64,000 nt of DNA, taken from Legionella rubrilucens. Lineage in GTDB: Bacteria; Pseudomonadota; Gammaproteobacteria; Legionellales; Legionellaceae. The stretch's first letter is position 1, and every line of letters begins with the position of its first letter. The translations under genes and the position numbers were made by a program. Of the stretch, positions 1 through 64,000 are shown piece by piece. The DNA lies in the NCBI RefSeq assembly GCF_001468125.1, contig NZ_LNYT01000022.1, forward strand, positions 394,160 through 458,159. Direction: 5' to 3'. Below the pieces are notes generated by a model. The model did no database searches and had not been told where the DNA came from. It worked only from the letters and a program-made list of their open reading frames with translations.

Positions 1-1242
1 CAACCGGATAAAAGAAAAGAGCCGGTTGTCCACTTTAAAGGGGATAAAAATTTTTTAAAGGCAGCGAAGTTTGAGAAGCCGGCAGAGGTTGTTGTGCCTC
101 CTTATCACGAGGATAACGAAATTTCTTCTATTATTAATGGTTGTTATCAAGATCAACTATACCAATTTACCCATAGCAATCGCTACAGTATTTTTCAATC
201 CAAGACACAGCCGGTGCCCGGCTATACGGTCCATCCCTTATTGAATAAGCCGGGATTTCGATGCACCGCTGCCGTTGCTGATAAAATCGAGGGCGACACG
301 GTAGAACTTCATATTAATTTCTTAGGCACCATTGATTTTGCTTCCCTCAAAGCTGATGTGGACAAGGAAGGACCTGGTCAGCAACTTTTAAAGAAATATG
401 AAGAAGACTTGATTAAAAAAGTAAATACCATGATTTTGCAGCTTTCCAGCCAATACCCGGATAAAAAAATAAGACTAAGGGTTGCTGGACATAGTCTCGG
501 TGGATCATTGGCCAAGGGATTTGCTCATACCATTCAACGCGCCTGCGTGGTGCAACATCCTGATTTAGACGGGACGGGTATTCTCAATACAATAGTACAG
601 GCTGGTTTTAAACCAACCAATCCAGAGCGGTTAAGAAAAAAACTCGATTCTGACCGTGTCAAATTTGGGAAACTGGATGGTTTGAAAAAATTAGCGGGTG
701 TTACGGTTTATGCTCTGGGTTCTCCGGGTGTTGGCAAAATAACGGATGAAGATGCAACGGCATTGAGTTACGCGCACGATAGCCATTTTTTAAGGGTTTA
801 CAATCACTATCATGAAGAAGATGATATTCGGCGATTCGGTGAAGTGGAATTTTTGTCGGGTCAATGTGGTAAACCCAATATAAAAGTTAACAGGGCCGTC
901 AGTTATAATGGGCAAATCGAACAATACAGAAAAGACAGAGTTGAGGGTTTACCGTTTCCAGGCATTGGCAAGACCGTCATGGCCGCTCATGTTATGACGA
1001 TATGCGCCCATGATTTTAAAAACGATCAGGATGTCTCCAACCTGAGTACTCAAAAATCCGAAGAAAAATTCCATTTTTCTCCACTTCTCTGGGTATTGTA
1101 TGAAGCCTTTTACCTGATTATGAGTGCAATTGCCAAATTGGCTGAAGGAGCAACGAAGGAAGGGGATTTTTTATACTCCTATCCAGCGGACGACGATCTT
1201 CCCATACCTTCGTTTGGGTATGAATTAATGGGTAATAATTAA
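1..1242 (+). CDS. Lipase-like alpha/beta hydrolase, 5'-truncated by window edge
   Basis: The reading frame is open from base 1 to the stop at 1242, so the true start probably lies upstream of the window; the first possible internal start is a GTG at 94. A class 3 lipase-type nucleophile elbow, RVAGHSLGGSLAKGF, places the catalytic serine codon at 493-495. A later GSPGVG segment and histidines near HDSHFLRVYNHYHEEDD could supply the rest of a triad, but I cannot assign them. No signal peptide is visible because the N-terminus is missing. It converges on the phospholipase-like gene at 1336-2895, with a shared hairpin between them. A lipid ester hydrolase is likely; substrate and location are unknown. 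Legionella effectors of this type exist, so translocation is possible but not shown. Confidence 0.6.
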   Translation, partial: QPDKRKEPVVHFKGDKNFLKAAKFEKPAEVVVPPYHEDNEISSIINGCYQDQLYQFTHSNRYSIFQSKTQPVPGYTVHPLLNKPGFRCTAAVADKIEGDTVELHINFLGTIDFASLKADVDKEGPGQQLLKKYEEDLIKKVNTMILQLSSQYPDKKIRLRVAGHSLGGSLAKGFAHTIQRACVVQHPDLDGTGILNTIVQAGFKPTNPERLRKKLDSDRVKFGKLDGLKKLAGVTVYALGSPGVGKITDEDATALSYAHDSHFLRVYNHYHEEDDIRRFGEVEFLSGQCGKPNIKVNRAVSYNGQIEQYRKDRVEGLPFPGIGKTVMAAHVMTICAHDFKNDQDVSNLSTQKSEEKFHFSPLLWVLYEAFYLIMSAIAKLAEGATKEGDFLYSYPADDDLPIPSFGYELMGNN

Positions 1243-1284
1243 GCGCCTACGCCTTATCGATTGGCATGGGTTTATGGGATGAAA

Positions 1285-1316
1285 CCATTGAGAAAGCTCG
1301 CTCTCTTTCTCAATGG
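1285..1316. terminator. Bidirectional hairpin between convergent genes
   Basis: A perfect 12-bp inverted repeat (CCATTGAGAAAG at 1285-1296 and its complement at 1305-1316) with an 8-base loop lies between the stops at 1242 and 1336. On the minus strand it is followed by TTTCATCC. It would serve both converging transcripts, though the U-tract is short. Confidence 0.6.
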
Positions 1317-1335
1317 CCAGTGATGTTTCTCACGT

Positions 1336-2895
1336 TCAGGAGCCGAAAACAAGCGTCGTTTCCAATTCCTTGCTTTCTTCTTTGGGATTAACTCCAGGTT
1401 CAGCAAGCAAGCCATGCTTACGTAAGGCTTGTTGCAATGCTGCCCCCGAAGCTGGTTTGTGCCAATCGGCATTGATCTCCAGGGAGGGTGTATTGCAGGG
1501 GGGGATGGGAATAGGCTGCCGATTGGGATTTAAATCCTGCTCTTCCTTTTGAATACGCAATAATTCACTGAGTGTAAGCGCTTGCAAGGTCCCTTGGTAA
1601 ACATAAGGAAAAAGTCTTAATTTGGCGACCAGATTGAATGCGCCCCATTGGCTGGTTAATGGCGAATAACCATGCGCACCGGGATTTTCACGTAAATTCC
1701 GGTAATCCGATGGTGACAATAATCGGATTCGGCTTAAATCGTTACGATAAAAAACAGTCTCGTTTTCATCAAGAACAAACAATGGCTGTGGTTGTCGGTA
1801 GCGTTTATCCACATCAGGCAATTCTTCCAAACCGGCATAGTTTTCCTGCGACGGTATCTCACCACCCTGAGCCACGCGCTCCAAATCACCCAAAGACTTC
1901 TGCATGCCGCTAAGGCAGGCGGCTTTATTGAAATAATTAATGCACTCATTAAAATCACTGTCGCCTCGTGCTGCATTCGGCGGCTCTGACGGAGTCGGGG
2001 TTGGGTCGTAGGCCCGGGTGGTGTAGACACCGACACGGTTCAACTCATTATGCAGATCATTGGCAAGTATACTTCCCCATACGCCAAACCGCTCCTGCAG
2101 CAGTACGCGTAAATCACTGATCATGGACATGTGGCCTGCGGCGAAGTGATCGGAATAATAATGGAAAGTGAATAATTCCAGTCCCAACCCCATGGCCTGA
2201 TAACGGCAGGACAGATCATTTAATTCATCGGCAGTATAGGCTTTCTCCGTTTTCAGGGATTCCCATAACGCACGGGCAGACTCCTGTTTGGGAATATAAT
2301 CCCGATTGTAAGCCAATTGCTGAAACTCATAAGCCATGCGGGAAAATTCCAGGGCAAGGTGATGACCAATGGTGTAAACGCGCACGGACCAGGGAGTAAA
2401 ATGCGTTTGGTTACGGTTTAGCATTTCCCCATAATCTTTCACACGTAAATAAAACATTAACTGTTTGACATAATCATTTAAGGTGTCAGAAAAAGACACA
2501 TACCGGGTACCGTCAATGCGATAAATTTTATCGATATCACTGTTTTGAACATCGGGGGAAGCCAGATTATGATAAGCGCGCAATAAAGCCTGTTTGTCGT
2601 CGTCTCTAACCGGTTGGCGTATCAGTTTTTTGCCAACGGATTTGGCTTTCTGCCCATGGCATTTGGGTAAATTTAATGCCATGGACCAGGTTGGATCAGT
2701 AAAAAAGTCCCCTGCCATGGCGATGACATTGCCAAAGGATAATTTCAGATTCATGGGCTCAGGAATACCCGTACTGGAAATGCGCATCATCTGCAAGACT
2801 AATTCCCCCTGCTTTCCTGTTTTCAGGTAAGGGTTGTTCTTAAAGCCGTTAAATTTTAAGGCATTCCCCAATTCTGTATGTTCCTTGGTATCCAC
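1336..2895 (-). CDS. PlcC/CegC1-like zinc metallophospholipase C family protein
   Basis: This 519-residue protein carries the motif pattern I associate with the Pseudomonas fluorescens / Legionella PlcABC zinc phospholipase C group: GDFF near residue 62, a QTHF...YTIGHHLALEF stretch near 163-183, and FHYYSDHFAAGHM near 244-256. The His and Asp residues in these motifs would bind metal. No clear signal peptide is present, which fits a Dot/Icm-exported form such as CegC1/PlcC rather than a Sec-exported one. The start is taken as GTG at 2895 because AGGAG at 2903-2907 lies 7 bases upstream; the upstream in-frame TTG at 2901 is too close to that site. It is longer than I expect for PlcC, with a proline-rich, acidic C-terminal part of unknown role. 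The family call rests on motif memory. Confidence 0.55.
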   Translation of the reverse strand: MDTKEHTELGNALKFNGFKNNPYLKTGKQGELVLQMMRISSTGIPEPMNLKLSFGNVIAMAGDFFTDPTWSMALNLPKCHGQKAKSVGKKLIRQPVRDDDKQALLRAYHNLASPDVQNSDIDKIYRIDGTRYVSFSDTLNDYVKQLMFYLRVKDYGEMLNRNQTHFTPWSVRVYTIGHHLALEFSRMAYEFQQLAYNRDYIPKQESARALWESLKTEKAYTADELNDLSCRYQAMGLGLELFTFHYYSDHFAAGHMSMISDLRVLLQERFGVWGSILANDLHNELNRVGVYTTRAYDPTPTPSEPPNAARGDSDFNECINYFNKAACLSGMQKSLGDLERVAQGGEIPSQENYAGLEELPDVDKRYRQPQPLFVLDENETVFYRNDLSRIRLLSPSDYRNLRENPGAHGYSPLTSQWGAFNLVAKLRLFPYVYQGTLQALTLSELLRIQKEEQDLNPNRQPIPIPPCNTPSLEINADWHKPASGAALQQALRKHGLLAEPGVNPKEESKELETTLVFGS

Positions 2896-3084
2896 AGACA
2901 AACTCCTTTTTTGTTGAGTAAAATGATGCGGTTGGGATGGTGGCGGGCGACTCCCAGATAGTAAGCATAGAACAGGGTCTATAAAACGGCAAAAAGGACA
3001 GGGATGAATAAATCAACGCTCAGGCATCCCTAAATGGTTGATTTTAAACTATGCTAAAGTCATTCGGATTAAAGCGAGAAGCCA

Positions 3085-3918
3085 ATGAATCAAATCGCAG
3101 TAAAAGAACGCCTGCAGGGTACTCTGATGCGAGAGGGCGCAGGAGTTAAATTGTTTCGTTACATCGGGGCTGACAGACAAAACCCTTACGAACCGTTTTT
3201 ATTATTTGATTTTTTTGACAGCGACAACCCTATGGATTTTATCGCGGGATTTCCGCCCCACCCTCACCGCGGCTTTGAAACCGTGACCTACCTGCTCGAC
3301 GGACAGATTGCCCATGAAGACAATCATGGCCGGCGCGGCTTGATTGGGCCCGGTGATGTGCAATGGATGACCGCCGGTAAAGGCATCATTCATTCGGAGA
3401 TGCCTCAACAGGGTAATGGCCGCCTGACGGGGTTACAGTTGTGGCTTAATCTGCCGGCGGCCAATAAATGGGTTGAACCGAATTATCAGGAATTTACCGC
3501 TGACGAATTGCCTGTGGAGGCATTGCCGGCAGGCGTACAAATCAAAGTGATTGCCGGAGAAACCCTCGGCGGCAGCCGATCGCCGATTCACGGCATAGCC
3601 ACCCAACCGGTGTTTCTCGATATTTCCATGCCGGCGGGACAAGCGGTGAATGAAGTCGTCGCAGAAGATCATCAGGCGTTGCTGTTTGTTTTAAAAGGTA
3701 AATTGGCCGTCGGCAGCGAGACGGTGGCCGCTCGTACCCTGGCTGTTTTAAGTGAAGGGACGGCATTGCGGCTGCAGGCGAAGGATGAAGACGCGCGCTG
3801 CTTACTCATCACCGCAAAAAAACTGCATGAGCCAATTGCGCGATTAGGGCCTTTTGTAATGAATACTCAGGAGGAAGTCATGCAGGCCCTTGATGATTTC
3901 CGCAATCAGCGTTTTTAA
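3085..3918 (+). CDS. Pirin family protein
   Basis: A 277-residue bicupin. The N-terminal cupin shows the pirin metal-binding pattern PPHPHRGFETVTYLLDG followed by EDNHG and GIIHSEMPQ, supplying the His/Glu ligands of the iron site. Pirins of this length are cytoplasmic and some have quercetin 2,3-dioxygenase activity; the physiological substrate is generally unknown. It lies 14 bases upstream of wrbA on the same strand and is probably cotranscribed with it, suggesting a redox or quinone-related role. Confidence 0.85.
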   Translation: MNQIAVKERLQGTLMREGAGVKLFRYIGADRQNPYEPFLLFDFFDSDNPMDFIAGFPPHPHRGFETVTYLLDGQIAHEDNHGRRGLIGPGDVQWMTAGKGIIHSEMPQQGNGRLTGLQLWLNLPAANKWVEPNYQEFTADELPVEALPAGVQIKVIAGETLGGSRSPIHGIATQPVFLDISMPAGQAVNEVVAEDHQALLFVLKGKLAVGSETVAARTLAVLSEGTALRLQAKDEDARCLLITAKKLHEPIARLGPFVMNTQEEVMQALDDFRNQRF

Positions 3919-3932
3919 CTCAGGAGGAGTGA

Positions 3933-4532
3933 ATGGCAAAGGTATTGATTTTGTATTATTCCAGTTACGGTCATGTTGAAACCATGGCTTACGAAGTGGA
4001 GAAGGGCGTTAAAGAGGTGGATGGGATTACGGTGGTTGTCAAACGTGTCCCGGAAACCATGCCGGAGGAGGTGGCTAAAAAAGCCGGCGTCAAACTGAAT
4101 CAGGCAGCCCCCTTGGCTACACCGCAGGAACTGACGGATTACGATGCCATTATTTTTGGCACCCCAACCCGGTTTGGGAATATGGCAGCGCAGATGCGCA
4201 ATTTTCTTGACCAGACCGGCGGCATGTGGGTAAAGGGCGGCTTGATTGGGAAAGTCGGCAGCGTGTTTGTTTCGACCGGCACAGGCGGCGGCAATGAGTC
4301 GACCATTATGTCGTTCTGGAATACCCTGGTGCACCACGGCATGGTTCTTGTGGGGGTACCCTACTCGGAATCGGCTTTGACCGACTTAAGCCAGATGCGC
4401 GGCGGTTCGCCCTTTGGCGCCGGAACCATTGCTGGTTCGGATGGCAAATTAACCCCCAATGCCATTGAACTGACCATTGCACGCGCCCAGGGACGGCATG
4501 TGGCTTCACTGGCCAAACGCCTGTTTGGCTGA
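3933..4532 (+). CDS. wrbA: NAD(P)H:quinone oxidoreductase WrbA
   Basis: A 199-residue flavodoxin-fold protein with the WrbA N-terminus ([16 protein letters not shown], the FMN phosphate loop) and the family block [21 protein letters not shown]. WrbA is a tetrameric FMN enzyme that reduces quinones by two electrons, avoiding semiquinones. Length matches the family (about 198). A strong AGGAGG site sits just before the ATG. It follows the pirin gene closely. Confidence 0.93.
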
Positions 4533-4580
4533 AGACGGGGTTTTTTGCGTTTATAATGCACAATTTGCCCATCGGGTCAT

Positions 4581-4608
4581 TTGCTGGGATGGCCAAATGA
4601 TGTATAAT
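4581..4608 (+). promoter_or_regulatory. Sigma-70-type promoter for the TSUP permease gene
   Basis: TTGCTG at 4581-4586 and a perfect TATAAT at 4603-4608 are separated by 16 bases, predicting transcription from about 4615, just before the permease gene. A second TATAAT at 4552-4557 has no well-spaced -35 box. Confidence 0.6.
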
Positions 4609-4622
4609 CACTGGTCATTCCG

Positions 4623-4666
4623 GCATATCAATGGCTAATTTAGCTTTTCTTTGCCAATTGATATGC
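4623..4666 (+). repeat. Inverted repeat spanning the first possible start of the TSUP permease
   Basis: GCATATCAATGGC (4623-4635) is nearly complementary to GCCAATTGATATGC (4653-4666), with a 17-base loop and a one-base bulge. The ATG at 4631 sits inside the left arm. If the RNA folds, that start would be occluded and the downstream ATG at 4700 favoured. Confidence 0.5.
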
Positions 4667-5602
4667 TTAAGCTTAACTTTTAATGGCTTTGTGCGTCTGA
4701 TGGCAATTCCTTTTATTATTTTTACCATTCTCCTTTTAAGCGCGATTTGCGTTGCCGCCATGCTGTATCGTCTGTATACCCAGCCTAAAGTTTCTCTATC
4801 CATCCTGGATTACATCAAACTGTTGGCGAGCGGTATTATTGCCTTCATTGCCGATACCCTGGGTGTGGGCAGTTTTGCGGTGAATGTGGCTCTTGCCAAG
4901 TTGTTAGGGACCTTCCCCGACGATGAATTACCCGCCGTGAACAATGGCGCCCAGGTCATTCCGGGTACCATTGAATCACTGTTTTTTATGCAGATGATTG
5001 ATGTCAATCTGACGACGTTAATCACTCTCGTTTCCGGCGCCTGTTTAGGCGGATTAATCGGCGGCGCGGTGGTAAGCCGGCTCAGTAAACAAGCCATTCG
5101 TCTTGCCATGATGTGTTGTTTTCCCTTATTAATCGCTCTGCTGATTTGCCATCAATTGCGTCTTATTCCTTTCGGCGGGGATGCTGTGGATTTACATACC
5201 TATAAGCTGTTCATCGGCTTTCTGGCTATGATTGTCTGTGGCGCTCTCACTTCCGTGGGCATTGGTCTCTTTGTCATGGTGCAAAGCGTGTTATTTTTAT
5301 TGAATGTTTCACCGGTGGTTGCCTTCCCCATCATGACCACGGCCGGAGCCATGCAGCAGCCGCTCACCACGCTGGTTTTTTTGCAACACGATAAAATTCC
5401 GATGAAAAAAACGCTGGTGTTAAGTTTAGCCGGTTGCATTGGGGTTCTTGTCACCATTCCGGTATTCACGTCGCTAACAGTGACCTGGCTGCATTCATTA
5501 TTGCTGGTTATTTTAATTTATAATCTTTATGCTATCAGCCGTACCTATTTTCAAAACCGCACGCAGGCGCGCAGGCAGGAATTGCTGATGCCGTGTACCT
5601 GA
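4631..5602 (+). CDS. TSUP family (TauE/SafE-like) membrane permease
   Basis: A hydrophobic protein of up to 323 residues with about eight to nine predicted membrane segments and the two-half arrangement of TauE/SafE permeases; conserved-looking blocks include DTLGVGSFAVN near the first half and GALTSVGIGLF in the second. The family moves sulfite, sulfonates or other organic anions; the substrate cannot be read from sequence. The start is uncertain: ATG 4631 lacks a Shine-Dalgarno sequence and lies in a hairpin arm, while ATG 4700 begins a typical membrane N-terminus (MAIPFIIFTILLL). It has its own promoter and is probably monocistronic. Confidence 0.75.
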   Translation: MANLAFLCQLICLSLTFNGFVRLMAIPFIIFTILLLSAICVAAMLYRLYTQPKVSLSILDYIKLLASGIIAFIADTLGVGSFAVNVALAKLLGTFPDDELPAVNNGAQVIPGTIESLFFMQMIDVNLTTLITLVSGACLGGLIGGAVVSRLSKQAIRLAMMCCFPLLIALLICHQLRLIPFGGDAVDLHTYKLFIGFLAMIVCGALTSVGIGLFVMVQSVLFLLNVSPVVAFPIMTTAGAMQQPLTTLVFLQHDKIPMKKTLVLSLAGCIGVLVTIPVFTSLTVTWLHSLLLVILIYNLYAISRTYFQNRTQARRQELLMPCT

Positions 5603-5638
5603 GCCCGTTAATTTTGGATACGCTTTAAGGACGAAGTC

Positions 5639-6715
5639 ATGAAAAAAATTGCAAGTATTGTAGTCGGTATCCTGTTAAGTTTTTCCAGTCATGCCTTCAA
5701 TAACCGTTTCGATACCATGGTTATTTTTGGGGACAGCATGTCTGACAATGGCAATATTTACCGCTTTCTCTGGCACTATCTGCCCGCCTCCCCGCCTTAT
5801 TATGACGGCCGTTTTACCAATGGTCCTTTATGGGTGGAATACCTCTATCAACATTATTTTCCCTCAGACTACACCACAGGGTTTCAGGATTACGCCGTTG
5901 GCGGCGCGGGAGCAGTCCTGTCCTACAAGGAAAACCTGCCGTTTACCCTGACATTCGAGCTCGATAATTACCTGTATTGGCATACCTATGGGCATAAAGA
6001 AACCACGTTGTACACCTTGTGGATTGGCGCGAATAACTATTTGAACGGCCCGACCAATGTCGAGCCATTAACAGATGGAGTGGTGGCAGCCATTGGTTCG
6101 GCAGCCGAGCGGCTTATCAGTTATGGCGGCAATAAATTTTTAATCGTGAACCTGCCGGACATCGGTCATGCCCCATTTGCCAGAGAAAACAGCAATGAAG
6201 AGTTACTGACGTTATTGACCGTGACTCACAACCGCAAATTGAAAGCGGAGGTGGAGCGGTTGCAGGCAAAATACCCGGATGTGACGTTCATTTATTTTGA
6301 TATTTACAGCTATTTTGTTGATGCCACCCAGCATGCCAATGATTATGGATTAATCAACACCGAGGAACCCTGTTATCTGGGGGGCTATACCGGTTGGGTG
6401 AAGGCTTTGCTGCCAGATAATGACACCTTGGATGAAAACATGAGGAAACGTTATCCTATGCTTACCGAACAGCAGTGGTTAATGATAAACTCCAATCCCG
6501 AGTTGCATGAAGCCATGCTAACCGATTATGTGCATGCGCTACTTCCCGCTCGACTTCAGGATGAACCTCTACAATGCGACGGCTACCTTTTCTGGGATCG
6601 TGTTCATCCGACCACGACTGTGCACCGTTTTATTGCGGACAAGGTAAAGGAACTCATTGATGATGCGGGTTTGTTGGCGGTATTGCCTGACAACGAGATG
6701 AAGAAGGCCAGTTGA
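5639..6715 (+). CDS. Secreted GDSL (SGNH) lysophospholipase/acyltransferase, PlaA/PlaC-like
   Basis: A 358-residue protein with a Sec signal peptide (about residues 1-19, ending SHA). The SGNH blocks are visible: block I FGDSMSDNG with Ser33, a Gly in block II (YAVGGAGA), block III GANN near 130-133, and block V DRVH with Asp320 and His323. Two cysteines, 245 and 313, flank a long segment just before block V; in Legionella PlaA and PlaC a disulfide loop there is cut by the protease ProA to activate the enzyme. The same regulation is inferred here. Expected activities are lysophospholipase A and glycerophospholipid:cholesterol acyltransferase. Likely a type II secretion substrate. Its stop overlaps the darP start (TGATG). 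Confidence 0.8.
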   Translation: MKKIASIVVGILLSFSSHAFNNRFDTMVIFGDSMSDNGNIYRFLWHYLPASPPYYDGRFTNGPLWVEYLYQHYFPSDYTTGFQDYAVGGAGAVLSYKENLPFTLTFELDNYLYWHTYGHKETTLYTLWIGANNYLNGPTNVEPLTDGVVAAIGSAAERLISYGGNKFLIVNLPDIGHAPFARENSNEELLTLLTVTHNRKLKAEVERLQAKYPDVTFIYFDIYSYFVDATQHANDYGLINTEEPCYLGGYTGWVKALLPDNDTLDENMRKRYPMLTEQQWLMINSNPELHEAMLTDYVHALLPARLQDEPLQCDGYLFWDRVHPTTTVHRFIADKVKELIDDAGLLAVLPDNEMKKAS

Positions 6716-7194
6716 TGGAAGAGTCGAAAAGTAAATCACAAAAAAAACGCGAGGCGGATGCATTACAGAAATTGGGTGTGGAATTAATTGGCTTAAGCCA
6801 GGCCAAGCTTGATCAACTGCCCCTGCCGCCCAATTTGCGGCAGGCCATTATGGACGCCAGAACGATCAGGAGCCATGGGGCAATCCGCCGTCAGGCCCAG
6901 CTCATCGGTAAATTAATGCGGGCGGCGGACAATGAAGCCATTATCACTGCCTATAATCAATTTATTGAGGAAGACAATGCGAAAACGGCTGCGTTTCATG
7001 AGTTGGAGCAATGGCGCGATCGCTTAATGACGGAGGGTAAGGATGCCCTCACGCAATTTATTGATTGCTACCACCCAGAGGATGTGCAGCAGCTTCGTCA
7101 ATTGGTGAAAAAAGCCATTGAGGAACGGGATAAGGACGCCCATACCGGTGCATCCAAAGCATTATTTCGTTTTCTAAGGTCCTGTCTAGAATGA
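6715..7194 (+). CDS. darP: Ribosome biogenesis factor DarP (YjgA, DUF615)
   Basis: A 159-residue, highly charged helical protein matching the YjgA/DUF615 pattern: an SKSQKKREADALQKLG start, the LPLPPNLRQAIMDA block, and a C-terminal FRFLRS motif. In E. coli DarP binds the late 50S precursor and promotes peptidyl-transferase centre maturation. ATG at 6715 overlaps the stop of the lipase gene; a TTG three bases earlier is possible but less likely. The end overlaps the rlmL start by four bases (ATGA), so the two 50S maturation genes are translationally coupled. Confidence 0.88.
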   Translation: MEESKSKSQKKREADALQKLGVELIGLSQAKLDQLPLPPNLRQAIMDARTIRSHGAIRRQAQLIGKLMRAADNEAIITAYNQFIEEDNAKTAAFHELEQWRDRLMTEGKDALTQFIDCYHPEDVQQLRQLVKKAIEERDKDAHTGASKALFRFLRSCLE

Positions 7195-9305
7195 ATTATT
7201 CTCTGTTTATCAGCTGTGCGAAAGGGCTTGAATACCTGCTTGAAGACGAAGTCCGTCAACTGGGTTTGCACGTGGAACGCGTGAGTCCACAGGGTGTTTT
7301 TGGTGAGGCAAGTCTTACGGTGATTTATCAGCTGTGCATCTGGTCGCGTCTTGCCAACCGCGTGCATTTACTGCTCTTTACTGGAGAGGCTCATAATGAG
7401 CAAAGCCTGTATAAACTGTGCTATCAATTTCCCTGGCAGACGGTATTTACTGTTGATAAAACGCTGGCCATTGAATTTCATGGTTCGTCTGCTCACATTC
7501 GTAATTCCATGTTTGGCGCCCAGGTAATTAAAGATGCCATCGTCGATCATTTCCGCAAGCAACAAGGTCATCGTCCCTCCATTGACCGGGAGCAGGCTCA
7601 AGTTCGCCTGCAGGCCCACTTAAAACAGGATCAGGTCACCGTGAGTCTGGATTTAACTGGTTACAGCCTGCATCAGCGCGGTTACCGGACTCAGGCTGGG
7701 GAAGCCCCTCTGAAAGAAACGGTGGCCGCCGCCATGCTGCTTCGCGCCAAGTGGCCGCAGTTGGCAGCAAAAGGCTATGCGTTTCATGATCCCTTTTGCG
7801 GCTCAGGCACATTGGTTATCGAAGCAGCGATGATGGCCAGCCACATTGCCCCCGGCTTGTTAAGGCAGGATCAATCCTTAATTCATTGGGTTCAACACCA
7901 GCAGTCCCTGTGGGATAAGTTGCGAGCCCAGGCTCTTAAGCAGGTTAAACCGCCCAAAGTCAGCATCAGGGGAACGGATAACAACAGTAAAATGATTAAC
8001 CTCGCTCGTGCCAATGCCGAGCGGGCGGGCGTGTCACGCCTGGTTGAGTTTGCGGTGCAGGCCATTACGGAGATTCGCCCGGCCAGCAGCAATGGCTTAT
8101 TATTATGTAACCCGCCCTATGGTGAGCGTTTAGGGGAAAGCACACAGCTTATTCCCCTTTATCAACAACTGGGGGCAACCTGGCATGCTCATTTCAAGGG
8201 ATGGGAAGCCGCGTTGATTACATCCAATCCCCTGCTGGCCAAGGCTACTGGATTGCGCTCCAGTAAGCAATACACGCTTTTTAATGGTGCGCTCGAATGC
8301 AAACTGTATTGCATGAGCTTAAGCGAGAGCAACCTGCTTAAAAGGACGGCTGAGGATGAGCTTTCCGGTGGGGCGCAAATGTTTGCCAACCGCTTAAAAA
8401 AGAATGCGCAACATTTGCAAAAATGGGCAAAGCGTAATCACATCAGCTGTTACCGTGTGTATGATGCCGATTTGCCGGAATACAATTTCGCGATTGATTT
8501 ATACAATGACTATGCCGTTTTGCAGGAATATGCGGCGCCAGTTTCTATCGCTGCCCACAAGGCTGAAAAGCGGGGGCTTGAAGTCATGCAGGTCGTCCCG
8601 CAGGTTTTGAATGTATCCACTGACAAACTGGTTGTCAAACAGCGCAAACAGCAAAGGGGCAGTAACCAGTATCAAAAGATGGGGGAGTTCAAACGTACGT
8701 TGACCGTCACCGAAGGACGGGCAAAATTCATTGTGAATTTATACGATTACCTCGATACCGGATTATTTCTGGATCACCGTCCATTACGACTGCGTTTTTC
8801 CCAGTTGACGCCAGGTACGCGTTTCCTGAACTGTTTTTGCTACACGGCCACAGCCAGTGTGCAGGCGGCCTTAGCGGGCGCCATCACCACCAGTGTGGAT
8901 TTATCCAATACCTATCTCAAATGGGCGCAGGACAATTTCAAGCTCAATCATCTTGATCTTTCCCGGCATCAACTGGTGCAATTTGATTGCCTTGAATGGT
9001 TAAAAATGGCCAGAGATCGCTATGATGTGATTTTTCTTGATCCGCCGAGTTTTTCCAATTCTAAGCGCATGTCGACGACCCTGGATATCCAGCGCGATCA
9101 CGAGATGCTGATTCATGCCGCCATGCGTCTGTTGAACCCAGGGGGAAGCCTCTATTTTTCCACCAATTTAAGGCAATTTAAATTGTCGCCCATGCTAAAC
9201 GGCCAGTATGCGGTAAGAGACATTTCCGCTGAAACCATCGATGAGGATTTCAAGCGCAACAAACGCATTCATCAATGCTTCCTGATTCAGAAAAAGCAGA
9301 CTTGA
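7191..9305 (+). CDS. rlmL: Bifunctional 23S rRNA methyltransferase RlmKL
   Basis: A 704-residue fusion. Residues about 1-160 form the THUMP RNA-binding region; the RlmL (m2G2445) domain follows with the catalytic CNPPYGERLG motif near residue 305; the RlmK (m7G2069) domain has FLDPPSFSNSKR near 616. Both activities use S-adenosylmethionine. Length matches E. coli RlmL (702). Coupled to darP by an ATGA overlap and convergent with the TolC-like gene only 16 bases away. Confidence 0.95.
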   Translation: MNYSLFISCAKGLEYLLEDEVRQLGLHVERVSPQGVFGEASLTVIYQLCIWSRLANRVHLLLFTGEAHNEQSLYKLCYQFPWQTVFTVDKTLAIEFHGSSAHIRNSMFGAQVIKDAIVDHFRKQQGHRPSIDREQAQVRLQAHLKQDQVTVSLDLTGYSLHQRGYRTQAGEAPLKETVAAAMLLRAKWPQLAAKGYAFHDPFCGSGTLVIEAAMMASHIAPGLLRQDQSLIHWVQHQQSLWDKLRAQALKQVKPPKVSIRGTDNNSKMINLARANAERAGVSRLVEFAVQAITEIRPASSNGLLLCNPPYGERLGESTQLIPLYQQLGATWHAHFKGWEAALITSNPLLAKATGLRSSKQYTLFNGALECKLYCMSLSESNLLKRTAEDELSGGAQMFANRLKKNAQHLQKWAKRNHISCYRVYDADLPEYNFAIDLYNDYAVLQEYAAPVSIAAHKAEKRGLEVMQVVPQVLNVSTDKLVVKQRKQQRGSNQYQKMGEFKRTLTVTEGRAKFIVNLYDYLDTGLFLDHRPLRLRFSQLTPGTRFLNCFCYTATASVQAALAGAITTSVDLSNTYLKWAQDNFKLNHLDLSRHQLVQFDCLEWLKMARDRYDVIFLDPPSFSNSKRMSTTLDIQRDHEMLIHAAMRLLNPGGSLYFSTNLRQFKLSPMLNGQYAVRDISAETIDEDFKRNKRIHQCFLIQKKQT

Positions 9306-9321
9306 TACCTATCGGAATAGG

Positions 9322-10770
9322 CTATTTATCCCCTGTGCCGGTAGTCTGCTTACACGGCCTGCAGGCGCAGGGCGTCATGTGTGCAGTAGCAAAAAAGCGC
9401 ACTTTTGCCTTTAATTCCTCAACAATCGCTTGCGCATGCAGGGTATTGAGGGCTATTTGTGTGGTTGTTTGTTCCCGTTGATTAACTAAAAAAAGCGTGC
9501 TGTCACCCTCATAAAATTTTTTGGTTTCGCCATATTGGACCTTTTGTGCCAGCCTTAACTCCCGGATTAAAAGATTGATTTGTCGAATCCCCCGCTGGAT
9601 GCCAATGCGCATGTTTAAATAATCATTGTGCAGCTGGTCATAAAAAAAACGTTTTGCGACTCGAATCTGGCGTAACTCACTTTCCGCCTGAATTAAATCG
9701 CCCTTAGCCTGCCTTTGCAACAAGGGAAATTTAAAGGAGACGCCGACCATGGCGGCCTGGGGAATCAATAAAGGGTCTCCTCCTGTGCCGTTTTGCTTGA
9801 ACGTATAGGCGGTAGCATCCAGCTGCGGTAATAACGCGTTTCTTGCCAAATCACGCTTTAATTGGATGATATGGGTGTAATTAGTGAGCTTTTTAAGCTC
9901 AGGATGTTCGTGAAGCGGCACGGGACTTTTAGTCTGGGGAATAGAGGCCTGGGCCAACGAGGGTACTGCGTATTTGCTTGGAATGATTGGTTTACCCTTG
10001 TCATTGCGATAATAAAGCGACAGATTCACGCTGGCCTGTTCGAATAGCATTCGGCCCTGGTTGAGCAGTTGCTCCCTTTGGATTATCTGCTGTTGATTTT
10101 CACTGATAGCCAGCGTGGGCAAATCGCCCTGGTGTGCCTGCTGCAGAATGGCATGCTGGCGTTGTTTTGCCAGGTGCAGCAGTTGTTCAAATGTCTTTAA
10201 TTGCAGCCCTGCCTCTACCCATTGCCAGTACGCCTGGATGGCTTCCTGGTAGATTTTTATTCTTATGGCTTCAGCGTCCTGTTGTTTCATGAGAATCAAT
10301 TCAGCGGAAGAAAGTAACGCCGTGCGCTGCTTATCAATTAACCGATCACGAAGCAAAGGCAGTGATAATCCTGCCCGGTATTCACCGCCTGAGTTGGTCA
10401 AATAATTTTTGTAGTAAATGGGCCAGTCCCCTTCTCCCTTACGGTAGCCCGCAAAAAGCTTGACGCCATGATAAAGGGTAGGCACAGTAAATTGCGTATC
10501 GCCATAATTATTGATGTAGCCGCCAGCGGGCTGAGAGCGGGTAGTGGCTTCAAGTTCAGGATCAAACTGACCCTTGGCTTTGATAAACTCGCCCTGTGCT
10601 TTTGCGATGTCGAGACGAGCAATTTTCACCTGCGGGTAATGGTGATCAATGCTTTGCAGCACGTCAACCAAATGAAGCATGTGGGGTTTCTGCAAAGCAT
10701 GGGAGCCGTGGGAAATCAGAAAGACGCTCAGTCCTGCCAAGGCCAGTAAAACATGATTTTTAAAGATCAT
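9322..10770 (-). CDS. TolC family outer-membrane channel protein
   Basis: A 482-residue protein with a signal peptide (residues about 1-25, ending SHALQ) and the two long alpha-helical repeats of outer-membrane efflux proteins, visible as Gln/Glu/Lys-rich coiled segments. The C-terminus carries several cysteines (PCACRPCKQTTG), unusual for TolC. It is the last gene of a minus-strand cluster; its start overlaps the HlyD stop by four bases. It would form the outer-membrane exit duct for the HlyD/ABC-like proteins encoded upstream. The cargo is unknown. Confidence 0.82.
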   Translation of the reverse strand: MIFKNHVLLALAGLSVFLISHGSHALQKPHMLHLVDVLQSIDHHYPQVKIARLDIAKAQGEFIKAKGQFDPELEATTRSQPAGGYINNYGDTQFTVPTLYHGVKLFAGYRKGEGDWPIYYKNYLTNSGGEYRAGLSLPLLRDRLIDKQRTALLSSAELILMKQQDAEAIRIKIYQEAIQAYWQWVEAGLQLKTFEQLLHLAKQRQHAILQQAHQGDLPTLAISENQQQIIQREQLLNQGRMLFEQASVNLSLYYRNDKGKPIIPSKYAVPSLAQASIPQTKSPVPLHEHPELKKLTNYTHIIQLKRDLARNALLPQLDATAYTFKQNGTGGDPLLIPQAAMVGVSFKFPLLQRQAKGDLIQAESELRQIRVAKRFFYDQLHNDYLNMRIGIQRGIRQINLLIRELRLAQKVQYGETKKFYEGDSTLFLVNQREQTTTQIALNTLHAQAIVEELKAKVRFFATAHMTPCACRPCKQTTGTGDK

Positions 10771-11753
10771 GGGTTGTTCTTCCCGGCTATGCTTTCTGGC
10801 GGAAAGCCATTAAACTGGCGCCATAATTCATACCACAGCGGGACTTCCCCTAATTGAACCCAGCCATGAACGCGGACCCCTTGCCTTAGGAATTGCGGTG
10901 AAGGCCATGGCTCATCAGGCACGATCACCGCGCGAAAAAGGCCTAGTCCATTGTCCGTGGGATCAATGAAGGCCACCTTTCCTCCAAAAGTACCCACGGC
11001 AATCTGAGGCCATCCCCTGAATTGAATGGCAGGCCATCCTTCAAATTGTAACCGCGCTTTCTGATGTAAGTGGACAAAGGGAATGTCATTGCCGTCAATC
11101 CATAGTTCCACCGCTCGAGATTCTGTTTCCGGAATAATCTGGGCCAATATGTCCCCTTCCTTGACAACCACGCTCTCCTGCCCGGTTAACCGTTTAAAAA
11201 CAATGCCTTTGACATGGGCTTTGATGAGCTGGGATTCCTGCCTTGCAATGCGAACATCAATAGTGACTTTATCAATATTGGCCTGTGCCAAGTCGTTCTG
11301 GTATTTGGTGTATTCAATTTGCGCGAGCTCGTACTGGCGTTTGGAATTAATCCCTTGCTCATAGAGGTTTTTTTGCCGTTTGAGGTTCGCTTCGCCGGCC
11401 AGTAACGCTTTCTCTGCGGCCTCTATGCGAAGCATGATAGCCTTTTTCTCCAGTTCCAGACGTTTCAGTAATTGCGGATCATTGTCATTAATATCCACCA
11501 GCGGATCGCCAGGATTAACACGCATACCCTCATCAACATACCATTTTTTTATTCGGCCGTTGATGGGTGAATTGACCGTGTGGGGACGTTCAGTGGGTGA
11601 GAAGGCAATCACTTTGCCGCTTCCTAAGGCGAATTGTTGCCAGGGAGTGAAGCTTAAAAACAAAAACAGCATCAGCAGGATTAAAAAAATAACCCTGGCA
11701 ATTTTGCGAGGGTTTGGTAATTTACCAATCATTTTGTCAGCATGTAACTTCAT
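10767..11753 (-). CDS. HlyD-type periplasmic adaptor (membrane fusion protein)
   Basis: A 328-residue protein with one N-terminal membrane segment (about 18-38), a barrel-sandwich/lipoyl half motif (VNSPINGRIKKWYVDEGMRV), a short coiled-coil hairpin (about 105-180), and the returning lipoyl half IKAHVKGIVFKRL...VVVKEGDILAQI. It would link the inner-membrane ABC-like protein to the TolC channel. Overlaps both neighbours by four bases (ATGA junctions), consistent with one operon. Confidence 0.85.
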   Translation of the reverse strand: MKLHADKMIGKLPNPRKIARVIFLILLMLFLFLSFTPWQQFALGSGKVIAFSPTERPHTVNSPINGRIKKWYVDEGMRVNPGDPLVDINDNDPQLLKRLELEKKAIMLRIEAAEKALLAGEANLKRQKNLYEQGINSKRQYELAQIEYTKYQNDLAQANIDKVTIDVRIARQESQLIKAHVKGIVFKRLTGQESVVVKEGDILAQIIPETESRAVELWIDGNDIPFVHLHQKARLQFEGWPAIQFRGWPQIAVGTFGGKVAFIDPTDNGLGLFRAVIVPDEPWPSPQFLRQGVRVHGWVQLGEVPLWYELWRQFNGFPPESIAGKNNP

Positions 11754-13333
11754 GAGAGCACCAGGCGGTTAGCAAGCGGAATAAGCTCAGGGTAACACGT
11801 AATGATAATCAGAATGGTTTCATTCATCGCGGCTAACTGTGCCAGGAGGGGTTCGATGTCTTTTCTGTTTAGCTTATCCAGGGCGCCATCAATGATAAGA
11901 AGCTGAGGCTTTGCCAGCATTGCTCGAATGGCCATGAGTTGAACGAGCTCAAGTGGGGTAAATACTCCCTCCCAATCAAAAATAATGCTTTTTAAGCCAT
12001 GAGGCTGCCGCATGATTTTATCCATGAGTCCGAAGGCGATTAACAGCTCTTTGAGTTGCTCGGTGGAAAAAGAAGGGTGGTTCAGCCGGAGGTTGTCATA
12101 AATGCTGCCGGCAAACCATTCATTGTCCCGAATTAACAAGGCATGCTCCCGGAGAGAACGTCGTTGTTCTTCCAGACAGAGGATATTATTGACCAGAATG
12201 GTTATTGGGAGGCTGTTTTTAAATCCCAGAATTAATTCCGCAATGTATTGGCCGGGTTTTGATTCATCCACACCAATGACAAGCGGGTCTCCCATGCGGC
12301 TTGACGCTTCTTTTTGATCTTGAGTAATCAAGGTGAGGCTTTGCATGGGGATAATCAGTTCACTGAGCTCTGTTTTGATCGTTTCGCAGGGCAGATTTAA
12401 TACGGTATCAATTTTATCTTCAGAGGCCACCAGGTCATAGTAATTTTGCAGTAAGACACTAAAACGTTTGAAGGTGTAGATTAGTGCCCCAAGGACAATC
12501 TCGGCGGCAACCAACTGCCCTAAACTTAATTGGTTATTGATAATTAAATACCCGCCCATGCCTAACAACAGACTACTGGCAAAAGCGGAAAGAAGGTAGA
12601 AACCGAACTGATGTTTAATCAGCTGCTTAAAATGGGTGTTACGCGCTTTTAAAAAGGATACCAGGCGTTTATCCGCCTGATGAACGGCGTATTGATGGTA
12701 ATCGTTAAAGCGGAATAAAAAGCGATTGGTGAGCAGTTCCTCTAACCAGGCACCCACCTGGTGTTTCTGCGCACACTCTTCCTTGGCACTCTCCAGTCCC
12801 TTGCGATAGGGAATGAAAACGATAAGCAGGATGCTCAGAATGATAAAACCATCAAACACCAGAAAAAGCGGATGGTAAAACAGGAGCAGGACCAGTCCAA
12901 AAAACAACTGCAGGCTGAGATTGACCCCGTACAGTAAAAGACTGGCCAGTGCTTTATTGATGGTGACTATCTCGAAAAAGCGGTTGACCAGTTCCGGCCC
13001 GTGATGAACGGAGAAATTCGTCAGTGAGAGATGAGTAAACTGACGGGTGAGATTCAGGCTGATTTTGACCATCAATTTCTGCTGAATGACTTCAATGATG
13101 ACACTCTGCCAAATAGTTAATGCCCCCAGGGCAAGCATTAACACCAGGACGATAAGGCTTAGCGTCACCACCGGCTGGAGTAATTTGCCAAAGGCGATGA
13201 GGTTGATTAATGTCTGAGCGGCGATGGGTATGCTTAAGGTCAGTAAGCTCACCAATACGCTGATCATGACGATGGAAGCAATCGTCGCCTTGTCCAATAC
13301 TTCCGTAATGGAATTCATACCCTTTCTACTCAT
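11750..13333 (-). CDS. ABC exporter-like protein with a fully degenerate nucleotide-binding domain
   Basis: A 527-residue protein with a six-helix type I exporter membrane domain (residues about 15-290) followed by an NBD-sized region (about 330-527). The NBD fold seems to persist (WFAGSIYDNLRLNHPS aligns with the usual post-Q-loop LFSGTIRENLRLG, and PQLLIIDGALDKLN with Walker B), but every ATPase element is changed. Walker A reads GVDESKPGQY (354-363) with no GKS/T; the Q-loop glutamine is gone; the LSGGQ signature reads VFTPLEL; the Walker B glutamate is Gly483; and the H-loop histidine is Cys513 (IITCYPEL). No N-terminal C39 peptidase. Yet the frame is intact and coupled to HlyD and TolC genes, so it seems to be maintained. 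It may need a partner ATPase or act without ATP hydrolysis. Confidence 0.8.
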   Translation of the reverse strand: MSRKGMNSITEVLDKATIASIVMISVLVSLLTLSIPIAAQTLINLIAFGKLLQPVVTLSLIVLVLMLALGALTIWQSVIIEVIQQKLMVKISLNLTRQFTHLSLTNFSVHHGPELVNRFFEIVTINKALASLLLYGVNLSLQLFFGLVLLLFYHPLFLVFDGFIILSILLIVFIPYRKGLESAKEECAQKHQVGAWLEELLTNRFLFRFNDYHQYAVHQADKRLVSFLKARNTHFKQLIKHQFGFYLLSAFASSLLLGMGGYLIINNQLSLGQLVAAEIVLGALIYTFKRFSVLLQNYYDLVASEDKIDTVLNLPCETIKTELSELIIPMQSLTLITQDQKEASSRMGDPLVIGVDESKPGQYIAELILGFKNSLPITILVNNILCLEEQRRSLREHALLIRDNEWFAGSIYDNLRLNHPSFSTEQLKELLIAFGLMDKIMRQPHGLKSIIFDWEGVFTPLELVQLMAIRAMLAKPQLLIIDGALDKLNRKDIEPLLAQLAAMNETILIIITCYPELIPLANRLVLS

Positions 13334-13351
13334 TGGATAACTTACCTTCGC

Positions 13352-14203
13352 CTAATGTTTCAATTTATCCATAATAAAGAACTCTAACGATTCAATGGCT
13401 TTGTTTCCTTCTTCCCTTTTTAATAGTGAGACATGAATGTCATCCAACGGGGGTAAAACAGCATTATCCAATCGATCCAGATCATTTGGAATCATGCTGC
13501 GCTGGATCGCTGTAATGCCCAATCCTGCCCGAACAGCAGCCATTTTACCTGCATAACTGGGACTGCTGAAAGCCAAACGCCATTTCAAATGGCGTTGATT
13601 CAAGGATTGGATAACATTGCCACGATAAACGCAAGGGGATGGGGAGAGGACTAAGGGAATGATGGATTGATGATTAAGGGTTGGGAGTAGATCTTTTTTT
13701 CCTACCCATTCAACCGGTTCATTCCATACATTCACTCCTGTTGTTGCCGTGTTTTTTTCATTGGTTTTTATCAAAATCAAATCAAACTCGCTCTGATGAA
13801 AGCGTTCAACCAGACGAAGCGTTAAATCGCATTCCACATTAAGCATGACGCGGGGGTGGAGTCTTGAAAATTCGACCAGGATGTCTGAAAGCATCATGGA
13901 GGCAAAATCTTCGGGTAATCCAAAACGAAGCTCGCCCTGAAGCTCAGGCGCCTTGAAACGATCGAGCGATTCGCGGTGAAGTTCATAAATGCGTTTGGCA
14001 TAGCCTAAAAAAAGTTCACCATCGGGGGTTAACGACAGTTCACGCCCCCGGGTGATGAGTTGCTTCTCTACCAACTGTTCGAGCTTGGCAATTTGCTGAC
14101 TAATGGCGGATTGTGTTCGGCCAACGCGCAATGCCGCTTTGGTAAAACTGTGTGTTTCCGCCACAGCGAGAAAGCATTGCAGGGTGACTGTATCCAGAGA
14201 CAT
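13352..14203 (-). CDS. LysR family transcriptional regulator
   Basis: A 283-residue protein with the LysR N-terminal winged helix (LDTVTLQCFLAVAETHSFTKAALRVGRTQSAISQQIAKLEQ) and a C-terminal effector-binding domain. It is divergent from dabB, the usual layout for a LysR activator and its target, and in other bacteria LysR proteins sit beside dab genes. It also lies only 18 bases upstream of the ABC-like gene on the same strand, so it may head that operon as well. The 87-base intergenic region holds a symmetric 10-bp repeat touching both start codons. Confidence 0.88.
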   Translation of the reverse strand: MSLDTVTLQCFLAVAETHSFTKAALRVGRTQSAISQQIAKLEQLVEKQLITRGRELSLTPDGELFLGYAKRIYELHRESLDRFKAPELQGELRFGLPEDFASMMLSDILVEFSRLHPRVMLNVECDLTLRLVERFHQSEFDLILIKTNEKNTATTGVNVWNEPVEWVGKKDLLPTLNHQSIIPLVLSPSPCVYRGNVIQSLNQRHLKWRLAFSSPSYAGKMAAVRAGLGITAIQRSMIPNDLDRLDNAVLPPLDDIHVSLLKREEGNKAIESLEFFIMDKLKH

Positions 14204-14293
14204 TAGAATTCCTAATACCGTAAATAATAATTTTTAATTTTACTTATATCAGTATATCTAATATTTTTTGTTTTAACAAAAGAAATTCTAATG
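14201..14293. promoter_or_regulatory. Divergent lysR/dabB control region with symmetric start-site repeats
   Basis: CATTAGAATT at 14201-14210 and its exact complement AATTCTAATG at 14284-14293 flank an AT-rich 73-base core. Each arm contains the start codon of one divergent gene. The left arm is also part of ATTAG-N5-CTAAT (14202-14216), a dyad of the T-N11-A size bound by LysR proteins. No convincing -35/-10 pair could be fixed in the core. Confidence 0.5.
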
Positions 14294-15817
14294 ATAATGG
14301 TGATTTTGATGACTCTTCTTTTTTTAAGCCTGCTATTAGGTTGTCCACTGATGGCCCTTGGTCTTCACCTGGTTTTTGCGGCTCGTCCCAAGATTAGTGC
14401 GCAGTATGCGGGTTATTTGATGGGTGCGGGGTTTTTAGCCGCCGTTGGATTGCTGTGTTATTTATCCCTGTTTCAGCAGTCTGTCCTCTGCTTCTGGATT
14501 AACATGGATACGTTAAATGCCTTGTTAGGCAGTCTGGTTTTGTTCATCAGTTTTGCCGTGCATCGCTTTTCATTCCGGTACATGCAGGGAGACAGGCTTT
14601 ACAGGCGTTTTTTTATGCTGATGTCCTCCCTGACCTTAAGTCTGCTTTTGATGGTTTTTGCAGACCACCTTGTCCTGCTTTGGGTGTCCTGGGCTGTTTC
14701 CAATGGGCTGTTGGTGTTATTGATGGTGCATAAAAAGGAATGGCGTGCAGCAAAAAATGCCGGAATTCTGGCATTTTATACACTGGCTTGCGGTTCGTTA
14801 GCATTGCTCATAGCCTTTGTGTTGTTATATTTAAGCGGTTTAACGGGCTCCCTTCAGGCCCTCACAGAGCAACCCCAATGGCCTGACTTGCCGTTGATGC
14901 AGGTGTCGATAAGTTTTCTTTTGGTTGCTGTGCTGATTCAGTCCGCATTATTCCCGTTCCATCGCTGGCTTCTCAGCTCCTTGAACTCCCCAACCCCTGT
15001 TTCTGCATTCATGCACGCAGGCCTTGTCAATGGCGGGGGGATACTCATGGTCAAATTGGCGCCAATAATGGCTCGGCATTCTGCACTGTTAACCGGTTTA
15101 TTTGTATTGGGGGCATTGTCGGCTTTGTTAGGCACCCTCTTTAAACTGATGCAGCATGACATTAAAAAAATGCTGGCCTGTTCAACCATGGCGCAAATGG
15201 GTTTTATGATGATGCAATGCGGACTGGGGTTGTATGCTGCAGCCATCGCCCACCTGTGTTGGCATGGTTTATTTAAAGCCTCTCTTTTTTTAGGTTCGGG
15301 TGCAGCGATTGCGCAAGCCCCACCAGAGAATAACACCCCAAGACCGTCTTTTATTTCTCTTCTTTCGTCTGTTTTCGGCGGGCTAACCGCCGTCTGCGCC
15401 TTTGCCCTGATGACTCATAAAACCATGTCCTGGACGCAAGCGTCTGCTTTTGTGCTGTTTTTTGCCTTCATCGCCGGCGCCCAATTGATGTTGACCTGGA
15501 TTAGTCATCCTAAAAGCCGGGGAAATCGGGTTACCGGGTTAGTCGCGGCGGCTTTGGCTGGGCTTTTATATGGCGTCAGCATTCGTGGTATCGAGCAGCT
15601 GCTTCCCAGCCTGATGGCAATTCAGACGCTGCCGCTGTCGTGGTTGCATTGGACCATCATGATCCTGTTTGGGGCCTTGTGGGTTGGATTGAATGGGGGC
15701 CTTGCTGAGAAATTAGGCGTAACAAGGTTGGGTTGCTGGCTTTATATGACGGTATTTAATGCCAGTCAGCCTTCTGCAAAGACGGTGACGGCATTGCGGA
15801 CCGATTACAGCTACTAA
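14291..15817 (+). CDS. dabB: DabB, proton-conducting NuoL-like subunit of the DAB inorganic-carbon transporter
   Basis: A 508-residue polytopic protein of the NuoL/MrpA antiporter-like fold, with about 12-14 membrane segments and the conserved central part PFHRWLLSSLNSPTPVSAFMHAG, where the Lys/His residues of the proton channel lie in complex I relatives. Paired with a DabA (DUF2309) gene 18 bases downstream it forms the DAB complex, proposed to couple cation flow to vectorial hydration of CO2 to bicarbonate in the cytoplasm. L. pneumophila is among the pathogens reported to carry dab genes. The ATG at 14291 lacks a strong ribosome site; ATG at 14297 and 14309 are alternatives. Confidence 0.85.
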   Translation: MIMVILMTLLFLSLLLGCPLMALGLHLVFAARPKISAQYAGYLMGAGFLAAVGLLCYLSLFQQSVLCFWINMDTLNALLGSLVLFISFAVHRFSFRYMQGDRLYRRFFMLMSSLTLSLLLMVFADHLVLLWVSWAVSNGLLVLLMVHKKEWRAAKNAGILAFYTLACGSLALLIAFVLLYLSGLTGSLQALTEQPQWPDLPLMQVSISFLLVAVLIQSALFPFHRWLLSSLNSPTPVSAFMHAGLVNGGGILMVKLAPIMARHSALLTGLFVLGALSALLGTLFKLMQHDIKKMLACSTMAQMGFMMMQCGLGLYAAAIAHLCWHGLFKASLFLGSGAAIAQAPPENNTPRPSFISLLSSVFGGLTAVCAFALMTHKTMSWTQASAFVLFFAFIAGAQLMLTWISHPKSRGNRVTGLVAAALAGLLYGVSIRGIEQLLPSLMAIQTLPLSWLHWTIMILFGALWVGLNGGLAEKLGVTRLGCWLYMTVFNASQPSAKTVTALRTDYSY

Positions 15818-15835
15818 ACGCATTGAGGAGTAAAG

Positions 15836-18169
15836 ATGACCACTGCAAAAATGGCTTTGGCACAACATCAGGAATGGGACGAGCGACAGGCGGTTCTTCC
15901 TTTTCAATCATTCAACAAGACGCTTGATATTCGAGCGCTGGTGGAAAAAGCGGCTGAGGTGCTGGCGCCCGTGTGGCCGCTTGAAACCTTTATTGCCTGT
16001 AATCCGCTTCAGGGCTATGAATCGCTTGATTTTGAGGAGGCACTGACCTTAAGGCAATGGCAATCCCCAAAAGCAGGGCCTGCTTCGCTTTTGGCGGTAA
16101 ACCGGCAAATGATAAAGTGGTGTAGCGGCTTTTTTGATGAAGGGCAAAGCCGTATAGAAATGCCGCATCGGGCACGTGGTTTTTATACCGCATTTTTAAA
16201 ATTAGCCTGCTTTGATAAACAACTGCACCAGAATAAGAAGGAATCAAAGCATTTTCTTCGAGAATTGCCAGAGTCGGCTGAGGAAGCAATTAAAATCTGT
16301 CTGTTAAGGCTTGGGGTGCCTGCAGGTCAGGAAGAGGTCTTTTTTTCGCAAACGTTTCTTGCCCTGCCGGGATGGGGCGGGTTTGTGAAACGGCATGCCG
16401 AATGGGGCGGCGTCACGGAATCAGAAAAACCTGCGACCCTGATTGATTTTCTTGCTGTTCGCCTGGTGCTTACCTGTTTACTGTGGCCTTTTGCGGCTAA
16501 AGAACAAACCCATCTGCAGGACAACGAGTCGATGAAAGCCGTTGTCGGGCCATTGAAAGCCAATGAAGCGGCCTATCGCCAGACACTGCTTAACCGGCTT
16601 TTGCCGCAATTAAAAACAACAGCAATCAAAACGGCAAGAAAAAACGCGCAATGGGTGTTTTGTATCGATGTCCGCTCAGAGCCTCTCCGTCGCGCCATTG
16701 AGGCATCAGAACACTATGAAACATTTGGTTTTGCAGGATTTTTTGGAATCCCTGTGCGTGTCAGTGAATTTGAAACCGGCAAGACCAAAGCCTGTTGTCC
16801 GGTTTTATTAGAGCCCCGGTTTGCGATTAAAGAAATGCCCATCGCGGCCAATGAAAAAACGTTAAAGCGTTCGCAGAGGGGGAAATCGTTTATCCGCCGT
16901 TTAAGGAACCTCTACACGCAGTTGAAGCATAATATTTCATCTCCTTTTGCTTTGGCTGAGTGTTTAGGCCCCTGGTGCGGTGTCAGCCTGGCGTTTAAGT
17001 CCCTGGCGCCTCATCTAAGCCAGCGTGCAGTTCAAACCATGAAGCATTGGTTTGCTCCTTCCCTGCCCACCCGGGTCACCTATGAATCGAATGATGCCGA
17101 TTGGCAACATGGCCTGTCCCTGCACGAGCAGATTAATTATGCCGAAACAGCCTTGCGTCTCATGGGACTGACTTCGAATTTTGCCAAACTGATTATTCTC
17201 TGCGGCCATGGGGGTGCGACTGAGAATAATCCCTATGCCTCGGCGTTGGACTGCGGGGCCTGTGGCGGCAATCATGGCGGCTTCAATGCGCAACTATTAG
17301 CCACCATTCTCAATCAGCCCAAAGTGCGATGGGGGTTGGAAGATCGCGGCATCCACCTGCCCCTGGACACCCTTGTTTATGCAGCGCTTCACAATACCAC
17401 CACGGATGCGGTTGAAATCCAGCATCAGGATGTCCCTGCGCCGATTTACCCAGCGCTTTTAAAGCAACTTCAGGATGACTTAAGGGAGGCTCAGTTTAAA
17501 ACCAGTCAAGAACGTGGACTGGCCTTAGGGAGCAAAAAACCGCATCAGGATGCTATCCGCAGAAGCCTGGACTGGTCTGAAACACGTCCTGAATGGGGGC
17601 TGGCACGAAACGCTGCATTTATTGCCGCACCGCGTCAATTGACCAGGAACATTCCCCTGGACGGGCGCTGTTTTCTCCATTCCTATCCGTGGCAGGAGGA
17701 TGAAGACGGGACTTTGCTGGAGACGATTTTAACCGCCCCTATGGTGGTTGCTGAATGGATAAACACGCAGTATTTGTTTTCCACGCTGGATAATGTGACC
17801 TTCGGAAGCGGCAGTAAGATTACGCACAATGTCGTTGGACGAGTGGGCGTCATGCAGGGCAATGGCAGCGATTTAATGCATGGTCTCCCCCTGCAATCGG
17901 TGATGAGCAGCGATGAACAGCCGTATCATCAACTCCAACGGTTGCTCACGGTGGTTTATGCGCCCAGAGAAAGGGTGTTGCCGATCATTGCCAGGCATGA
18001 ACGGTTAAAAAATCTTTTCTTTAACCAATGGGTGCATCTGCTGGTCATTGATCCAGCCAGCGAATTACCCTATCAGCTTAACCCTCAGGGGCATTGGACT
18101 TTATTAAGAGATACTCAGACTGCGAGGCCTGCGCCATTCAGGCAAGGGGAAGAAAAAAATGCTGTATGA
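15836..18169 (+). CDS. dabA: DabA (DUF2309), beta-carbonic-anhydrase-like subunit of the DAB transporter
   Basis: A 777-residue soluble protein. Putative zinc ligands are Cys276 and Asp278 (FCIDVRSE) and His458 and Cys473 (CGHGG...DCGAC). Their spacing (2 and 15) equals that of the zinc ligands reported for Halothiobacillus DabA (C351/D353, H524/C539), so the active site is intact. DabA binds DabB at the inner membrane and hydrates CO2 unidirectionally to bicarbonate. A GAGGAG site precedes the ATG. Its last 11 bases overlap the downstream zinc-ribbon gene. Confidence 0.92.
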   Translation: MTTAKMALAQHQEWDERQAVLPFQSFNKTLDIRALVEKAAEVLAPVWPLETFIACNPLQGYESLDFEEALTLRQWQSPKAGPASLLAVNRQMIKWCSGFFDEGQSRIEMPHRARGFYTAFLKLACFDKQLHQNKKESKHFLRELPESAEEAIKICLLRLGVPAGQEEVFFSQTFLALPGWGGFVKRHAEWGGVTESEKPATLIDFLAVRLVLTCLLWPFAAKEQTHLQDNESMKAVVGPLKANEAAYRQTLLNRLLPQLKTTAIKTARKNAQWVFCIDVRSEPLRRAIEASEHYETFGFAGFFGIPVRVSEFETGKTKACCPVLLEPRFAIKEMPIAANEKTLKRSQRGKSFIRRLRNLYTQLKHNISSPFALAECLGPWCGVSLAFKSLAPHLSQRAVQTMKHWFAPSLPTRVTYESNDADWQHGLSLHEQINYAETALRLMGLTSNFAKLIILCGHGGATENNPYASALDCGACGGNHGGFNAQLLATILNQPKVRWGLEDRGIHLPLDTLVYAALHNTTTDAVEIQHQDVPAPIYPALLKQLQDDLREAQFKTSQERGLALGSKKPHQDAIRRSLDWSETRPEWGLARNAAFIAAPRQLTRNIPLDGRCFLHSYPWQEDEDGTLLETILTAPMVVAEWINTQYLFSTLDNVTFGSGSKITHNVVGRVGVMQGNGSDLMHGLPLQSVMSSDEQPYHQLQRLLTVVYAPRERVLPIIARHERLKNLFFNQWVHLLVIDPASELPYQLNPQGHWTLLRDTQTARPAPFRQGEEKNAV

Positions 18170-18992
18170 GCATCAATCCGTGCTTCTGGCCTCCATGCAT
18201 GAAAAAGAGCGGGCGATTGCCAAGCCCTTTTCAGAGCGGTTGTCCTGCACGCTGGCCATCCATGATTTTAATACGGATCAATTCGGTACATTCACCGGTG
18301 AGGTTGAGCGCCGCTTAAGCCCCTATGAAACGGGCCTGCTTAAGGCTGAAACGGCAGCAGCGCAGTATGGGTATCGGTTGGCTGTGGCGAGCGAAGGCAG
18401 TTTCGGACCTCATCCGGTCATCCCTTTTGTTGCCAGCGCGCAGGAATGGATGGTGTTTATTGATAGAGAGCCGGGCTTAGTCATTGCCGAGCACTTGATA
18501 AGTCAAAAAACCAACTATGCGATGATGACCATCCAGAAGACCACCGATGTGAATGCCTTCCTTAAACGAACCGGTTTCCCCTCTCATGCCCTGACCTTGC
18601 AGGCGGGTTCGGATAAAGGGGTTCTGGCTAAAGGCATTCGCGATCTGGATTGCTTGCATGCTGCTCTGAAGCGTGGCTTCCAAAACGAAAATGAATTGCT
18701 TTTAGGCACGGACATGAGGGCCATGATGAATCCCACCCGCATGGAGGTGCTTGGCGAGCTGGCGGATAAACTGGCGCAAAGGATTGCGACCTTATGTCCA
18801 GAGTGCCATACTCCCGGGTTTGGTTTCAAGACAACACAGGGCTCCCTTCCCTGTCGTCTCTGTGAGGCATCCACCTCGTTTTACAAGCACGAAATTTGGG
18901 CCTGTGTGCAGTGCGATTATCAGGAATTTAAAGGGCGAAAAGATGGCCTTTTGGAGGCTGAGCCGACTTATTGTGACTATTGTAATCCGTAA
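18159..18992 (+). CDS. DUF6671-like zinc-ribbon protein in the dab operon
   Basis: A 277-residue protein without membrane segments. The N-terminal part (EKERAIAKPFSERLS, TFTGEVERRLSPYETGLLKAE) resembles a conserved family I recall as DUF6671. The C-terminal 70 residues carry four CxxC knuckles (CPEC, CRLC, CVQC, CDYC), enough for two zinc sites. It overlaps dabA by 11 bases, so is translated from the same message. Function unknown; the position suggests a role in DabA maturation or metal supply, which is inference. Confidence 0.7.
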   Translation: MLYEHQSVLLASMHEKERAIAKPFSERLSCTLAIHDFNTDQFGTFTGEVERRLSPYETGLLKAETAAAQYGYRLAVASEGSFGPHPVIPFVASAQEWMVFIDREPGLVIAEHLISQKTNYAMMTIQKTTDVNAFLKRTGFPSHALTLQAGSDKGVLAKGIRDLDCLHAALKRGFQNENELLLGTDMRAMMNPTRMEVLGELADKLAQRIATLCPECHTPGFGFKTTQGSLPCRLCEASTSFYKHEIWACVQCDYQEFKGRKDGLLEAEPTYCDYCNP

Positions 18993-19015
18993 AGAATCAA
19001 ATTGTCCTTACGCGG

Positions 19016-19049
19016 CGTCCTGACCACCGGCGGCTTTGAGGTCAGGACG
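19016..19049. terminator. Hairpin between convergent genes
   Basis: A perfect 10-bp inverted repeat (CGTCCTGACC at 19016-19025, complement at 19040-19049) with a 14-base loop lies between the stops of the zinc-ribbon gene and the Mpo1-like gene. There is no clear U-tract on either strand, so terminator function is tentative. Confidence 0.45.
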
Positions 19050-19068
19050 GGGAATTTCAGGATTCGGT

Positions 19069-19608
19069 TTATTCAGGATCTTTGGTGACTATCTCGGTAC
19101 GATCGGTCGTATCAGAAGCGCCGTGCATCGCCTGCTTTAAGGGCTGCATGTAGCCGGCCATAAAGCAGACTTCGGCGGTTAAATACAATGGCGCTACCAG
19201 AGCCTGATAGAAATTATCGATTAAAGCGGGACGGCGGCCTTCAATGAAATGCCCGGCCAATTGCAACAGCCAACCCAACACGAACAGGACCACGAAGGTC
19301 CAGAACGCGCCACTGGTAAGCCCGGCATAAGTAATCAGGTTTGCAATCCAGAGTAGAATCACAAGAACCGGGAGAATAAGCAGACCCAGACGCCAATTCA
19401 GACGCATGTAATAAATCCATAACAGCAGGGTGGCGATGTCAGCAAAACTGATGTTCAACACATTGGGTGGAATGACCAATCTTACAAATCCAAGCAGGAT
19501 CATCAGCGACAGGATAATGAGTGGAACACCAATGATATGAGTATAAAAAGTCGCTGTTTTTTGGTGGTATTGTGCGTAAAAGCGAGCTTGTTCAATAAAG
19601 GTTTTCAT
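19069..19608 (-). CDS. Mpo1/YGL010w family (DUF962) membrane protein
   Basis: A 179-residue protein with four to five membrane helices and the family hallmarks YHQKTATFYTHIIGVPLI near the N-terminus and AGHFIEGRRPAL near residue 125. The conserved histidines bind iron in yeast Mpo1, a dioxygenase that alpha-oxidises 2-hydroxy fatty acids. Bacterial members are little studied. A GGA-rich site sits before the ATG at 19608. Confidence 0.8.
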   Translation of the reverse strand: MKTFIEQARFYAQYHQKTATFYTHIIGVPLIILSLMILLGFVRLVIPPNVLNISFADIATLLLWIYYMRLNWRLGLLILPVLVILLWIANLITYAGLTSGAFWTFVVLFVLGWLLQLAGHFIEGRRPALIDNFYQALVAPLYLTAEVCFMAGYMQPLKQAMHGASDTTDRTEIVTKDPE

Positions 19609-19672
19609 CCGGAAGTCCTTGCTTTCTTTTCTTAAAAAGTTAGCACAGACTGCCCAAAAGCTCCACTTTGTA

Positions 19673-20230
19673 TTAACAGGCTGACCAGCGAAAACAGTCG
19701 GTTATATGATCATTGACCATACCCACGGCCTGCATAAAGGCATAGCAGGTGGTTGGTCCCATGAAGGCAAAGCCGTCTTTTTTGAGTTGTTTGGCCATGC
19801 GGGTCGACTCGTCGGTTACTGCTGGAATCTGGCTTAAGGCCCCCCACTGATTTTTTTTTACCAGTCCATCGGTAAATTGCCAGAAGTAAGCCACGACACT
19901 TTCCCTGTCCGCGATGCGTAAAAATGCCTGGGCATTGGTACGTACTGATTGAATCTTTAATCGGTTACGAATGATTTCGGGATTTAAGAGCATGGCTGCA
20001 AGGTCAGAATCCGATGCCTGGGCTAAACGCTGGGGCGAGAATTGCATAAAGGCTTGACGCATGGCGTCCCGCTTTCTAAGAATTGTAATCCAGCTCAGTC
20101 CGGCCTGCATGCTTTCCAGGACAAGCATTTCAAACAATTTTTGAGGGTTTCGGACGGGAACGCCCCACTCCTCATCATGATAAGCGGTGTACAGGGGATC
20201 CTGTTTACACCATCCGCAACGTGTGACCAC
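19673..20230 (-). CDS. tag: DNA-3-methyladenine glycosylase I
   Basis: A 185-residue base-excision enzyme that removes 3-methyladenine from DNA. The N-terminal RCGWCKQDPLYTAYHDEEWG block and the C-terminal NDHITDCF supply the Cys/His zinc ligands known from E. coli Tag. The start is taken as GTG at 20230, with GGAG six bases upstream, giving an N-terminus like E. coli MERCGW; a TTG at 20242 is the alternative. Confidence 0.92.
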   Translation of the reverse strand: MVTRCGWCKQDPLYTAYHDEEWGVPVRNPQKLFEMLVLESMQAGLSWITILRKRDAMRQAFMQFSPQRLAQASDSDLAAMLLNPEIIRNRLKIQSVRTNAQAFLRIADRESVVAYFWQFTDGLVKKNQWGALSQIPAVTDESTRMAKQLKKDGFAFMGPTTCYAFMQAVGMVNDHITDCFRWSAC

Positions 20231-20243
20231 TATGGACTCCAAT

Positions 20244-20269
20244 GGGCATGGAGGCTTGAGTCCATGCCC
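20244..20269. repeat. Inverted repeat between DUF4949 gene and tag
   Basis: GGGCATGGA at 20244-20252 pairs perfectly with TCCATGCCC at 20261-20269 across an 8-base loop. It lies after the stop of the DUF4949 gene and just before tag, both on the minus strand. No T-run follows, so it may be a weak terminator or a leader hairpin. Confidence 0.45.
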
Positions 20270-20277
20270 GTCTTGAC

Positions 20278-20697
20278 TTATTTGTGCAGGAATTTTTTAA
20301 GCTGGTGAATGGATTTCATGTCGGCGGCGCGCAGTGCAAAGGCCTGGATATCATCTGAACCCAGATCATAAATGCAATAACTAAACCCTTCACCACCATC
20401 TTCCGGAGAAGGACGGCCAGATAAATGATAAAGCAGGGTATTGCCTTCTTCCAGGGCCTGTTCTTCATCACTTGCCTGGACAGGGCCAATACCAAATACC
20501 CAGGTGTTATCAGTATTGTATTGACTGATGTGGTAAGTCAGGTAGGTGTTGGACATGATGACCTGAGCCATGCTTAACCCTTCGCTTTTAATCGCACCAA
20601 CGTCAGGGCAGGACTCCTGGTTTTGACTGGCAGCCCAGGTGGCGCCGGCCAAAAATAAAGCGCTCGCAAAGGCAGCAAGTTTGGCTGTAAACTTCAT
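20278..20697 (-). CDS. DUF4949 family exported protein (Legionella-type)
   Basis: A 139-residue protein with a clear signal peptide (KFTAKLAAFASALFLAGATWA). The mature part has two cysteines (SCPDVG and YCIYDLG), probably a disulfide, and a SxxLMAQVI/TYHISQY core typical of the DUF4949 proteins common in Legionella. Function unknown. The ATG at 20697 is chosen because AAAGGAGAG lies about ten bases upstream; the longer upstream frame would translate through that site. Confidence 0.75.
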   Translation of the reverse strand: MKFTAKLAAFASALFLAGATWAASQNQESCPDVGAIKSEGLSMAQVIMSNTYLTYHISQYNTDNTWVFGIGPVQASDEEQALEEGNTLLYHLSGRPSPEDGGEGFSYCIYDLGSDDIQAFALRAADMKSIHQLKKFLHK

Positions 20698-20782
20698 GTA
20701 AGACTCTCCTTTAGGTTGCAAAAATGCCGGGTCAGCGTAGCAAGGGGAGTGAGAAGATGCAAGACATCAGAAAAATAAATTT

Positions 20783-21361
20783 TCAGGCCTTGTCAAAGGT
20801 CAGTCGTGCAAAAACAAAGAGCACATTGCCAATATTCGTGCCGCCGGGGACGTAGGCTGCAGACAGCGACACCTGCTTGTAGGTCAGGCCTATCCAGGGT
20901 GCTGCACCGGGAAAAGGGTAGCCGTCAAAAATATCCGGGCGCATGGTGACCAGCACGGAATAGCCGCCGCCGATTCTGGCGTTGGGGGACAGTTGCAGGG
21001 TTTTTAAAAAAGCATAACCCGCCACCGGTTGCACATGCTTGTGGGAATCCAGAAAGGCCATGGCGTAGAGGCCGTGCCAATCGCCGTCTTCATCGTAAAA
21101 GCCTTTGCCCATACCGCCACCCCAGGCATTTTCATTGTAATGGGTTGTGCGCAGCTTTTCTTCCGTATACATGAATCGGTTATGCCAGGCATAAAAAGGC
21201 AAGTACAGTTCATTACTGCCTTCATACCAGATCTGATGAAGTCGTAAACACATCTTTCTTAACAACCAGGGCTTGCTGGCGCAGGGGGTGGTCTCATTGG
21301 CATAGACCGGTTGCCACATCAATAGGAAAGAGAAGACAAAAATGAGTGATGAATTTTTCAT
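20783..21361 (-). CDS. pagP: Lipid A palmitoyltransferase PagP (Rcp)
   Basis: A 192-residue outer-membrane beta-barrel enzyme that transfers palmitate from phospholipid to lipid A. The signal peptide ends near YANE; the PagP active-site residues are visible as His in FYAWHNRF and Asp-Ser in AFLDSHKH, and the hydrocarbon ruler region GGGYSVLVTMR is present. In L. pneumophila the homologue Rcp confers cationic-peptide resistance. The start could be ATG 21361 or a site nine codons upstream (21388); neither has a strong ribosome site. Confidence 0.9.
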   Translation of the reverse strand: MKNSSLIFVFSFLLMWQPVYANETTPCASKPWLLRKMCLRLHQIWYEGSNELYLPFYAWHNRFMYTEEKLRTTHYNENAWGGGMGKGFYDEDGDWHGLYAMAFLDSHKHVQPVAGYAFLKTLQLSPNARIGGGYSVLVTMRPDIFDGYPFPGAAPWIGLTYKQVSLSAAYVPGGTNIGNVLFVFARLTFDKA

Positions 21362-21461
21362 TAATTTCTGTGTTTCCGTATTTAACAACTGACTAAGGCA
21401 ATAAGCGAGATTGGATCACTTATTGCTTTCAACATTCAAACGGCACAAAGAGCATACTAAC

Positions 21462-22850
21462 ATGGACTTGTTTCGCAAAAAAGCCATACATGAATCGGTC
21501 AATGGGGCACCTCGTCTGGCTCAATGCCTGACAGCGTTTGACCTGATGTTTCTCGGCGTCGGAGCAATCATCGGTGCAGGGATTTTTGTGCTGACCGGCA
21601 TCGTTGCAGCAACGCATGCCGGGCCTGCGATTATTCTTTCTTACGTAGTAGCCGGTTTTGCCTGTGCTTTTTCAGCGCTCTCTTATGCGGAGCTTGCGGC
21701 GTCGATTGGCGGTTGCGGCAGTGCGTATGGGTATGCCTATGCTGGTTTTGGTGAATTGATAGCCTGGATTGTCGGATGGGATCTTATTCTTGAATACTCC
21801 ATTTCAGTCTCTGCTGTCTCCGTGGGCTTCAGCGGCTATTTTAATGACATGCTTAAAATAGTAAAACTGGATTTGCCGCCCTCTCTTTTGCATGGGCCTT
21901 TAAATGACGGATGGCTCAACGTCTTGGCTTTGGGCATTATTCTGTTTTTAACAGCCTTGTTGATTTTGGGGGTGAAGTCGAGTTCCCGGACCAATAATGT
22001 GATGGTTTTTATTAAACTCACCGTTATCCTCCTGTTCATCATTATTGCCAGCATGAATGTGAATTCCGCCAATTGGTCGCCATTCATGCCCTTTGGCTGG
22101 ACAGGTGTGATGAGCGGTGCGGCCCTGATTTTTTTCGCCTACATTGGTTTTGATGCCGTTTCGACGGCGGCAGAGGAAGCGATCAATCCGCAGCGTGATT
22201 TGCCGCGCGGTATTCTCGGCTCATTAATTATCTGTACGATTCTTTATATGATTGTGGCGGCCCTGCTGACAGGGATAGCCCATTACAGTACGTTGAATGT
22301 GTCTTCGCCAATCAGCCATGCGCTTATCATGCTGAATTACAACGTGGCGGCAGGGCTTATTGGTGTGGGCGCAATCGCCGGGTTGACCACGGTCATGCTG
22401 GTGTTGTTTTATGGATTAACCCGGGTGTTTTTTGCCATGGCGCGGGACGGCCTGCTGCCCCCGTATTTTGCCCAAACGCACCCGGTTACCAAAACGCCGA
22501 TTCGCATCGTACTGCTGTGCGGGAGCGTGATGGCACTGGTTTCCGCCCTGATTCCGATTTCCGATTTGGCGGAACTGGTAAACATCGGCACCCTGTTTGC
22601 CTTTGTCATTGTCTGCCTTGGTGTTATTATTCTGCGCTATACTCATCCTGAGATGCCGCGGCCATTTAAGACACCCTGGATGCCGGTGGTTCCTATTCTT
22701 GGCATCGTGAGCTGCGCTTATCTCATCATCAATCTTCCCTGGGTGACCCAGTTGCGGTTTTTAATCTGGATGCTGGTGGGGATTGTGATTTACTTTAGTT
22801 ACAGTCAATTTGCCAGCCGCTTAAATCCCGTGAAGCAGGAAAAACCATGA
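21462..22850 (+). CDS. APC family cationic amino acid permease
   Basis: A 462-residue, 12-helix transporter with the APC signature FLGVGAIIGAGIFVLTG and the FAYIGFDAVSTAAEE block of the CAT/YfnA-type subgroup. It likely imports amino acids, which Legionella uses as main carbon source; specificity is not readable. ATG 21462 begins the usual soluble N-terminus; a TTG 51 bases earlier is unlikely. It is divergent from pagP and followed by exoD after 15 bases. Confidence 0.85.
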   Translation: MDLFRKKAIHESVNGAPRLAQCLTAFDLMFLGVGAIIGAGIFVLTGIVAATHAGPAIILSYVVAGFACAFSALSYAELAASIGGCGSAYGYAYAGFGELIAWIVGWDLILEYSISVSAVSVGFSGYFNDMLKIVKLDLPPSLLHGPLNDGWLNVLALGIILFLTALLILGVKSSSRTNNVMVFIKLTVILLFIIIASMNVNSANWSPFMPFGWTGVMSGAALIFFAYIGFDAVSTAAEEAINPQRDLPRGILGSLIICTILYMIVAALLTGIAHYSTLNVSSPISHALIMLNYNVAAGLIGVGAIAGLTTVMLVLFYGLTRVFFAMARDGLLPPYFAQTHPVTKTPIRIVLLCGSVMALVSALIPISDLAELVNIGTLFAFVIVCLGVIILRYTHPEMPRPFKTPWMPVVPILGIVSCAYLIINLPWVTQLRFLIWMLVGIVIYFSYSQFASRLNPVKQEKP

Positions 22851-22865
22851 GGTCAGGAGTTGCTT

Positions 22866-23486
22866 TTGAACAAAAAAGAGTTAAGGAAAAGCAGAAAACG
22901 ATCCATTTCCCATCTGCTTAAAAACATTGCGATGAAACATGACAAGGAGAGCCGTCTTCGTTTTGGGGATTTGGTCAGGGAATTGGGTGATCAGGCTTTT
23001 GGCCTCATAATGATTTTGTTTGCTCTGCCCAGCGCCCTGCCTGTCTCGGCCATTCCCGGTATCTCCTTTCTTTTTGGCTTGCCCATCCTGTTTATCGCCA
23101 TTCATTTACTGATAGGCCGCCGAAGCCTGTGGTTACCCAGGCAATTGGCTGATCGCAGCATTCAGCGCGGTACCCTGCTCGATGTGGTGACTAAAACCCG
23201 ACCCTATTTAATGTACGTTGAACGCTTGCTGAAGCCGCGTCTGACCTTCTTTTCTACACCCGTTATGGAGAGGATGCATGGGGTGGTTCTGCTTTTGTTA
23301 AGCATTTTATTATTGCTGCCCATCCCTTTCAGCAATTTTATTTTTGCCATGCTAATCATCCTGTTTGGCTTGGGAATTGCCGAGCAGGATGGCCTTTTTC
23401 TCGTGTTAGCCTACACCGGCACGCTATTGTATGCCTTAGCGCTCATCGGATTGACGCGTGGCATGATTCATTATTTTACTGGATAG
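22866..23486 (+). CDS. ExoD family membrane protein
   Basis: A 206-residue protein with a charged N-terminus and four to five hydrophobic segments, including FGLIMILFALPSALPVSAIPG, characteristic of the ExoD (exopolysaccharide synthesis) family. The role of ExoD is unclear; in Rhizobium it affects exopolysaccharide and alkaline stress. The start is taken as TTG 22866 because AGGAG at 22855-22859 is six bases upstream; TTG 22860 is adjacent to that site and too close. Ends convergently with an 11-base overlap with the phosphate permease gene. Confidence 0.75.
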   Translation: MNKKELRKSRKRSISHLLKNIAMKHDKESRLRFGDLVRELGDQAFGLIMILFALPSALPVSAIPGISFLFGLPILFIAIHLLIGRRSLWLPRQLADRSIQRGTLLDVVTKTRPYLMYVERLLKPRLTFFSTPVMERMHGVVLLLLSILLLLPIPFSNFIFAMLIILFGLGIAEQDGLFLVLAYTGTLLYALALIGLTRGMIHYFTG

Positions 23487-24465
23487 TTAACATCATGCCC
23501 GCAGCCACGATGCCGGCGGCAGGAATGGTCAGTAACCACGCCAAAAAAATGCGCCTTAAAACCGGCCAATGCGTGAGGCTCGGTCCATTGACGAGGCCGA
23601 CACCCGCGATGGCACCTGTGACTGTGTGTGTTGTGGAAATCGGTACTCCCAGTTCGGTCGCGGCAAAAATCATGGCCGCGGCCCCGGTTTCAGCGGCACA
23701 GCCGCGAAGAGTCGTAAGTTCCGTTATTTTTTTACCCATGGTGTAGACAATGCGCCATCCCCCCGCTAACGTGCCCAGTGCAATGACGGTATGGCACGAA
23801 ATGACCACCCAGAAAGGCACATAAAGGTCTCCTTTAAGCCAGGAGGCTGAATAAAGCAGGATGGCAATAATCCCCATGGTCTTTTGGGCATCGTTGCCGC
23901 CGTGGGTCAAACTGAGTAATGCCGAGGAAGCGAGTTGAAATCGTTTAAACAGGCGCTCCGTCCGCTCTCCGGGACGGCGTTTGGCCAACCGCGTCAGGCC
24001 TAAGGTTAACCAATAACCAATCAGCATGCCGACAAGCGGTGAAATGAAAATTCCCGCCACGACCTTGATAAACCCGGCGGGTATCAGGGCTGAAAAACCC
24101 GCTTTAGCCACCGCAGCACCGGCTAACCCGCCAATTAAGGCATGGGAGGAGCTGGAGGGGAGACCATAATACCAGGTGGCTAAATTCCAGAAAATGGCAC
24201 CCATTAAAGCAGCGAAAATTAACCGCGGATCCACCAAATCAGGATTTACGAGACCGCTGCCTATGGTTTTGGCCACCGACAGACTAAAGACCAAAAAGGC
24301 AATGAAATTAAAAAACGCAGCCCAGAGCACCGCTATTTTGGGCGTTAACACCCCCGTGGTGACGATGGTGGCAATGGAGTTGGCGGCATCATGAAAGCCA
24401 TTGATAAAATCAAAAACAAAGGCAATGGCAATCACAAGAAGGATAAAGAAAGTGCCGGTGGCCAT
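23476..24465 (-). CDS. PiT family inorganic phosphate transporter
   Basis: A 329-residue permease with the two PiT signature repeats GFHDAANSIATIVTT near the N-terminus and LTHGGNDAQKTMGI in the second half, and SSSHALIGGLAGAA between them. It imports metal-phosphate with protons. No PhoU-like DUF47 gene is adjacent, which is often the partner of PiT. Located ten bases downstream of the CorC-like gene in a coq7-corC-pit minus-strand run. Confidence 0.9.
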   Translation of the reverse strand: MATGTFFILLVIAIAFVFDFINGFHDAANSIATIVTTGVLTPKIAVLWAAFFNFIAFLVFSLSVAKTIGSGLVNPDLVDPRLIFAALMGAIFWNLATWYYGLPSSSSHALIGGLAGAAVAKAGFSALIPAGFIKVVAGIFISPLVGMLIGYWLTLGLTRLAKRRPGERTERLFKRFQLASSALLSLTHGGNDAQKTMGIIAILLYSASWLKGDLYVPFWVVISCHTVIALGTLAGGWRIVYTMGKKITELTTLRGCAAETGAAAMIFAATELGVPISTTHTVTGAIAGVGLVNGPSLTHWPVLRRIFLAWLLTIPAAGIVAAGMMLTIQ

Positions 24466-24474
24466 AGGTTATCC

Positions 24475-25827
24475 TTATTCCTTATCGACAGTATCCTCAA
24501 ATTCATTTTTGCGGGGAACAATGCGGATCTGAGTAATGCGTGCACCCTGAATGCTCTCTATAGTAGCGGAAAAATCTGTAAATTGAACCGTCTGCCCTTC
24601 TTTGGGCAGTGAGCCAAGCTTATAGAGAATCAAACCGGCAATGGTGGACACTTCCTCTTCTTCCTCGTTGTTCAGGATGATTTCAATATCCAGGGCTCTC
24701 TCCAGTGCGTAAAGAGGGCAATCGCCTTTCACCGTCAGGGAGCCATCGCCATGTTGAATCCAGGCATCCTGCGTTTTATGAAATTCATCTTTAATCACGC
24801 CAATGACCAAATGCAGTAGATTATCGAGGGTAATGAAGCCGATAATGTTTTTCTGGCGGCCATAAACCAGTGCAAAATGAGGGATTTCTCTCTGAAATTG
24901 CCTGAGCAATGCCAGAGCAGGCAAGCGATAGGATACCTTGGGAATCGGACGAATCACGTCCTGCAAAGGCAGCGTGTCGTCACTCTGATGGTTTTCCAGA
25001 AGCATCTGGATGTCTTTTACGTGCAACAACCCGATAATCTGCTTTTTCTTGTGATCGTAAACGGGGTATCGGCTGAAGCGCGTGCGGGTGATGGTTTCAA
25101 CCAGTTGACGTTTGCTGATGGGGGTATGAATCATGACGATGTCATCGGATGATCGCATGACATCCATGGCCTGCAAGTCAGCCAGTTCAAGCGTATGGGC
25201 AAGGATACTGCTGGCCTGAGGGGTTAATTCGCCATGAATCTGGCTTGAGCGCAGAATTAACTTGATTTCATCATTGGAATAGGCCTGTTCACTGGGGTGA
25301 ATAACATCCAGATCGAGTAACTTCAATAAAAAATTAGAACAGGAGTTTAAAATCCAGATGATGGGATACATCAGCCAGTAAAAACCATAAAGCGGTACGG
25401 CAGTCCACAGGGAAATCTGTTCGCTTTGACGGATTGCCAGCGATTTGGGCATGAGCTCGCCAACCACGATGTGGAGAAAAGAAATCAGGGAAAAAGCAAA
25501 AATAAAACTGATGAATTCAATGACGGTACTGCTCATGAATCCCATGGCATGCAGCAAAGGGGTCAAAAGCCTTGAAAAAGCAGGCTCTCCTATCCAGCCT
25601 AATCCCAGGGAGGCTAAGGTAATGCCCAATTGGCAGGCAGAGAGGTAGGCATCAAGCTGCTCATGGACTTTGGCGAGAATTTTGCCGCGGATAGGGTATT
25701 CATCCACCAGGGCCGCCACCCGGGTATTACGCAGTTTGACCATGCCGAATTCCGCGGCTACAAAAAAGCCGTTGAGCAGGACCAGCGCCAGGCCGACAAG
25801 AATGAGAAACAGGTTAAAGAGACTCAC
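24475..25827 (-). CDS. CNNM/CorC family (UPF0053) membrane protein
   Basis: A 450-residue protein with an N-terminal DUF21 membrane domain (about 1-190, four helices), a CBS pair (about 200-330, with FSRYPVYDHKKKQIIGLLHVKD) and a C-terminal CorC/HlyC domain. Homologues are magnesium or cobalt exporters; the old name hemolysin is misleading. It starts with GTG overlapping the coq7 stop by four bases. Confidence 0.85.
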   Translation of the reverse strand: MSLFNLFLILVGLALVLLNGFFVAAEFGMVKLRNTRVAALVDEYPIRGKILAKVHEQLDAYLSACQLGITLASLGLGWIGEPAFSRLLTPLLHAMGFMSSTVIEFISFIFAFSLISFLHIVVGELMPKSLAIRQSEQISLWTAVPLYGFYWLMYPIIWILNSCSNFLLKLLDLDVIHPSEQAYSNDEIKLILRSSQIHGELTPQASSILAHTLELADLQAMDVMRSSDDIVMIHTPISKRQLVETITRTRFSRYPVYDHKKKQIIGLLHVKDIQMLLENHQSDDTLPLQDVIRPIPKVSYRLPALALLRQFQREIPHFALVYGRQKNIIGFITLDNLLHLVIGVIKDEFHKTQDAWIQHGDGSLTVKGDCPLYALERALDIEIILNNEEEEEVSTIAGLILYKLGSLPKEGQTVQFTDFSATIESIQGARITQIRIVPRKNEFEDTVDKE

Positions 25828-26465
25828 AGGTAATAGCTCGTTTTAGTCATTAATTTGGATACAGCCGACATCATGGCCTGAATGGGAGGAGGCAATGCGG
25901 CTGCGCCTGCTGCTTCGGCCATGGCCGCATGATGGCTTTCCTCCTCGTGCATCTGTTGAAGGATGGCTTTGGATTGTAAATCGGCGGCCGGCAGGTTAGC
26001 GAGGTGATTCTGCAGATGAGCGCCCACCTGACGCTCCGTTTCGGCCACAAAGCCTAAGCTCCATTTATCCCCAGCCAGCCCCGCCAGGGCGCCGATGCAC
26101 AGAGAACCCAGATACCACAAGGGATTGAGTACGCTGGGCCGGCTGTTTAATTCCAGAAGACGACTTTCGCACCAGGCCAGATGATCCACTTCTTCGGCAG
26201 CGGCCTGTTCCATTTGCTGACGGACTTCCGTTAAGCGTGCTGTGATCGCCTGCCCTTGATACAGGCCCTGAGCGCAGACTTCACCGGCATGGTTAACCCG
26301 CATCAAGCCGGCCACGTGCTGTTTTTCCTTGTCGGTTAAAGGGACTGCATTCACGACGCCCTCATTCGGTATGGGTCGGCTGCATACCCGCTGTGGCGGC
26401 GGACAAAGGGTGCGCAGCGCGGTATCTGCATGGTTTAACAGCCTGTCGATAAGATTCTGAGCCAT
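25824..26465 (-). CDS. coq7: 3-demethoxyubiquinol 3-hydroxylase Coq7
   Basis: A 213-residue di-iron monooxygenase acting at the last hydroxylation in ubiquinone synthesis. The ferritin-like ligands are seen as MRVNHAGEVCAQ, EEVDHLAWCE, FVAETERQV and MHEEESHHAAMAE. Its presence in place of UbiF fits Legionella, and it complements ubiH and ubiI found at 42-45 kb. ATG 26465 is favoured; a GTG at 26474 is in frame. Confidence 0.93.
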   Translation of the reverse strand: MAQNLIDRLLNHADTALRTLCPPPQRVCSRPIPNEGVVNAVPLTDKEKQHVAGLMRVNHAGEVCAQGLYQGQAITARLTEVRQQMEQAAAEEVDHLAWCESRLLELNSRPSVLNPLWYLGSLCIGALAGLAGDKWSLGFVAETERQVGAHLQNHLANLPAADLQSKAILQQMHEEESHHAAMAEAAGAAALPPPIQAMMSAVSKLMTKTSYYL

Positions 26466-26580
26466 ACGCGTCACGTCATTTAAAAGAATAAGGTAATGGT
26501 AGCCTGATTAGCCGGGAGTTTGAAGCAGAATTGCACATTTCTGACTAAGCTTTGAATAAGTTTCCCAGAAGATAACAGTC

Positions 26581-26763
26581 ATGGCCGGTTTAAATAAAGA
26601 GTCATTGCAGGAATGGAAAAAAAAACATCAGAATGCCCGCCAGGAAAAACAGGATGTCGTAGTGGAGCAACCGAAAGAGAACCCTTCTCCTGGTGAACAG
26701 GTGGACAATTACAATTCATTAGCCGAGGGTGATTTTGAAACCTTTAATCCCAATACCGATTAG
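26581..26763 (+). CDS. Small acidic/charged hypothetical protein
   Basis: A 60-residue, very hydrophilic frame rich in Lys, Glu, Gln and Asn, with no cysteine and no membrane segment, probably disordered at the C-terminus. It sits alone between coq7 (divergent) and the Sel1 gene. No strong ribosome site precedes the ATG. Composition is protein-like and not antisense to another gene, so it is probably real; function unknown. Confidence 0.5.
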   Translation: MAGLNKESLQEWKKKHQNARQEKQDVVVEQPKENPSPGEQVDNYNSLAEGDFETFNPNTD

Positions 26764-26797
26764 CCCTTCCTAACCGCCGTTTTTATTTCATTGATTA

Positions 26798-26827
26798 TTG
26801 GCAAAATTTCCAAACATTATCTATAAA
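26798..26827 (+). promoter_or_regulatory. Promoter of the Sel1-repeat gene
   Basis: TTGGCA at 26798-26803 and TATAAA at 26822-26827 are separated by 18 bases, about 35 bases before the ATG at 26863. Confidence 0.5.
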
Positions 26828-26862
26828 TTAGTAAGCTGAAACCATTTAAATAAGGTCATATC

Positions 26863-27996
26863 ATGGAGATGAAAAAGAGCCTTTTAGTTGTTTCTCTTGC
26901 CGCGTTAATGAGCAGTTATCCTGTGTTTGCAACCACCGCTGAGGGCGAGGAAGCCTATAATCAACAACGTTATGACAAAGCCTACATGCTTCTTTCTGAG
27001 GAAGCGGCAAAAGGCGATGCCAAGGCTCAATACCTTCTTGGGTCCATGTATTATCACGCCCAGGGCGTTCCCTACAGCGCGGAAAAAACGGAACAATGGC
27101 TGCTGGCATCCGCCAACCAGGGCAATGTTGATGCTCAGGTTTTACTGGCAGACTTTTATTGGTATCAAAAAACACCGGAAGGCTACACCAAGGCGTTGAG
27201 CTGGTATGAAAAAGCAGCCGCGCAAGGCAACTCCAGTGCCGAATATGCCATCGGTTACATGTACAACTTTGGCGCCGGGGTGGCAAAAAATTATGACACG
27301 GCGATGATGTGGTATCAAAAAGCGGCTGCCAAAGGCAATGCCGACGCCATGATGTCCATTGGTTACATGTATGACATGGGTACCGGTGTAAGCAAGAGCA
27401 TCCCTGAGGCGGTCAAATGGTATACCAAGGCCGCTGATCTGGGGAATACCAGCGCACAATTCAACCTCGGTACCATCTATGAATACGGTGACGGTGTACC
27501 GAAAGACATGAATAAAGCCTTTGAGTATTTAAGCAAGGCGGCTGAGAAAGGGCACGCCAAATCACAATTGGAACTGGGTAATATTTACGACACGGGTAAA
27601 TACGGCGGCGTGGATTTGAAGAAAGCGGCTTATTGGTATCAGAAAAGCGCCGATCAGGGCAATGCCACTGCCCAATATGACATTGGCGACATGTATTTTT
27701 ATGGCGATGGAGTTGAAAAGAATATAGCCACAGCGGTGGATTGGATTTCCAAGGCAGCGCGTCAGGGATATGGTCGAGCCCAAAACCGCTTGGGCGTGTT
27801 TTATCGTGATGGCATTGGCGTTGCAGCGGATCCGGTGGAAGCCTATGCCTGGTTCAGCGCAGCGGTCAATAATAAGTTTGCCGACGCGACTAAAAATCGT
27901 GACGATTTGGAAAAGAACTTAACGCCTGAACAGTTGCAGAAGGCTAAAGAGCTGGCTAAAACCTATTCGGAAGAATACGCAGCGAAAGAGCAGTAA
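26863..27996 (+). CDS. Exported Sel1-like repeat protein
   Basis: A 377-residue protein with a signal peptide (KKSLLVVSLAALMSSYPVFA) followed by about nine to ten tandem 36-residue Sel1 repeats with the A.......LG.MY..G.GV consensus. Sel1 proteins are scaffolds for protein-protein contacts; the Legionella examples LpnE, EnhC and LidL affect host entry and trafficking. The C-terminus (residues about 335-377) is a Lys/Glu-rich helix. Which partner it binds is unknown. ATG 26869 is an alternative start. Confidence 0.85.
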   Translation: MEMKKSLLVVSLAALMSSYPVFATTAEGEEAYNQQRYDKAYMLLSEEAAKGDAKAQYLLGSMYYHAQGVPYSAEKTEQWLLASANQGNVDAQVLLADFYWYQKTPEGYTKALSWYEKAAAQGNSSAEYAIGYMYNFGAGVAKNYDTAMMWYQKAAAKGNADAMMSIGYMYDMGTGVSKSIPEAVKWYTKAADLGNTSAQFNLGTIYEYGDGVPKDMNKAFEYLSKAAEKGHAKSQLELGNIYDTGKYGGVDLKKAAYWYQKSADQGNATAQYDIGDMYFYGDGVEKNIATAVDWISKAARQGYGRAQNRLGVFYRDGIGVAADPVEAYAWFSAAVNNKFADATKNRDDLEKNLTPEQLQKAKELAKTYSEEYAAKEQ

Positions 27997-28004
27997 CGAG
28001 TTGA

Positions 28005-28042
28005 CAATCCGGGGAGGCGGTGCTTATGCCGCCTCCGGATTG
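28005..28042 (+). terminator. Strong GC hairpin after the Sel1 gene
   Basis: CAATCCGG(GG)AGGCGG at 28005-28020 pairs with CCGCCTCCGGATTG at 28029-28042: 14 base pairs with a two-G bulge and 8-base loop, nine bases after the stop. It is followed by an A-run, not a U-run, so it may act as a stabilising 3' hairpin rather than a classic terminator. Confidence 0.5.
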
Positions 28043-28109
28043 GGCAAAAAAAGACAGCCCCCTCCCTTCCTTATTTTACATCCTTGTTTTTTTAGGCTAT
28101 TTTAGGCCT

Positions 28110-28136
28110 GAAAAAATTCGCAAGACGGATTTTTTC
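28110..28136. repeat. Inverted repeat upstream of the endoglucanase gene
   Basis: GAAAAAAT at 28110-28117 and ATTTTTTC at 28129-28136 are perfect inverted copies with an 11-base spacer, 45 bases before the celA-like start. Possible operator; simple A/T composition makes chance occurrence plausible. Confidence 0.3.
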
Positions 28137-28180
28137 ATGTTGTAGTTTTCCCGAAGATTGATTAAAAGGAAGCAACATTC

Positions 28181-30418
28181 ATGAAATATCCTCTATTGGG
28201 TTTAATCCCATTCCTGGCCGTGACGCAAGCCACTGCCGCACAACCGGTCACTATTGCCCCCGCACAACCCACCGCCTGCATAACGTCACAATTCAGTGCG
28301 CAAGGGAACCAGCATTGGAAAACGGTGAATTTGAAATTAACCAACCAGTGCAATCAGGCGGTGGATTTTCAGAATTCAACGATTACCTTTAAAAGTACAA
28401 CGCCGTTGACCACAACGTTTTGGGGCGAATTTTCACCCTTATCTTACCCTGATAATGCACTGACGATCAGCTCCCAGCCTCAGACGGATGGGCAGTTTCT
28501 GGCAACGCTGACCCTGCATTTTCCTTCTTATCCCGGCGCCAACTCGAAATTGCCGGCAGGAAGTGATTTTCAAATCAATTATGGCGTCAGCAGTGACGAT
28601 CATGTTGAAGGCAGCGTTAATGTGTACACCGGGTCTGTGGTGGAATCCGGCACCCTGATTTTAACGAATACCTCGGAAAAACCCGCGAATGTGTTGCAAA
28701 ATTATGCCTTGGTTCACTTGTCGATGAACGGCCAGATCGTCAATAGCATCCAACTGCCCTGGTCTTCACCCAAAACCTTATCCGGATTAGCGGCTGGCAA
28801 TTATTCACTGGCAGCCGAAACCATAACCGCCAGCAATGGCGACGTTTACCAGGGAACTGTTGTTCCAAGTACCCTGACTTTGGCCGCGAATCAGTCCGTC
28901 CATGCGTCGGTGAGTTACGCGCGGGTGCAACCCAATGGAAAACTGGCCATTCAACTGCAGGCCCTGCCTGCCGAGTTGTCAGGGTATAGCGGCAATCCCA
29001 CCGCGCTGATCACGCAAAATCAAACCGGACAATCCGTGACTCACGCGTTAAACTGGAATGCGTCCACCACCGTCTCAAACTTAAGAGAGGGGGCGGCTTA
29101 TACGTTCTCGACCGCGTTGATTGAATACAATGGTTATCGCTGCACGCCGGGATTCCAACCAGCGAGTGTGACCGCCAGTGCGTCGAGCACGCCGGCTACC
29201 CAATTGACGTATCAGTGTCTTCGCGTTACAGAAGACACCGTCACTATGAATGTCAGCGGCGCACCGGCTACCCTGGCCGCGTTAACGGTTTATCTCACGC
29301 CCAATAATGGGTCTGAAGTGCTGTCGACCGTCATTGATTTAAGCAATGGCAGCGGTTCTGCGGTCATGAATTTAACGGATGGGGTCATTTACACGCTGTC
29401 GGCCGATGCCGTACCCGGGTATACCATTCATTTTTCACCGCAACCCCTGACTGCGACCGCCAATGCCATTGAAACCATCACTTTGACGCCGATTAATGCC
29501 AGTACACCCGTTGGCGCCAATGGCCAGCTGACGGTCTGCGGGACGAAGCTTTGTAATGAGCACGGGGCACCCATTCAACTGAAGGGCATGAGTACGCACG
29601 GTCTGCAGTGGTATGCAAACTGCGTTACGCCAGCGTCGCTGGACTACCTCACTGATCAGATGAAAGCCAACGCCGTCAGGGTTTCGCTGTATGTTCAGGA
29701 AGGGGGGTATGAAACCAACCCGACGCAATTCACCAATCAGGTCAGTCAACTGATTGATGAAGCGTATGACCGCGGAATTTATGTCATTGTGGATTGGCAT
29801 ATATTAAACCCGGGTGATCCGAACTATAACCTGGCCCGCGCCAAAACCTTCTTTACTGCCATTGCCACGGCCCATAAAAATAAAAACAATCTTCTTTATG
29901 AAATTGCCAATGAGCCCAATGGGGTGAGCTGGAGTACGATTAAAAGCTATGCCAATGAAATTATTCCAGTTATTCGAGCAATTGACGCCAAAGCCCCTAT
30001 CATTGTCGGCACGCGCGCCTGGAGTTCTTTAGGGGTATCGGAGGGCGGCTCGTACCAGGAAATAGTCAATAATCCGGTACAGTTTCCCAATATCATGTAT
30101 TCCTTCCACTTTTATGCGGCGTCCCATCGCGATAATTACCTGACGGCACTCGATAATGCGTCACAGGTCCTGCCCATTTTTGTGACTGAGTTTGGTACAC
30201 AAACCTTTACCGGCGACGGGGCCAATGATTTTGATATGTCCAATCGCTACATGGCGTTGATGGCGGCCAAAAAAATTGGCTGGACGAATTGGAACTATTC
30301 CGATGATTTTCGCTCAGGAGCCATTTGGAAGACCAATACCTGCGCCAGTGGTGCCTGGGTTGACAGCAACTTAAAGCCTGCGGGTATCTACATCAAAGAG
30401 CAGATCCAGACTCCGTGA
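28181..30418 (+). CDS. celA: Secreted modular GH5 endoglucanase, CelA-like
   Basis: A 745-residue protein with a signal peptide (about 1-20). Residues about 30-150 form a beta-rich, carbohydrate-binding-like domain with Cys33 and Cys57. Residues about 155-440 appear as three tandem beta-sandwich-like modules. The catalytic GH5 domain spans about 446-745: acid/base Glu578 in YEIANEPNG, nucleophile Glu670 in FVTEFGT, and HFYAASH with His643. It would hydrolyse beta-1,4-glucans such as cellulose; L. pneumophila CelA is a type II secreted GH5 endoglucanase, and the symbol is given on that resemblance. A strong terminator follows at 30426. Confidence 0.82.
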   Translation: MKYPLLGLIPFLAVTQATAAQPVTIAPAQPTACITSQFSAQGNQHWKTVNLKLTNQCNQAVDFQNSTITFKSTTPLTTTFWGEFSPLSYPDNALTISSQPQTDGQFLATLTLHFPSYPGANSKLPAGSDFQINYGVSSDDHVEGSVNVYTGSVVESGTLILTNTSEKPANVLQNYALVHLSMNGQIVNSIQLPWSSPKTLSGLAAGNYSLAAETITASNGDVYQGTVVPSTLTLAANQSVHASVSYARVQPNGKLAIQLQALPAELSGYSGNPTALITQNQTGQSVTHALNWNASTTVSNLREGAAYTFSTALIEYNGYRCTPGFQPASVTASASSTPATQLTYQCLRVTEDTVTMNVSGAPATLAALTVYLTPNNGSEVLSTVIDLSNGSGSAVMNLTDGVIYTLSADAVPGYTIHFSPQPLTATANAIETITLTPINASTPVGANGQLTVCGTKLCNEHGAPIQLKGMSTHGLQWYANCVTPASLDYLTDQMKANAVRVSLYVQEGGYETNPTQFTNQVSQLIDEAYDRGIYVIVDWHILNPGDPNYNLARAKTFFTAIATAHKNKNNLLYEIANEPNGVSWSTIKSYANEIIPVIRAIDAKAPIIVGTRAWSSLGVSEGGSYQEIVNNPVQFPNIMYSFHFYAASHRDNYLTALDNASQVLPIFVTEFGTQTFTGDGANDFDMSNRYMALMAAKKIGWTNWNYSDDFRSGAIWKTNTCASGAWVDSNLKPAGIYIKEQIQTP

Positions 30419-30425
30419 CCTATCG

Positions 30426-30460
30426 CGCTGCCGGAAAGCGACTTTCTGGCAGCGTTATTG
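30426..30460 (+). terminator. Rho-independent terminator of the endoglucanase gene
   Basis: A 13-bp stem (30426-30438 with 30442-30454, one G-U pair, 3-base loop) is followed by TTATTG, eight bases after the stop. Confidence 0.75.
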
Positions 30461-30546
30461 TCAGGAACCGCATAAAAAATATCAATTAGATCAAAATTGC
30501 AACAAATAGATCTATTTTTTGTCTATAGTTTAAACATAAGATTCTC

Positions 30547-31815
30547 ATGGATGGTGAACTTATGTTTGACTTACTCCCTGTCGAAGGCGGCTTGCTTAGC
30601 CAAAAAAGAAAACAGATTGTACTTCTGAATGATATTCTCAAGAAGATGAATCACAGCAAAAATAGCGACCCTGAACGATTACCCTATTATTACGGCAAAC
30701 TGGAAGCTCTGCATCGCAGGATCATGAGCAAAGGCGAGGCCGATACCGTTATTAAAAATTGGTTTCTTGCTCACCCCCTCTACAAAACCCACCATCAGAT
30801 TATCGACTTGGTCAAACACCGTCAACTTGAAAAAAAGGTTAAAAAAATAGCCAAACAGATGGATCTTGGTAGTTTATACAGTAAATACACCAGCAAAGGC
30901 AGTTTTAAAGGCTTGGTTCAGGATCGGCTGATGGCGATTGATTCGAGTTATAAAGTGACGTCTTTGGGAGGCGGCAACAACCCCATTCTGCTTGTGACGC
31001 TCAATAAGGATCAGCAATTCATCATACGGTTGGTTCGGGTGGACAGTCAGGATGAAGAACGGGGGATATCGCCAAAACAGGCGCGGGAGCAGGTCAGCGG
31101 CATGTCCCAGGTCCCTCAACCGTTGCTGATGCATTTTGTGGCCAATGATTTTCAGGAGAAAACGTACATTGAATTTGGCCATTATTATTCTCAGGGGAGT
31201 ATTGAAGAATTGTTCAAACAACTGAACGACCACAAGAAGAATTCTCCTCACAAAGAGACCATGGTGTTGCTTTATGCGCGGAAGTTCCTTGAATTTTATC
31301 TGGAATTAAACAGGCATGGCGTCTGGTATACTGATCTTAAGCCCAGCAATGTCCTTCTCGATAGTCAGGGCGAGCTTGTGATAAGCGATGTCAAAGGCTT
31401 GCTGATGTCTCATGAAGGCAAAATGCCCTCTGCAAAAACCAACACGTCCAAAGCGTATTATCAATCGTCCGTATTCGAAGGCAAATTAATCAATCTCGAG
31501 CGCCTGCAACGGCAAACCCTCGCCAATACCCTTTATCAGTTAACGACCGGTAAGTTACCTGTCTCTGTCAAAGGGCATTACATCGATTGGAAAAACAAAT
31601 ACAATTTTAATCAGGATTGCTTTAAAACCCCCGAGGGCGAGTTAATTAAATCGTTAATTCTGGCTTTAAACATGTCACGACCCAAACCGCTGACGCACTA
31701 TTTAACCCGAATTAATGATCACTTGAATCAGGAACAGTTACACCCTCAGGAAGAAGAATCTGCCCGCCTGCCTACTCGTGACCGAGACGATTCCCAGGCA
31801 TCAATTACTCTTTAG
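30547..31815 (+). CDS. Divergent protein-kinase-like protein, candidate Dot/Icm effector
   Basis: A 422-residue protein. Residues about 135-370 show kinase subdomains: a glycine-rich SLGGGNNPILLV (139-150), QFIIRLVRV where the beta-3 lysine is Arg161, a catalytic loop YTDLKPSNVLLD (261-272, HRD changed to YTD but Asp263, Lys265 and Asn268 kept), and DVKG (281-284) for DFG. The first 130 residues are a charged helical extension. The C-terminus QEEESARLPTRDRDDSQ resembles an E-block translocation signal. Arg in place of the beta-3 lysine suggests weak, unusual or no phosphotransfer. Not one of the LegK proteins I can recognise. Start could also be ATG 30562. Confidence 0.6.
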   Translation: MDGELMFDLLPVEGGLLSQKRKQIVLLNDILKKMNHSKNSDPERLPYYYGKLEALHRRIMSKGEADTVIKNWFLAHPLYKTHHQIIDLVKHRQLEKKVKKIAKQMDLGSLYSKYTSKGSFKGLVQDRLMAIDSSYKVTSLGGGNNPILLVTLNKDQQFIIRLVRVDSQDEERGISPKQAREQVSGMSQVPQPLLMHFVANDFQEKTYIEFGHYYSQGSIEELFKQLNDHKKNSPHKETMVLLYARKFLEFYLELNRHGVWYTDLKPSNVLLDSQGELVISDVKGLLMSHEGKMPSAKTNTSKAYYQSSVFEGKLINLERLQRQTLANTLYQLTTGKLPVSVKGHYIDWKNKYNFNQDCFKTPEGELIKSLILALNMSRPKPLTHYLTRINDHLNQEQLHPQEEESARLPTRDRDDSQASITL

Positions 31816-32115
31816 GGGGGTAACGGTATTAAAAATCCGGCTGTAATGAGCGTTGTCCGGATGATGATCACTGCGCGGGTTAAAGGAGCTCTCGGTAACC
31901 ACCAGATTTTTTATTTCCGACAACCTGAAGTTGCGCCATTGCGGAAGATGGCCGCTGGCGCTGCCATTTGAAACCTGATAAGCATGCAGTTGTTTTAAGC
32001 CGTTGAGGAGCCCAAAATGATGAGGCTCTGCGCAACGCGAATGCCCGCCGTAATGAAAGAGGACACGATGGCGATGGGTAATCGCTTCGTTGATTTTGCG
32101 TTCAACTCTGTCCAT
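31801..32115 (-). CDS. Small WYL-like domain protein
   Basis: A 104-residue protein whose central part (HRVLFHYGGHSRCAEPHHFGLLNGLKQLHAYQV) resembles a stand-alone WYL domain, a ligand-sensing fold of bacterial regulators. No DNA-binding helix-turn-helix is present. An AGGAAGG site precedes the ATG at 32115. Its end overlaps the kinase-like gene by 15 bases in convergent orientation. The role is unknown; family call is tentative. Confidence 0.6.
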   Translation of the reverse strand: MDRVERKINEAITHRHRVLFHYGGHSRCAEPHHFGLLNGLKQLHAYQVSNGSASGHLPQWRNFRLSEIKNLVVTESSFNPRSDHHPDNAHYSRIFNTVTPLKSN

Positions 32116-32256
32116 GGCGGTGCCTTCCTGTTTATTAAAGTATAGACAGTGCCTTATAGTGTACGATCAGTTGTTCATAAGGCCAGATTGTTCTAAATAT
32201 TGTAAATTGTCGGTACACTGATTACTCTGTAATCGTCTTATAAAAAAGGAGTTATT

Positions 32257-32598
32257 ATGCGTAATGAAGTCAGACAATCCCTTGAAGAGAAAGCGCTGAA
32301 GACCAGGACAGTCTTTTTGGCGGCTAATCTTATTGTTCTTCCATTTTATTGCATCGACTCTACTTTTGGTCTCGCCGTCTCTGTTGCATTAAATGTTGTC
32401 TTGCTGAAGGTGCTTCATGACCTGGGACAAAGTCGGCGGCCGGGTTCCAATCTACTGAATGCAGCGGATCGCTTCTTTTCAAACATGACGGGCCGTAATC
32501 ACGAGGATTTGAATAATACGTTCCGTAACATCATCAATGGTGGTGCGGCCGTTTATGATGAAATGAGCGTTGTTTTCAGCGAGACGTTAGGCCGGTAA
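32257..32598 (+). CDS. Small membrane-associated hypothetical protein
   Basis: A 113-residue protein with a charged N-terminus, one or two hydrophobic segments (about 19-52, TVFLAANLIVLPFY and FGLAVSVALNVVLLKVL) and a soluble C-terminal half. A strong AAGGAG site eight bases before the ATG supports expression. I do not recognise the family; it lies in the accessory stretch between the celA-like gene and tRNA-Asn. Confidence 0.65.
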   Translation: MRNEVRQSLEEKALKTRTVFLAANLIVLPFYCIDSTFGLAVSVALNVVLLKVLHDLGQSRRPGSNLLNAADRFFSNMTGRNHEDLNNTFRNIINGGAAVYDEMSVVFSETLGR

Positions 32599-32600
32599 TT

Positions 32601-32629
32601 TGAATGCGGGGTTAAGCCTGCGGCATTCA
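32601..32629. terminator. Possible short hairpin between convergent genes
   Basis: TGAATGC at 32601-32607 pairs with GCATTCA at 32623-32629 around a GC-rich interior, directly after the 32598 stop and overlapping the stop of the opposite gene. Confidence 0.35.
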
Positions 32630-33097
32630 TTTGAGTCGAAGGTGAAAATCGTCGGCTTTATCGACAGGCGAATAGCCCTTACGGTAGGCAAAGGATTCAC
32701 ACACATGGGAAACGATTAACAGCGGTGCGTCTGCGCTTTGACGCGATAAAATCCAGGTGTGGGTCATGTCGGCAATCAATTGCTGGCTGTAAGCCGCCGG
32801 CGATTGCCAAAGCCGGGCATGCCAGGCGCCTTTGGTGTGAACGGTGACCTGATTGCCTTCCTGCTCACTGCCCACCAGTTCACAATCGAAATGCTGATCA
32901 AAATAAATCAGCTTCCCAATCTGATGATCAGCAAACCCGGCAATGCCCTTAAAATGAATATCACTGCCCCGCAAGCGAATTTCGAAGCGCTCCGCATCAA
33001 TGATCGTCAGGAATTCGACCATAGGCGCACGCGACGCATTGAGATGGTTAAATCGCTGAATAATCGCAAACGCTTCTTCGGCCACGGTTTGATTCAT
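32627..33097 (-). CDS. NTF2/SnoaL-like small protein
   Basis: A 156-residue soluble protein with the alpha+beta layout of an NTF2-like cone: an N-terminal helical pair (AEEAFAIIQRFNHLNA), then long beta strands (FEIRLRGSDIHFKGIAGFADH, DCELVGSEQEGNQVTVHTKGAWHARLW) and HTWILSR. Such folds bind small ligands or catalyse isomerisations; nothing identifies the substrate. Follows the 66-residue gene on the same strand by 16 bases. Confidence 0.6.
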   Translation of the reverse strand: MNQTVAEEAFAIIQRFNHLNASRAPMVEFLTIIDAERFEIRLRGSDIHFKGIAGFADHQIGKLIYFDQHFDCELVGSEQEGNQVTVHTKGAWHARLWQSPAAYSQQLIADMTHTWILSRQSADAPLLIVSHVCESFAYRKGYSPVDKADDFHLRLK

Positions 33098-33113
33098 AGG
33101 GGCTCCGTAAGGA

Positions 33114-33314
33114 TTAACGCTGCGGAAGCATTAACCCGCTTTTTTCCATTGCTTCCAGGTATTTTAATAGCATCAACCTGAAATCGCTATTTAATTTATT
33201 CAGGCGCTGCTGGGTGGAAATAAAATCCCCCACATCACCATTCAGGCTTGCTCTAACGGAGGATGCTTCAATGTTCCTGAGAATGGAATCCATTTTTTTC
33301 ATTTCATTCAACAT
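33114..33314 (-). CDS. Small helical hypothetical protein
   Basis: A 66-residue, probably all-helical protein (MDSILRNIEASSVRASLNGDVGDF...LLKYLEAMEKSGLM split by a turn). The ATG at 33314 is chosen because GGGAGAG lies just upstream; a longer frame to 33347 would run through it. Likely cotranscribed with the NTF2-like gene. Function unknown. Confidence 0.6.
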   Translation of the reverse strand: MLNEMKKMDSILRNIEASSVRASLNGDVGDFISTQQRLNKLNSDFRLMLLKYLEAMEKSGLMLPQR

Positions 33315-33373
33315 GATAACTCTCCCACTCAATCCGCAGGGATTCATTCTTAGTATAGTTCAGGATAGCGTGA

Positions 33374-35035
33374 TTAGTGTTTAAGTGCGGGAGACGCCAT
33401 GTGAACTTTTTCATCCTTATCGGTCAGCATATAATGGTTGGCTCGCTGACTCAGGCGTTCTAACTCGTCAATCAGTGCTTTCGTTTTGCTTTTTCCAAGG
33501 CTTGCAGAAACATCCTGCGTGCGGTAATTCGTTACTGCCGCTCTGAATGCCCCGGCATCAAATGAATGACCCTTGAATTTTTCAGCAATGCTTTTGAGCG
33601 CCCCAATTTTTGCATGCCTTTCTTTGTGACGGTAGAAGCCAAAACAACCGATCAAATCGGTTTCTATTTTTTTAATATGAGCCTCTATTTTTTCGTGCAT
33701 GTCATGAAAATCCTGAGGCAGGTGTGACTGAGTCTCTCTGATTTTTTGCTCGCGCACGGCCACGGCATTTTGACCTTCTTCTAACCAGGATAAATCGTTT
33801 AATTTGCCTATTTCTGTATTTTGCATTTTAGCGGCTAGCATTTTTGCAGTGGCATGCAACGGAAGACTGTTTTCCGAAATAAAGGCTTTATCCAATCCAT
33901 AGAAAGAAAAAGAAAAAGGAGCAATTTCTTTATTAACGGCATCCTTTTTATTGTAAAGATCGAATAGCGCAGAGAGTAATGCGCCGGGACCCGAGGTATA
34001 AACAACGCTACTTTTCAGAAAAATCATCCGGGTCTGCTCCCGCACCGCGGTTAAAAATTGATTATCATCCTGTATTGAGGCAAGCGTTTCAATTTGTTTG
34101 TATTGATTTCCAGGCAAGAGGAGCCAAGATATCCATCCCAGCTGTTTTTTCAATGCTGCTCGTTGCTGTTTGGCCGCTTGTGCAATAATTTCCTCATCTG
34201 AGAGAAAGAAATGAAAGGGCATAACACTGTTGCTAAAACTAAGATTATCGGCAGTTATCCTTATAATTTCTTGACGCACTTCCAGGACTGTTTTTCCTTT
34301 ACTTAAACTCGCTAAAGTGGACAGGGTTTTAGAATTAGGATCCAGATCGAAAAGCATGTCGGCTAAGAGTGGTGAAAACAAGGAAGCTAACGTGCTTTTG
34401 ACGTGCGCTACATAGTTTTCAATGAAACCCTGACCCCTCTTTGGTTGTTCAGAGCAGGCCTTATAAATAGTCTTTTGTATTTTTTGAATATGGGGTAACG
34501 CATCCTGACTGTCGACGACGGCTATCGTGTCGTTATTGATGGAGATGGCCTCAATGTCGCCTTTTAGAGCGTAGCTGCCCACACTAAGCAAAAGAGGTTT
34601 TTCAACAGCAATTGTCTCAGGAAGTTTTCCAGTGTCCACATGGACATCAAAATCAGTGTAAGTACCCAGTTCATAAACAGGTTTTAACCAGCGTAAAATA
34701 TCACTTCCCACCGCTGGATTCCCGCCTTTCTTTAAATGAGACATTTCATCGTTATAAATTGTAATCAGATTTTTCTCTTCCTGGGTCTCACAGTGAGGGA
34801 TCACCTCGTTTCTTACATCATGGGCAATAATATTATATCGAGAGCAAAAGGATTCCAGTTCCTTTAATGCTTTTGAAGACAATAACTGACTATCATAAAC
34901 AAAATGGATTTCATCATTCGGATTAATATCCCTCATTCTGACCAGGCGAACACGATTCTCGAGATTCAAAAAGGTGTCTTTATCTTTACTAAGCCAAATT
35001 TTTACGTGACGATGGGGATTAAACTGATAAGCCAT
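33374..35035 (-). CDS. DXD glycosyltransferase-like protein, candidate Dot/Icm effector
   Basis: A 553-residue protein with an N-terminal GT-A-like half. VKIWLSK (residues 11-17) and EIHFVYDSQLL (42-52) look like the first beta strands of TcdA/TcdB-type and Och1-type sugar transferases; PAVGSDILRW (107-116) matches their AASDIxR segment; and TYTDFDVHVD (125-134) gives the DXD (Asp128-x-Asp130) that binds metal and UDP-sugar. The C-terminal 300 residues are helical and Lys/Glu-rich, without a known family. No signal peptide. Such enzymes in Legionella modify host proteins after Dot/Icm export; translocation here is inferred. Upstream lies a 264-base region bounded by tRNA-Asn. Confidence 0.65.
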   Translation of the reverse strand: MAYQFNPHRHVKIWLSKDKDTFLNLENRVRLVRMRDINPNDEIHFVYDSQLLSSKALKELESFCSRYNIIAHDVRNEVIPHCETQEEKNLITIYNDEMSHLKKGGNPAVGSDILRWLKPVYELGTYTDFDVHVDTGKLPETIAVEKPLLLSVGSYALKGDIEAISINNDTIAVVDSQDALPHIQKIQKTIYKACSEQPKRGQGFIENYVAHVKSTLASLFSPLLADMLFDLDPNSKTLSTLASLSKGKTVLEVRQEIIRITADNLSFSNSVMPFHFFLSDEEIIAQAAKQQRAALKKQLGWISWLLLPGNQYKQIETLASIQDDNQFLTAVREQTRMIFLKSSVVYTSGPGALLSALFDLYNKKDAVNKEIAPFSFSFYGLDKAFISENSLPLHATAKMLAAKMQNTEIGKLNDLSWLEEGQNAVAVREQKIRETQSHLPQDFHDMHEKIEAHIKKIETDLIGCFGFYRHKERHAKIGALKSIAEKFKGHSFDAGAFRAAVTNYRTQDVSASLGKSKTKALIDELERLSQRANHYMLTDKDEKVHMASPALKH

Positions 35036-35299
35036 AATGAGATACCTGCTACACTATTTTTGATAAAAAGAAGGTATTATGGCATGCGGTTATTAACGGA
35101 GCGTTAAGGCTATATTTTGGGCTATAAGAGCAAATTATAGTTCCCTGTGGAGCATGTAATCGTTTGTAACTGTTTTGCTGATTAAGAAAAGGACTTGGTG
35201 ATTAGGGGAATCTGACGCCACTTGAAATAATTGATTGAAAGCGGGTTTCTGTAGTGATCGTGATTTGTTTGAGTGATTTACCAAAACCCAGACTGGATT
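35036..35299. other. AT-rich intergenic region between the glycosyltransferase-like gene and tRNA-Asn
   Basis: The 264 bases hold the minus-strand promoter region of the glycosyltransferase-like gene and the 3' flank of the tRNA. No open frame, repeat of the tRNA 3' end, or strong hairpin was seen. Confidence 0.6.
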
Positions 35300-35375
35300 T
35301 GGCTCCCCGGACAGGACTCGAACCTGTGACCTAATGATTAACAGTCATCCGCTCTACCGGCTGAGCTACCGGGGA
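35300..35375 (-). tRNA. tRNA-Asn (GTT)
   Basis: Read on the minus strand, a 76-base cloverleaf: 7-bp acceptor (TCCCCGG with CCGGGGA), D-arm with AGCTCAGCCGGTAGAGC, anticodon loop CTGTTAA giving anticodon GTT, T-arm with GGTTCGAGTCC, discriminator G and encoded CCA. It lies at one edge of a cluster of accessory genes. Confidence 0.97.
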
Positions 35376-35437
35376 ATAGGGCGGAATCTTAAATTGATTC
35401 CGCCTGGTGGTCAAGGGATTACGGAACTTTTTTTTGT

Positions 35438-36616
35438 TTATTGACAAAAACGGGCTAAGCGATCCATGGCGTCGCGGATGATGTCCATGCTGGTGGCAAA
35501 GGACAGGCGGATACAACCCTCATTGCCGAAGGCGGAACCGGGTACTAAGGCGACGCCGGTTTCTTTTAACAGTTTTTCAGAAAACTCCATGTCATTGACA
35601 AAGCCCTTTCGTTCGATAACCGCCTGCACATTGGGGAAGATATAAAATGTCCCATCGGCAGGAATGGTTTCTATGCCGGGAATGGCTTCAAGGCGTTCAA
35701 CAATGTCGTTGTGGCGTTGATGGAAGGCCTTGACCATCTCCTGCACGGTTTCCAACCCGCCGTTTAAAGCGGCTACTGATGCACGCTGGGCAATGGAGCA
35801 GGGGTTGGACGTCGATTGCGATTGCACGGTTTTCATGGCGTTGATGAGCACCGCGGGTCCGGCGGCATAGCCTATGCGCCAACCGGTCATGGAGTAGGCT
35901 TTCGATACGCCATTCAGCACGATGGTGCGCTCATACAATTCCGGGCAGGCATTCAAAATATTGCAGAAAGGCTGTGACCAGAGAATGTGTTCGTACATGT
36001 CGTCTGTCGCAATGAGAATCTGTGGGTGTTGTTTCAAAACCTCACCCAGGGCTTTTAATTCCGCTAAACTATAAGCAACACCCGATGGATTGGATGGGCT
36101 GTTGATAAAAATCATTTTGGTTTTTGGCGTGATGGCTTGTTTGAGCTGGTCTGCCGTGATTTTAAAGCGCTGGGCGGGCGTTGATGGGATAATCACCGGT
36201 GTGCCGCCAGCGAGCAGGACGATGTCCGGGTAGGAGACCCAATAGGGGCCTGGAATTAAAACCTCGTCGCCTTCGTCGATGAAGGCCTGGCACAGGTTAA
36301 AAATGCTTTGTTTGCCGCCGACAGAGACTAAAATCTGATTGAGTTGGTACTCCAGGTTGTTGTCGCGTTTGAACTTGTCGCGTATGGCCTGCTTGAGTTC
36401 GGGAATGCCGTCCACGGCGGTGTATTTGGTGAAGCCGGCCTCAATGGCGGCAATGGCCGCTTTCTTGATGTGCATTGGGGTATCAAAATCAGGTTCACCG
36501 GCACCCAGGCCAATGACGTCAAGCCCATCGGCCTTCATCTGCGCTGCTTTGGCCGCGACAGCTAATGTCGGCGACGGCTTGACTTGCTGCACACGGCCGG
36601 CTAGTGTGATATTCAT
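35438..36616 (-). CDS. aspC: Pyridoxal-phosphate aspartate aminotransferase (class I, subgroup Ib)
   Basis: A 392-residue aminotransferase. The PLP lysine lies in [16 protein letters not shown], with the cofactor-binding NSPSNPSG and the N-terminal [12 protein letters not shown] block of subgroup Ib (Thermus/Rhizobium-type) enzymes. It interconverts aspartate/oxaloacetate and glutamate/2-oxoglutarate; some relatives also accept prephenate. TAGGAG lies before the ATG. Divergent from uvrB. Confidence 0.9.
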
Positions 36617-36687
36617 TTTTAAACTCCTATGCTAGGATGTTAACTGTCTGCCTTAATTTTAGGCAATTACAACACCCGGTTACTCGT

Positions 36688-38673
36688 ATGAAAAACGTTT
36701 TTAAACTCTATGCCGATTACCAACCGGCCGGCGATCAACCCACCGCGATTGCCTCGCTGATCGATGGCCTGCAATCGGGATTGGCCCGCCAGACGCTGCT
36801 TGGGGTGACTGGCTCGGGTAAAACCTTTACCATTGCCCATGTTATCCAGGCCATGAAACGGCCGGCATTGATCATGGCGCCCAACAAGACGCTGGCAGCG
36901 CAGTTGTACGGCGAATTCAAAGCGTATTTTCCCGACAATGCCGTTGAGTATTTCGTCTCGTATTATGACTACTATCAACCGGAAGCGTACGTCCCTTCCT
37001 CCGATACCTTTATCGAAAAAGACGCCTCCATCAATGAGCACATTGAACAAATGCGTCTGTCAGCGACCAAAGCACTGATTGAGCGTCGGGATGCGATTAT
37101 CGTCGCCACCGTATCGGCAATTTACGGTCTGGGTGATCCGGATTCTTACCTGCGTATGTTATTACATCTCTCTCGCGGAGAACAATGTGATCAGCGTAAA
37201 ATATTAAAACGACTTGCTGAAATGCAATACATCCGCAGCCAGGTTTCTCTGGAGCGGGGGCAATTCCGGGTGCACGGCGACATCATCGATGTGTTCCCCG
37301 CCGATTCTGAAAAAAGTGCGGTGCGCATTGAGTTGTTTGACGACGAAGTCGAAAACCTGTCCTTTTTTGACCCCCTGACCGGTGAAGTGCTGCAGCGCGT
37401 GCCAAGGGTGACGATTTTCCCCAAAACCCATTATGTCACGCCGAGAGAGCGTATTCTGCAAACAGTTGACTGGGTGAAGGAAGAGCTCAAGGAACGGGTT
37501 GACTATTTTACCCGCGAAAACAAACTGCTGGAGGCACAGCGCCTGCAGCAGCGCACCTGTTTTGACATTGAAATGATGCTTGAGCTGGGTTATTGCTCAG
37601 GCATTGAAAATTATTCCCGCTATTTATCGGGACGCAGCGAAGGCGAACCGCCGCCGACCCTATTTGATTACCTGCCGCCGGACGCGCTGCTGATTATTGA
37701 TGAATCGCATGTCACGGTCCCGCAGATTGGCGGCATGTACCGGGGTGATCGCGCCCGAAAAGAAACGCTGGTCAATTATGGTTTCCGTCTCCCCTCAGCC
37801 CTCGATAACCGGCCGCTGCGCTTCGAGGAATTCGACCACCGTTCGCCTCAGACCATTTACGTCTCCGCGACGCCAGGTCCCTTTGAACAGGAGCAGGCCG
37901 GCAATGTCGCTGAGCAGGTGGTCAGGCCCACCGGGTTGGTGGATCCTCAGGTGGAGATTCGCCCGGTGAGAAATCAGGTGGATGATTTGCTGTCTGAAAT
38001 CCATGCCGTTGTAAGCCAGGGTGAGCGCGTGCTGGTCACCACCCTGACGAAACGGATGGCGGAGGATTTGACGGATTACCTGCGCGAGCATGGCATTAAA
38101 GTCCGCTACCTGCATGCGGACATCGATACGGTTGAACGGGTTGAAATCATCCGCGATCTTCGCCTTGGCGAATTTGATGTGCTGGTGGGTATTAACCTTC
38201 TGCGCGAAGGGTTGGATATGCCGGAAGTGGCGCTGGTGGCGATCCTTGATGCCGACAAGGAAGGCTTTTTACGTTCTGATCGTTCTCTGATTCAGACCAT
38301 AGGCCGTGCGGCGCGTAACATCAACGGACGCGCACTGCTCTACGCTGACCGCATCACCGGCTCCATGCAACGGGCTATTGAGGAAACCGAACGCCGCCGT
38401 AAAAAGCAGATGAACTTTAATGAACAACATGGCATAACCCCGAAAGGAATTCGCAAATCGGTGGCCGATATCATGGAAGGCGCTTATGCCACGAAACGCC
38501 GGACCAGTGAGAAAAAAGCAGAGTATGCGCATTTGCCGCCGGATCAGCTGGCGAAGCAGATTAAAATGCTGGAAAAACGGATGCACGCTCACGCAGAAAA
38601 CATGGAATTTGAGCAGGCCGCGCAGGTGCGGGATCAATTATTGGCGTTAAAAGAACAATTAAAGACTGGATAG
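36688..38673 (+). CDS. uvrB: Excinuclease ABC subunit UvrB
   Basis: A 661-residue helicase-like nucleotide excision repair protein. Walker A GVTGSGKT (near residue 38), beta-hairpin region with [17 protein letters not shown] (near 338), helicase motifs QTIGRAARN, and the C-terminal UVR domain ([11 protein letters not shown]) that binds UvrC are all present. The ATG at 36688 gives the usual [18 protein letters not shown] start; the upstream in-frame ATG at 36637 is unlikely. No LexA box was seen. Confidence 0.97.
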
Positions 38674-38703
38674 GGCACGAATCAACAAGACCAAGGAGCG
38701 TTC

Positions 38704-39927
38704 ATGACGGTAGGTGATTTAAAAAAAGCGTTGCAGGAACTGATTGAAGCGTATCAGCAGATGAAGTGGACATTAGGGGTGGACAGGGCAACGGGGATTT
38801 TAGAGGCGTTGAGCGGGCTTGATGAAACCTCCGCGGTGGATGAGGAGGAAAAAAAACTCTTAAGGCAGATGATTAAAAACAATTGGCAAGATGTGATTGT
38901 CACGTTAAAGCCTGACCAGTGGGAAAGGGATGCAAAAGTTCTGCCGTTAATCCGGTTTCAAAAGCAACTCGAAGCCCAGAAAATGATTCCCGTGAATGAC
39001 CATCACAGCCTCTGTTTTAAAGAAGTCATTGACCGTTTTAATCAGTCCCCGGGGCTTTTTAAGGCGGAGACCCTTTCAGCCCTACTGCAATCAACCTGCC
39101 GGGTTATTGGTTATGCGGAACACGAGGAAATGGATTGTTACCCGTCAGCGAGGCTTAAAAAACGTGCAGAGAGTAGCTCACCGGGGGCCAAAGCCAATCT
39201 CGACATGTCCATCACGTCCATGGCGGCTCTCTTTTATCTGCTGTATTACCAAACGTCCGAGGCGCGGGTGGAGTTGATTCCTTTTCTCATTGATTACCGG
39301 GAACGTACGACGGATGAAGAGCGGCGCTCTGAATCAGCGATGCTTCGTTTTTTAAGAAACACCCCCTACCGTGCTGTCGAACTCATCAAACAAATGGAGC
39401 ATCGCATCAGCTACCATATTCTATTGAAAGAGAAGGAATTTGAAGCCATCCGACCGTTGTTGCCGGCTCTGCGCAAGACCTTTTTAAAAGTCCTTTCGCC
39501 TGACTTATGGCATTTTAAAGCCAACCAGGATCGTGGGATTGACGATGTCATCACACGCAAAGTAGCCTTATGCAATGCGATAACCGCGCAATTTAAAGCC
39601 ATGGCTGTGCCGTACTACGGGATAGAAACCCTTTGTCAACAGATTAAGGGGCAAGAGGGATTGTTGTTATCTCCAAAAGACAGGGAATTACTCGATGAAA
39701 GCCTGGCGCTGTTTAAGTTGCAGCAATATAGAGAACAGCGAGAGAGCGAAGGCCTGCGTCATACGTTTTTTTCAGGTGAACTGAAATACCGTGCTGCAAA
39801 AAAACAGGAACAAACACTTTTAGGCGTCCCTGAAAAATTAGGGTTCCTGGAATGGTTGGCGGCTCATCAGGGTCGGTTGGGGGATTTACAGGAAAAGACA
39901 AAACCAAGCGAGCAGTTAAGCCTATAA
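38704..39927 (+). CDS. Hypothetical protein, possible Legionella-specific accessory protein
   Basis: A 407-residue soluble, mostly helical, charged protein with no signal peptide, membrane segment or recognisable catalytic motif. It begins after an AAGGAG site 30 bases downstream of uvrB but appears unrelated to repair. The C-terminus (LQEKTKPSEQLSL) is polar with Glu residues, so export by Dot/Icm is possible but not strongly signalled. Its stop abuts the 3' end of the convergent 6S RNA gene. Confidence 0.65.
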   Translation: MTVGDLKKALQELIEAYQQMKWTLGVDRATGILEALSGLDETSAVDEEEKKLLRQMIKNNWQDVIVTLKPDQWERDAKVLPLIRFQKQLEAQKMIPVNDHHSLCFKEVIDRFNQSPGLFKAETLSALLQSTCRVIGYAEHEEMDCYPSARLKKRAESSSPGAKANLDMSITSMAALFYLLYYQTSEARVELIPFLIDYRERTTDEERRSESAMLRFLRNTPYRAVELIKQMEHRISYHILLKEKEFEAIRPLLPALRKTFLKVLSPDLWHFKANQDRGIDDVITRKVALCNAITAQFKAMAVPYYGIETLCQQIKGQEGLLLSPKDRELLDESLALFKLQQYREQRESEGLRHTFFSGELKYRAAKKQEQTLLGVPEKLGFLEWLAAHQGRLGDLQEKTKPSEQLSL

Positions 39928-39928
39928 A

Positions 39929-40083
39929 CAGCCCGACAGGCCAAGATTTTGAACCCTGGGGTTCAAGTGGGGGGCGGATGAGACAGTTCAGGCTTCCCAC
40001 TCAGGGTGGGCTTGCACAACACTGTGCTGCAGGATGCTCCCCTGTCAGTGAGTGTTGGTTCATAAATCACTCGCTGCCGGGTT
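39929..40083 (-). ncRNA. ssrS: 6S RNA
   Basis: Directly downstream of zapA on the same strand, the usual gammaproteobacterial place for ssrS. Read on the minus strand it starts ACCCGGCAG and ends CTGTCGGG, which pair as the closing stem (8 bp, one G-U). It contains GGGGAGCATCCTGCAGCAC and the apical CTTGAACCCCAGGGTTCAA, close to the E. coli 6S TTGAACC...GGTTCAAGG element. 6S RNA binds sigma-70 RNA polymerase and mimics an open promoter in stationary phase. Ends are inferred to within about ten bases; length about 155, somewhat shorter than E. coli. Confidence 0.82.
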
Positions 40084-40089
40084 AATTGC

Positions 40090-40098
40090 AGTATAGCA
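40090..40098 (-). promoter_or_regulatory. Extended -10 promoter of 6S RNA
   Basis: On the minus strand TGCTATACT is an extended -10 element, predicting a start near A40083, at the 5' edge of the 6S closing stem. The -35 region (GGTGAC) is weak, which the TGn extension would offset. Confidence 0.6.
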
Positions 40099-40150
40099 CT
40101 GATGGTCTGTTCGTCACCAGAGGCAAGTAAAATTTACTTTCTTTTTACGG

Positions 40151-40465
40151 TCAGTCGGGCTGCAGCTCGGGACTGCCATTCACCACCTGGTTGATTTTAT
40201 TTTCAAGGGAGCTGATGAATTGCGTGACCTGATGGCGTTGCTGTTCCTGTAAACGCTGGTAGTTAATCAATTCATGCGTGATGTGCAACGCGGCCAGTAA
40301 CAGATTGTTAAAGTCATCCAGTTGCTTGAATTTTCGTTTATTGGCAAGCAATTGATCCTGCAGCTTTTGGGCGGCTAATTGCAGGTTGTCAGTTTCATGC
40401 TCAGGGCATTTGATGTCATAGGTTTTACTTAATAACCTAATTGAACACGTTTTGGATGTACTCAT
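40151..40465 (-). CDS. zapA: Cell division protein ZapA
   Basis: A 104-residue protein with the ZapA beta-hairpin start (CSIRLLSKTYDIKCPEHE) and a long C-terminal coiled coil. It binds and bundles FtsZ at mid-cell. Neighbour order ygfB(divergent)-zapA-ssrS matches E. coli. Confidence 0.92.
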   Translation of the reverse strand: MSTSKTCSIRLLSKTYDIKCPEHETDNLQLAAQKLQDQLLANKRKFKQLDDFNNLLLAALHITHELINYQRLQEQQRHQVTQFISSLENKINQVVNGSPELQPD

Positions 40466-40566
40466 GTCAGCGAGCCTTTCTGGTTACAGCAATGAGTAAA
40501 TGGTAACAATTTTGGCTTGTTGGGGCAAATCAGTTATTATTAGCCATTTGTTTTAACGAGTTTACC

Positions 40567-41148
40567 ATGCCGGTTGAAAACCATCTGACGACGCTGCCTG
40601 ATTACCAGGCTTTTACTGAAACCATCGCGGTGTTGGCTTTGCCGATTTCCAGCAGCGAATTGCACGGCATGATGTGCGGTTACCTGTGCGCCGGCGCCTC
40701 GCAGCAGGGCGAGTCTTACCTGCGGGCGTTAGCAGTGAACAGCAGGAAGGATGAGGCTACCCGTGTGGCGGCCATGGCCATGTTCAGCGTCTATGCTTTA
40801 AGTGAACAGCAGATCAACACGCTGGATTTTGAATTTCAACTGCTGCTGCCAGACGATCATGAACCCCTGCTGACTCGCGCCCAGGCATTCAGTGAATGGT
40901 GTGAGGGATTTACTCAGGGCATGACCCTGGCGGGTGTGGGTTTTGAACAATTTACCGAGGAAGATTCTCAGGATACCCTGCAACACATCACGGAGTTTGC
41001 CGAGCTCGATTATCAATCCCTGGATGTGGATGAAGAGGACGAAAAAGCCTTGATGGAAGTCAGTGAGTACACGCGTATGGCCGTGCTCAGGTTGTACAGT
41101 GATTTACAGGAAGGTCACGATAAGGATAATCCTGATGCGGCTCATTAG
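40567..41148 (+). CDS. ygfB: UPF0149 family protein YgfB
   Basis: A 193-residue protein with the UPF0149 pattern SSSELHGMMCGYLCAG and a C-terminal WCEGFTQGM...DLQ region rich in acidic residues. In Pseudomonas YgfB influences AlpA-dependent resistance genes; otherwise poorly known. First gene of ygfB-pepP-ubiH-ubiI, the same order as in E. coli, and divergent from zapA. Confidence 0.9.
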   Translation: MPVENHLTTLPDYQAFTETIAVLALPISSSELHGMMCGYLCAGASQQGESYLRALAVNSRKDEATRVAAMAMFSVYALSEQQINTLDFEFQLLLPDDHEPLLTRAQAFSEWCEGFTQGMTLAGVGFEQFTEEDSQDTLQHITEFAELDYQSLDVDEEDEKALMEVSEYTRMAVLRLYSDLQEGHDKDNPDAAH

Positions 41149-41179
41149 GATTTGAGCGTTAGTAGTTAACAAGGAATAG

Positions 41180-42490
41180 ATGATGATTACCCAGCAAGAA
41201 TACCGTACGAGACGACAACAACTGGCGCAATCCCTGCCTTTTGGCGCCGTGGCCATTGTTCCGGCGGCTGATGAAGTCCTGCGTAATGGCGATGCCCATT
41301 ACCGTTTTCGCCAGGCCAGCGATTTCTACTACCTCACCGGTTTTAATGAGCCAGAGGCGGTGCTGGTGATTATAGCCGGTCAGGAAGGCGACAGTTATCT
41401 GTTTAACCGGCCGCGAAATCCTGCCCAGGAGCAATGGACGGGCAAACGCCTGGGTCAGGAAGACGCCTGCAGCCACCTGGGTATGAAAGAAGCGTTTGCC
41501 ATGGAGTCTTTAGGTACCCATTTGCCGCAATTGCTGGCTGATAAAACCGCCATCTATTATGCTCTGGGTAAACATCCGGCCTACGAAGAAAAAATCATCC
41601 ATGTGCTGAATGAGTTGAAAGGCCAGATTCGGCGAGGTGTTAAAGCGCCTGCCGCACTCTGTGATCTTGATCCGCTGTTGAGCGAGATGCGCCTGTTTAA
41701 AAGCGAGGTCGAACTCAATTTGATGCGGCGGGCGGCGGGCATCTCCGTCAATGCCCATGTGCGCGCCATGCAGGCTTGCCGCGAAGCAGAATACGAATAC
41801 CAGCTGGAAGCCGAATTAATGCATGAGTTCATTAGTCAGGGATGCCGTGGGCCGGCTTATGATCCCATTGTCGGCAGCGGTGCCAATGCCTGTGTTCTCC
41901 ATTACACGGATAATAATCAACGCCTGCGTGATGGCGATCTGGTGTTGATTGATGCTGGAGGAGAGTATGAAAATTATGCCGCTGACATCACCCGTACTTT
42001 TCCGGTGAATGGCCAGTTCAGTGAAGAGCAACGTGCCATTTATCAACTGGTATTAGAGGCTCAGCGTGCAGGCATTGCCTGCATTAAACCGGGCTTGCCC
42101 TGGAATGCGGTCCAGAAAACCATGGTCAGAATTTTAACCCAGGGTCTTTGTGACCTGGGGCTATTGCGGGGGGATGTCGATTCGCTGGTGACGACCGAAG
42201 CATATAAACCGTTTTACATGCACAATTCCGGGCATTGGCTGGGTCTTGATGTGCATGACAGCGGCAGTTACAAACTGGACAATGACTGGCGCCCCCTGCA
42301 GGCGGGTATGGTCCTGACGGTCGAACCGGGTCTTTATATCCGCGCTGGAATGCCGGGTGTGGATGAACGCTGGTGGAACATTGGTGTTCGTATAGAAGAT
42401 GATATTCTGGTGACGGCAGACGGCTATGAAAACCTGACTGCCGCCCTGCCAGTAGAAATTGATGAAATAGAGGCGTTGATGCGTGGTTGA
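41180..42490 (+). CDS. pepP: Xaa-Pro aminopeptidase
   Basis: A 436-residue M24B metallopeptidase. The N-terminal creatinase-like domain is followed by the pita-bread domain with metal ligands in LIDAGGEYENYAADITRTF (two Asp), HNSGHWLGLDVH (His), TVEPGLY (Glu) and RIEDD (Glu). It removes N-terminal residues preceding proline. AAGGA precedes tandem ATGs at 41180 and 41183. Overlaps ubiH by eight bases. Confidence 0.95.
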   Translation: MMITQQEYRTRRQQLAQSLPFGAVAIVPAADEVLRNGDAHYRFRQASDFYYLTGFNEPEAVLVIIAGQEGDSYLFNRPRNPAQEQWTGKRLGQEDACSHLGMKEAFAMESLGTHLPQLLADKTAIYYALGKHPAYEEKIIHVLNELKGQIRRGVKAPAALCDLDPLLSEMRLFKSEVELNLMRRAAGISVNAHVRAMQACREAEYEYQLEAELMHEFISQGCRGPAYDPIVGSGANACVLHYTDNNQRLRDGDLVLIDAGGEYENYAADITRTFPVNGQFSEEQRAIYQLVLEAQRAGIACIKPGLPWNAVQKTMVRILTQGLCDLGLLRGDVDSLVTTEAYKPFYMHNSGHWLGLDVHDSGSYKLDNDWRPLQAGMVLTVEPGLYIRAGMPGVDERWWNIGVRIEDDILVTADGYENLTAALPVEIDEIEALMRG

Positions 42491-43670
42491 TGAACAGGTT
42501 GATATTTTAATCGTCGGCGGTGGCTTAATCGGCGCCGCCTTGATGCTGGCTTTAGCGAACAGTTCCTATCGCGTTCTGATGGTTGAAGCGCTGCCTTACA
42601 GTACCTTGCTGAAGGACGATTTTGATGCACGAACCCTGGCCCTTTCACCTGCGAGCGTCACCATTCTTAACATGCTCAACCTCTGGCAAGCGATTGCTCC
42701 TGACGCCACATCGATTACCACCATTCATGTCTCTGAGCAGGGCCGTTTTGCTACTACGCGATTGCAGGGCAGAGAAGACAATCCCTTAGGTTATGTTGTC
42801 CCTTTGCAGGCCATACAGCGTGCCGTGCATCCCTTATTGACACCGCAGCAGGTGTTAGCGCCGGCAAAATTGATTTCCTGGGATAATGATCAGCGTCTGG
42901 CAATCATTGACGAAGGGAAGGGATTGCGCCGGATCAAGACGCAATTGCTTATCGCTGCAGACGGCGGGCAATCCACCGTGAGGCAATTATTGAATTTGCC
43001 GGCGCATGGTAAGGATTATCATCAGCACGCGGTCATTGCCAATATTGGATTAAATCGCGACCATCACCACGTGGCCTATGAGCGTTTTACCCGCAATGGC
43101 CCCCTGGCGCTTTTACCAATGACAAACCGTCGCTCGGCGCTGGTGTGGTGTCTTCCTCCTGCCGAAGCCAAAGCGGTCAGCGCGTTGCCTGAGCCGCAGT
43201 TTTTACGACGGTTGCAACAGGTATTCGGGTATAAACTGGGACGCTTTATCAAAGTGGGCGAGCGTGCGGTTTATCCCTTAAAACAGGTCGTCATGCCTAA
43301 AACGGTCCAGTGGCCGGTTATTTTTGCCGGTAATGCCGCCCGAACGCTGCATCCTGTAGCCGGACAGGGGTTTAATCTGGGTCTTCGCGACATGGCCGCT
43401 TTAGCCCAGGTCATTATTGAGCAAGGCATCAATCCGACCATGGTGGAACAATACCAGGCCATGCGCCGCCATGATCAGCAGGCGATCATTCACTTTACCG
43501 ATGGCCTGGTGACGCTTTTCAGCAGTCGTATTCCTGGCCTTGGAGCCGGACGCAATCTGGGCATGATGGTGATGGACAATGCCCCCCTGTTAAAGTTCAT
43601 TCTGTCGCATTATGCCCGCGGTTATGCCGGTGTAGTGTCTGATCTGGCCTGCGGTATCACTCTTACTTAA
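42483..43670 (+). CDS. ubiH: 2-octaprenyl-6-methoxyphenyl hydroxylase UbiH
   Basis: A 395-residue FAD monooxygenase of aerobic ubiquinone synthesis. The Rossmann motif ILIVGGGLIGAALMLAL, the DG motif AADGGQSTVRQLL and the FAD-binding FAGNAARTLHPVAGQGFNLG are present; ITTIHVSEQG matches UbiH rather than UbiI. GTG 42483 is the start, overlapping pepP by eight bases. Confidence 0.92.
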   Translation: MVDEQVDILIVGGGLIGAALMLALANSSYRVLMVEALPYSTLLKDDFDARTLALSPASVTILNMLNLWQAIAPDATSITTIHVSEQGRFATTRLQGREDNPLGYVVPLQAIQRAVHPLLTPQQVLAPAKLISWDNDQRLAIIDEGKGLRRIKTQLLIAADGGQSTVRQLLNLPAHGKDYHQHAVIANIGLNRDHHHVAYERFTRNGPLALLPMTNRRSALVWCLPPAEAKAVSALPEPQFLRRLQQVFGYKLGRFIKVGERAVYPLKQVVMPKTVQWPVIFAGNAARTLHPVAGQGFNLGLRDMAALAQVIIEQGINPTMVEQYQAMRRHDQQAIIHFTDGLVTLFSSRIPGLGAGRNLGMMVMDNAPLLKFILSHYARGYAGVVSDLACGITLT

Positions 43671-43680
43671 GGAACAGCGC

Positions 43681-44853
43681 ATGCAAGTGATTTATGATGG
43701 AATCGTAGTTGGCGGCGGCGTCGTTGGCCTGACAGCGGCTCTGGCCATGGCCGAACGCGGTTTGGATATGGCGGTTATCGATGCGGGTTCATTGACGGCG
43801 GGCAGCCCTGCGCCGGATGTTCGTGTCTATGCCATTAATCAGGCTTCGGAGTCCTTGCTGCGCGAACTGAAGGTCTGGGAATTAATGGTCCCGTCTCGCC
43901 TTTCGCCTTACCAGCATATGCATGTGTGGGATGCGGCCAATGGCGCCAGCATCGATTTTGACGCCAGAATGATTGCAGCGAACAAACTCGGGACGATCAT
44001 TGAGGAGTCGGTCATTAAACAGGCGCTGCTGCTACGCCTTCAGGAACAGGGTAAAGTCGTGCTGTTGCCTCATCAGGAAATCGTCAACGTCAATACCGAT
44101 GGGCCGCAGGTGACTGTCGCGAGTTCAAGCATGGAATGGCAAAGCCAGTTATTGCTCATTGCCGATGGTGCCAATTCCGCTACACGGCAAAAATTGCGGG
44201 TAGGACTAACCAGTTGGCCTTACCATCAGCATGCGGTGATTGCCACGGTAGAAACCGAAAAGCCACATGAACAGACGGCGTATCAGGTGTTCAACAGGGA
44301 TGGTCCTTTAGCGTTTTTGCCTCTGGCGGACAGCCGGCATTGCTCCATTGTCTGGTCTACGAGTCCTGCGCGAGCGCAGCAATTGCTTGATCTCAATCCA
44401 GACGGGTTCAATCAGCAATTGGCCAAGGCATTTGCCCATAAACTGGGAACCGTTACTTTGCGCAGTGAGCGGTATCAATTTCCACTCGTCATGCGTCATG
44501 CCCGACAGTACACCGGTAAAAACTGGCTACTGTTAGGCGATGCCGCCCATACTATCCATCCTTTAGCGGGACTGGGGTTGAATATTGGCCTTGCGGATGT
44601 CAGTGCCTGGCTGGATTGCTTAGCCAGCGGACGCTCGCTGACCTCGCCGCGCCTGCTTACCGCCTATCAGCGCCACCGTCGGCATGCGGTTTGGCAGAGT
44701 ATTGCCTTGATGGATGCATTAAAAGGCCTGTTTGCCAATCCTTTGCCGCCTGTGCGGTGGGTCCGCGGCCTGGGACTTTCGTGCTGCGATCGCCTACTGC
44801 TGGTAAAAAGGTTGTTTATTGCTCATGCGGCGGGTAAACGTCTGGTCGGTTGA
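43681..44853 (+). CDS. ubiI: Ubiquinone C5-hydroxylase UbiI (VisC)
   Basis: A 390-residue paralogue of UbiH, with GIVVGGGVVGLTAALAM, IADGANSATRQKL and LLGDAAHTIHPLAGLGLNIG. The VRVYAINQASESLL...VWELM and YQHMHVWDAANG segments match UbiI. Ends the ygfB-pepP-ubiH-ubiI operon; AAGGAA precedes the ATG. Confidence 0.9.
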   Translation: MQVIYDGIVVGGGVVGLTAALAMAERGLDMAVIDAGSLTAGSPAPDVRVYAINQASESLLRELKVWELMVPSRLSPYQHMHVWDAANGASIDFDARMIAANKLGTIIEESVIKQALLLRLQEQGKVVLLPHQEIVNVNTDGPQVTVASSSMEWQSQLLLIADGANSATRQKLRVGLTSWPYHQHAVIATVETEKPHEQTAYQVFNRDGPLAFLPLADSRHCSIVWSTSPARAQQLLDLNPDGFNQQLAKAFAHKLGTVTLRSERYQFPLVMRHARQYTGKNWLLLGDAAHTIHPLAGLGLNIGLADVSAWLDCLASGRSLTSPRLLTAYQRHRRHAVWQSIALMDALKGLFANPLPPVRWVRGLGLSCCDRLLLVKRLFIAHAAGKRLVG

Positions 44854-44892
44854 CGCTTAAGAGCGCATCTGCCTCTTTAGTATTGAGGCAAA

Positions 44893-46566
44893 ATGTGGTT
44901 TAATTTTAAACATGATTGCTATCAAGGTTTCATTTCTGTGTCACTTAGGATAAGTTGGCGTCAAATACGACCAGCCTGCGCGTTGCTCTTGCTGTTGATG
45001 ACCCGGTTAACATGGGTCGCTGCGGCGCCCGGAGTCAACGGAACATCGCTTGATCGCTGGGTGGATAAACCCGGCGAGGAAGCCATTCGTCTTGATGAAG
45101 CGGAGCAGCGTCTGGCCCTGGCTATCGCCAACCCCGAATACATGCTCCATCATTGGGTGGAGCTGCCTTCCGCACCGGATGCCAAAACCAGAAAAACCCG
45201 GCATTTGACTCTGCGTGAAGCCATTCTTTTAGCCCTGCGCTACAATCCGAACATTAAAAATGCCGAACTCGATCGCATTATCCAGCGTTATCAATTGCGT
45301 CTGGCCCATAATGAATTTGAGTTGCAATATGCCCTGGCGGGTTCGGCAACCGTCCAGCGCAACCGCTTCGAGGACATTGGTAAAAGCACCAACAAGAGTT
45401 TTTTATTAACCCCCGAAGTGGACCTGAAAACCAAATTAGGGACGCAGTTGTCCGTAAACCTCGAGAACAATGCCACCGCTTTTAACAACAACAGTCCAGT
45501 CCTTAATTTTTCAGTGACCCAACCTTTGCTGAGGGGATTTGGCAAAGGCGTGAACGAAGCCGCCTTACGGGATGCCATCGACAGCGAATGGTTAAATAAA
45601 ATCAATTTGCAGCAGGCGGTCAGCGATCAGATCACGCAGGTCATCAGCGCCTACCGCGCGTTGATATTAAGCGGCAATAACCTTGAGAATCAGCGCCGTC
45701 AACTGGATGAGGCCCAAAAAACGTATGAGATCAATGAAAAGAAGATCAAGGCTGGCCAGTTGGAACCCACCGCCAACATTCAGCAATCCTATCAAATCGA
45801 ATCGTTAAGTCTCCTGGTGGAACAGGCGGAAAATGATTTTAAGATTGCCGCACAGGATTTGCTGCAGACCATTGGTCTGGATCCGCAAATGCGCCTGGCT
45901 GTTCCCAGTGATGTGGTTGTGGATAAAGTAACCATTCCTGATTTAAAACAATCCATCGAGATTGCCTTAAATCATAATGCCCAGTTTCTCGCTCAGAAGA
46001 TGCTGCTGCGGGCCGATAAGCGGGCTTATGACGTCGCCAAAAACCAGCAGTTATGGCAGCTTGATGTGGGTGCCAATGTGCAGAGCGGCATGGTGACGGA
46101 TGTTGACGGCAACAATGGTTTTAAAGGAATTTACAATGGCCGCAATACCACCGAATCGGCCAATATTACCCTCACTGTCCCTATTCAGGATGTGAATCGC
46201 CGCAGTCAATTGATTAACGCCAAGGTCAAGCTTGAAAAAGACCGGCTTAATCTCATCGCCATGCGGCGGGCGCTTATTACGACCATTACCAATACGATTA
46301 ATAACATTCAAAGCCAGGCGAAACGCTATGTGCTGGCTGAAAAACAGGTCAAACTGGCAGCGCAATCCTATGCGCTGGAGAAAAAAAAGCAGCAGGCGGG
46401 CATTGCCAGTGCTCTTGATGTGAGCAACACGCAAAACCAGCTTATTCAGGCGCAGGCAGGTCTTATCAATGCCAAAATGGCCTACCTTAATCAACTGTCT
46501 GATCTGCAGCGTGTCCTTGGCACCACGCTGGAGCATTGGCAAATTAAACTCAGGTACGGGGAATGA
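44893..46566 (+). CDS. TolC family outer-membrane efflux protein
   Basis: A 557-residue protein, longer than TolC (about 490) due to an N-terminal region of about 100 residues before the first efflux repeat (TLREAILLALRYNPNIKNAELD). Two OEP repeats with long coiled coils follow. The hydrophobic signal segment (about residues 30-45) is set back, so the start may be GTG 44938 rather than ATG 44893. GAGG before 44893 lies within a small hairpin (TGCCTC/GAGGCA, 44870-44890). First gene of a four-gene MacAB-type operon, overlapping the next by four bases. Confidence 0.82.
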   Translation: MWFNFKHDCYQGFISVSLRISWRQIRPACALLLLLMTRLTWVAAAPGVNGTSLDRWVDKPGEEAIRLDEAEQRLALAIANPEYMLHHWVELPSAPDAKTRKTRHLTLREAILLALRYNPNIKNAELDRIIQRYQLRLAHNEFELQYALAGSATVQRNRFEDIGKSTNKSFLLTPEVDLKTKLGTQLSVNLENNATAFNNNSPVLNFSVTQPLLRGFGKGVNEAALRDAIDSEWLNKINLQQAVSDQITQVISAYRALILSGNNLENQRRQLDEAQKTYEINEKKIKAGQLEPTANIQQSYQIESLSLLVEQAENDFKIAAQDLLQTIGLDPQMRLAVPSDVVVDKVTIPDLKQSIEIALNHNAQFLAQKMLLRADKRAYDVAKNQQLWQLDVGANVQSGMVTDVDGNNGFKGIYNGRNTTESANITLTVPIQDVNRRSQLINAKVKLEKDRLNLIAMRRALITTITNTINNIQSQAKRYVLAEKQVKLAAQSYALEKKKQQAGIASALDVSNTQNQLIQAQAGLINAKMAYLNQLSDLQRVLGTTLEHWQIKLRYGE

Positions 46567-47705
46567 AGATTAGTCTAAAATTACTGGGGCTTTTACTGGC
46601 CGCGTTATTGCTTTCAGCCTGCGGCAAAAAGGAGATAAAACAGGAGCATGCCCAGCGTTACGTGGTCAAGCCTGAAGTTCTGCACAAGTCGCTCTACTTC
46701 ACCGGGAATATTCAGCCGCTGAATGAAAGCACCTTAAGCAGTCCCATGGATGCTGTCGTTGAGACCATGCACTATCACTATGGTCAACTGGTGGGTAAGG
46801 ATGAAGTCGTTGTCGTCTTAAATTCCAGTGAATTGCAAAAACAGTACAATGAAACCTTGACGGATTACCTTAAAGCCAAAGACAGTTTCAGCATTGCCAA
46901 GGCCAAATTCACCGGCACGCAGGATCTCTGGGACGCAGGCCTGCTCTCCAAAAACAATTATCTGAGTGAAAAATCAAGCCTGGATACCGCACGGGTGACT
47001 TTAATGCAGGCGACGCGCAAATTGACCGAAATGCTTGAAAAAATGGATGATCAAAAAGGACAGAACCTGTCGACATTAAGTATCTCGCAGTTTGATAAAG
47101 TGCGCCAGGCCTTGACTACCCAGCATAACCGCATTCATCTCAAGGCGCCTGCGACAGGGGTTCTGCTTTATCCGCCAAAATCCTCGGATGAAAAAAGCAG
47201 CCGTATTGCCGTGGGCGCGAATGTCAAAGCCGGGCAAGTCATTGCTTTGGTGGGCGATTTAAGCGGTATCAGTGTGGAAATTGATGTACCCGAAATTGAC
47301 ATTGATAAAATTCATACCGGCATGGAGGCAACCATTACCGGTGTCGCTTTGGGTAAACAGGTTTTACATGGTCAACTGGTGGCCGTTAATGCCCAGGCGT
47401 CGTTGACAAGCGGCGGCGGCCTGCCTTCCTTCAATGCCATCGTGGAAGTGAAAAATTTAACCCCTGAGCAACGCCGCTGGATCAAGGTGGGCATGAGCGC
47501 CAACATCCAGTTGAGTGTCGACAGCGACACCAGCCTGATGGTTCCGATTGCTGCCGTGAAACAGGAAAAAGGCGCCAGTGTCGTGATGGTCCGCACACCG
47601 AAGGGGCAACTTGAAAAACGCGTGATCACCACCGGTGCGGCTGAAGCAGACAAGGTGATTGTCAATGAAGGGTTGAAAGAGGGCGACGTCGTTGAATATG
47701 GCTAA
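46563..47705 (+). CDS. MacA-like periplasmic adaptor lipoprotein
   Basis: A 380-residue membrane fusion protein with a lipobox (LLLSAC, Cys20) so it is probably anchored by lipid in the inner membrane. Coiled-coil hairpin about 90-190, split lipoyl domain, and C-terminal beta-barrel (MVPIAAVKQEKGASVVMVRTP) follow. It couples the MacB-like pump to the TolC-like channel. Overlaps the preceding gene (ATGA) and the ATPase gene by eight bases. Confidence 0.85.
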   Translation: MKISLKLLGLLLAALLLSACGKKEIKQEHAQRYVVKPEVLHKSLYFTGNIQPLNESTLSSPMDAVVETMHYHYGQLVGKDEVVVVLNSSELQKQYNETLTDYLKAKDSFSIAKAKFTGTQDLWDAGLLSKNNYLSEKSSLDTARVTLMQATRKLTEMLEKMDDQKGQNLSTLSISQFDKVRQALTTQHNRIHLKAPATGVLLYPPKSSDEKSSRIAVGANVKAGQVIALVGDLSGISVEIDVPEIDIDKIHTGMEATITGVALGKQVLHGQLVAVNAQASLTSGGGLPSFNAIVEVKNLTPEQRRWIKVGMSANIQLSVDSDTSLMVPIAAVKQEKGASVVMVRTPKGQLEKRVITTGAAEADKVIVNEGLKEGDVVEYG

Positions 47706-48387
47706 TCAACCGTTAATTGACATCCGGCAGTTGGTCAAAACCTATCACATTGGCGACGTTGTCAGTCAGGTGCTCAAGCGCGTTTCCCTGAGAGTGGAAC
47801 ACGGCGATTTGTTGGCCATCGTCGGTGCTTCCGGTTCAGGAAAATCAACGTTGATGAATATCATCGGTTTACTGGATAAAGCGGATGAAGGCGAGTATTG
47901 GCTTAATCAGCGCAACATTGCCGGTCTTGATGAGGACGAGTTGGCAGCGCTGCGTAATCTGAAAATCGGTTTTGTTTTTCAGCAGTTTAATTTATTGCCG
48001 CGATTTACCGCGCGCCAGAATGTCGCCCTGCCGCTGATTTATCGTCACGTGCCCGCGCAGGAGATTGAAGAGCGGGTGATGGTTGCCCTGGCGAAGGTGT
48101 CCATGCAGGATTTTGCCCTGCATCGTCCGACGCAGTTATCCGGGGGGCAGCAACAACGGGTGGCGATTGCCCGTGCCCTGGTGGGTGAGCCGCAGGTCAT
48201 TCTCGCGGATGAGCCGACCGGCGCCCTTGATTCGCGGACCGGGACTGATGTCATGAATTTATTTTTAAACCTTCACCGCGAAGGGCGCACCATCATTATG
48301 GTGACTCATGATGAGCAGGTGGCCGCACAATGTGCCCGGCGTATTACCCTTGCCGATGGGCAAATTGTTTCTGAGAGCTGCCAATGA
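47698..48387 (+). CDS. MacB/LolD-type ABC ATPase subunit
   Basis: A 229-residue ATPase with intact motifs: Walker [11 protein letters not shown]-loop [11 protein letters not shown], signature [15 protein letters not shown], Walker [13 protein letters not shown], and switch histidine MVTHD. It is the separate NBD of a MacB-type mechanotransmission exporter. ATG 47698 overlaps the adaptor stop; the in-frame TTG at 47692 is less likely. Stop overlaps the permease ATG. Confidence 0.92.
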
Positions 48388-49577
48388 GCTTTCTTAATCA
48401 CGGTCAACAGGCTTTAATTAATCTCGGTGCGGCCAAATTGCGTGCTTTTCTGGCTGTGCTGGGTATTTTGGTGGGCACGGCTGCTGTGGTTGCCTTAATC
48501 AGTTGCGGCCAGCTGGCCACGGAAAAAGCCTTAGCCCAGTTTAAAGCCCTGGGCACTGATCTGTTAGCCATCGCCGTTTATCAGAAAGAGCAAAGCAAAT
48601 CCCATAGCGAGACCAGCGAAGTGCCTTTGCCGGTTTGGCGGCAACTGCCAGATCGTATTCCTGCCATCCTGCAAATTGCCCCGTATGCTACGGCGTATCA
48701 ACCGATGAGCTTTGCCGGCCAGACCCTGCAGGGGGCCATCATCGGCGCGGATGAGTCCCTGAAAAAAATCATTCATATTGAACTGACGCAGGGGCATTTT
48801 GTTTCTTTTGTCGAATCGTTTGAGCATTATTGCGTGATTGGCGATGGCATCGCCAGGCAAATGAAGCAAGTCACGCAGGATGATCCCATTGGCAAACAAC
48901 TGCAAATTGGACGGGCGCTGTACACCATCATCGGCGTCGCCAAGCCCTGGCAGGAAAATGGCTTTTTTAATGAAGACATCAATCAGGCTGTGATTGTGCC
49001 GATAGCGGGCATGCCTTTAATCAGCAAAGACAGCAAAGTCAATAATGCTGTGTTATTGCTTAAACCCGAAAGTGCCATTGATGAGATCATTGATGACATC
49101 AAACAGGTCATTACCGCGCAATCGCCAAAATTGCAGGTGTTTCCGCGCAGTGCGAAACAAATCATTGCCAGCATGGAAAGCCAGGGGCAGATTTTTACGC
49201 TCCTGCTTGCTGTCATCGGCAGCATCTCTCTGCTGGTGGGCGGCATCGGCGTCATGAATGTCATGCTGGTTTCTGTCAGCGAACGCAAAAAGGAGATCGG
49301 GATACGCAAGGCGGTGGGGGCTAAGAACCGTGAAATTCAGGCGCTGTTTCTGATGGAATCAGTGATGCTGTCTCTGCTGGGTGGTATTCTCGGCGTCATT
49401 TTAGGCCTGCTGTTCACCCGCATCATGGCCTATTTCAGCGATTGGCCCTTTATCTTTTACTGGATGCCTCCTTTCGCCGGGTTTCTTGTTTCGGTGGCGA
49501 CAGGCGTCTTTTTTGGTTTTTATCCCGCTAAACGGGCGGCGAAGCTTGAACCGATTGTGTCCTTGCGCAGTGATTAG
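48384..49577 (+). CDS. MacB-type ABC permease subunit
   Basis: A 397-residue permease with the MacB/FtsX layout: an N-terminal helix (about 20-40), a periplasmic domain of about 220 residues, and three C-terminal helices beginning VGGIGVMNVMLVSVSERKKEIGIRKAVGA. With the three preceding genes it makes a complete tripartite efflux system for an unknown substrate (macrolide, peptide or siderophore in relatives). Its last 50 bases overlap the convergent gene at 49528. Confidence 0.9.
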   Translation: MSFLNHGQQALINLGAAKLRAFLAVLGILVGTAAVVALISCGQLATEKALAQFKALGTDLLAIAVYQKEQSKSHSETSEVPLPVWRQLPDRIPAILQIAPYATAYQPMSFAGQTLQGAIIGADESLKKIIHIELTQGHFVSFVESFEHYCVIGDGIARQMKQVTQDDPIGKQLQIGRALYTIIGVAKPWQENGFFNEDINQAVIVPIAGMPLISKDSKVNNAVLLLKPESAIDEIIDDIKQVITAQSPKLQVFPRSAKQIIASMESQGQIFTLLLAVIGSISLLVGGIGVMNVMLVSVSERKKEIGIRKAVGAKNREIQALFLMESVMLSLLGGILGVILGLLFTRIMAYFSDWPFIFYWMPPFAGFLVSVATGVFFGFYPAKRAAKLEPIVSLRSD

Positions 49578-50010
49578 GTGTCAGCTCCCCGCAGTTTTGC
49601 AGATTTACGCCGGTTTTTTCCTGGATAACCTGCAGGATGCGCGAGAGATCGCCATCGCATGAGAGGGTCTTTCCTTCCAGTTTCTGTTTAAGGATGGCCA
49701 GCAACAGGGGGATTGAACGGGTGCTTGCGCCTGTTTTTTCGATGTCCTTCAGGGCTTCCCGGACTTCATTGCCATGGTGGGTACCCCAGCGCCCTGCCCA
49801 AAACCGGTTAAAACCATAGCCGCCTCCCAGGCTTGATGGGCTGAAGCGGAAGCTGGCGGAATAGTCGCACAGGAGTTTGATGGCGGCCATGCAGGCAAAC
49901 CAGGTCGCGGGCACTTTACCGGCGATGCGTGGTTTGGCATTTAATTTATGATTCCAGGATGAATAGGTTTCAAACTCCTTTCGCCAGTACTCCACGGGTT
50001 TACCCGCCAT
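49528..50010 (-). CDS. Hypothetical protein
   Basis: A 160-residue soluble protein with Trp- and Gly-rich N-terminal half (KPVEYWRKEFETYSSWNHK, SSLGGGYGFNRFWAGRWG). I do not recognise the family. The ATG at 50010 overlaps the end of the GNAT gene by 11 bases, with GGGGA as possible ribosome site; longer starts exist at 50022 and 50043. Its 3' end is antisense to the last 50 bases of the MacB permease gene. Confidence 0.6.
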   Translation of the reverse strand: MAGKPVEYWRKEFETYSSWNHKLNAKPRIAGKVPATWFACMAAIKLLCDYSASFRFSPSSLGGGYGFNRFWAGRWGTHHGNEVREALKDIEKTGASTRSIPLLLAILKQKLEGKTLSCDGDLSRILQVIQEKTGVNLQNCGELTPNHCARTQSVQASPPV

Positions 50011-50464
50011 GATGATCCCCATCAGGGTAACCTGTTCTGTCAAACTCTTTTTTCAGAAAATAAAGGGTTGAATCATGCAGGTACCCTGAACGCTGATATT
50101 CCACGTCATAACCGAGCTTCTGATAAAAACCGAGTGCCTCCCAATCCATGGTATTGACCGTTGAAAACAGACAGCCATTCGCTTTGCCTAATTCTTCTGC
50201 ACAGCGCATGAGCTTTGTTCCCCATTGTGCTCCCCTTAAGTGGTGATCAATCCACAAAAGATCGATATACAAACAGCCATAATACATCGAGCCATGACAT
50301 CCGCCTTGAATGGTATTGGTTTTATCGCGCAGGAAGAATGCAAAGGTACGGATGGTTGGTTGGTTTTTTTTCAATTTCGCGTAAGCGATGAGGCCATCTC
50401 CCAAAATCTGGGTGTCCTGCGGCGATGGATTTTCTTCATAGTCAATATGAATCGTTTCGGTCAT
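50000..50464 (-). CDS. GNAT family N-acetyltransferase
   Basis: A 154-residue protein with the GNAT core: IDLLWIDHHLRGAQWGTKLMRCAEE (acetyl-CoA pyrophosphate loop RGAQWG) followed by GFYQKLGYDVEYQR. It acetylates an amine of unknown identity. ATG 50464, with AGGG upstream, is preferred; the frame extends further upstream through what seems non-coding. Divergent from cydP. Confidence 0.85.
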   Translation of the reverse strand: MTETIHIDYEENPSPQDTQILGDGLIAYAKLKKNQPTIRTFAFFLRDKTNTIQGGCHGSMYYGCLYIDLLWIDHHLRGAQWGTKLMRCAEELGKANGCLFSTVNTMDWEALGFYQKLGYDVEYQRSGYLHDSTLYFLKKEFDRTGYPDGDHHGG

Positions 50465-50510
50465 GATAAACCCTGCCATATCAATAATAAGGCTAAATTT
50501 TTGCATAGGC

Positions 50511-50530
50511 TTCACTTTTTGCAAAGTGAA
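50511..50530. promoter_or_regulatory. Operator-like dyad in the GNAT/cydP intergenic region
   Basis: TTCACTTT (50511-50518) and AAAGTGAA (50523-50530) form a perfect 8-bp inverted repeat with a 4-base centre, between the divergent GNAT and cyd genes. It could be a regulator binding site or a hairpin. No adjoining promoter could be fixed with confidence. Confidence 0.45.
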
Positions 50531-50611
50531 TAACGTCACTACTTGTTGAAGCATCGCAATGGTGACAGAATATAGGGGTTTCCCATTACCATGCCTGGTT
50601 TGGACTTGAAA

Positions 50612-50776
50612 ATGAAACCTCTGACACGTGATATCTCTCTTACCTTGCTGGTTAAATTGATACTGCTTTTTCTGTTGTGGTGGGTTTGTTTCAGTCACGT
50701 TAAAAAGCCTGTCATGGATGCAAGGCAATGGTTACTGGGATCGTCTGTTCTTGATGAGAAACCATCGATGAAATAG
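50612..50776 (+). CDS. cydP: CydP-like small membrane subunit of cytochrome bd oxidase
   Basis: A 54-residue single-helix protein: a short charged N-terminus (KPLTRDISLTLLVK) then LILLFLLWWVCFSH and a polar tail. Small proteins of this type directly upstream of cydAB are named CydP. It starts 195 bases before cydA and ends 30 bases before it. ATG 50591 is in frame as an alternative start. Role presumed in oxidase stability. Confidence 0.65.
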   Translation: MKPLTRDISLTLLVKLILLFLLWWVCFSHVKKPVMDARQWLLGSSVLDEKPSMK

Positions 50777-50806
50777 CCTGTACCCTAACCATCAGTCGAG
50801 GTAATT

Positions 50807-52345
50807 ATGATTCCTGGTAGTGATGTCGTTGATCTTTCCCGCCTGCAGTTTGCCTTAACGGCCCTGTACCATTTCCTGTTTGTCCCTTTAACCCTCGGCC
50901 TTTCGCTGTTGCTTGCCATTATGGAAACCGTCTACGTGATGACCGGGCGCGACATCTGGCGGCAGATGGTCAAATACTGGGGTATTTTGTTCGGCATCAA
51001 TTTTGTGCTGGGTGTGGCGACTGGTTTGACCATGGAATTTCAATTTGGCACCAACTGGTCTTATTATTCTCACTATGTCGGCGACGTTTTCGGTGCGCCG
51101 CTGGCCATTGAAGGCTTAATGGCTTTCTTTCTGGAAGCCACCTTTGTGGGGCTCTTCTTCTTTGGCTGGGACAAGCTCAGCCAATTCCAGCACATGGTCT
51201 GCACCTGGCTTCTGGCTTTAGGCACTAACCTGTCGGCGTTGTGGATCCTGATTGCCAATGGCTGGATGCAAAACCCCGTGGGGGCTGTCTTTAATTTTCA
51301 AACCATGCGTATGGAAGTCAGTGATTTCAGCGAGGTCATCTTCAACCCGGTGGCCCAGGCGAAATTTGTCCACACCATCAGCGCCGGTTACGTAACCGGG
51401 GCGATTTTCGTCCTGTCAATCAGCGCCTATTTCCTTTTGCGCGGGCGCAATGTCGATTTTGCCAAACGATCGATGACGGTGGCGGTGTCGTTTGGCCTGG
51501 CGTCTGCGCTGTCGGTGGTGGTTTTAGGGGATGAAAGCGGTTATCTCACCAACAGTAACCAGAAAATGAAGCTGGCTGCCATTGAAGCCATGTGGCATAA
51601 CGAAAAGGCACCCGCGGATTTGACGGTATTCGGCATACCCAATGAAGCCATGCAACGCACCGATTATGAAATAAAAATTCCGTATGTTCTCGGCATCATT
51701 GCCACCCGTTCATTCAGTGAGCAACTGGAAGGCATTGAAGAATTAATTGAGCAGGGGAAAGCAAAAATTCGTCAGGGCATGTTAGCGTATGACGCCTTGT
51801 CGCGTTTGCAGAAAAATCCTGCCGATGAAACTGCCAGGACCGATTTTGCCATGCACGGCGACGCATTGGGCTATGGCCTTTTATTGAAAAAATACACCGA
51901 GAATGTGGTGGATGCGACAGAGGAACAAATCAACCAGGCGGCCCATGATCTCAAGCCCCACGTCATGCCGCTGTTTTTCTCTTTCCGCATCATGGCAGCC
52001 TGCGGTATTTTCCTGATTCTCTTATTCGCCACGGGATTTTATTTGTCAGTCAAACGCCGCCTCCATACCACCCGCTGGTATTGGCATGTTGCGCTATGGT
52101 CTTTACCGTTACCCTGGATTGCCGCGGAGTTAGGTTGGGTTGTGGCGGAATATGGCCGTCAACCCTGGGCGGTGCAGGGTATTCTACCCACGATGATGGG
52201 GACTTCGTCGATCAGTGCAGCTCAGGTTTTAACGTCAATCGGCGGTTTTGTTCTCTTTTATACCATTCTTGCCGTTGTCGAAGTCTTTCTGATGCTTAAA
52301 TACATCCGTCTTGGTCCCGATAACCTTCTACGAGGAGAACATTGA
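50807..52345 (+). CDS. cydA: Cytochrome bd ubiquinol oxidase subunit I
   Basis: A 512-residue, nine-helix subunit. Haem ligands align with E. coli: His22 ([12 protein letters not shown], haem b595), His189 ([10 protein letters not shown]) and Met near 394 (SFRIMAACG) for haem b558. The quinol-binding Q-loop is present after GFGLA-like [18 protein letters not shown]. It reduces oxygen to water at very low oxygen without proton pumping. GAGGT precedes the ATG; stop overlaps cydB. Confidence 0.95.
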
Positions 52346-53481
52346 TGCCTTTGGATTACGAAACGTTGCGTGTGATCTGGTGGATGCTGCTCGGTGTCTT
52401 GCTCATCGGGTTCGCGGTGATGGATGGTTTTGACCTGGGCGTTGCCATGTGGCTGCCCTGGTTGGCTAAAACCGACATGGAAAGACGGGTACTGATTAAC
52501 AGCATTGCGCCAACCTGGGAAGGCAATCAGGTCTGGTTTATTCTTGGGGGCGGGGCGATTTTTGCTGCCTGGCCGGCGCTGTATGCCCTGTCGTTTTCTG
52601 GATTCTATATGGCCATGCTGCTGGTGTTGCTGGCGCTGATTTTACGTCCGGTCGGGTTTAAATACCGCTCGAAATTGAACAATCCGGTCTGGCGTAACAC
52701 CTGGGACAAGGCCTTGTTTGTCGGGGGTGCCGTGCCAGCCTTAATTTTCGGCGTGGCTGTCGGCAATGTATTGCAGGGGGTTCCCTTTCACTACGATGAA
52801 AGCTTAAGACCCTTTTACACGGGAAGCTTTTTTGCGCTGTTAAACCCCTTCGCCCTGTTGTGCGGATTGCTGTCAGTCAGCATGCTGGCCATGCACGGCG
52901 CTTTCTTTTTAAATGTAAAGACGACAGGCCATTTACAAGAGCGCGCGCGCAAAGCGGCGAGAGTCAGTGCATTACTGACAGTCGTGCTTTTTGTTGCTGG
53001 CGGTATTGCCCTCTACAGCGGGGTTGATGGTTATGTGTTGACCAGCCCGGTTGTTCACGACGGTCCTTCCAACCCGTTTTATAAAACAGTGATCAAGGCC
53101 CCGGCAGCCTGGTTTACCAATTACAGCAATTACCCGGTGACGCTTGCTGTTCCGTTTTTAGGGATTGCAGGGGCAATCATGGCGTTTGTGCTGGCTTCCC
53201 GCCGCGTCGCCGCCTTTGCATTCAGCGCCCTGTCTTTAGTCGGGGTTATTGCGACTGTCGGTATTAGCATGTTTCCGTTTATTCTGCCGTCCATCACCAA
53301 TCCGGCACAGAGTCTGACTGTCTGGGACAGTTCGTCAAGCCATTTAACCCTCTTCATCATGCTGGTGGCCACCGTTGTCTTTATGCCGATTATCCTGCTC
53401 TATACAGCCTGGGTTTATCGCGTCCTGCGCGGCAAGGTCACGGAAGAAACGGTAACCCAAAATCGTGAAACGGCTTATTAG
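52345..53481 (+). CDS. cydB: Cytochrome bd ubiquinol oxidase subunit II
   Basis: A 378-residue, eight-helix subunit with the family start ([21 protein letters not shown]), [15 protein letters not shown] and [16 protein letters not shown]. The ATG at 52345 shares its A with the cydA stop; a TTG three bases earlier is in frame. A GGAGA site and cydX follow the stop by nine bases. Confidence 0.95.
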
Positions 53482-53490
53482 GAGACTAGA

Positions 53491-53625
53491 ATGTGGTATT
53501 TTTCCTGGATTTTAGGCACGGCCATGGCTTGTATTTTTGCCATCATGAACGCCGTGTGGCTGGAACTGCGGACAGACGATGGATTAAAAAACACACAGGC
53601 CGACGATAGCCAACCCCTGGTGTGA
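53491..53625 (+). CDS. cydX: Cytochrome bd subunit CydX
   Basis: A 44-residue single-helix subunit too short for most gene callers. MWYFSWILGTAMACIFAI and then NAVWLELR match the CydX pattern (MWYFxWILGxxLAxxxxxxxxxWxE), including the conserved Trp-x-Glu. It stabilises haem insertion in CydAB. GGAG sits six bases before the ATG, and it lies nine bases after cydB. Its stop is immediately followed by the egtD stop on the other strand. Confidence 0.93.
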   Translation: MWYFSWILGTAMACIFAIMNAVWLELRTDDGLKNTQADDSQPLV

Positions 53626-54606
53626 TCAATCGGCCTGCCAGAGCGAGTTGATAAAATAGCCGCGATGATCGGTGTAATTTTTTACGATCTTGAATCGGGC
53701 ATCGGCGGCCAGTTTTTCAACCTGCGAACGAAGGTATTTGTAGGATGTCTCCACGTGGATGGGTTCAAATTTCCGGAAGGTAAAGGCGGTATTTAAATCA
53801 TCAATGTCCACGGTTTGTTCTTCGAGACTCAAGAGATAACTTTCCATCGCGCCAGTATGCACATTGTAGGTGCCGTAATGATAGAAGGCATCGACATTGA
53901 AATGGCCATGCAAATCATGGTTAATGCGCTTTAACAGGTTGAGATTGAATTCACGGGTTAAGCCATCGCTGTCATTATAGGCTTTCATAAGAATATCAAT
54001 GTCCTTTCGGAGGTCGAACCCGATAAGAACATAGTCCCCCTGATGCAGGAAAGTGCGCAGGGTGTCCAGAAAAAATGCGGTGCTTTGCAGGTCAAAATTG
54101 CCAATGCTTGAGCCAAGAAACAAGACCACATTGCGTTGACTGCAATTGTTCATAAGCCATTCCATTCCCACCAGGTAATCGGAATTTAAGGCAATGGTTT
54201 CAATACCAGAAAATTGCGCACTGACCCGATCAATGACATGATCGAGGAAGTTTCGTGATATATCGATGGGAACATAAGTGAAGGCGCGGTTGTCGTTAAT
54301 GAACTGCTCAATTAGAAGCCCCGTCTTGATGCCTTCCCCCGGACCGAGGTCAATTAAATTGAATGTCTCACTGCCTAGCCGTGTGGAAATGTCTTCCTTG
54401 TAGCGACGCAGGATTTCCAGTTCGCACCCGGTTAAATAATAATCGGGATGACGGGTTATTTGGTTAAACAACTCTGAACCTACCTCGTCATAATAATATT
54501 TGGATTGTATTTGTTTGTCGGTTTGCGACAACCCGAGACGGATGTCTTCTCGTAACTGCTGCTTTTCATCGCTTGTTTCATCAATAAGCTTAATGTATTG
54601 GCTCAT
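53626..54606 (-). CDS. egtD: L-histidine N-alpha-methyltransferase EgtD
   Basis: A 326-residue S-adenosylmethionine enzyme that trimethylates histidine to hercynine, the first ergothioneine step. LIDLGPGEGIKTGLLIE is the SAM motif, with YDEVGSELFNQITRHPDYYLTGCE as the family N-terminal block (Tyr residues line the histidine site). ATG 54606 has AAGGA upstream; a longer frame to 54693 would run through egtB. Four bases downstream of egtB. Confidence 0.93.
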   Translation of the reverse strand: MSQYIKLIDETSDEKQQLREDIRLGLSQTDKQIQSKYYYDEVGSELFNQITRHPDYYLTGCELEILRRYKEDISTRLGSETFNLIDLGPGEGIKTGLLIEQFINDNRAFTYVPIDISRNFLDHVIDRVSAQFSGIETIALNSDYLVGMEWLMNNCSQRNVVLFLGSSIGNFDLQSTAFFLDTLRTFLHQGDYVLIGFDLRKDIDILMKAYNDSDGLTREFNLNLLKRINHDLHGHFNVDAFYHYGTYNVHTGAMESYLLSLEEQTVDIDDLNTAFTFRKFEPIHVETSYKYLRSQVEKLAADARFKIVKNYTDHRGYFINSLWQAD

Positions 54607-54610
54607 GTTA

Positions 54611-55879
54611 TTATCCTTGGTTATCGGCGGCGAGACGAATCCCGCTGAACTGCCATCGCTTATCGGGCTGAAAAAAATTACGGTAGCTGGCACGAATGTG
54701 ATCCTGTGGTGTGATGCAGCTTCCTCCCCGTAATACCATCTGATTGCTCATGAATTTGCCATTGTATTCCCCCAGAAAGCCGTTCTCGCTGCGATAGCCG
54801 GGGTAGGGGGAGAAGGCACTGGCAGTCCATTCCCATAAATCACCAAAAAATTGCTGCGGGTCGTGAGTACATTCCGCATTGACCGGATGAAAGCGGCCTT
54901 CTTCCATGAAATGGCCGTTTGCCGGCGTTAAGGGCTGGCTCACGACAAAATGTTCCCACTCCTCTTCCCGAGGCAGACGGGCACCACGAAAACGGGCATA
55001 CGCTTCCGCCTCGTAATAACTGACATGCGTCACTGGTTCGTCAGGATGAAGCGGCGTCATCCCGTTTAAGGTATAGATTTGCCAGGTGTTATCCTGCCTG
55101 ACCCAGTAAAGTGGAGCCTGCCACTGATTGGCCTGCACGCAATCCCAACCGTCTGCCAGCCACCACTGTGGTTGCTGATAACCGCCTGCGTCAATGAACT
55201 CGAGGTATTCTTCGTTGGTGATAAGACGATTAGCCAGGCGGTAAGGCTTAAGTAGGCAAGCATGCCGAGGTCCTTCATTATCAAAACTAAAGCCGTCATC
55301 GCCAAACCCGATATGAACCATGCCGCCTTCGGAGTCACTGAAGGTCAAGGGGGTTTTTCCAGAATCTTTTTCTCTGCTGGCGCGCCTCGGAAGGTAAGCA
55401 GGCCAATCCGGATGAATAAAAAAATTATGTTTGATGTCCATGAACAGCAGTTCCTGATGCTGTTTTTCATGTTCAAGACCCAAAAGCAGTAACGGGGTGA
55501 GTTCTTTCAGTTGCTGACAGGGCATTTGTGCGATGAAATCCAGCAGGTGATCGGTCACATGGCGGCGATAGCGGTAAACGGTTTCCGTGGTTGGCCGCGA
55601 CAACAACCCTCGTTGTGCCCGCGTGTAGGGCTTGCCGATGCTTTGATAATAGGAATTAAATAAATAGCCAAAGGTTTGATCAAACAGGCGGTAATTTTTG
55701 TGCTGCGGGTTTAACAAAAAGGTTTCAAAAAACCAGCTGGTATGGGCAAGATGCCATTTTGGCGGACTGACGTCCGGCATGCTTTGAATGACATAATCTT
55801 CTGTCAACAAGGGTTCGCAAATGGTTTCGGTGGTATTTCTGACCGTTAACAAGGCCTGACACAGGGCTTCTTTTTCCAT
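54611..55879 (-). CDS. egtB: Hercynine sulfoxide synthase EgtB
   Basis: A 422-residue iron enzyme that joins hercynine to a thiol (gamma-glutamylcysteine or cysteine) using oxygen. Residues about 1-160 are the DinB-like domain with iron ligands in KWHLAHTSWFFE (His43 or His46) and LEHEKQHQELL (His137, His141). The C-terminal FGE-sulfatase domain holds RGARLPREEEWE and LRGGSCITP. No egtA, egtC or egtE is adjacent, so the later steps rely on genes elsewhere. ATG 55879 is preferred to TTG 55882. Confidence 0.92.
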   Translation of the reverse strand: MEKEALCQALLTVRNTTETICEPLLTEDYVIQSMPDVSPPKWHLAHTSWFFETFLLNPQHKNYRLFDQTFGYLFNSYYQSIGKPYTRAQRGLLSRPTTETVYRYRRHVTDHLLDFIAQMPCQQLKELTPLLLLGLEHEKQHQELLFMDIKHNFFIHPDWPAYLPRRASREKDSGKTPLTFSDSEGGMVHIGFGDDGFSFDNEGPRHACLLKPYRLANRLITNEEYLEFIDAGGYQQPQWWLADGWDCVQANQWQAPLYWVRQDNTWQIYTLNGMTPLHPDEPVTHVSYYEAEAYARFRGARLPREEEWEHFVVSQPLTPANGHFMEEGRFHPVNAECTHDPQQFFGDLWEWTASAFSPYPGYRSENGFLGEYNGKFMSNQMVLRGGSCITPQDHIRASYRNFFQPDKRWQFSGIRLAADNQG

Positions 55880-56078
55880 CAAAATAATCCTTTATTTTTG
55901 TAGCGCCTTATTTTGTAGAAAATGAATAAATAATAGTAAATCTAGTCAATGAACAAGAAGTTCGCAAACCTAAAAAGCAAAGTGATTCCTCGCTTTATGT
56001 CAATTAATCAAGCACTTTTTATAAAGCTATCTATACTCTAAAGAGGAAAAAGGCTTGCTCTATTGGTCTGGAGGCGTG

Positions 56079-57116
56079 ATGAAAATATCGCATGGGGTGT
56101 TAAACAAAGCCGTTGATGCCAACATTATTTCCAGAGAGCAGGCGGAGGCGTTGTTTGAATTCCTGCAGAAGCAGCCCAATCAGGGGCCTGCATTTAATTT
56201 GACCAATGTGCTTTACTACCTTGGCGGACTGTTAGCCATTGGCGCGATGACTTTATTTATGAATCTGAGTTGGGAGGCATTTGGCGGTTGGGGGATTTTT
56301 TACCTGTCCGTTCTCTATGCCATTCTGGGGCTTTGTCTTGCTGCGATTTGTCAAAAAAAAGAATTGCATGTGCCGGCTGGCATCTGTGCCACCTTTGTTA
56401 TCTGCTTAACGCCGTTGGCCATTTACGGTTTGCAGGTGGCCATGGGTTGGTGGCCCGATCAAAGCACCTACAGCGATTACCATCGCTACGTGCAATGGAA
56501 CTGGATTTTCATGGAACTGGGTACCTTGGCGGTGGGCGTCATTCTGGCGTGGATTTATCGCTATCCCTTTATGGTGATGCCCATTGCCGTCACACTCTGG
56601 TACCTGTCAATGGACATCACAGCTCTGATTGCTGGCGAAAATGCCTTTGATTTTGAACTGCGTGCCCTGGTGTCCATGTATTTCGGATTGGCTATTGTCC
56701 TTTTGGCTTTTTGGGTTGATGTGCGCTCACGTCATTCCGGCGATTATGCGTTCTGGTTATACCTGTTTGGAGTGATAGCCTTTTGGGGCGGGTTGTCCTC
56801 GCAAAATTCTGACAGCGAATTATCCAAGTTTTTTTATTTCTGCATTAATCTGCTGATGATAGGTATTGGCGTGGTGCTGGTAAGGAAAGTCTTTGTGATT
56901 TTTGGTGCCTTGGGCTGTGCCTTTTATTTAGGGCACCTGGCATGGAATGTATTTAAAGACAGTGCGTTCTTCCCTGTGTCACTCACAGCCATCGGCATTC
57001 TCATTATTTATCTTGGTACGTTATGGCAGAAACATGAGCATTCGCTCACTGAAAGGGCACAATCCCTGCTGCCGAAACCTTTGCAGGAATTACTCAAGGC
57101 CCGTAATGACTATTGA
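56079..57116 (+). CDS. DUF2157-like multi-pass membrane protein
   Basis: A 345-residue protein with a short soluble N-terminal segment (NIISREQAEALFEFLQKQ) and about ten membrane helices, resembling DUF2157-type proteins. Function unknown. ATG 56079 is chosen because GGAGG lies five bases upstream. A TATACT element at 56032-56037 could be its -10 box, without an obvious -35. Confidence 0.65.
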   Translation: MKISHGVLNKAVDANIISREQAEALFEFLQKQPNQGPAFNLTNVLYYLGGLLAIGAMTLFMNLSWEAFGGWGIFYLSVLYAILGLCLAAICQKKELHVPAGICATFVICLTPLAIYGLQVAMGWWPDQSTYSDYHRYVQWNWIFMELGTLAVGVILAWIYRYPFMVMPIAVTLWYLSMDITALIAGENAFDFELRALVSMYFGLAIVLLAFWVDVRSRHSGDYAFWLYLFGVIAFWGGLSSQNSDSELSKFFYFCINLLMIGIGVVLVRKVFVIFGALGCAFYLGHLAWNVFKDSAFFPVSLTAIGILIIYLGTLWQKHEHSLTERAQSLLPKPLQELLKARNDY

Positions 57117-57161
57117 ACGGCGTCATTCATTAAACTCTGGTGAATAAGGCGGAGATTTCCA

Positions 57162-58556
57162 ATGGTAAGTAAATACGATGCGATCATTCTTGGCGGCGGC
57201 AAGGCGGGTAAAACCCTGGCGATGGATTTGGCAAAAAGCGGCCAGCATGTAGCAATGGTTGAAGATAATCAGATTGGCGGCACCTGCATTAATGTGGCGT
57301 GTATCCCTACAAAAACACTGGTTAAATCAGCCAAAATAGCCCATTACTGCCGTACAGCCCAGGCCTATGGGTTACAGGCTAATCTTGAGCCGGTGGACTT
57401 CAAGGCCCTGCGTGCCCGCAAGCAGGCGGTAGTGAAAGGCATGCGGGATGCCAATTTAAAACAATTTTTGGATTCCGGAATGGATTTATTATTGGGCCGC
57501 GGCCGCTTTGTGGATTACAAGACCATTGAAGTGACTTTCGGGCAGCCGCAGGATGGCAAAAAAACAGAACGCATCACAGCCGATCGCATCTTTATCAATA
57601 CCGGGGCTTTGCCCTTCATCCCCCCCATCAGCGGTTTGTCCCAGGTTCATTACCATACCAATGAGACCCTGATGAACAGTGAGTATTTGCCGGCTCATTT
57701 AATCATCATTGGCGGCGGTTATATTGGTCTGGAGTTTGCGCAGATCTTTCGCCGCTTTGGTTCGCAGGTCACCGTCATTGAAGCGGCACCGGTTTTTCTT
57801 GCACGCGAAGATCGGGATGTGGCCGAGCAGGTGCAAACCATGCTTCAGCACGAAGGGATCCAGATCCTGATCGATGCCAAAATAAATCAAGTGTTGAAAG
57901 AAGGTAAACAGGTGATGCTTGACGTTTACCACGCGGGGCAATCGGTCAACGTGGCGGGCAGTGATATCCTGGCGGCGGTCGGGCGCATCCCCAATACCGC
58001 TGGTTTAGGCCTTGATCGCACTGGTGTGGCCGTGGATGAGCGCGGCTTTGTGAAAGTCAATGATTACCTCGAAACCTCAGTGGATGGCATTTGGGCTTTA
58101 GGGGATGTGAAGGGTGGTGCGCAATTTACCCATTTATCCTGGGATGATTATCGCCTGGTGAAATACAACCTGACCCATCCTGACAACAAACGCAGTATAC
58201 ATGGCCGCTTAATCCCCTACACGGTGTTTCTTGATCCTGAATTGGCACGCCTGGGCATGACCGAGACGGAAGCGCGTCAATCCTGCCGTGCGGTTAAAAT
58301 TGCCAAAATCCAGGCCGCGATGATTCCCCGTGCAAAAACCCAGGGGGAAACAACGGGCATGCTCAAAGCGGTCATCGATGCCGATACGGACGAAATTCTC
58401 GGGGTTTCTATCCTCTGTGCGGAGGCGGGAGAAATTTTAGGCGTTCTCCAGGTGGCGATGGAAATGAAATTACCCTATCCGGTGCTGCGAGACATGATGT
58501 TTGCCCATCCAACCATGGTGGAAAGCATTAACATCTGGTTTAGCAATGTTCATTAA
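57162..58556 (+). CDS. RclA-like pyridine nucleotide-disulfide oxidoreductase
   Basis: A 464-residue FAD flavoprotein. AIILGGGKAGKTLAM binds FAD, the redox disulfide is Cys42/Cys47 in GGTCINVACIPTK, a second Rossmann motif IIGGGYIGLEFAQ binds NAD(P)H, and the C-terminal dimer segment has AHPTMVES. Closest by pattern to mercuric reductase-like and RclA proteins; RclA reduces hypothiocyanous acid made by host peroxidases. It lacks the N-terminal HMA domain and vicinal C-terminal cysteines of MerA, so mercury is unlikely. Confidence 0.82.
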   Translation: MVSKYDAIILGGGKAGKTLAMDLAKSGQHVAMVEDNQIGGTCINVACIPTKTLVKSAKIAHYCRTAQAYGLQANLEPVDFKALRARKQAVVKGMRDANLKQFLDSGMDLLLGRGRFVDYKTIEVTFGQPQDGKKTERITADRIFINTGALPFIPPISGLSQVHYHTNETLMNSEYLPAHLIIIGGGYIGLEFAQIFRRFGSQVTVIEAAPVFLAREDRDVAEQVQTMLQHEGIQILIDAKINQVLKEGKQVMLDVYHAGQSVNVAGSDILAAVGRIPNTAGLGLDRTGVAVDERGFVKVNDYLETSVDGIWALGDVKGGAQFTHLSWDDYRLVKYNLTHPDNKRSIHGRLIPYTVFLDPELARLGMTETEARQSCRAVKIAKIQAAMIPRAKTQGETTGMLKAVIDADTDEILGVSILCAEAGEILGVLQVAMEMKLPYPVLRDMMFAHPTMVESINIWFSNVH

Positions 58557-58632
58557 GCAGCATTCAACTTAAGGAAGAGTTAAGCCGGGTCTGTTATATT
58601 GCCCAGTCTGTTTATAATTTGAATAAAAACCG

Positions 58633-60906
58633 ATGCTGTTAAAAGAGCAGATTGTTGCACGAAGTATTGACGAAGACCAAAAGGCTGTCGCTGAACAGTG
58701 GGCTAATACCTTCAAGTACAGCCAAACCGACAAGCGAGCCGTCCAGATGGCGCAACTGATGGCGGCCTGCATTGCCCGGGGTGAGTTTCGCGTCCGTGGT
58801 TATTTGAGCAAAAGCGAAGCACTGGAACCTCCGACCGATCAATTAAGCGTCATCGATTACCTTTCCCATGCCAGCCGCATTATCTTTGATTATAAAGGGT
58901 TATCCCTTGAAAACCGGCAGGAATTTTTAACGTTTTTCCCTCTGCCCGAAGACGACAGTGCTGTGGTTTCCCGTTCGGCCACCCACGGCGTGGATCGGGA
59001 CAAGTCCAATGCCATTGTCGAATTAAAAGGCCTGATGTTGGGTCTGGCCGGGCAACTGCCGACTTACCTTAAAACAGCCCGTGATTTTGGCGTGAACATC
59101 GCCATGGGGGGAGAAAGACAACGGAATGCCAACCAGAAAACCATCACCGCCAATGGTTACAGTGGCCATTTGTATTTTCACCGCTACGATGAAAAGCAAT
59201 TGCTCATGGCAGGCCTCGAACAAAGTGCGCCCTCTACATCGGCCCTGCACCTTTTGTGGGGCGAATCAGGCCCTGTGGACAATGAACAGTACGGTACCGA
59301 TCAATTTGGCCAGGGGCATTCGCTGCTTGGCGCCTCGGACGTTTATACTGCCGCCGGTTCGCTGTATTTCAGCGATCCTGTTTACCAGGCCAAATTAATG
59401 ATCGAAAAACAATGCTTTCCGCCAGATAAATACGGCGCGATGCAGGTTAAATTAACCGATGAAAACTGGCCTCAAATAAAGCAGTTTTTAATTGAGCTTC
59501 AGGGAAACAGTCAACAAGGCAAAATCGACTCCCTGATGAAGCAGCTATTGGTAAAACCTGCGTCAGCGGTAAGGGGCGAGCGTGAGGTAAAAAGTTTTAT
59601 CGCCCTGGATTTCACTACCTACCTGCATCGGGTTTATGATGCGTTTATTGCGGCCAACAATCTGGACGAAAATAAAGCAATATTGCTTCTGCAGAATCAG
59701 TTGTTGGCGATGATTATCCGATTACAGCAGGGAGATGCCAGTTTTTATCAGGCCTTTTCGGTGAAAGTAAAGGCAATAATGGGCTTAAAAGGGTTGCCAG
59801 ACACCTACATCACGGCGATGCAACGAATTGATGCTTTATTTACTAAACAATTGAGCGTTGATCCCCAATTAAAAAATGTCCAGAAGGAAATCCTGCTTGA
59901 ACAGCGCCTGGACAGTTTACAGGCTGAAGCCGTGGAACTGTTGCAGAAGTTGCGGCTGGTGCGTGAGTATTTTACTGCGGAATATGTCAGTGATGATGAA
60001 GACATCAAACAGTATTGCAGGCAGTTAGACGTAGCCGAGCAGAAATTAAAAGCCTGTTATGCCGAGGTTTCGAAAACACCCTCATTGGAAAGCAGTTGGC
60101 TGATGCTGGGTGCAGACGTTAACGAAAAAGCCATGGATTTTTTAAATGAGGCCATTGAGCAGGGCAAAAACAGTTTACAGCAGGCCCCCAAACTGCATCC
60201 TGCGTCCACCGTGCAGCGGTTCCGAGAGGAGCTTGGGAAAGTACAGATGGCTAATGAAACGCTTAGTATGCAAATGAAGCTGCAGGATGCGTTTTATGAG
60301 GAACTGACGCAGGAAAACAGCCTCAAAGCCACCCTGGAAATGGACAAATTACAGCAACAGCATAAGCAGAAAATCATGCGCATTGAAAAGGCGCATCAAT
60401 CAGAGCTTACCCGGCAACAGCAGCGATACGAGCGGCGGACAAAATGGATGGAACCGGTTTTACTGCAAGTGATGAAACTGGAGGACAAGGCTAAAAATTT
60501 ACACGAACGCGGCAAAACGGTCGCCAGCGACAAGGCTAATCAGTTAGCCATCGACGTCCGTTCGAAACTGCAGGAATATTATCGCAGCAATAAAACCGAC
60601 CAGCAGGCGTTAAAAACCCTGAAAGACGAAACCCAGCATCTGATGGATGGGTGTGTCGAAACTTTTGAAGATCATCGTGGCTGTAAAGAAATCCTGGCTG
60701 GAATCCTGATGCTGGTGATTGGTTATTTTATCGCGGTTGAAATCATGAAAAAGAAAACGGGAAAACCAACGCTCTTTTTGACCGAAACCCAGTCGCTTAA
60801 AAAACTGAACAACCTGCGTAACGCACTGAACAACGTCAACCTGGACAGTGAAGACTACCCAGAGGATGAGGACAATGCGCTGGTTATTGATGCCGCCCAG
60901 ATCTGA
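58633..60906 (+). CDS. Large coiled-coil protein with C-terminal membrane anchor, candidate Dot/Icm effector
   Basis: A 757-residue protein of no family I recognise. Residues about 1-300 look globular, 400-680 strongly helical (KLQQQHKQKIMRIEKAHQ and neighbours), and a single hydrophobic segment about 687-704 (ILAGILMLVIGYFIAVEI) is followed by a 50-residue tail with an acidic stretch (DSEDYPEDEDNA) like an E-block export signal. No signal peptide. No Shine-Dalgarno before the ATG, but a TATAAT lies at 58613-58618, only 15 bases upstream, predicting a very short leader. Effector status is inferred. Confidence 0.6.
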   Translation: MLLKEQIVARSIDEDQKAVAEQWANTFKYSQTDKRAVQMAQLMAACIARGEFRVRGYLSKSEALEPPTDQLSVIDYLSHASRIIFDYKGLSLENRQEFLTFFPLPEDDSAVVSRSATHGVDRDKSNAIVELKGLMLGLAGQLPTYLKTARDFGVNIAMGGERQRNANQKTITANGYSGHLYFHRYDEKQLLMAGLEQSAPSTSALHLLWGESGPVDNEQYGTDQFGQGHSLLGASDVYTAAGSLYFSDPVYQAKLMIEKQCFPPDKYGAMQVKLTDENWPQIKQFLIELQGNSQQGKIDSLMKQLLVKPASAVRGEREVKSFIALDFTTYLHRVYDAFIAANNLDENKAILLLQNQLLAMIIRLQQGDASFYQAFSVKVKAIMGLKGLPDTYITAMQRIDALFTKQLSVDPQLKNVQKEILLEQRLDSLQAEAVELLQKLRLVREYFTAEYVSDDEDIKQYCRQLDVAEQKLKACYAEVSKTPSLESSWLMLGADVNEKAMDFLNEAIEQGKNSLQQAPKLHPASTVQRFREELGKVQMANETLSMQMKLQDAFYEELTQENSLKATLEMDKLQQQHKQKIMRIEKAHQSELTRQQQRYERRTKWMEPVLLQVMKLEDKAKNLHERGKTVASDKANQLAIDVRSKLQEYYRSNKTDQQALKTLKDETQHLMDGCVETFEDHRGCKEILAGILMLVIGYFIAVEIMKKKTGKPTLFLTETQSLKKLNNLRNALNNVNLDSEDYPEDEDNALVIDAAQI

Positions 60907-60920
60907 GCGGCGGCTGCCGT

Positions 60921-61535
60921 TTAGGCTTTGAAGGTATTTTTATTCTCAAGGCCGTCTTCATCCTCAGACTCATGAGTGCTCTTTTGAGCTTCTTCATCAT
61001 CTTCGGTAATCAGTGTCGTGGGTACTTTACCGCTATCCTTGTCCCTGATATTGATAGAAACATGATTGGGTAACTCGGATGGATCGTGTACCGTTGACTG
61101 ATCCGGTGGGGTATTTGACGGTGCGCTGGCTTCGTCCTTAGATGCTTCCGCCAGGGCGAAGGAGAAGGCAAGGAGTCCTTCAAAAAACAAGTCCACCAGG
61201 AGTTTTGATTTACATAGCGCGTTGTTTTCGTCATCACAGGTATTGTCTTCAGCAAACAGTGCGATAATCAAGCCCAGTTGTGTAGCTGCCAATGCAAACT
61301 GCAAAAATTGCACCCCCTTTTCACTGCCATGGGTATCCGTACGGAACATGGCAAAAAGTGCGATCAATATTTGTGCGAATTTAGCGGGGATGACGGCTTT
61401 GACATCAAGATTCTGAAGGCCGGAACCTAAAATTTCGGTGACAGCCTGAACCCTCTGCGTGTGTCGATGTCCGGAGGAAGACGAGTAGGCAGCGGGTCTG
61501 AGGGTATTTATTGCGTTATTAAAAAAACCAGACAT
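60921..61535 (-). CDS. Hypothetical protein with two hydrophobic segments and acidic tail
   Basis: A 204-residue protein with hydrophobic stretches at about 55-65, 78-95 and 112-127, a pair of cysteines (DNTCDDENNALC), and a long disordered acidic tail (EDDEEAQKSTHESEDEDGLE). An AAGGAAAT site precedes the ATG. Convergent with the 757-residue gene and similar in having an acidic C-terminus. Family not recognised. Confidence 0.6.
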   Translation of the reverse strand: MSGFFNNAINTLRPAAYSSSSGHRHTQRVQAVTEILGSGLQNLDVKAVIPAKFAQILIALFAMFRTDTHGSEKGVQFLQFALAATQLGLIIALFAEDNTCDDENNALCKSKLLVDLFFEGLLAFSFALAEASKDEASAPSNTPPDQSTVHDPSELPNHVSINIRDKDSGKVPTTLITEDDEEAQKSTHESEDEDGLENKNTFKA

Positions 61536-61693
61536 TTTTATTTCCTTATAATTAAATCCACATCTTTTGGCTGTAACACCTTATCATAAAAGGCAAATTT
61601 ATAAAAAACCGTTTAAAAGTAACAAAAGTGTAAAGTATTGTAAAAAATTTATTTTGTGTTATTATTGCGCTAACTTAACCAATATGATCAATT

Positions 61694-62437
61694 ATGCCTG
61701 ATTTAAGCTCTTTAGGATCAACAGTAAATCACAAGGAGTGGAAGGATGATATTTTCAGTTGGTGGAAAAAAGAAAAACACCCAACCCTCACGGGGCGTTT
61801 TTTCCCCAGTTATCAAACCAGTCTGCTGGATAAAAGCATCACCGAATTGTCATCCTTACTGACGACTCAGGAAAGGCATTTAATAGAAAAAAAACTGGCT
61901 GCCTTGCAATTGCTGCGGACTCAGATCCTGAATTGGCAGCACATGCACACCATTAATAAATTACCGTCGCATCGTCACAGGGTCATCAAAGAACTCCTTA
62001 AGAAGGTTGATAAGGAAATACAGACCACGGAAGACGGCAGGGTTAACAAGGCGGAGGCAAAGCCCAACCCCCTCCGGTTAACGCAATCCTTAGACAGGGA
62101 GCAACCTGTTCTTTCATTCCCATCCAGTGGTGAAACACTCTACAGCTGGTGGAAAAAACACAGCCAACTGCATTGGTTGACCTGGCGCTCCGATGCCACC
62201 AAAGAACTCGATAAAGCCATTCGCTGGTATTCCAACTCCATCATTATTGATCAACAACAGGCTTTACAGCAGATTTTGCATGCGATTGATGTCTGGCTTT
62301 ATGCACGCAATGGATTAAGCAGCCGCCAATCGCGGGTTTTGGAATTAAAAAGCAGGATAGAAGAAACATTGACCTCCCTCCAGGGGGTTGATGAAGAAAG
62401 AGAGGCCAAGGCATTCTCATTCAATTGTCATGAATAA
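61694..62437 (+). CDS. Hypothetical protein with two internal repeats
   Basis: A 247-residue, Trp-rich soluble protein. Two similar halves begin with FSWWKKEKHPTLTGRF (about residue 21) and YSWWKKHSQLHWLTWR (about 151), each followed by a long helical stretch with LLDKSI / ELDKAI and a DQQ/TQE..LIEKKLAAL / QALQQILHAI segment. This suggests a duplicated helical domain of about 75 residues joined by a polar linker. Family not recognised. Overlaps yhhQ by eight bases, so the two may be cotranscribed. Confidence 0.6.
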   Translation: MPDLSSLGSTVNHKEWKDDIFSWWKKEKHPTLTGRFFPSYQTSLLDKSITELSSLLTTQERHLIEKKLAALQLLRTQILNWQHMHTINKLPSHRHRVIKELLKKVDKEIQTTEDGRVNKAEAKPNPLRLTQSLDREQPVLSFPSSGETLYSWWKKHSQLHWLTWRSDATKELDKAIRWYSNSIIIDQQQALQQILHAIDVWLYARNGLSSRQSRVLELKSRIEETLTSLQGVDEEREAKAFSFNCHE

Positions 62438-63044
62438 ACGGTACTTCACTCTGCTTCTTGTTGCCCATGTTTTCATTTTTTGTTTAAGTAATGTGCTGGT
62501 GCAATACCCCTTTGATGTGGCCGGATTTAAAACCACCTGGGGTGCTTTAAGCTACCCATTGATTTTTATTTTATCCGATTTAACCGTCCGTCTTACCGAA
62601 GCAGCCACAGCGCGCCGGATTATTTATCTTGCCATGCTCCCTGGCCTGGCGGGCTCTTACCTGATTTCCAATGTGCTGACTTACCATACCCTGGTTGCCG
62701 GCAACGCCATGGCCCTGCGCATTGCCTTAGCCAGTTTTGTTGCCTACGTCTGTGGTCAGTTAAGCGATATTCTATTGTTTCAGCGCCTGCGTCAAAAGAA
62801 GCCGTGGTGGATTGCGCCCACGTTTTCCACGACCTGGGGGAATGTGCTCGACACGTATTGTTTTTTCTTCATTGCCTTTTTTCACAGCAGCAACGTGTTT
62901 TTAAGCCAGCACTGGTTGGAAATTGCCAGTGTCGATCTGGTGTTTAAGTGGCTCATTAGCCTGGTGTCGTTTGTGCCGCTTTATGGCTTAATCCTTGCCT
63001 GGATTCTACGCTCCCGGCAAAGAGCCGGGGAAGCAGCGGCCTAA
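62430..63044 (+). CDS. yhhQ: Queuosine precursor transporter YhhQ
   Basis: A 204-residue, six-helix protein of the VUT family: SNVLVQYPFDVAGFKTTWGAL and GQLSDILLFQRLR followed by TTWGNVLDTYCFFFIAF. It imports preQ0/preQ1 for tRNA queuosine synthesis. ATG 62430 matches the family start; a longer frame overlaps the upstream gene. It ends four bases inside the opposing DegV-domain gene. Confidence 0.85.
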   Translation: MNKRYFTLLLVAHVFIFCLSNVLVQYPFDVAGFKTTWGALSYPLIFILSDLTVRLTEAATARRIIYLAMLPGLAGSYLISNVLTYHTLVAGNAMALRIALASFVAYVCGQLSDILLFQRLRQKKPWWIAPTFSTTWGNVLDTYCFFFIAFFHSSNVFLSQHWLEIASVDLVFKWLISLVSFVPLYGLILAWILRSRQRAGEAAA

Positions 63045-64000
63045 TTCACAATGGCGGCCAGGGCAATACTGCCTTTGCCTGCATGAAGACCGATGGCCGT
63101 GGAGGCCGGCTCGATGAAGGCAGGCTCATAACCAAAGGCTTCCGTAGTCATTAAGGCAAATTCTTCCGCCTTTTCCGGCACGCCCGCATGAATAATGCAA
63201 TAGTTATCCAGACCCTTGTCACTGGCCTGCTCCTGAATGAGCGACACCAGTTTGCTTAAGGCTTTCGTTTCGCTGAACGCTTTGTCATGGATGATGCCTT
63301 TTCCTTCTTCGTCCAGGCTGATGATCGGCTTAACACCAGAAAATTGCGCCAGCATGCCTTTCAATTTGCTGACCCGTCCCGAACGAATTAAGGAGTCAAA
63401 CTGGTTGACCATGACAAAAATTTTCGTTTTGGCAATTTTATCCTGCAGAGACTGTTTAATTGCCTCAATGCTGTGTCCGTCAGCGATCAATTCCGCGGCG
63501 TGATTCAGTAAAAGACCCTGGCTGCCGGCGACATGGCGGGAGTTAATCACGTGAACATTGGCAAACGGCTGGCTCGCTTTGACAATGGCATCGTGTGTGC
63601 CGCTTAACGCTTTAGCCACACTGATAACCAACACCTGTTCATAATGCGCTGAAAGATGCCGCAGCTTTTCTTCTATTAAAGCGGGGGCGGGAAACGATGT
63701 GGTCGGGTAAACCACGGATTGAGTTAAATGATCATAAAAATTTTCACCGTCCAGGCAATAGCGATCCAGTAAATCATGGCCGTCGAAATGGACATTGATG
63801 GTGATAAAATGGATTTGATACTGATCAGCCACGTCGTGTGGGATATTGGCGCAAGTGTCAGTGACTAAGGCGATGGGGTATTGACGCTGGTGGATAATTT
63901 CGTATTGACGAAGCATGTCGTCGACTTTGGGGTATTGCACTTTGCCTAACGATTGCAGGGAAGAAAAAACCTGCCAGGGTTTATTGCAGTGGAGATGCAG
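63041..64000 (-). CDS. FakA-FakB (DAK2-DegV) fusion protein, 5'-truncated by window edge
   Basis: The minus-strand frame is open from 64000 to the stop at 63041. The first possible internal start is GTG 63940, but residues before it continue in frame (LHLHCNKPWQVFSSLQSLGK), resembling the C-terminal end of the FakA/YloV DAK2-linked domain (VHIHTN.P..V...). The rest is a complete DegV/FakB fatty-acid-binding domain: ALVTDTCANIP, PTTSFPAP, SVAKALSGTHDA, RVSKLKGMLA and the C-terminal GLHAGKGSIAL. In Gram-positives FakA phosphorylates fatty acids held by FakB as separate proteins. A fused form is inferred here. Most of the N-terminal part is outside the window. Confidence 0.75.
   Translation of the reverse strand: MHLHCNKPWQVFSSLQSLGKVQYPKVDDMLRQYEIIHQRQYPIALVTDTCANIPHDVADQYQIHFITINVHFDGHDLLDRYCLDGENFYDHLTQSVVYPTTSFPAPALIEEKLRHLSAHYEQVLVISVAKALSGTHDAIVKASQPFANVHVINSRHVAGSQGLLLNHAAELIADGHSIEAIKQSLQDKIAKTKIFVMVNQFDSLIRSGRVSKLKGMLAQFSGVKPIISLDEEGKGIIHDKAFSETKALSKLVSLIQEQASDKGLDNYCIIHAGVPEKAEEFALMTTEAFGYEPAFIEPASTAIGLHAGKGSIALAAIVN

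What the first reader, a model, noticed from the sequence alone, without database searches (positions are those of the whole stretch)
11750..13333. ABC exporter with all ATPase motifs erased but an intact, coupled operon
The NBD of this type I exporter-like protein has no Walker A GKS/T, no Q-loop Gln, no LSGGQ signature, no Walker B Glu and no H-loop His, yet the fold landmarks around them persist. The reading frame is intact, and ATGA overlaps join it to the HlyD and TolC genes. That pattern looks like selected loss, not decay. It may pair with another ATPase or work as a regulated channel or sensor.
Basis: partly seen in the sequence, partly recalled or inferred. Interest (0 to 1): 0.7.

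Follow-up and report, generated by a model that had tools for sequence, protein, structure and literature searches.

The report
ABC exporter family with dead ATPase
A bacterial membrane pump of a kind normally powered by ATP has lost its ATP-burning machinery but is still carefully preserved by evolution, and relatives in other bacterial phyla show the same erosion to varying degrees, sometimes beside genes for bicarbonate uptake, which suggests that it may run on something other than ATP.

The parts
11750..13333 (-). ABC-exporter-type protein, 527 aa, TMD (about residues 1-312) plus eroded NBD (about 330-527)
   Evidence: structure model
12245..12271 (-). former Walker A (residues 355-363), motif lost
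12089..12133 (-). former Q-loop stretch (residues 401-415), Gln lost; WFAGSIYDNL kept
11918..11962 (-). former signature stretch (residues 458-472), FTPLE in place of LSGGQ
11867..11905 (-). Walker B stretch (residues 477-489): D482 kept, catalytic Glu position is G483, D486 kept
11786..11809 (-). former H-loop stretch (residues 509-516), His lost
12500..12502 (-). E278 in TM6: Glu in 119 of 121 family rows and 45 of 46 later rows, not conserved in 23 controls; one of the best single markers of the family
10767..11753 (-). HlyD-type periplasmic adaptor, 328 aa, ATGA overlap with the ABC gene
9322..10770 (-). TolC-type outer-membrane factor, 482 aa (two OEP stretches)
13352..14203 (-). LysR-type regulator, 18 bp before the ABC gene, same strand
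14291..15817 (+). DabB-type Proton_antipo subunit, divergent from the LysR gene
15836..18169 (+). DabA, inorganic-carbon transporter subunit (PF10070, E 9e-233)
18159..18992 (+). DUF6671 protein downstream of DabA

Best explanation
The protein is the inner-membrane subunit of a working tripartite (inner membrane - HlyD adaptor - TolC channel) envelope system that came from a type I secretion / ABC exporter but no longer hydrolyses ATP itself. The NBD persists as a folded dimerisation or regulatory piece. Work is done by the transmembrane domain, whose family-specific charged residues (E81, K127, D161, E186, K190, R231, H234, E278, with Y299 and D300) form a network at the cytoplasmic gate and in TM6 that couples gating to an ion (most likely proton) gradient, as in the SbmA/SLiPT transporters. 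In many hosts the system works beside bicarbonate loading (DabAB, SbtA or SulP plus carbonic anhydrase). Shown: motif loss, predicted fold, selection, operon, TMD signature, gene linkage. Inferred: no ATP hydrolysis, the network, ion coupling, a role with inorganic carbon. Unknown: what it carries.
Against: No biochemistry. A conserved polar network could serve cargo binding or adaptor docking instead of ion coupling. Some positions are acidic in part of the controls too (position 81 is Asp in 8 of 23, position 300 acidic in 6 of 23). Walker A and Glu together are kept in 13 of 83 and 9 of 46 wider members, with the His as well in 3 of 83 and 4 of 46, so part of the family may still bind or hydrolyse ATP. 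The TMD-over-NBD difference in dN/dS is not special: the intact control shows it too. Inorganic-carbon genes were not found in 113 of 127 loci outside Legionellaceae and 12 of 36 inside it (some on short contigs), so the link is not obligatory. No known import route runs through HlyD-TolC (recalled). The model is a monomer; residue contacts were not measured.
Confidence: 0.42

Rival explanations
1. ATP-independent gated channel or sensor: the NBD remnant binds a ligand or a protein and opens a passive HlyD-TolC conduit; no active transport.
For: Intact frame, fold and operon with dead motifs. The NBD is under clear constraint of its own (dN/dS 0.089-0.250 for residues 396-527). Analogy in print: degenerate nucleotide sites discussed as sensors or hinges (PMC7756269, passages seen). 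PII-type genes occur in 19 of 36 Legionellaceae loci.
Against: No ligand pocket was identified. Residues 311-395, which hold the former Walker A, vary most in some pairs (dN/dS up to 0.417).
Confidence: 0.25
2. It forms a heterodimer or supercomplex with another ABC subunit encoded elsewhere, which supplies ATP hydrolysis.
Against: 11 of 163 loci have another NBD-like ORF at E <= 1e-4 in the fetched stretch; on the same strand and within 3 kb only L067, L205 and L227, so no conserved partner. In this protein Walker A and signature are both lost, so each composite site with a normal partner would lack one half (reasoning). A partner encoded far away was not looked for.
Confidence: 0.1
3. Ordinary type I secretion with a slow, ATP-binding-driven or residual ATPase cycle; members with Walker A still work this way and Legionella is a late extreme.
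For: Walker A intact in 53 of 83 and 13 of 46 wider members; Glu in 20 of 83 and 14 of 46; Walker A, Glu and His together in 3 of 83 and 4 of 46. HlyD + TolC gene set present.
Against: Q-loop Gln and strict LSGGQ are missing almost throughout (a Q within one column in 9 of 123 and 3 of 46; strict signature in 1 of 123 and 0 of 46). In Legionellaceae no known ATP-binding motif other than the Walker B Asp is left.
Confidence: 0.15
4. Pseudogene or sequencing artefact in decay.
For: All catalytic motifs gone; one genome (G002) showed a broken second copy.
Against: dN/dS 0.058-0.143 in 16 of 17 pairs; the frame is open in the Legionellaceae orthologues down to about 40% identity. The broken copy lies in a 7.8-kb overlap of one contig's ends, 0 mismatches and 30 gaps: an assembly artefact.
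Confidence: 0.02

Closest known systems
HlyB / PrtD / LssB-type type I secretion ABC exporters (HlyB-HlyD-TolC)
   Different: No ATPase motifs but the Walker B Asp; shorter, without HlyB's N-terminal domain; scores far under the family cut-off (69.6 against 693.1 bits); own TMD signature; no cargo gene recognised
SbmA/BacA (SLiPT) proton-driven peptide transporters
   Same: ABC-exporter TMD that would run without ATP; conserved acidic residues in the TMD (theirs a glutamate ladder, PMC13316013)
   Different: SLiPTs have no NBD and no coupling helices, and import; here the NBD fold is kept and the gene sits with HlyD and TolC. No SbmA family hit in Pfam
Heterodimeric exporters with a degenerate site (TmrAB, TM287/288, BmrCD)
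   Same: NBD with lost catalytic residues, kept by selection
   Different: They keep one working composite site; here Walker A, signature, Glu and His are lost together and no partner gene was found nearby
DAB (DabAB) inorganic-carbon transporter
   Same: Neighbour in 24 of 36 Legionellaceae loci and in two planctomycete loci (L141, L142)
   Different: Unrelated protein family; an association, not a homologue. In the DAB2 structure paper (PMC13144422) a term search of the main text finds no 'HlyD' and no 'ABC transporter' (passages seen only)

Membership tests
ABC ATPase (PF00005 sense) | Walker A GxxGxGK[ST] | tested here: not met
   0 of 40 Legionellaceae rows; 53 of 83 and 13 of 46 in the wider family
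ABC ATPase (PF00005 sense) | Q-loop Gln, LSGGQ signature, H-loop His | tested here: not met
   window IRDNEWF / FTPLE / IIITC; strict signature 0 of 40; a Q within one column in 6 and an H within one column in 5 of 40
ABC ATPase (PF00005 sense) | Walker B Asp | tested here: met
   D482; 39 of 40 Legionellaceae rows
ABC ATPase (PF00005 sense) | Walker B catalytic Glu | tested here: not met
   G483 in the window; 0 of 40
ABC exporter fold (type IV) | TMD + NBD fold over the full length | tested here: met
Type I secretion ABC subunit (TIGR03375 LssB / TIGR01846 HlyB / TIGR01842 PrtD) | score over the curated cut-off | tested here: not met
   69.6/693.1, 67.1/725.55, 26/510.15 bits
Type I secretion ABC subunit | co-encoded HlyD adaptor and TolC factor | tested here: met
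   window HlyD and TolC; HlyD in 161 of 163 loci
Type I secretion ABC subunit | secreted protein cargo | not tested
   no cargo candidate was seen in the window operon; no genome-wide cargo search was made
SbmA/BacA (SLiPT) | no NBD, no coupling helices | tested here: not met
   NBD fold present in the model; coupling helices not measured
SbmA/BacA (SLiPT) | energised by the proton gradient | not testable with these tools
   only indirect: conserved ionisable TMD residues
Heterodimeric exporter with one degenerate site | paired partner gene with a consensus site | tested here: inconclusive
   no conserved partner in the fetched stretches; a partner elsewhere in the genome was not excluded

The most novel reading that the evidence does not exclude
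A new class of ABC-exporter-derived transporters caught while switching from ATP to an ion gradient: a tripartite inner membrane-HlyD-TolC system in at least three phyla whose NBD is chemically dead or dying while the TMD has fixed its own ionisable network, and which works with bicarbonate/CO2 uptake systems to move an ion or small solute across the whole envelope.
Probability: 0.28. Interest if true: 0.88.

Novelty: new variant of a known kind. Interest (0 to 1): 0.7.

Why it matters
ABC exporters are defined by ATP hydrolysis. A multi-phylum family that keeps its adaptor, channel and fold while repeatedly discarding the ATPase chemistry would be a natural series of intermediates between ATP-driven and gradient-driven transport, of which SbmA shows an end point. 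It would also point to an envelope component beside the known inorganic-carbon transporters DabAB, SbtA and SulP, and calling such proteins 'ATP-binding' would be misleading (how databases name them was not checked). The eight searches of open full text (up to 20 papers listed each) showed no title or abstract that describes this family or the link; most subscription journals are not held.

Tried and rejected
Decay: rejected. The broken copy in G002 looked at first like a decayed paralogue; comparison of the contig ends showed an overlap, so it was dropped. Partner ATPase: an NBD model from 23 ordinary exporters was run over the ORFs of all 163 loci; 11 have another NBD-like ORF, none recurrent in place. 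S-layer type I secretion in methanotrophs (PMC13274458, term search and passages): that operon is named as PrtD family; it was not aligned with this family here and was set aside. Plasmid-borne copies: no match at E <= 1e-40 in 72,556 plasmid records. I first took a 107-aa ORF upstream of the ABC gene in L093 for a carbonic anhydrase piece; the carbonic anhydrase model did not find it, so it is not counted. I also dropped the argument that the TMD being more constrained than the NBD speaks against a sensor, because the intact control shows the same.

Weak points of my counts. The families tested for linkage (carbonic anhydrase, SbtA) were chosen after seeing the same 44 loci, so their P values are post hoc; DabA, chosen from Legionella, gave P 0.015 for two sister genomes and 0.17 as one lineage in 80 genomes; SulP had no background computed. 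The later 46 loci (L185-L230), fetched after the idea, gave 4 hits (three SulP, one DabB-like; 3 lineages) and no carbonic anhydrase, SbtA or DabA; no background was computed for them. In one search row L108 is an out-of-frame ORF and row L160 ends before the signature; both stand in the 83. In one search pair L013/L015 was saturated. L021 and L026 were left out as duplicates of L053 and L064; L121 and L131-L134 were left out as duplicates; L231 (an ordinary ABC) was dropped from the 47. Not fetched: G673 of the 29 new planctomycete hits and G910 of the 36 new Myxococcota hits. Of 199 relatives the best 80 were returned. Of 20 control stretches fetched one (L181) gave no usable ORF; four of the 23 controls lack a strict LSGGQ by my pattern. 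The tree is of the quick kind, with long-branch warnings. Lineages of the linkage hits were counted by eye on that tree or by closeness of the genomes, and the 22 and 19 genomes of paragraph 7 by hand.

Full report

2. Not decay. Among 111 related genomes (the own included) 28 full-length open copies of 41-100% identity were found, the window's own being one, plus two distant ones. Nei-Gojobori dN/dS was 0.058-0.143 for the whole gene in 16 of 17 pairs (one saturated): 0.035-0.089 in residues 1-310, 0.043-0.417 in 311-395 and 0.089-0.250 in 396-527. An intact exporter from the same four genomes gives 0.055-0.107 overall, TMD 0.032-0.055, NBD 0.056-0.214 in 6 pairs; the eroded gene in those four genomes gives 0.058-0.104. 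Against L. erythra the partners score 0.037 (HlyD), 0.078 (TolC) and 0.038 (LysR). The one broken copy met (G002) lies in overlapping contig ends, 0 mismatches and 30 gaps, and is an assembly artefact.

3. The operon. LysR, 18 bp, ABC, ATGA, HlyD, ATGA, TolC, all on the minus strand. The ABC-HlyD ATGA overlap is kept in 31 of 36 Legionellaceae loci. HlyD is found in 36 of 36 Legionellaceae loci, 79 of 81 wider loci (both misses, L155 and L160, are short contigs) and 46 of 46 loci fetched later, in L217 upstream at 2.9 kb; TolC in 36 of 36 and 69 of 81. A LysR hit lies in 25 of 36 Legionellaceae loci.

4. The family. One scan of 84,980 species genomes with an alignment of 20 orthologues gave 199 relatives, of which the best 80 were returned: 36 from Legionella, Legionellaceae or MAGs that group with them, then Francisellaceae, methanotrophs, Planctomycetes and Myxococcales, mostly at 28-35% identity. 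More came from Gammaproteobacteria (about 10-13 of 370 genomes), Planctomycetota (30 of 294), Myxococcota (40 of 195) and Pseudomonadota at large (16 of 397, one of which, L231, proved an ordinary ABC). Many wider members are about 700 aa, with an N-terminal extension in which the Pfam scan of 10 members shows nothing over its cut-off.

5. Graded erosion. Legionellaceae, n = 40: Walker A 0, strict signature 0, Glu 0, Walker B Asp 39; a Q within one column of the Q-loop place in 6, an H within one column of the H-loop place in 5. Wider family, n = 83 (two of these rows unreliable): Walker A 53, strict signature 1, Glu 20, Walker B Asp 69, Q 3, H 11. Five controls have all. Later set, n = 46: Walker A 13, signature 0, Glu 14, Asp 31, Q 3, H 9. 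Walker A, Glu and His together: L073, L090, L104 of 83 and L187, L188, L189, L191 of 46. On a tree from TMD columns alone (105 family rows, 5 controls) Walker A changes state at least 14 times. Inference: the ancestor already lacked the Q-loop Gln and a strict LSGGQ; Walker A, Glu and His then went repeatedly. The Legionellaceae clade and other Pseudomonadota (L122-L130, L221-L230) are the extremes.

6. What is kept instead. Against 23 ordinary exporters (the nearest non-family hits, chosen with Walker A present), 121 family rows share residues that the controls do not conserve: acidic at 14 (117), acidic at 81 (120; Asp in 8 of 23 controls), K127 (120), H154 (118), D161 (104), E186 (112), K190 (118), W196 (118), R231 (114), H234 (114), E278 (119), Y299 (120). 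In 46 members fetched afterwards: acidic 14 in 46, E81 44, K127 44, H154 43, D161 29, E186 36, K190 46, W196 44, R231 38, H234 42, E278 45, Y299 45; the ordinary ABC L231 has none of these residues. By the helix limits of the model, E278 lies in TM6, D161 at the start of TM4, and most others in the helix extensions towards the cytoplasm (inference; contacts were not measured).

7. Surroundings. In the window the LysR gene is divergent from DabB and DabA (PF10070, E 9e-233), followed by DUF6671. DabA or DabB lies in 24 of 36 Legionellaceae loci. By genome (counted by hand): of 30 genomes of the window's own family with an ABC family member 22 have DabA, and in 19 the two lie within 10 kb. Outside: L071 SulP-carbonic anhydrase fusion between HlyD and TolC; L075 and L087 SulP and carbonic anhydrase just upstream; L094 SbtA and carbonic anhydrase just upstream; L072 SbtA and carbonic anhydrase and L078 SbtA, 4-5 kb upstream; L104 carbonic anhydrase; L109 SulP; L141 and L142 DabB-DabA just upstream: 10 of 81 loci. 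Chance expectation in the first 44 genomes is 0.27 loci with carbonic anhydrase (6 seen, about 4 lineages) and 0.014 with SbtA (3 seen, 2 lineages); these families were picked after seeing the loci. For DabA in 80 wider genomes 0.18 was expected and 2 sister loci seen. Of 46 later loci, 4 have such a gene within about 1 kb upstream: SulP in L192, L218, L219; a DabB-like gene in L204 (Proton_antipo_M; 33% identity to the window's DabB), where, as in Legionella, it is divergent from a LysR gene directly before the ABC gene; DabA could not be checked there because the contig ends. A small winged-helix regulator recurs near the ABC or the carbon genes in 13 of 81 loci.

8. Mechanism. Shown: motif loss, predicted fold, selection, operon, TMD signature, linkage. 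Inferred: no ATP hydrolysis by this subunit. Walker A and signature of one NBD serve opposite composite sites (established for ABC exporters, recalled), so an ordinary partner could complete neither. Another NBD-like ORF is present in 11 of 163 loci and recurs nowhere in place; a distant partner is not excluded. SbmA is the precedent: an ABC-exporter TMD without NBD, driven by protons over a glutamate ladder (PMC13316013; abstract, introduction and one results section seen). I therefore favour an ion-gradient-coupled tripartite conduit, at about 0.4, with a passive gated channel or sensor next. The link with CO2/bicarbonate loading may mean that it handles the ion imbalance that such loading brings; this is a guess.

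9. Known or new. The eight text searches listed no paper whose title or abstract describes the family or the link. The Chem Rev overview of tripartite systems (PMC8277102; the first 300,000 characters are held; term search and passages seen) speaks of degenerate nucleotide sites for heterodimers in the passages shown. I rate it a new variant of a known kind.

Noticed in passing
L051, L053, L057, L183 (G002:C2:1-8500): DabA is encoded as two overlapping ORFs split at about the same place (near residues 225/233) in several Legionella; one search shows two pieces also in G032, G062, G031, G052, G054. In G002 the other contig end has it whole, so that split may be a sequencing error.
   Followed up: partly
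G002:C2, ends (L183, L184): The contig's two ends overlap by 7.8 kb (99.6%, 0 mismatches, 30 gaps): a circular or duplicated end, giving a false second operon copy with frameshifts.
   Followed up: yes
L068, L070, L072, L078, L097, L101, L105, L107, L139, L141, L142, L144, L156: A small winged-helix (HTH_24/MarR-like) regulator recurs near the ABC gene or near SbtA/DabAB across phyla; perhaps a shared regulator. Also in L192, L193, L195, L215, L216, L218.
   Followed up: partly
L101, L107 and Legionella loci L036, L046, L047, L049, L052, L055, L058: PurE and PurK genes (purine steps that use bicarbonate, recalled) lie within about 7 kb of the ABC operon.
   Followed up: no
L075 8806-11952, L087 11732-15084: Two transporter-like genes (Na+/H+ antiporter-like and KefB-like by eye, no family search) follow TolC in methanotroph loci with SulP and carbonic anhydrase.
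   Followed up: no
L069-L110, about 700-aa members: N-terminal extension of roughly 150 aa with no Pfam hit over cut-off before the ABC exporter core (10 members scanned, not all of the long form).
   Followed up: no
L105: The record is titled Klebsiella pneumoniae MAG, but its family member groups with methanotroph sequences on the tree; the label looks wrong.
   Followed up: no
window 18159-18992: DUF6671 gene overlapping the end of DabA; a PII-type gene is found in 19 of 36 Legionellaceae loci.
   Followed up: no
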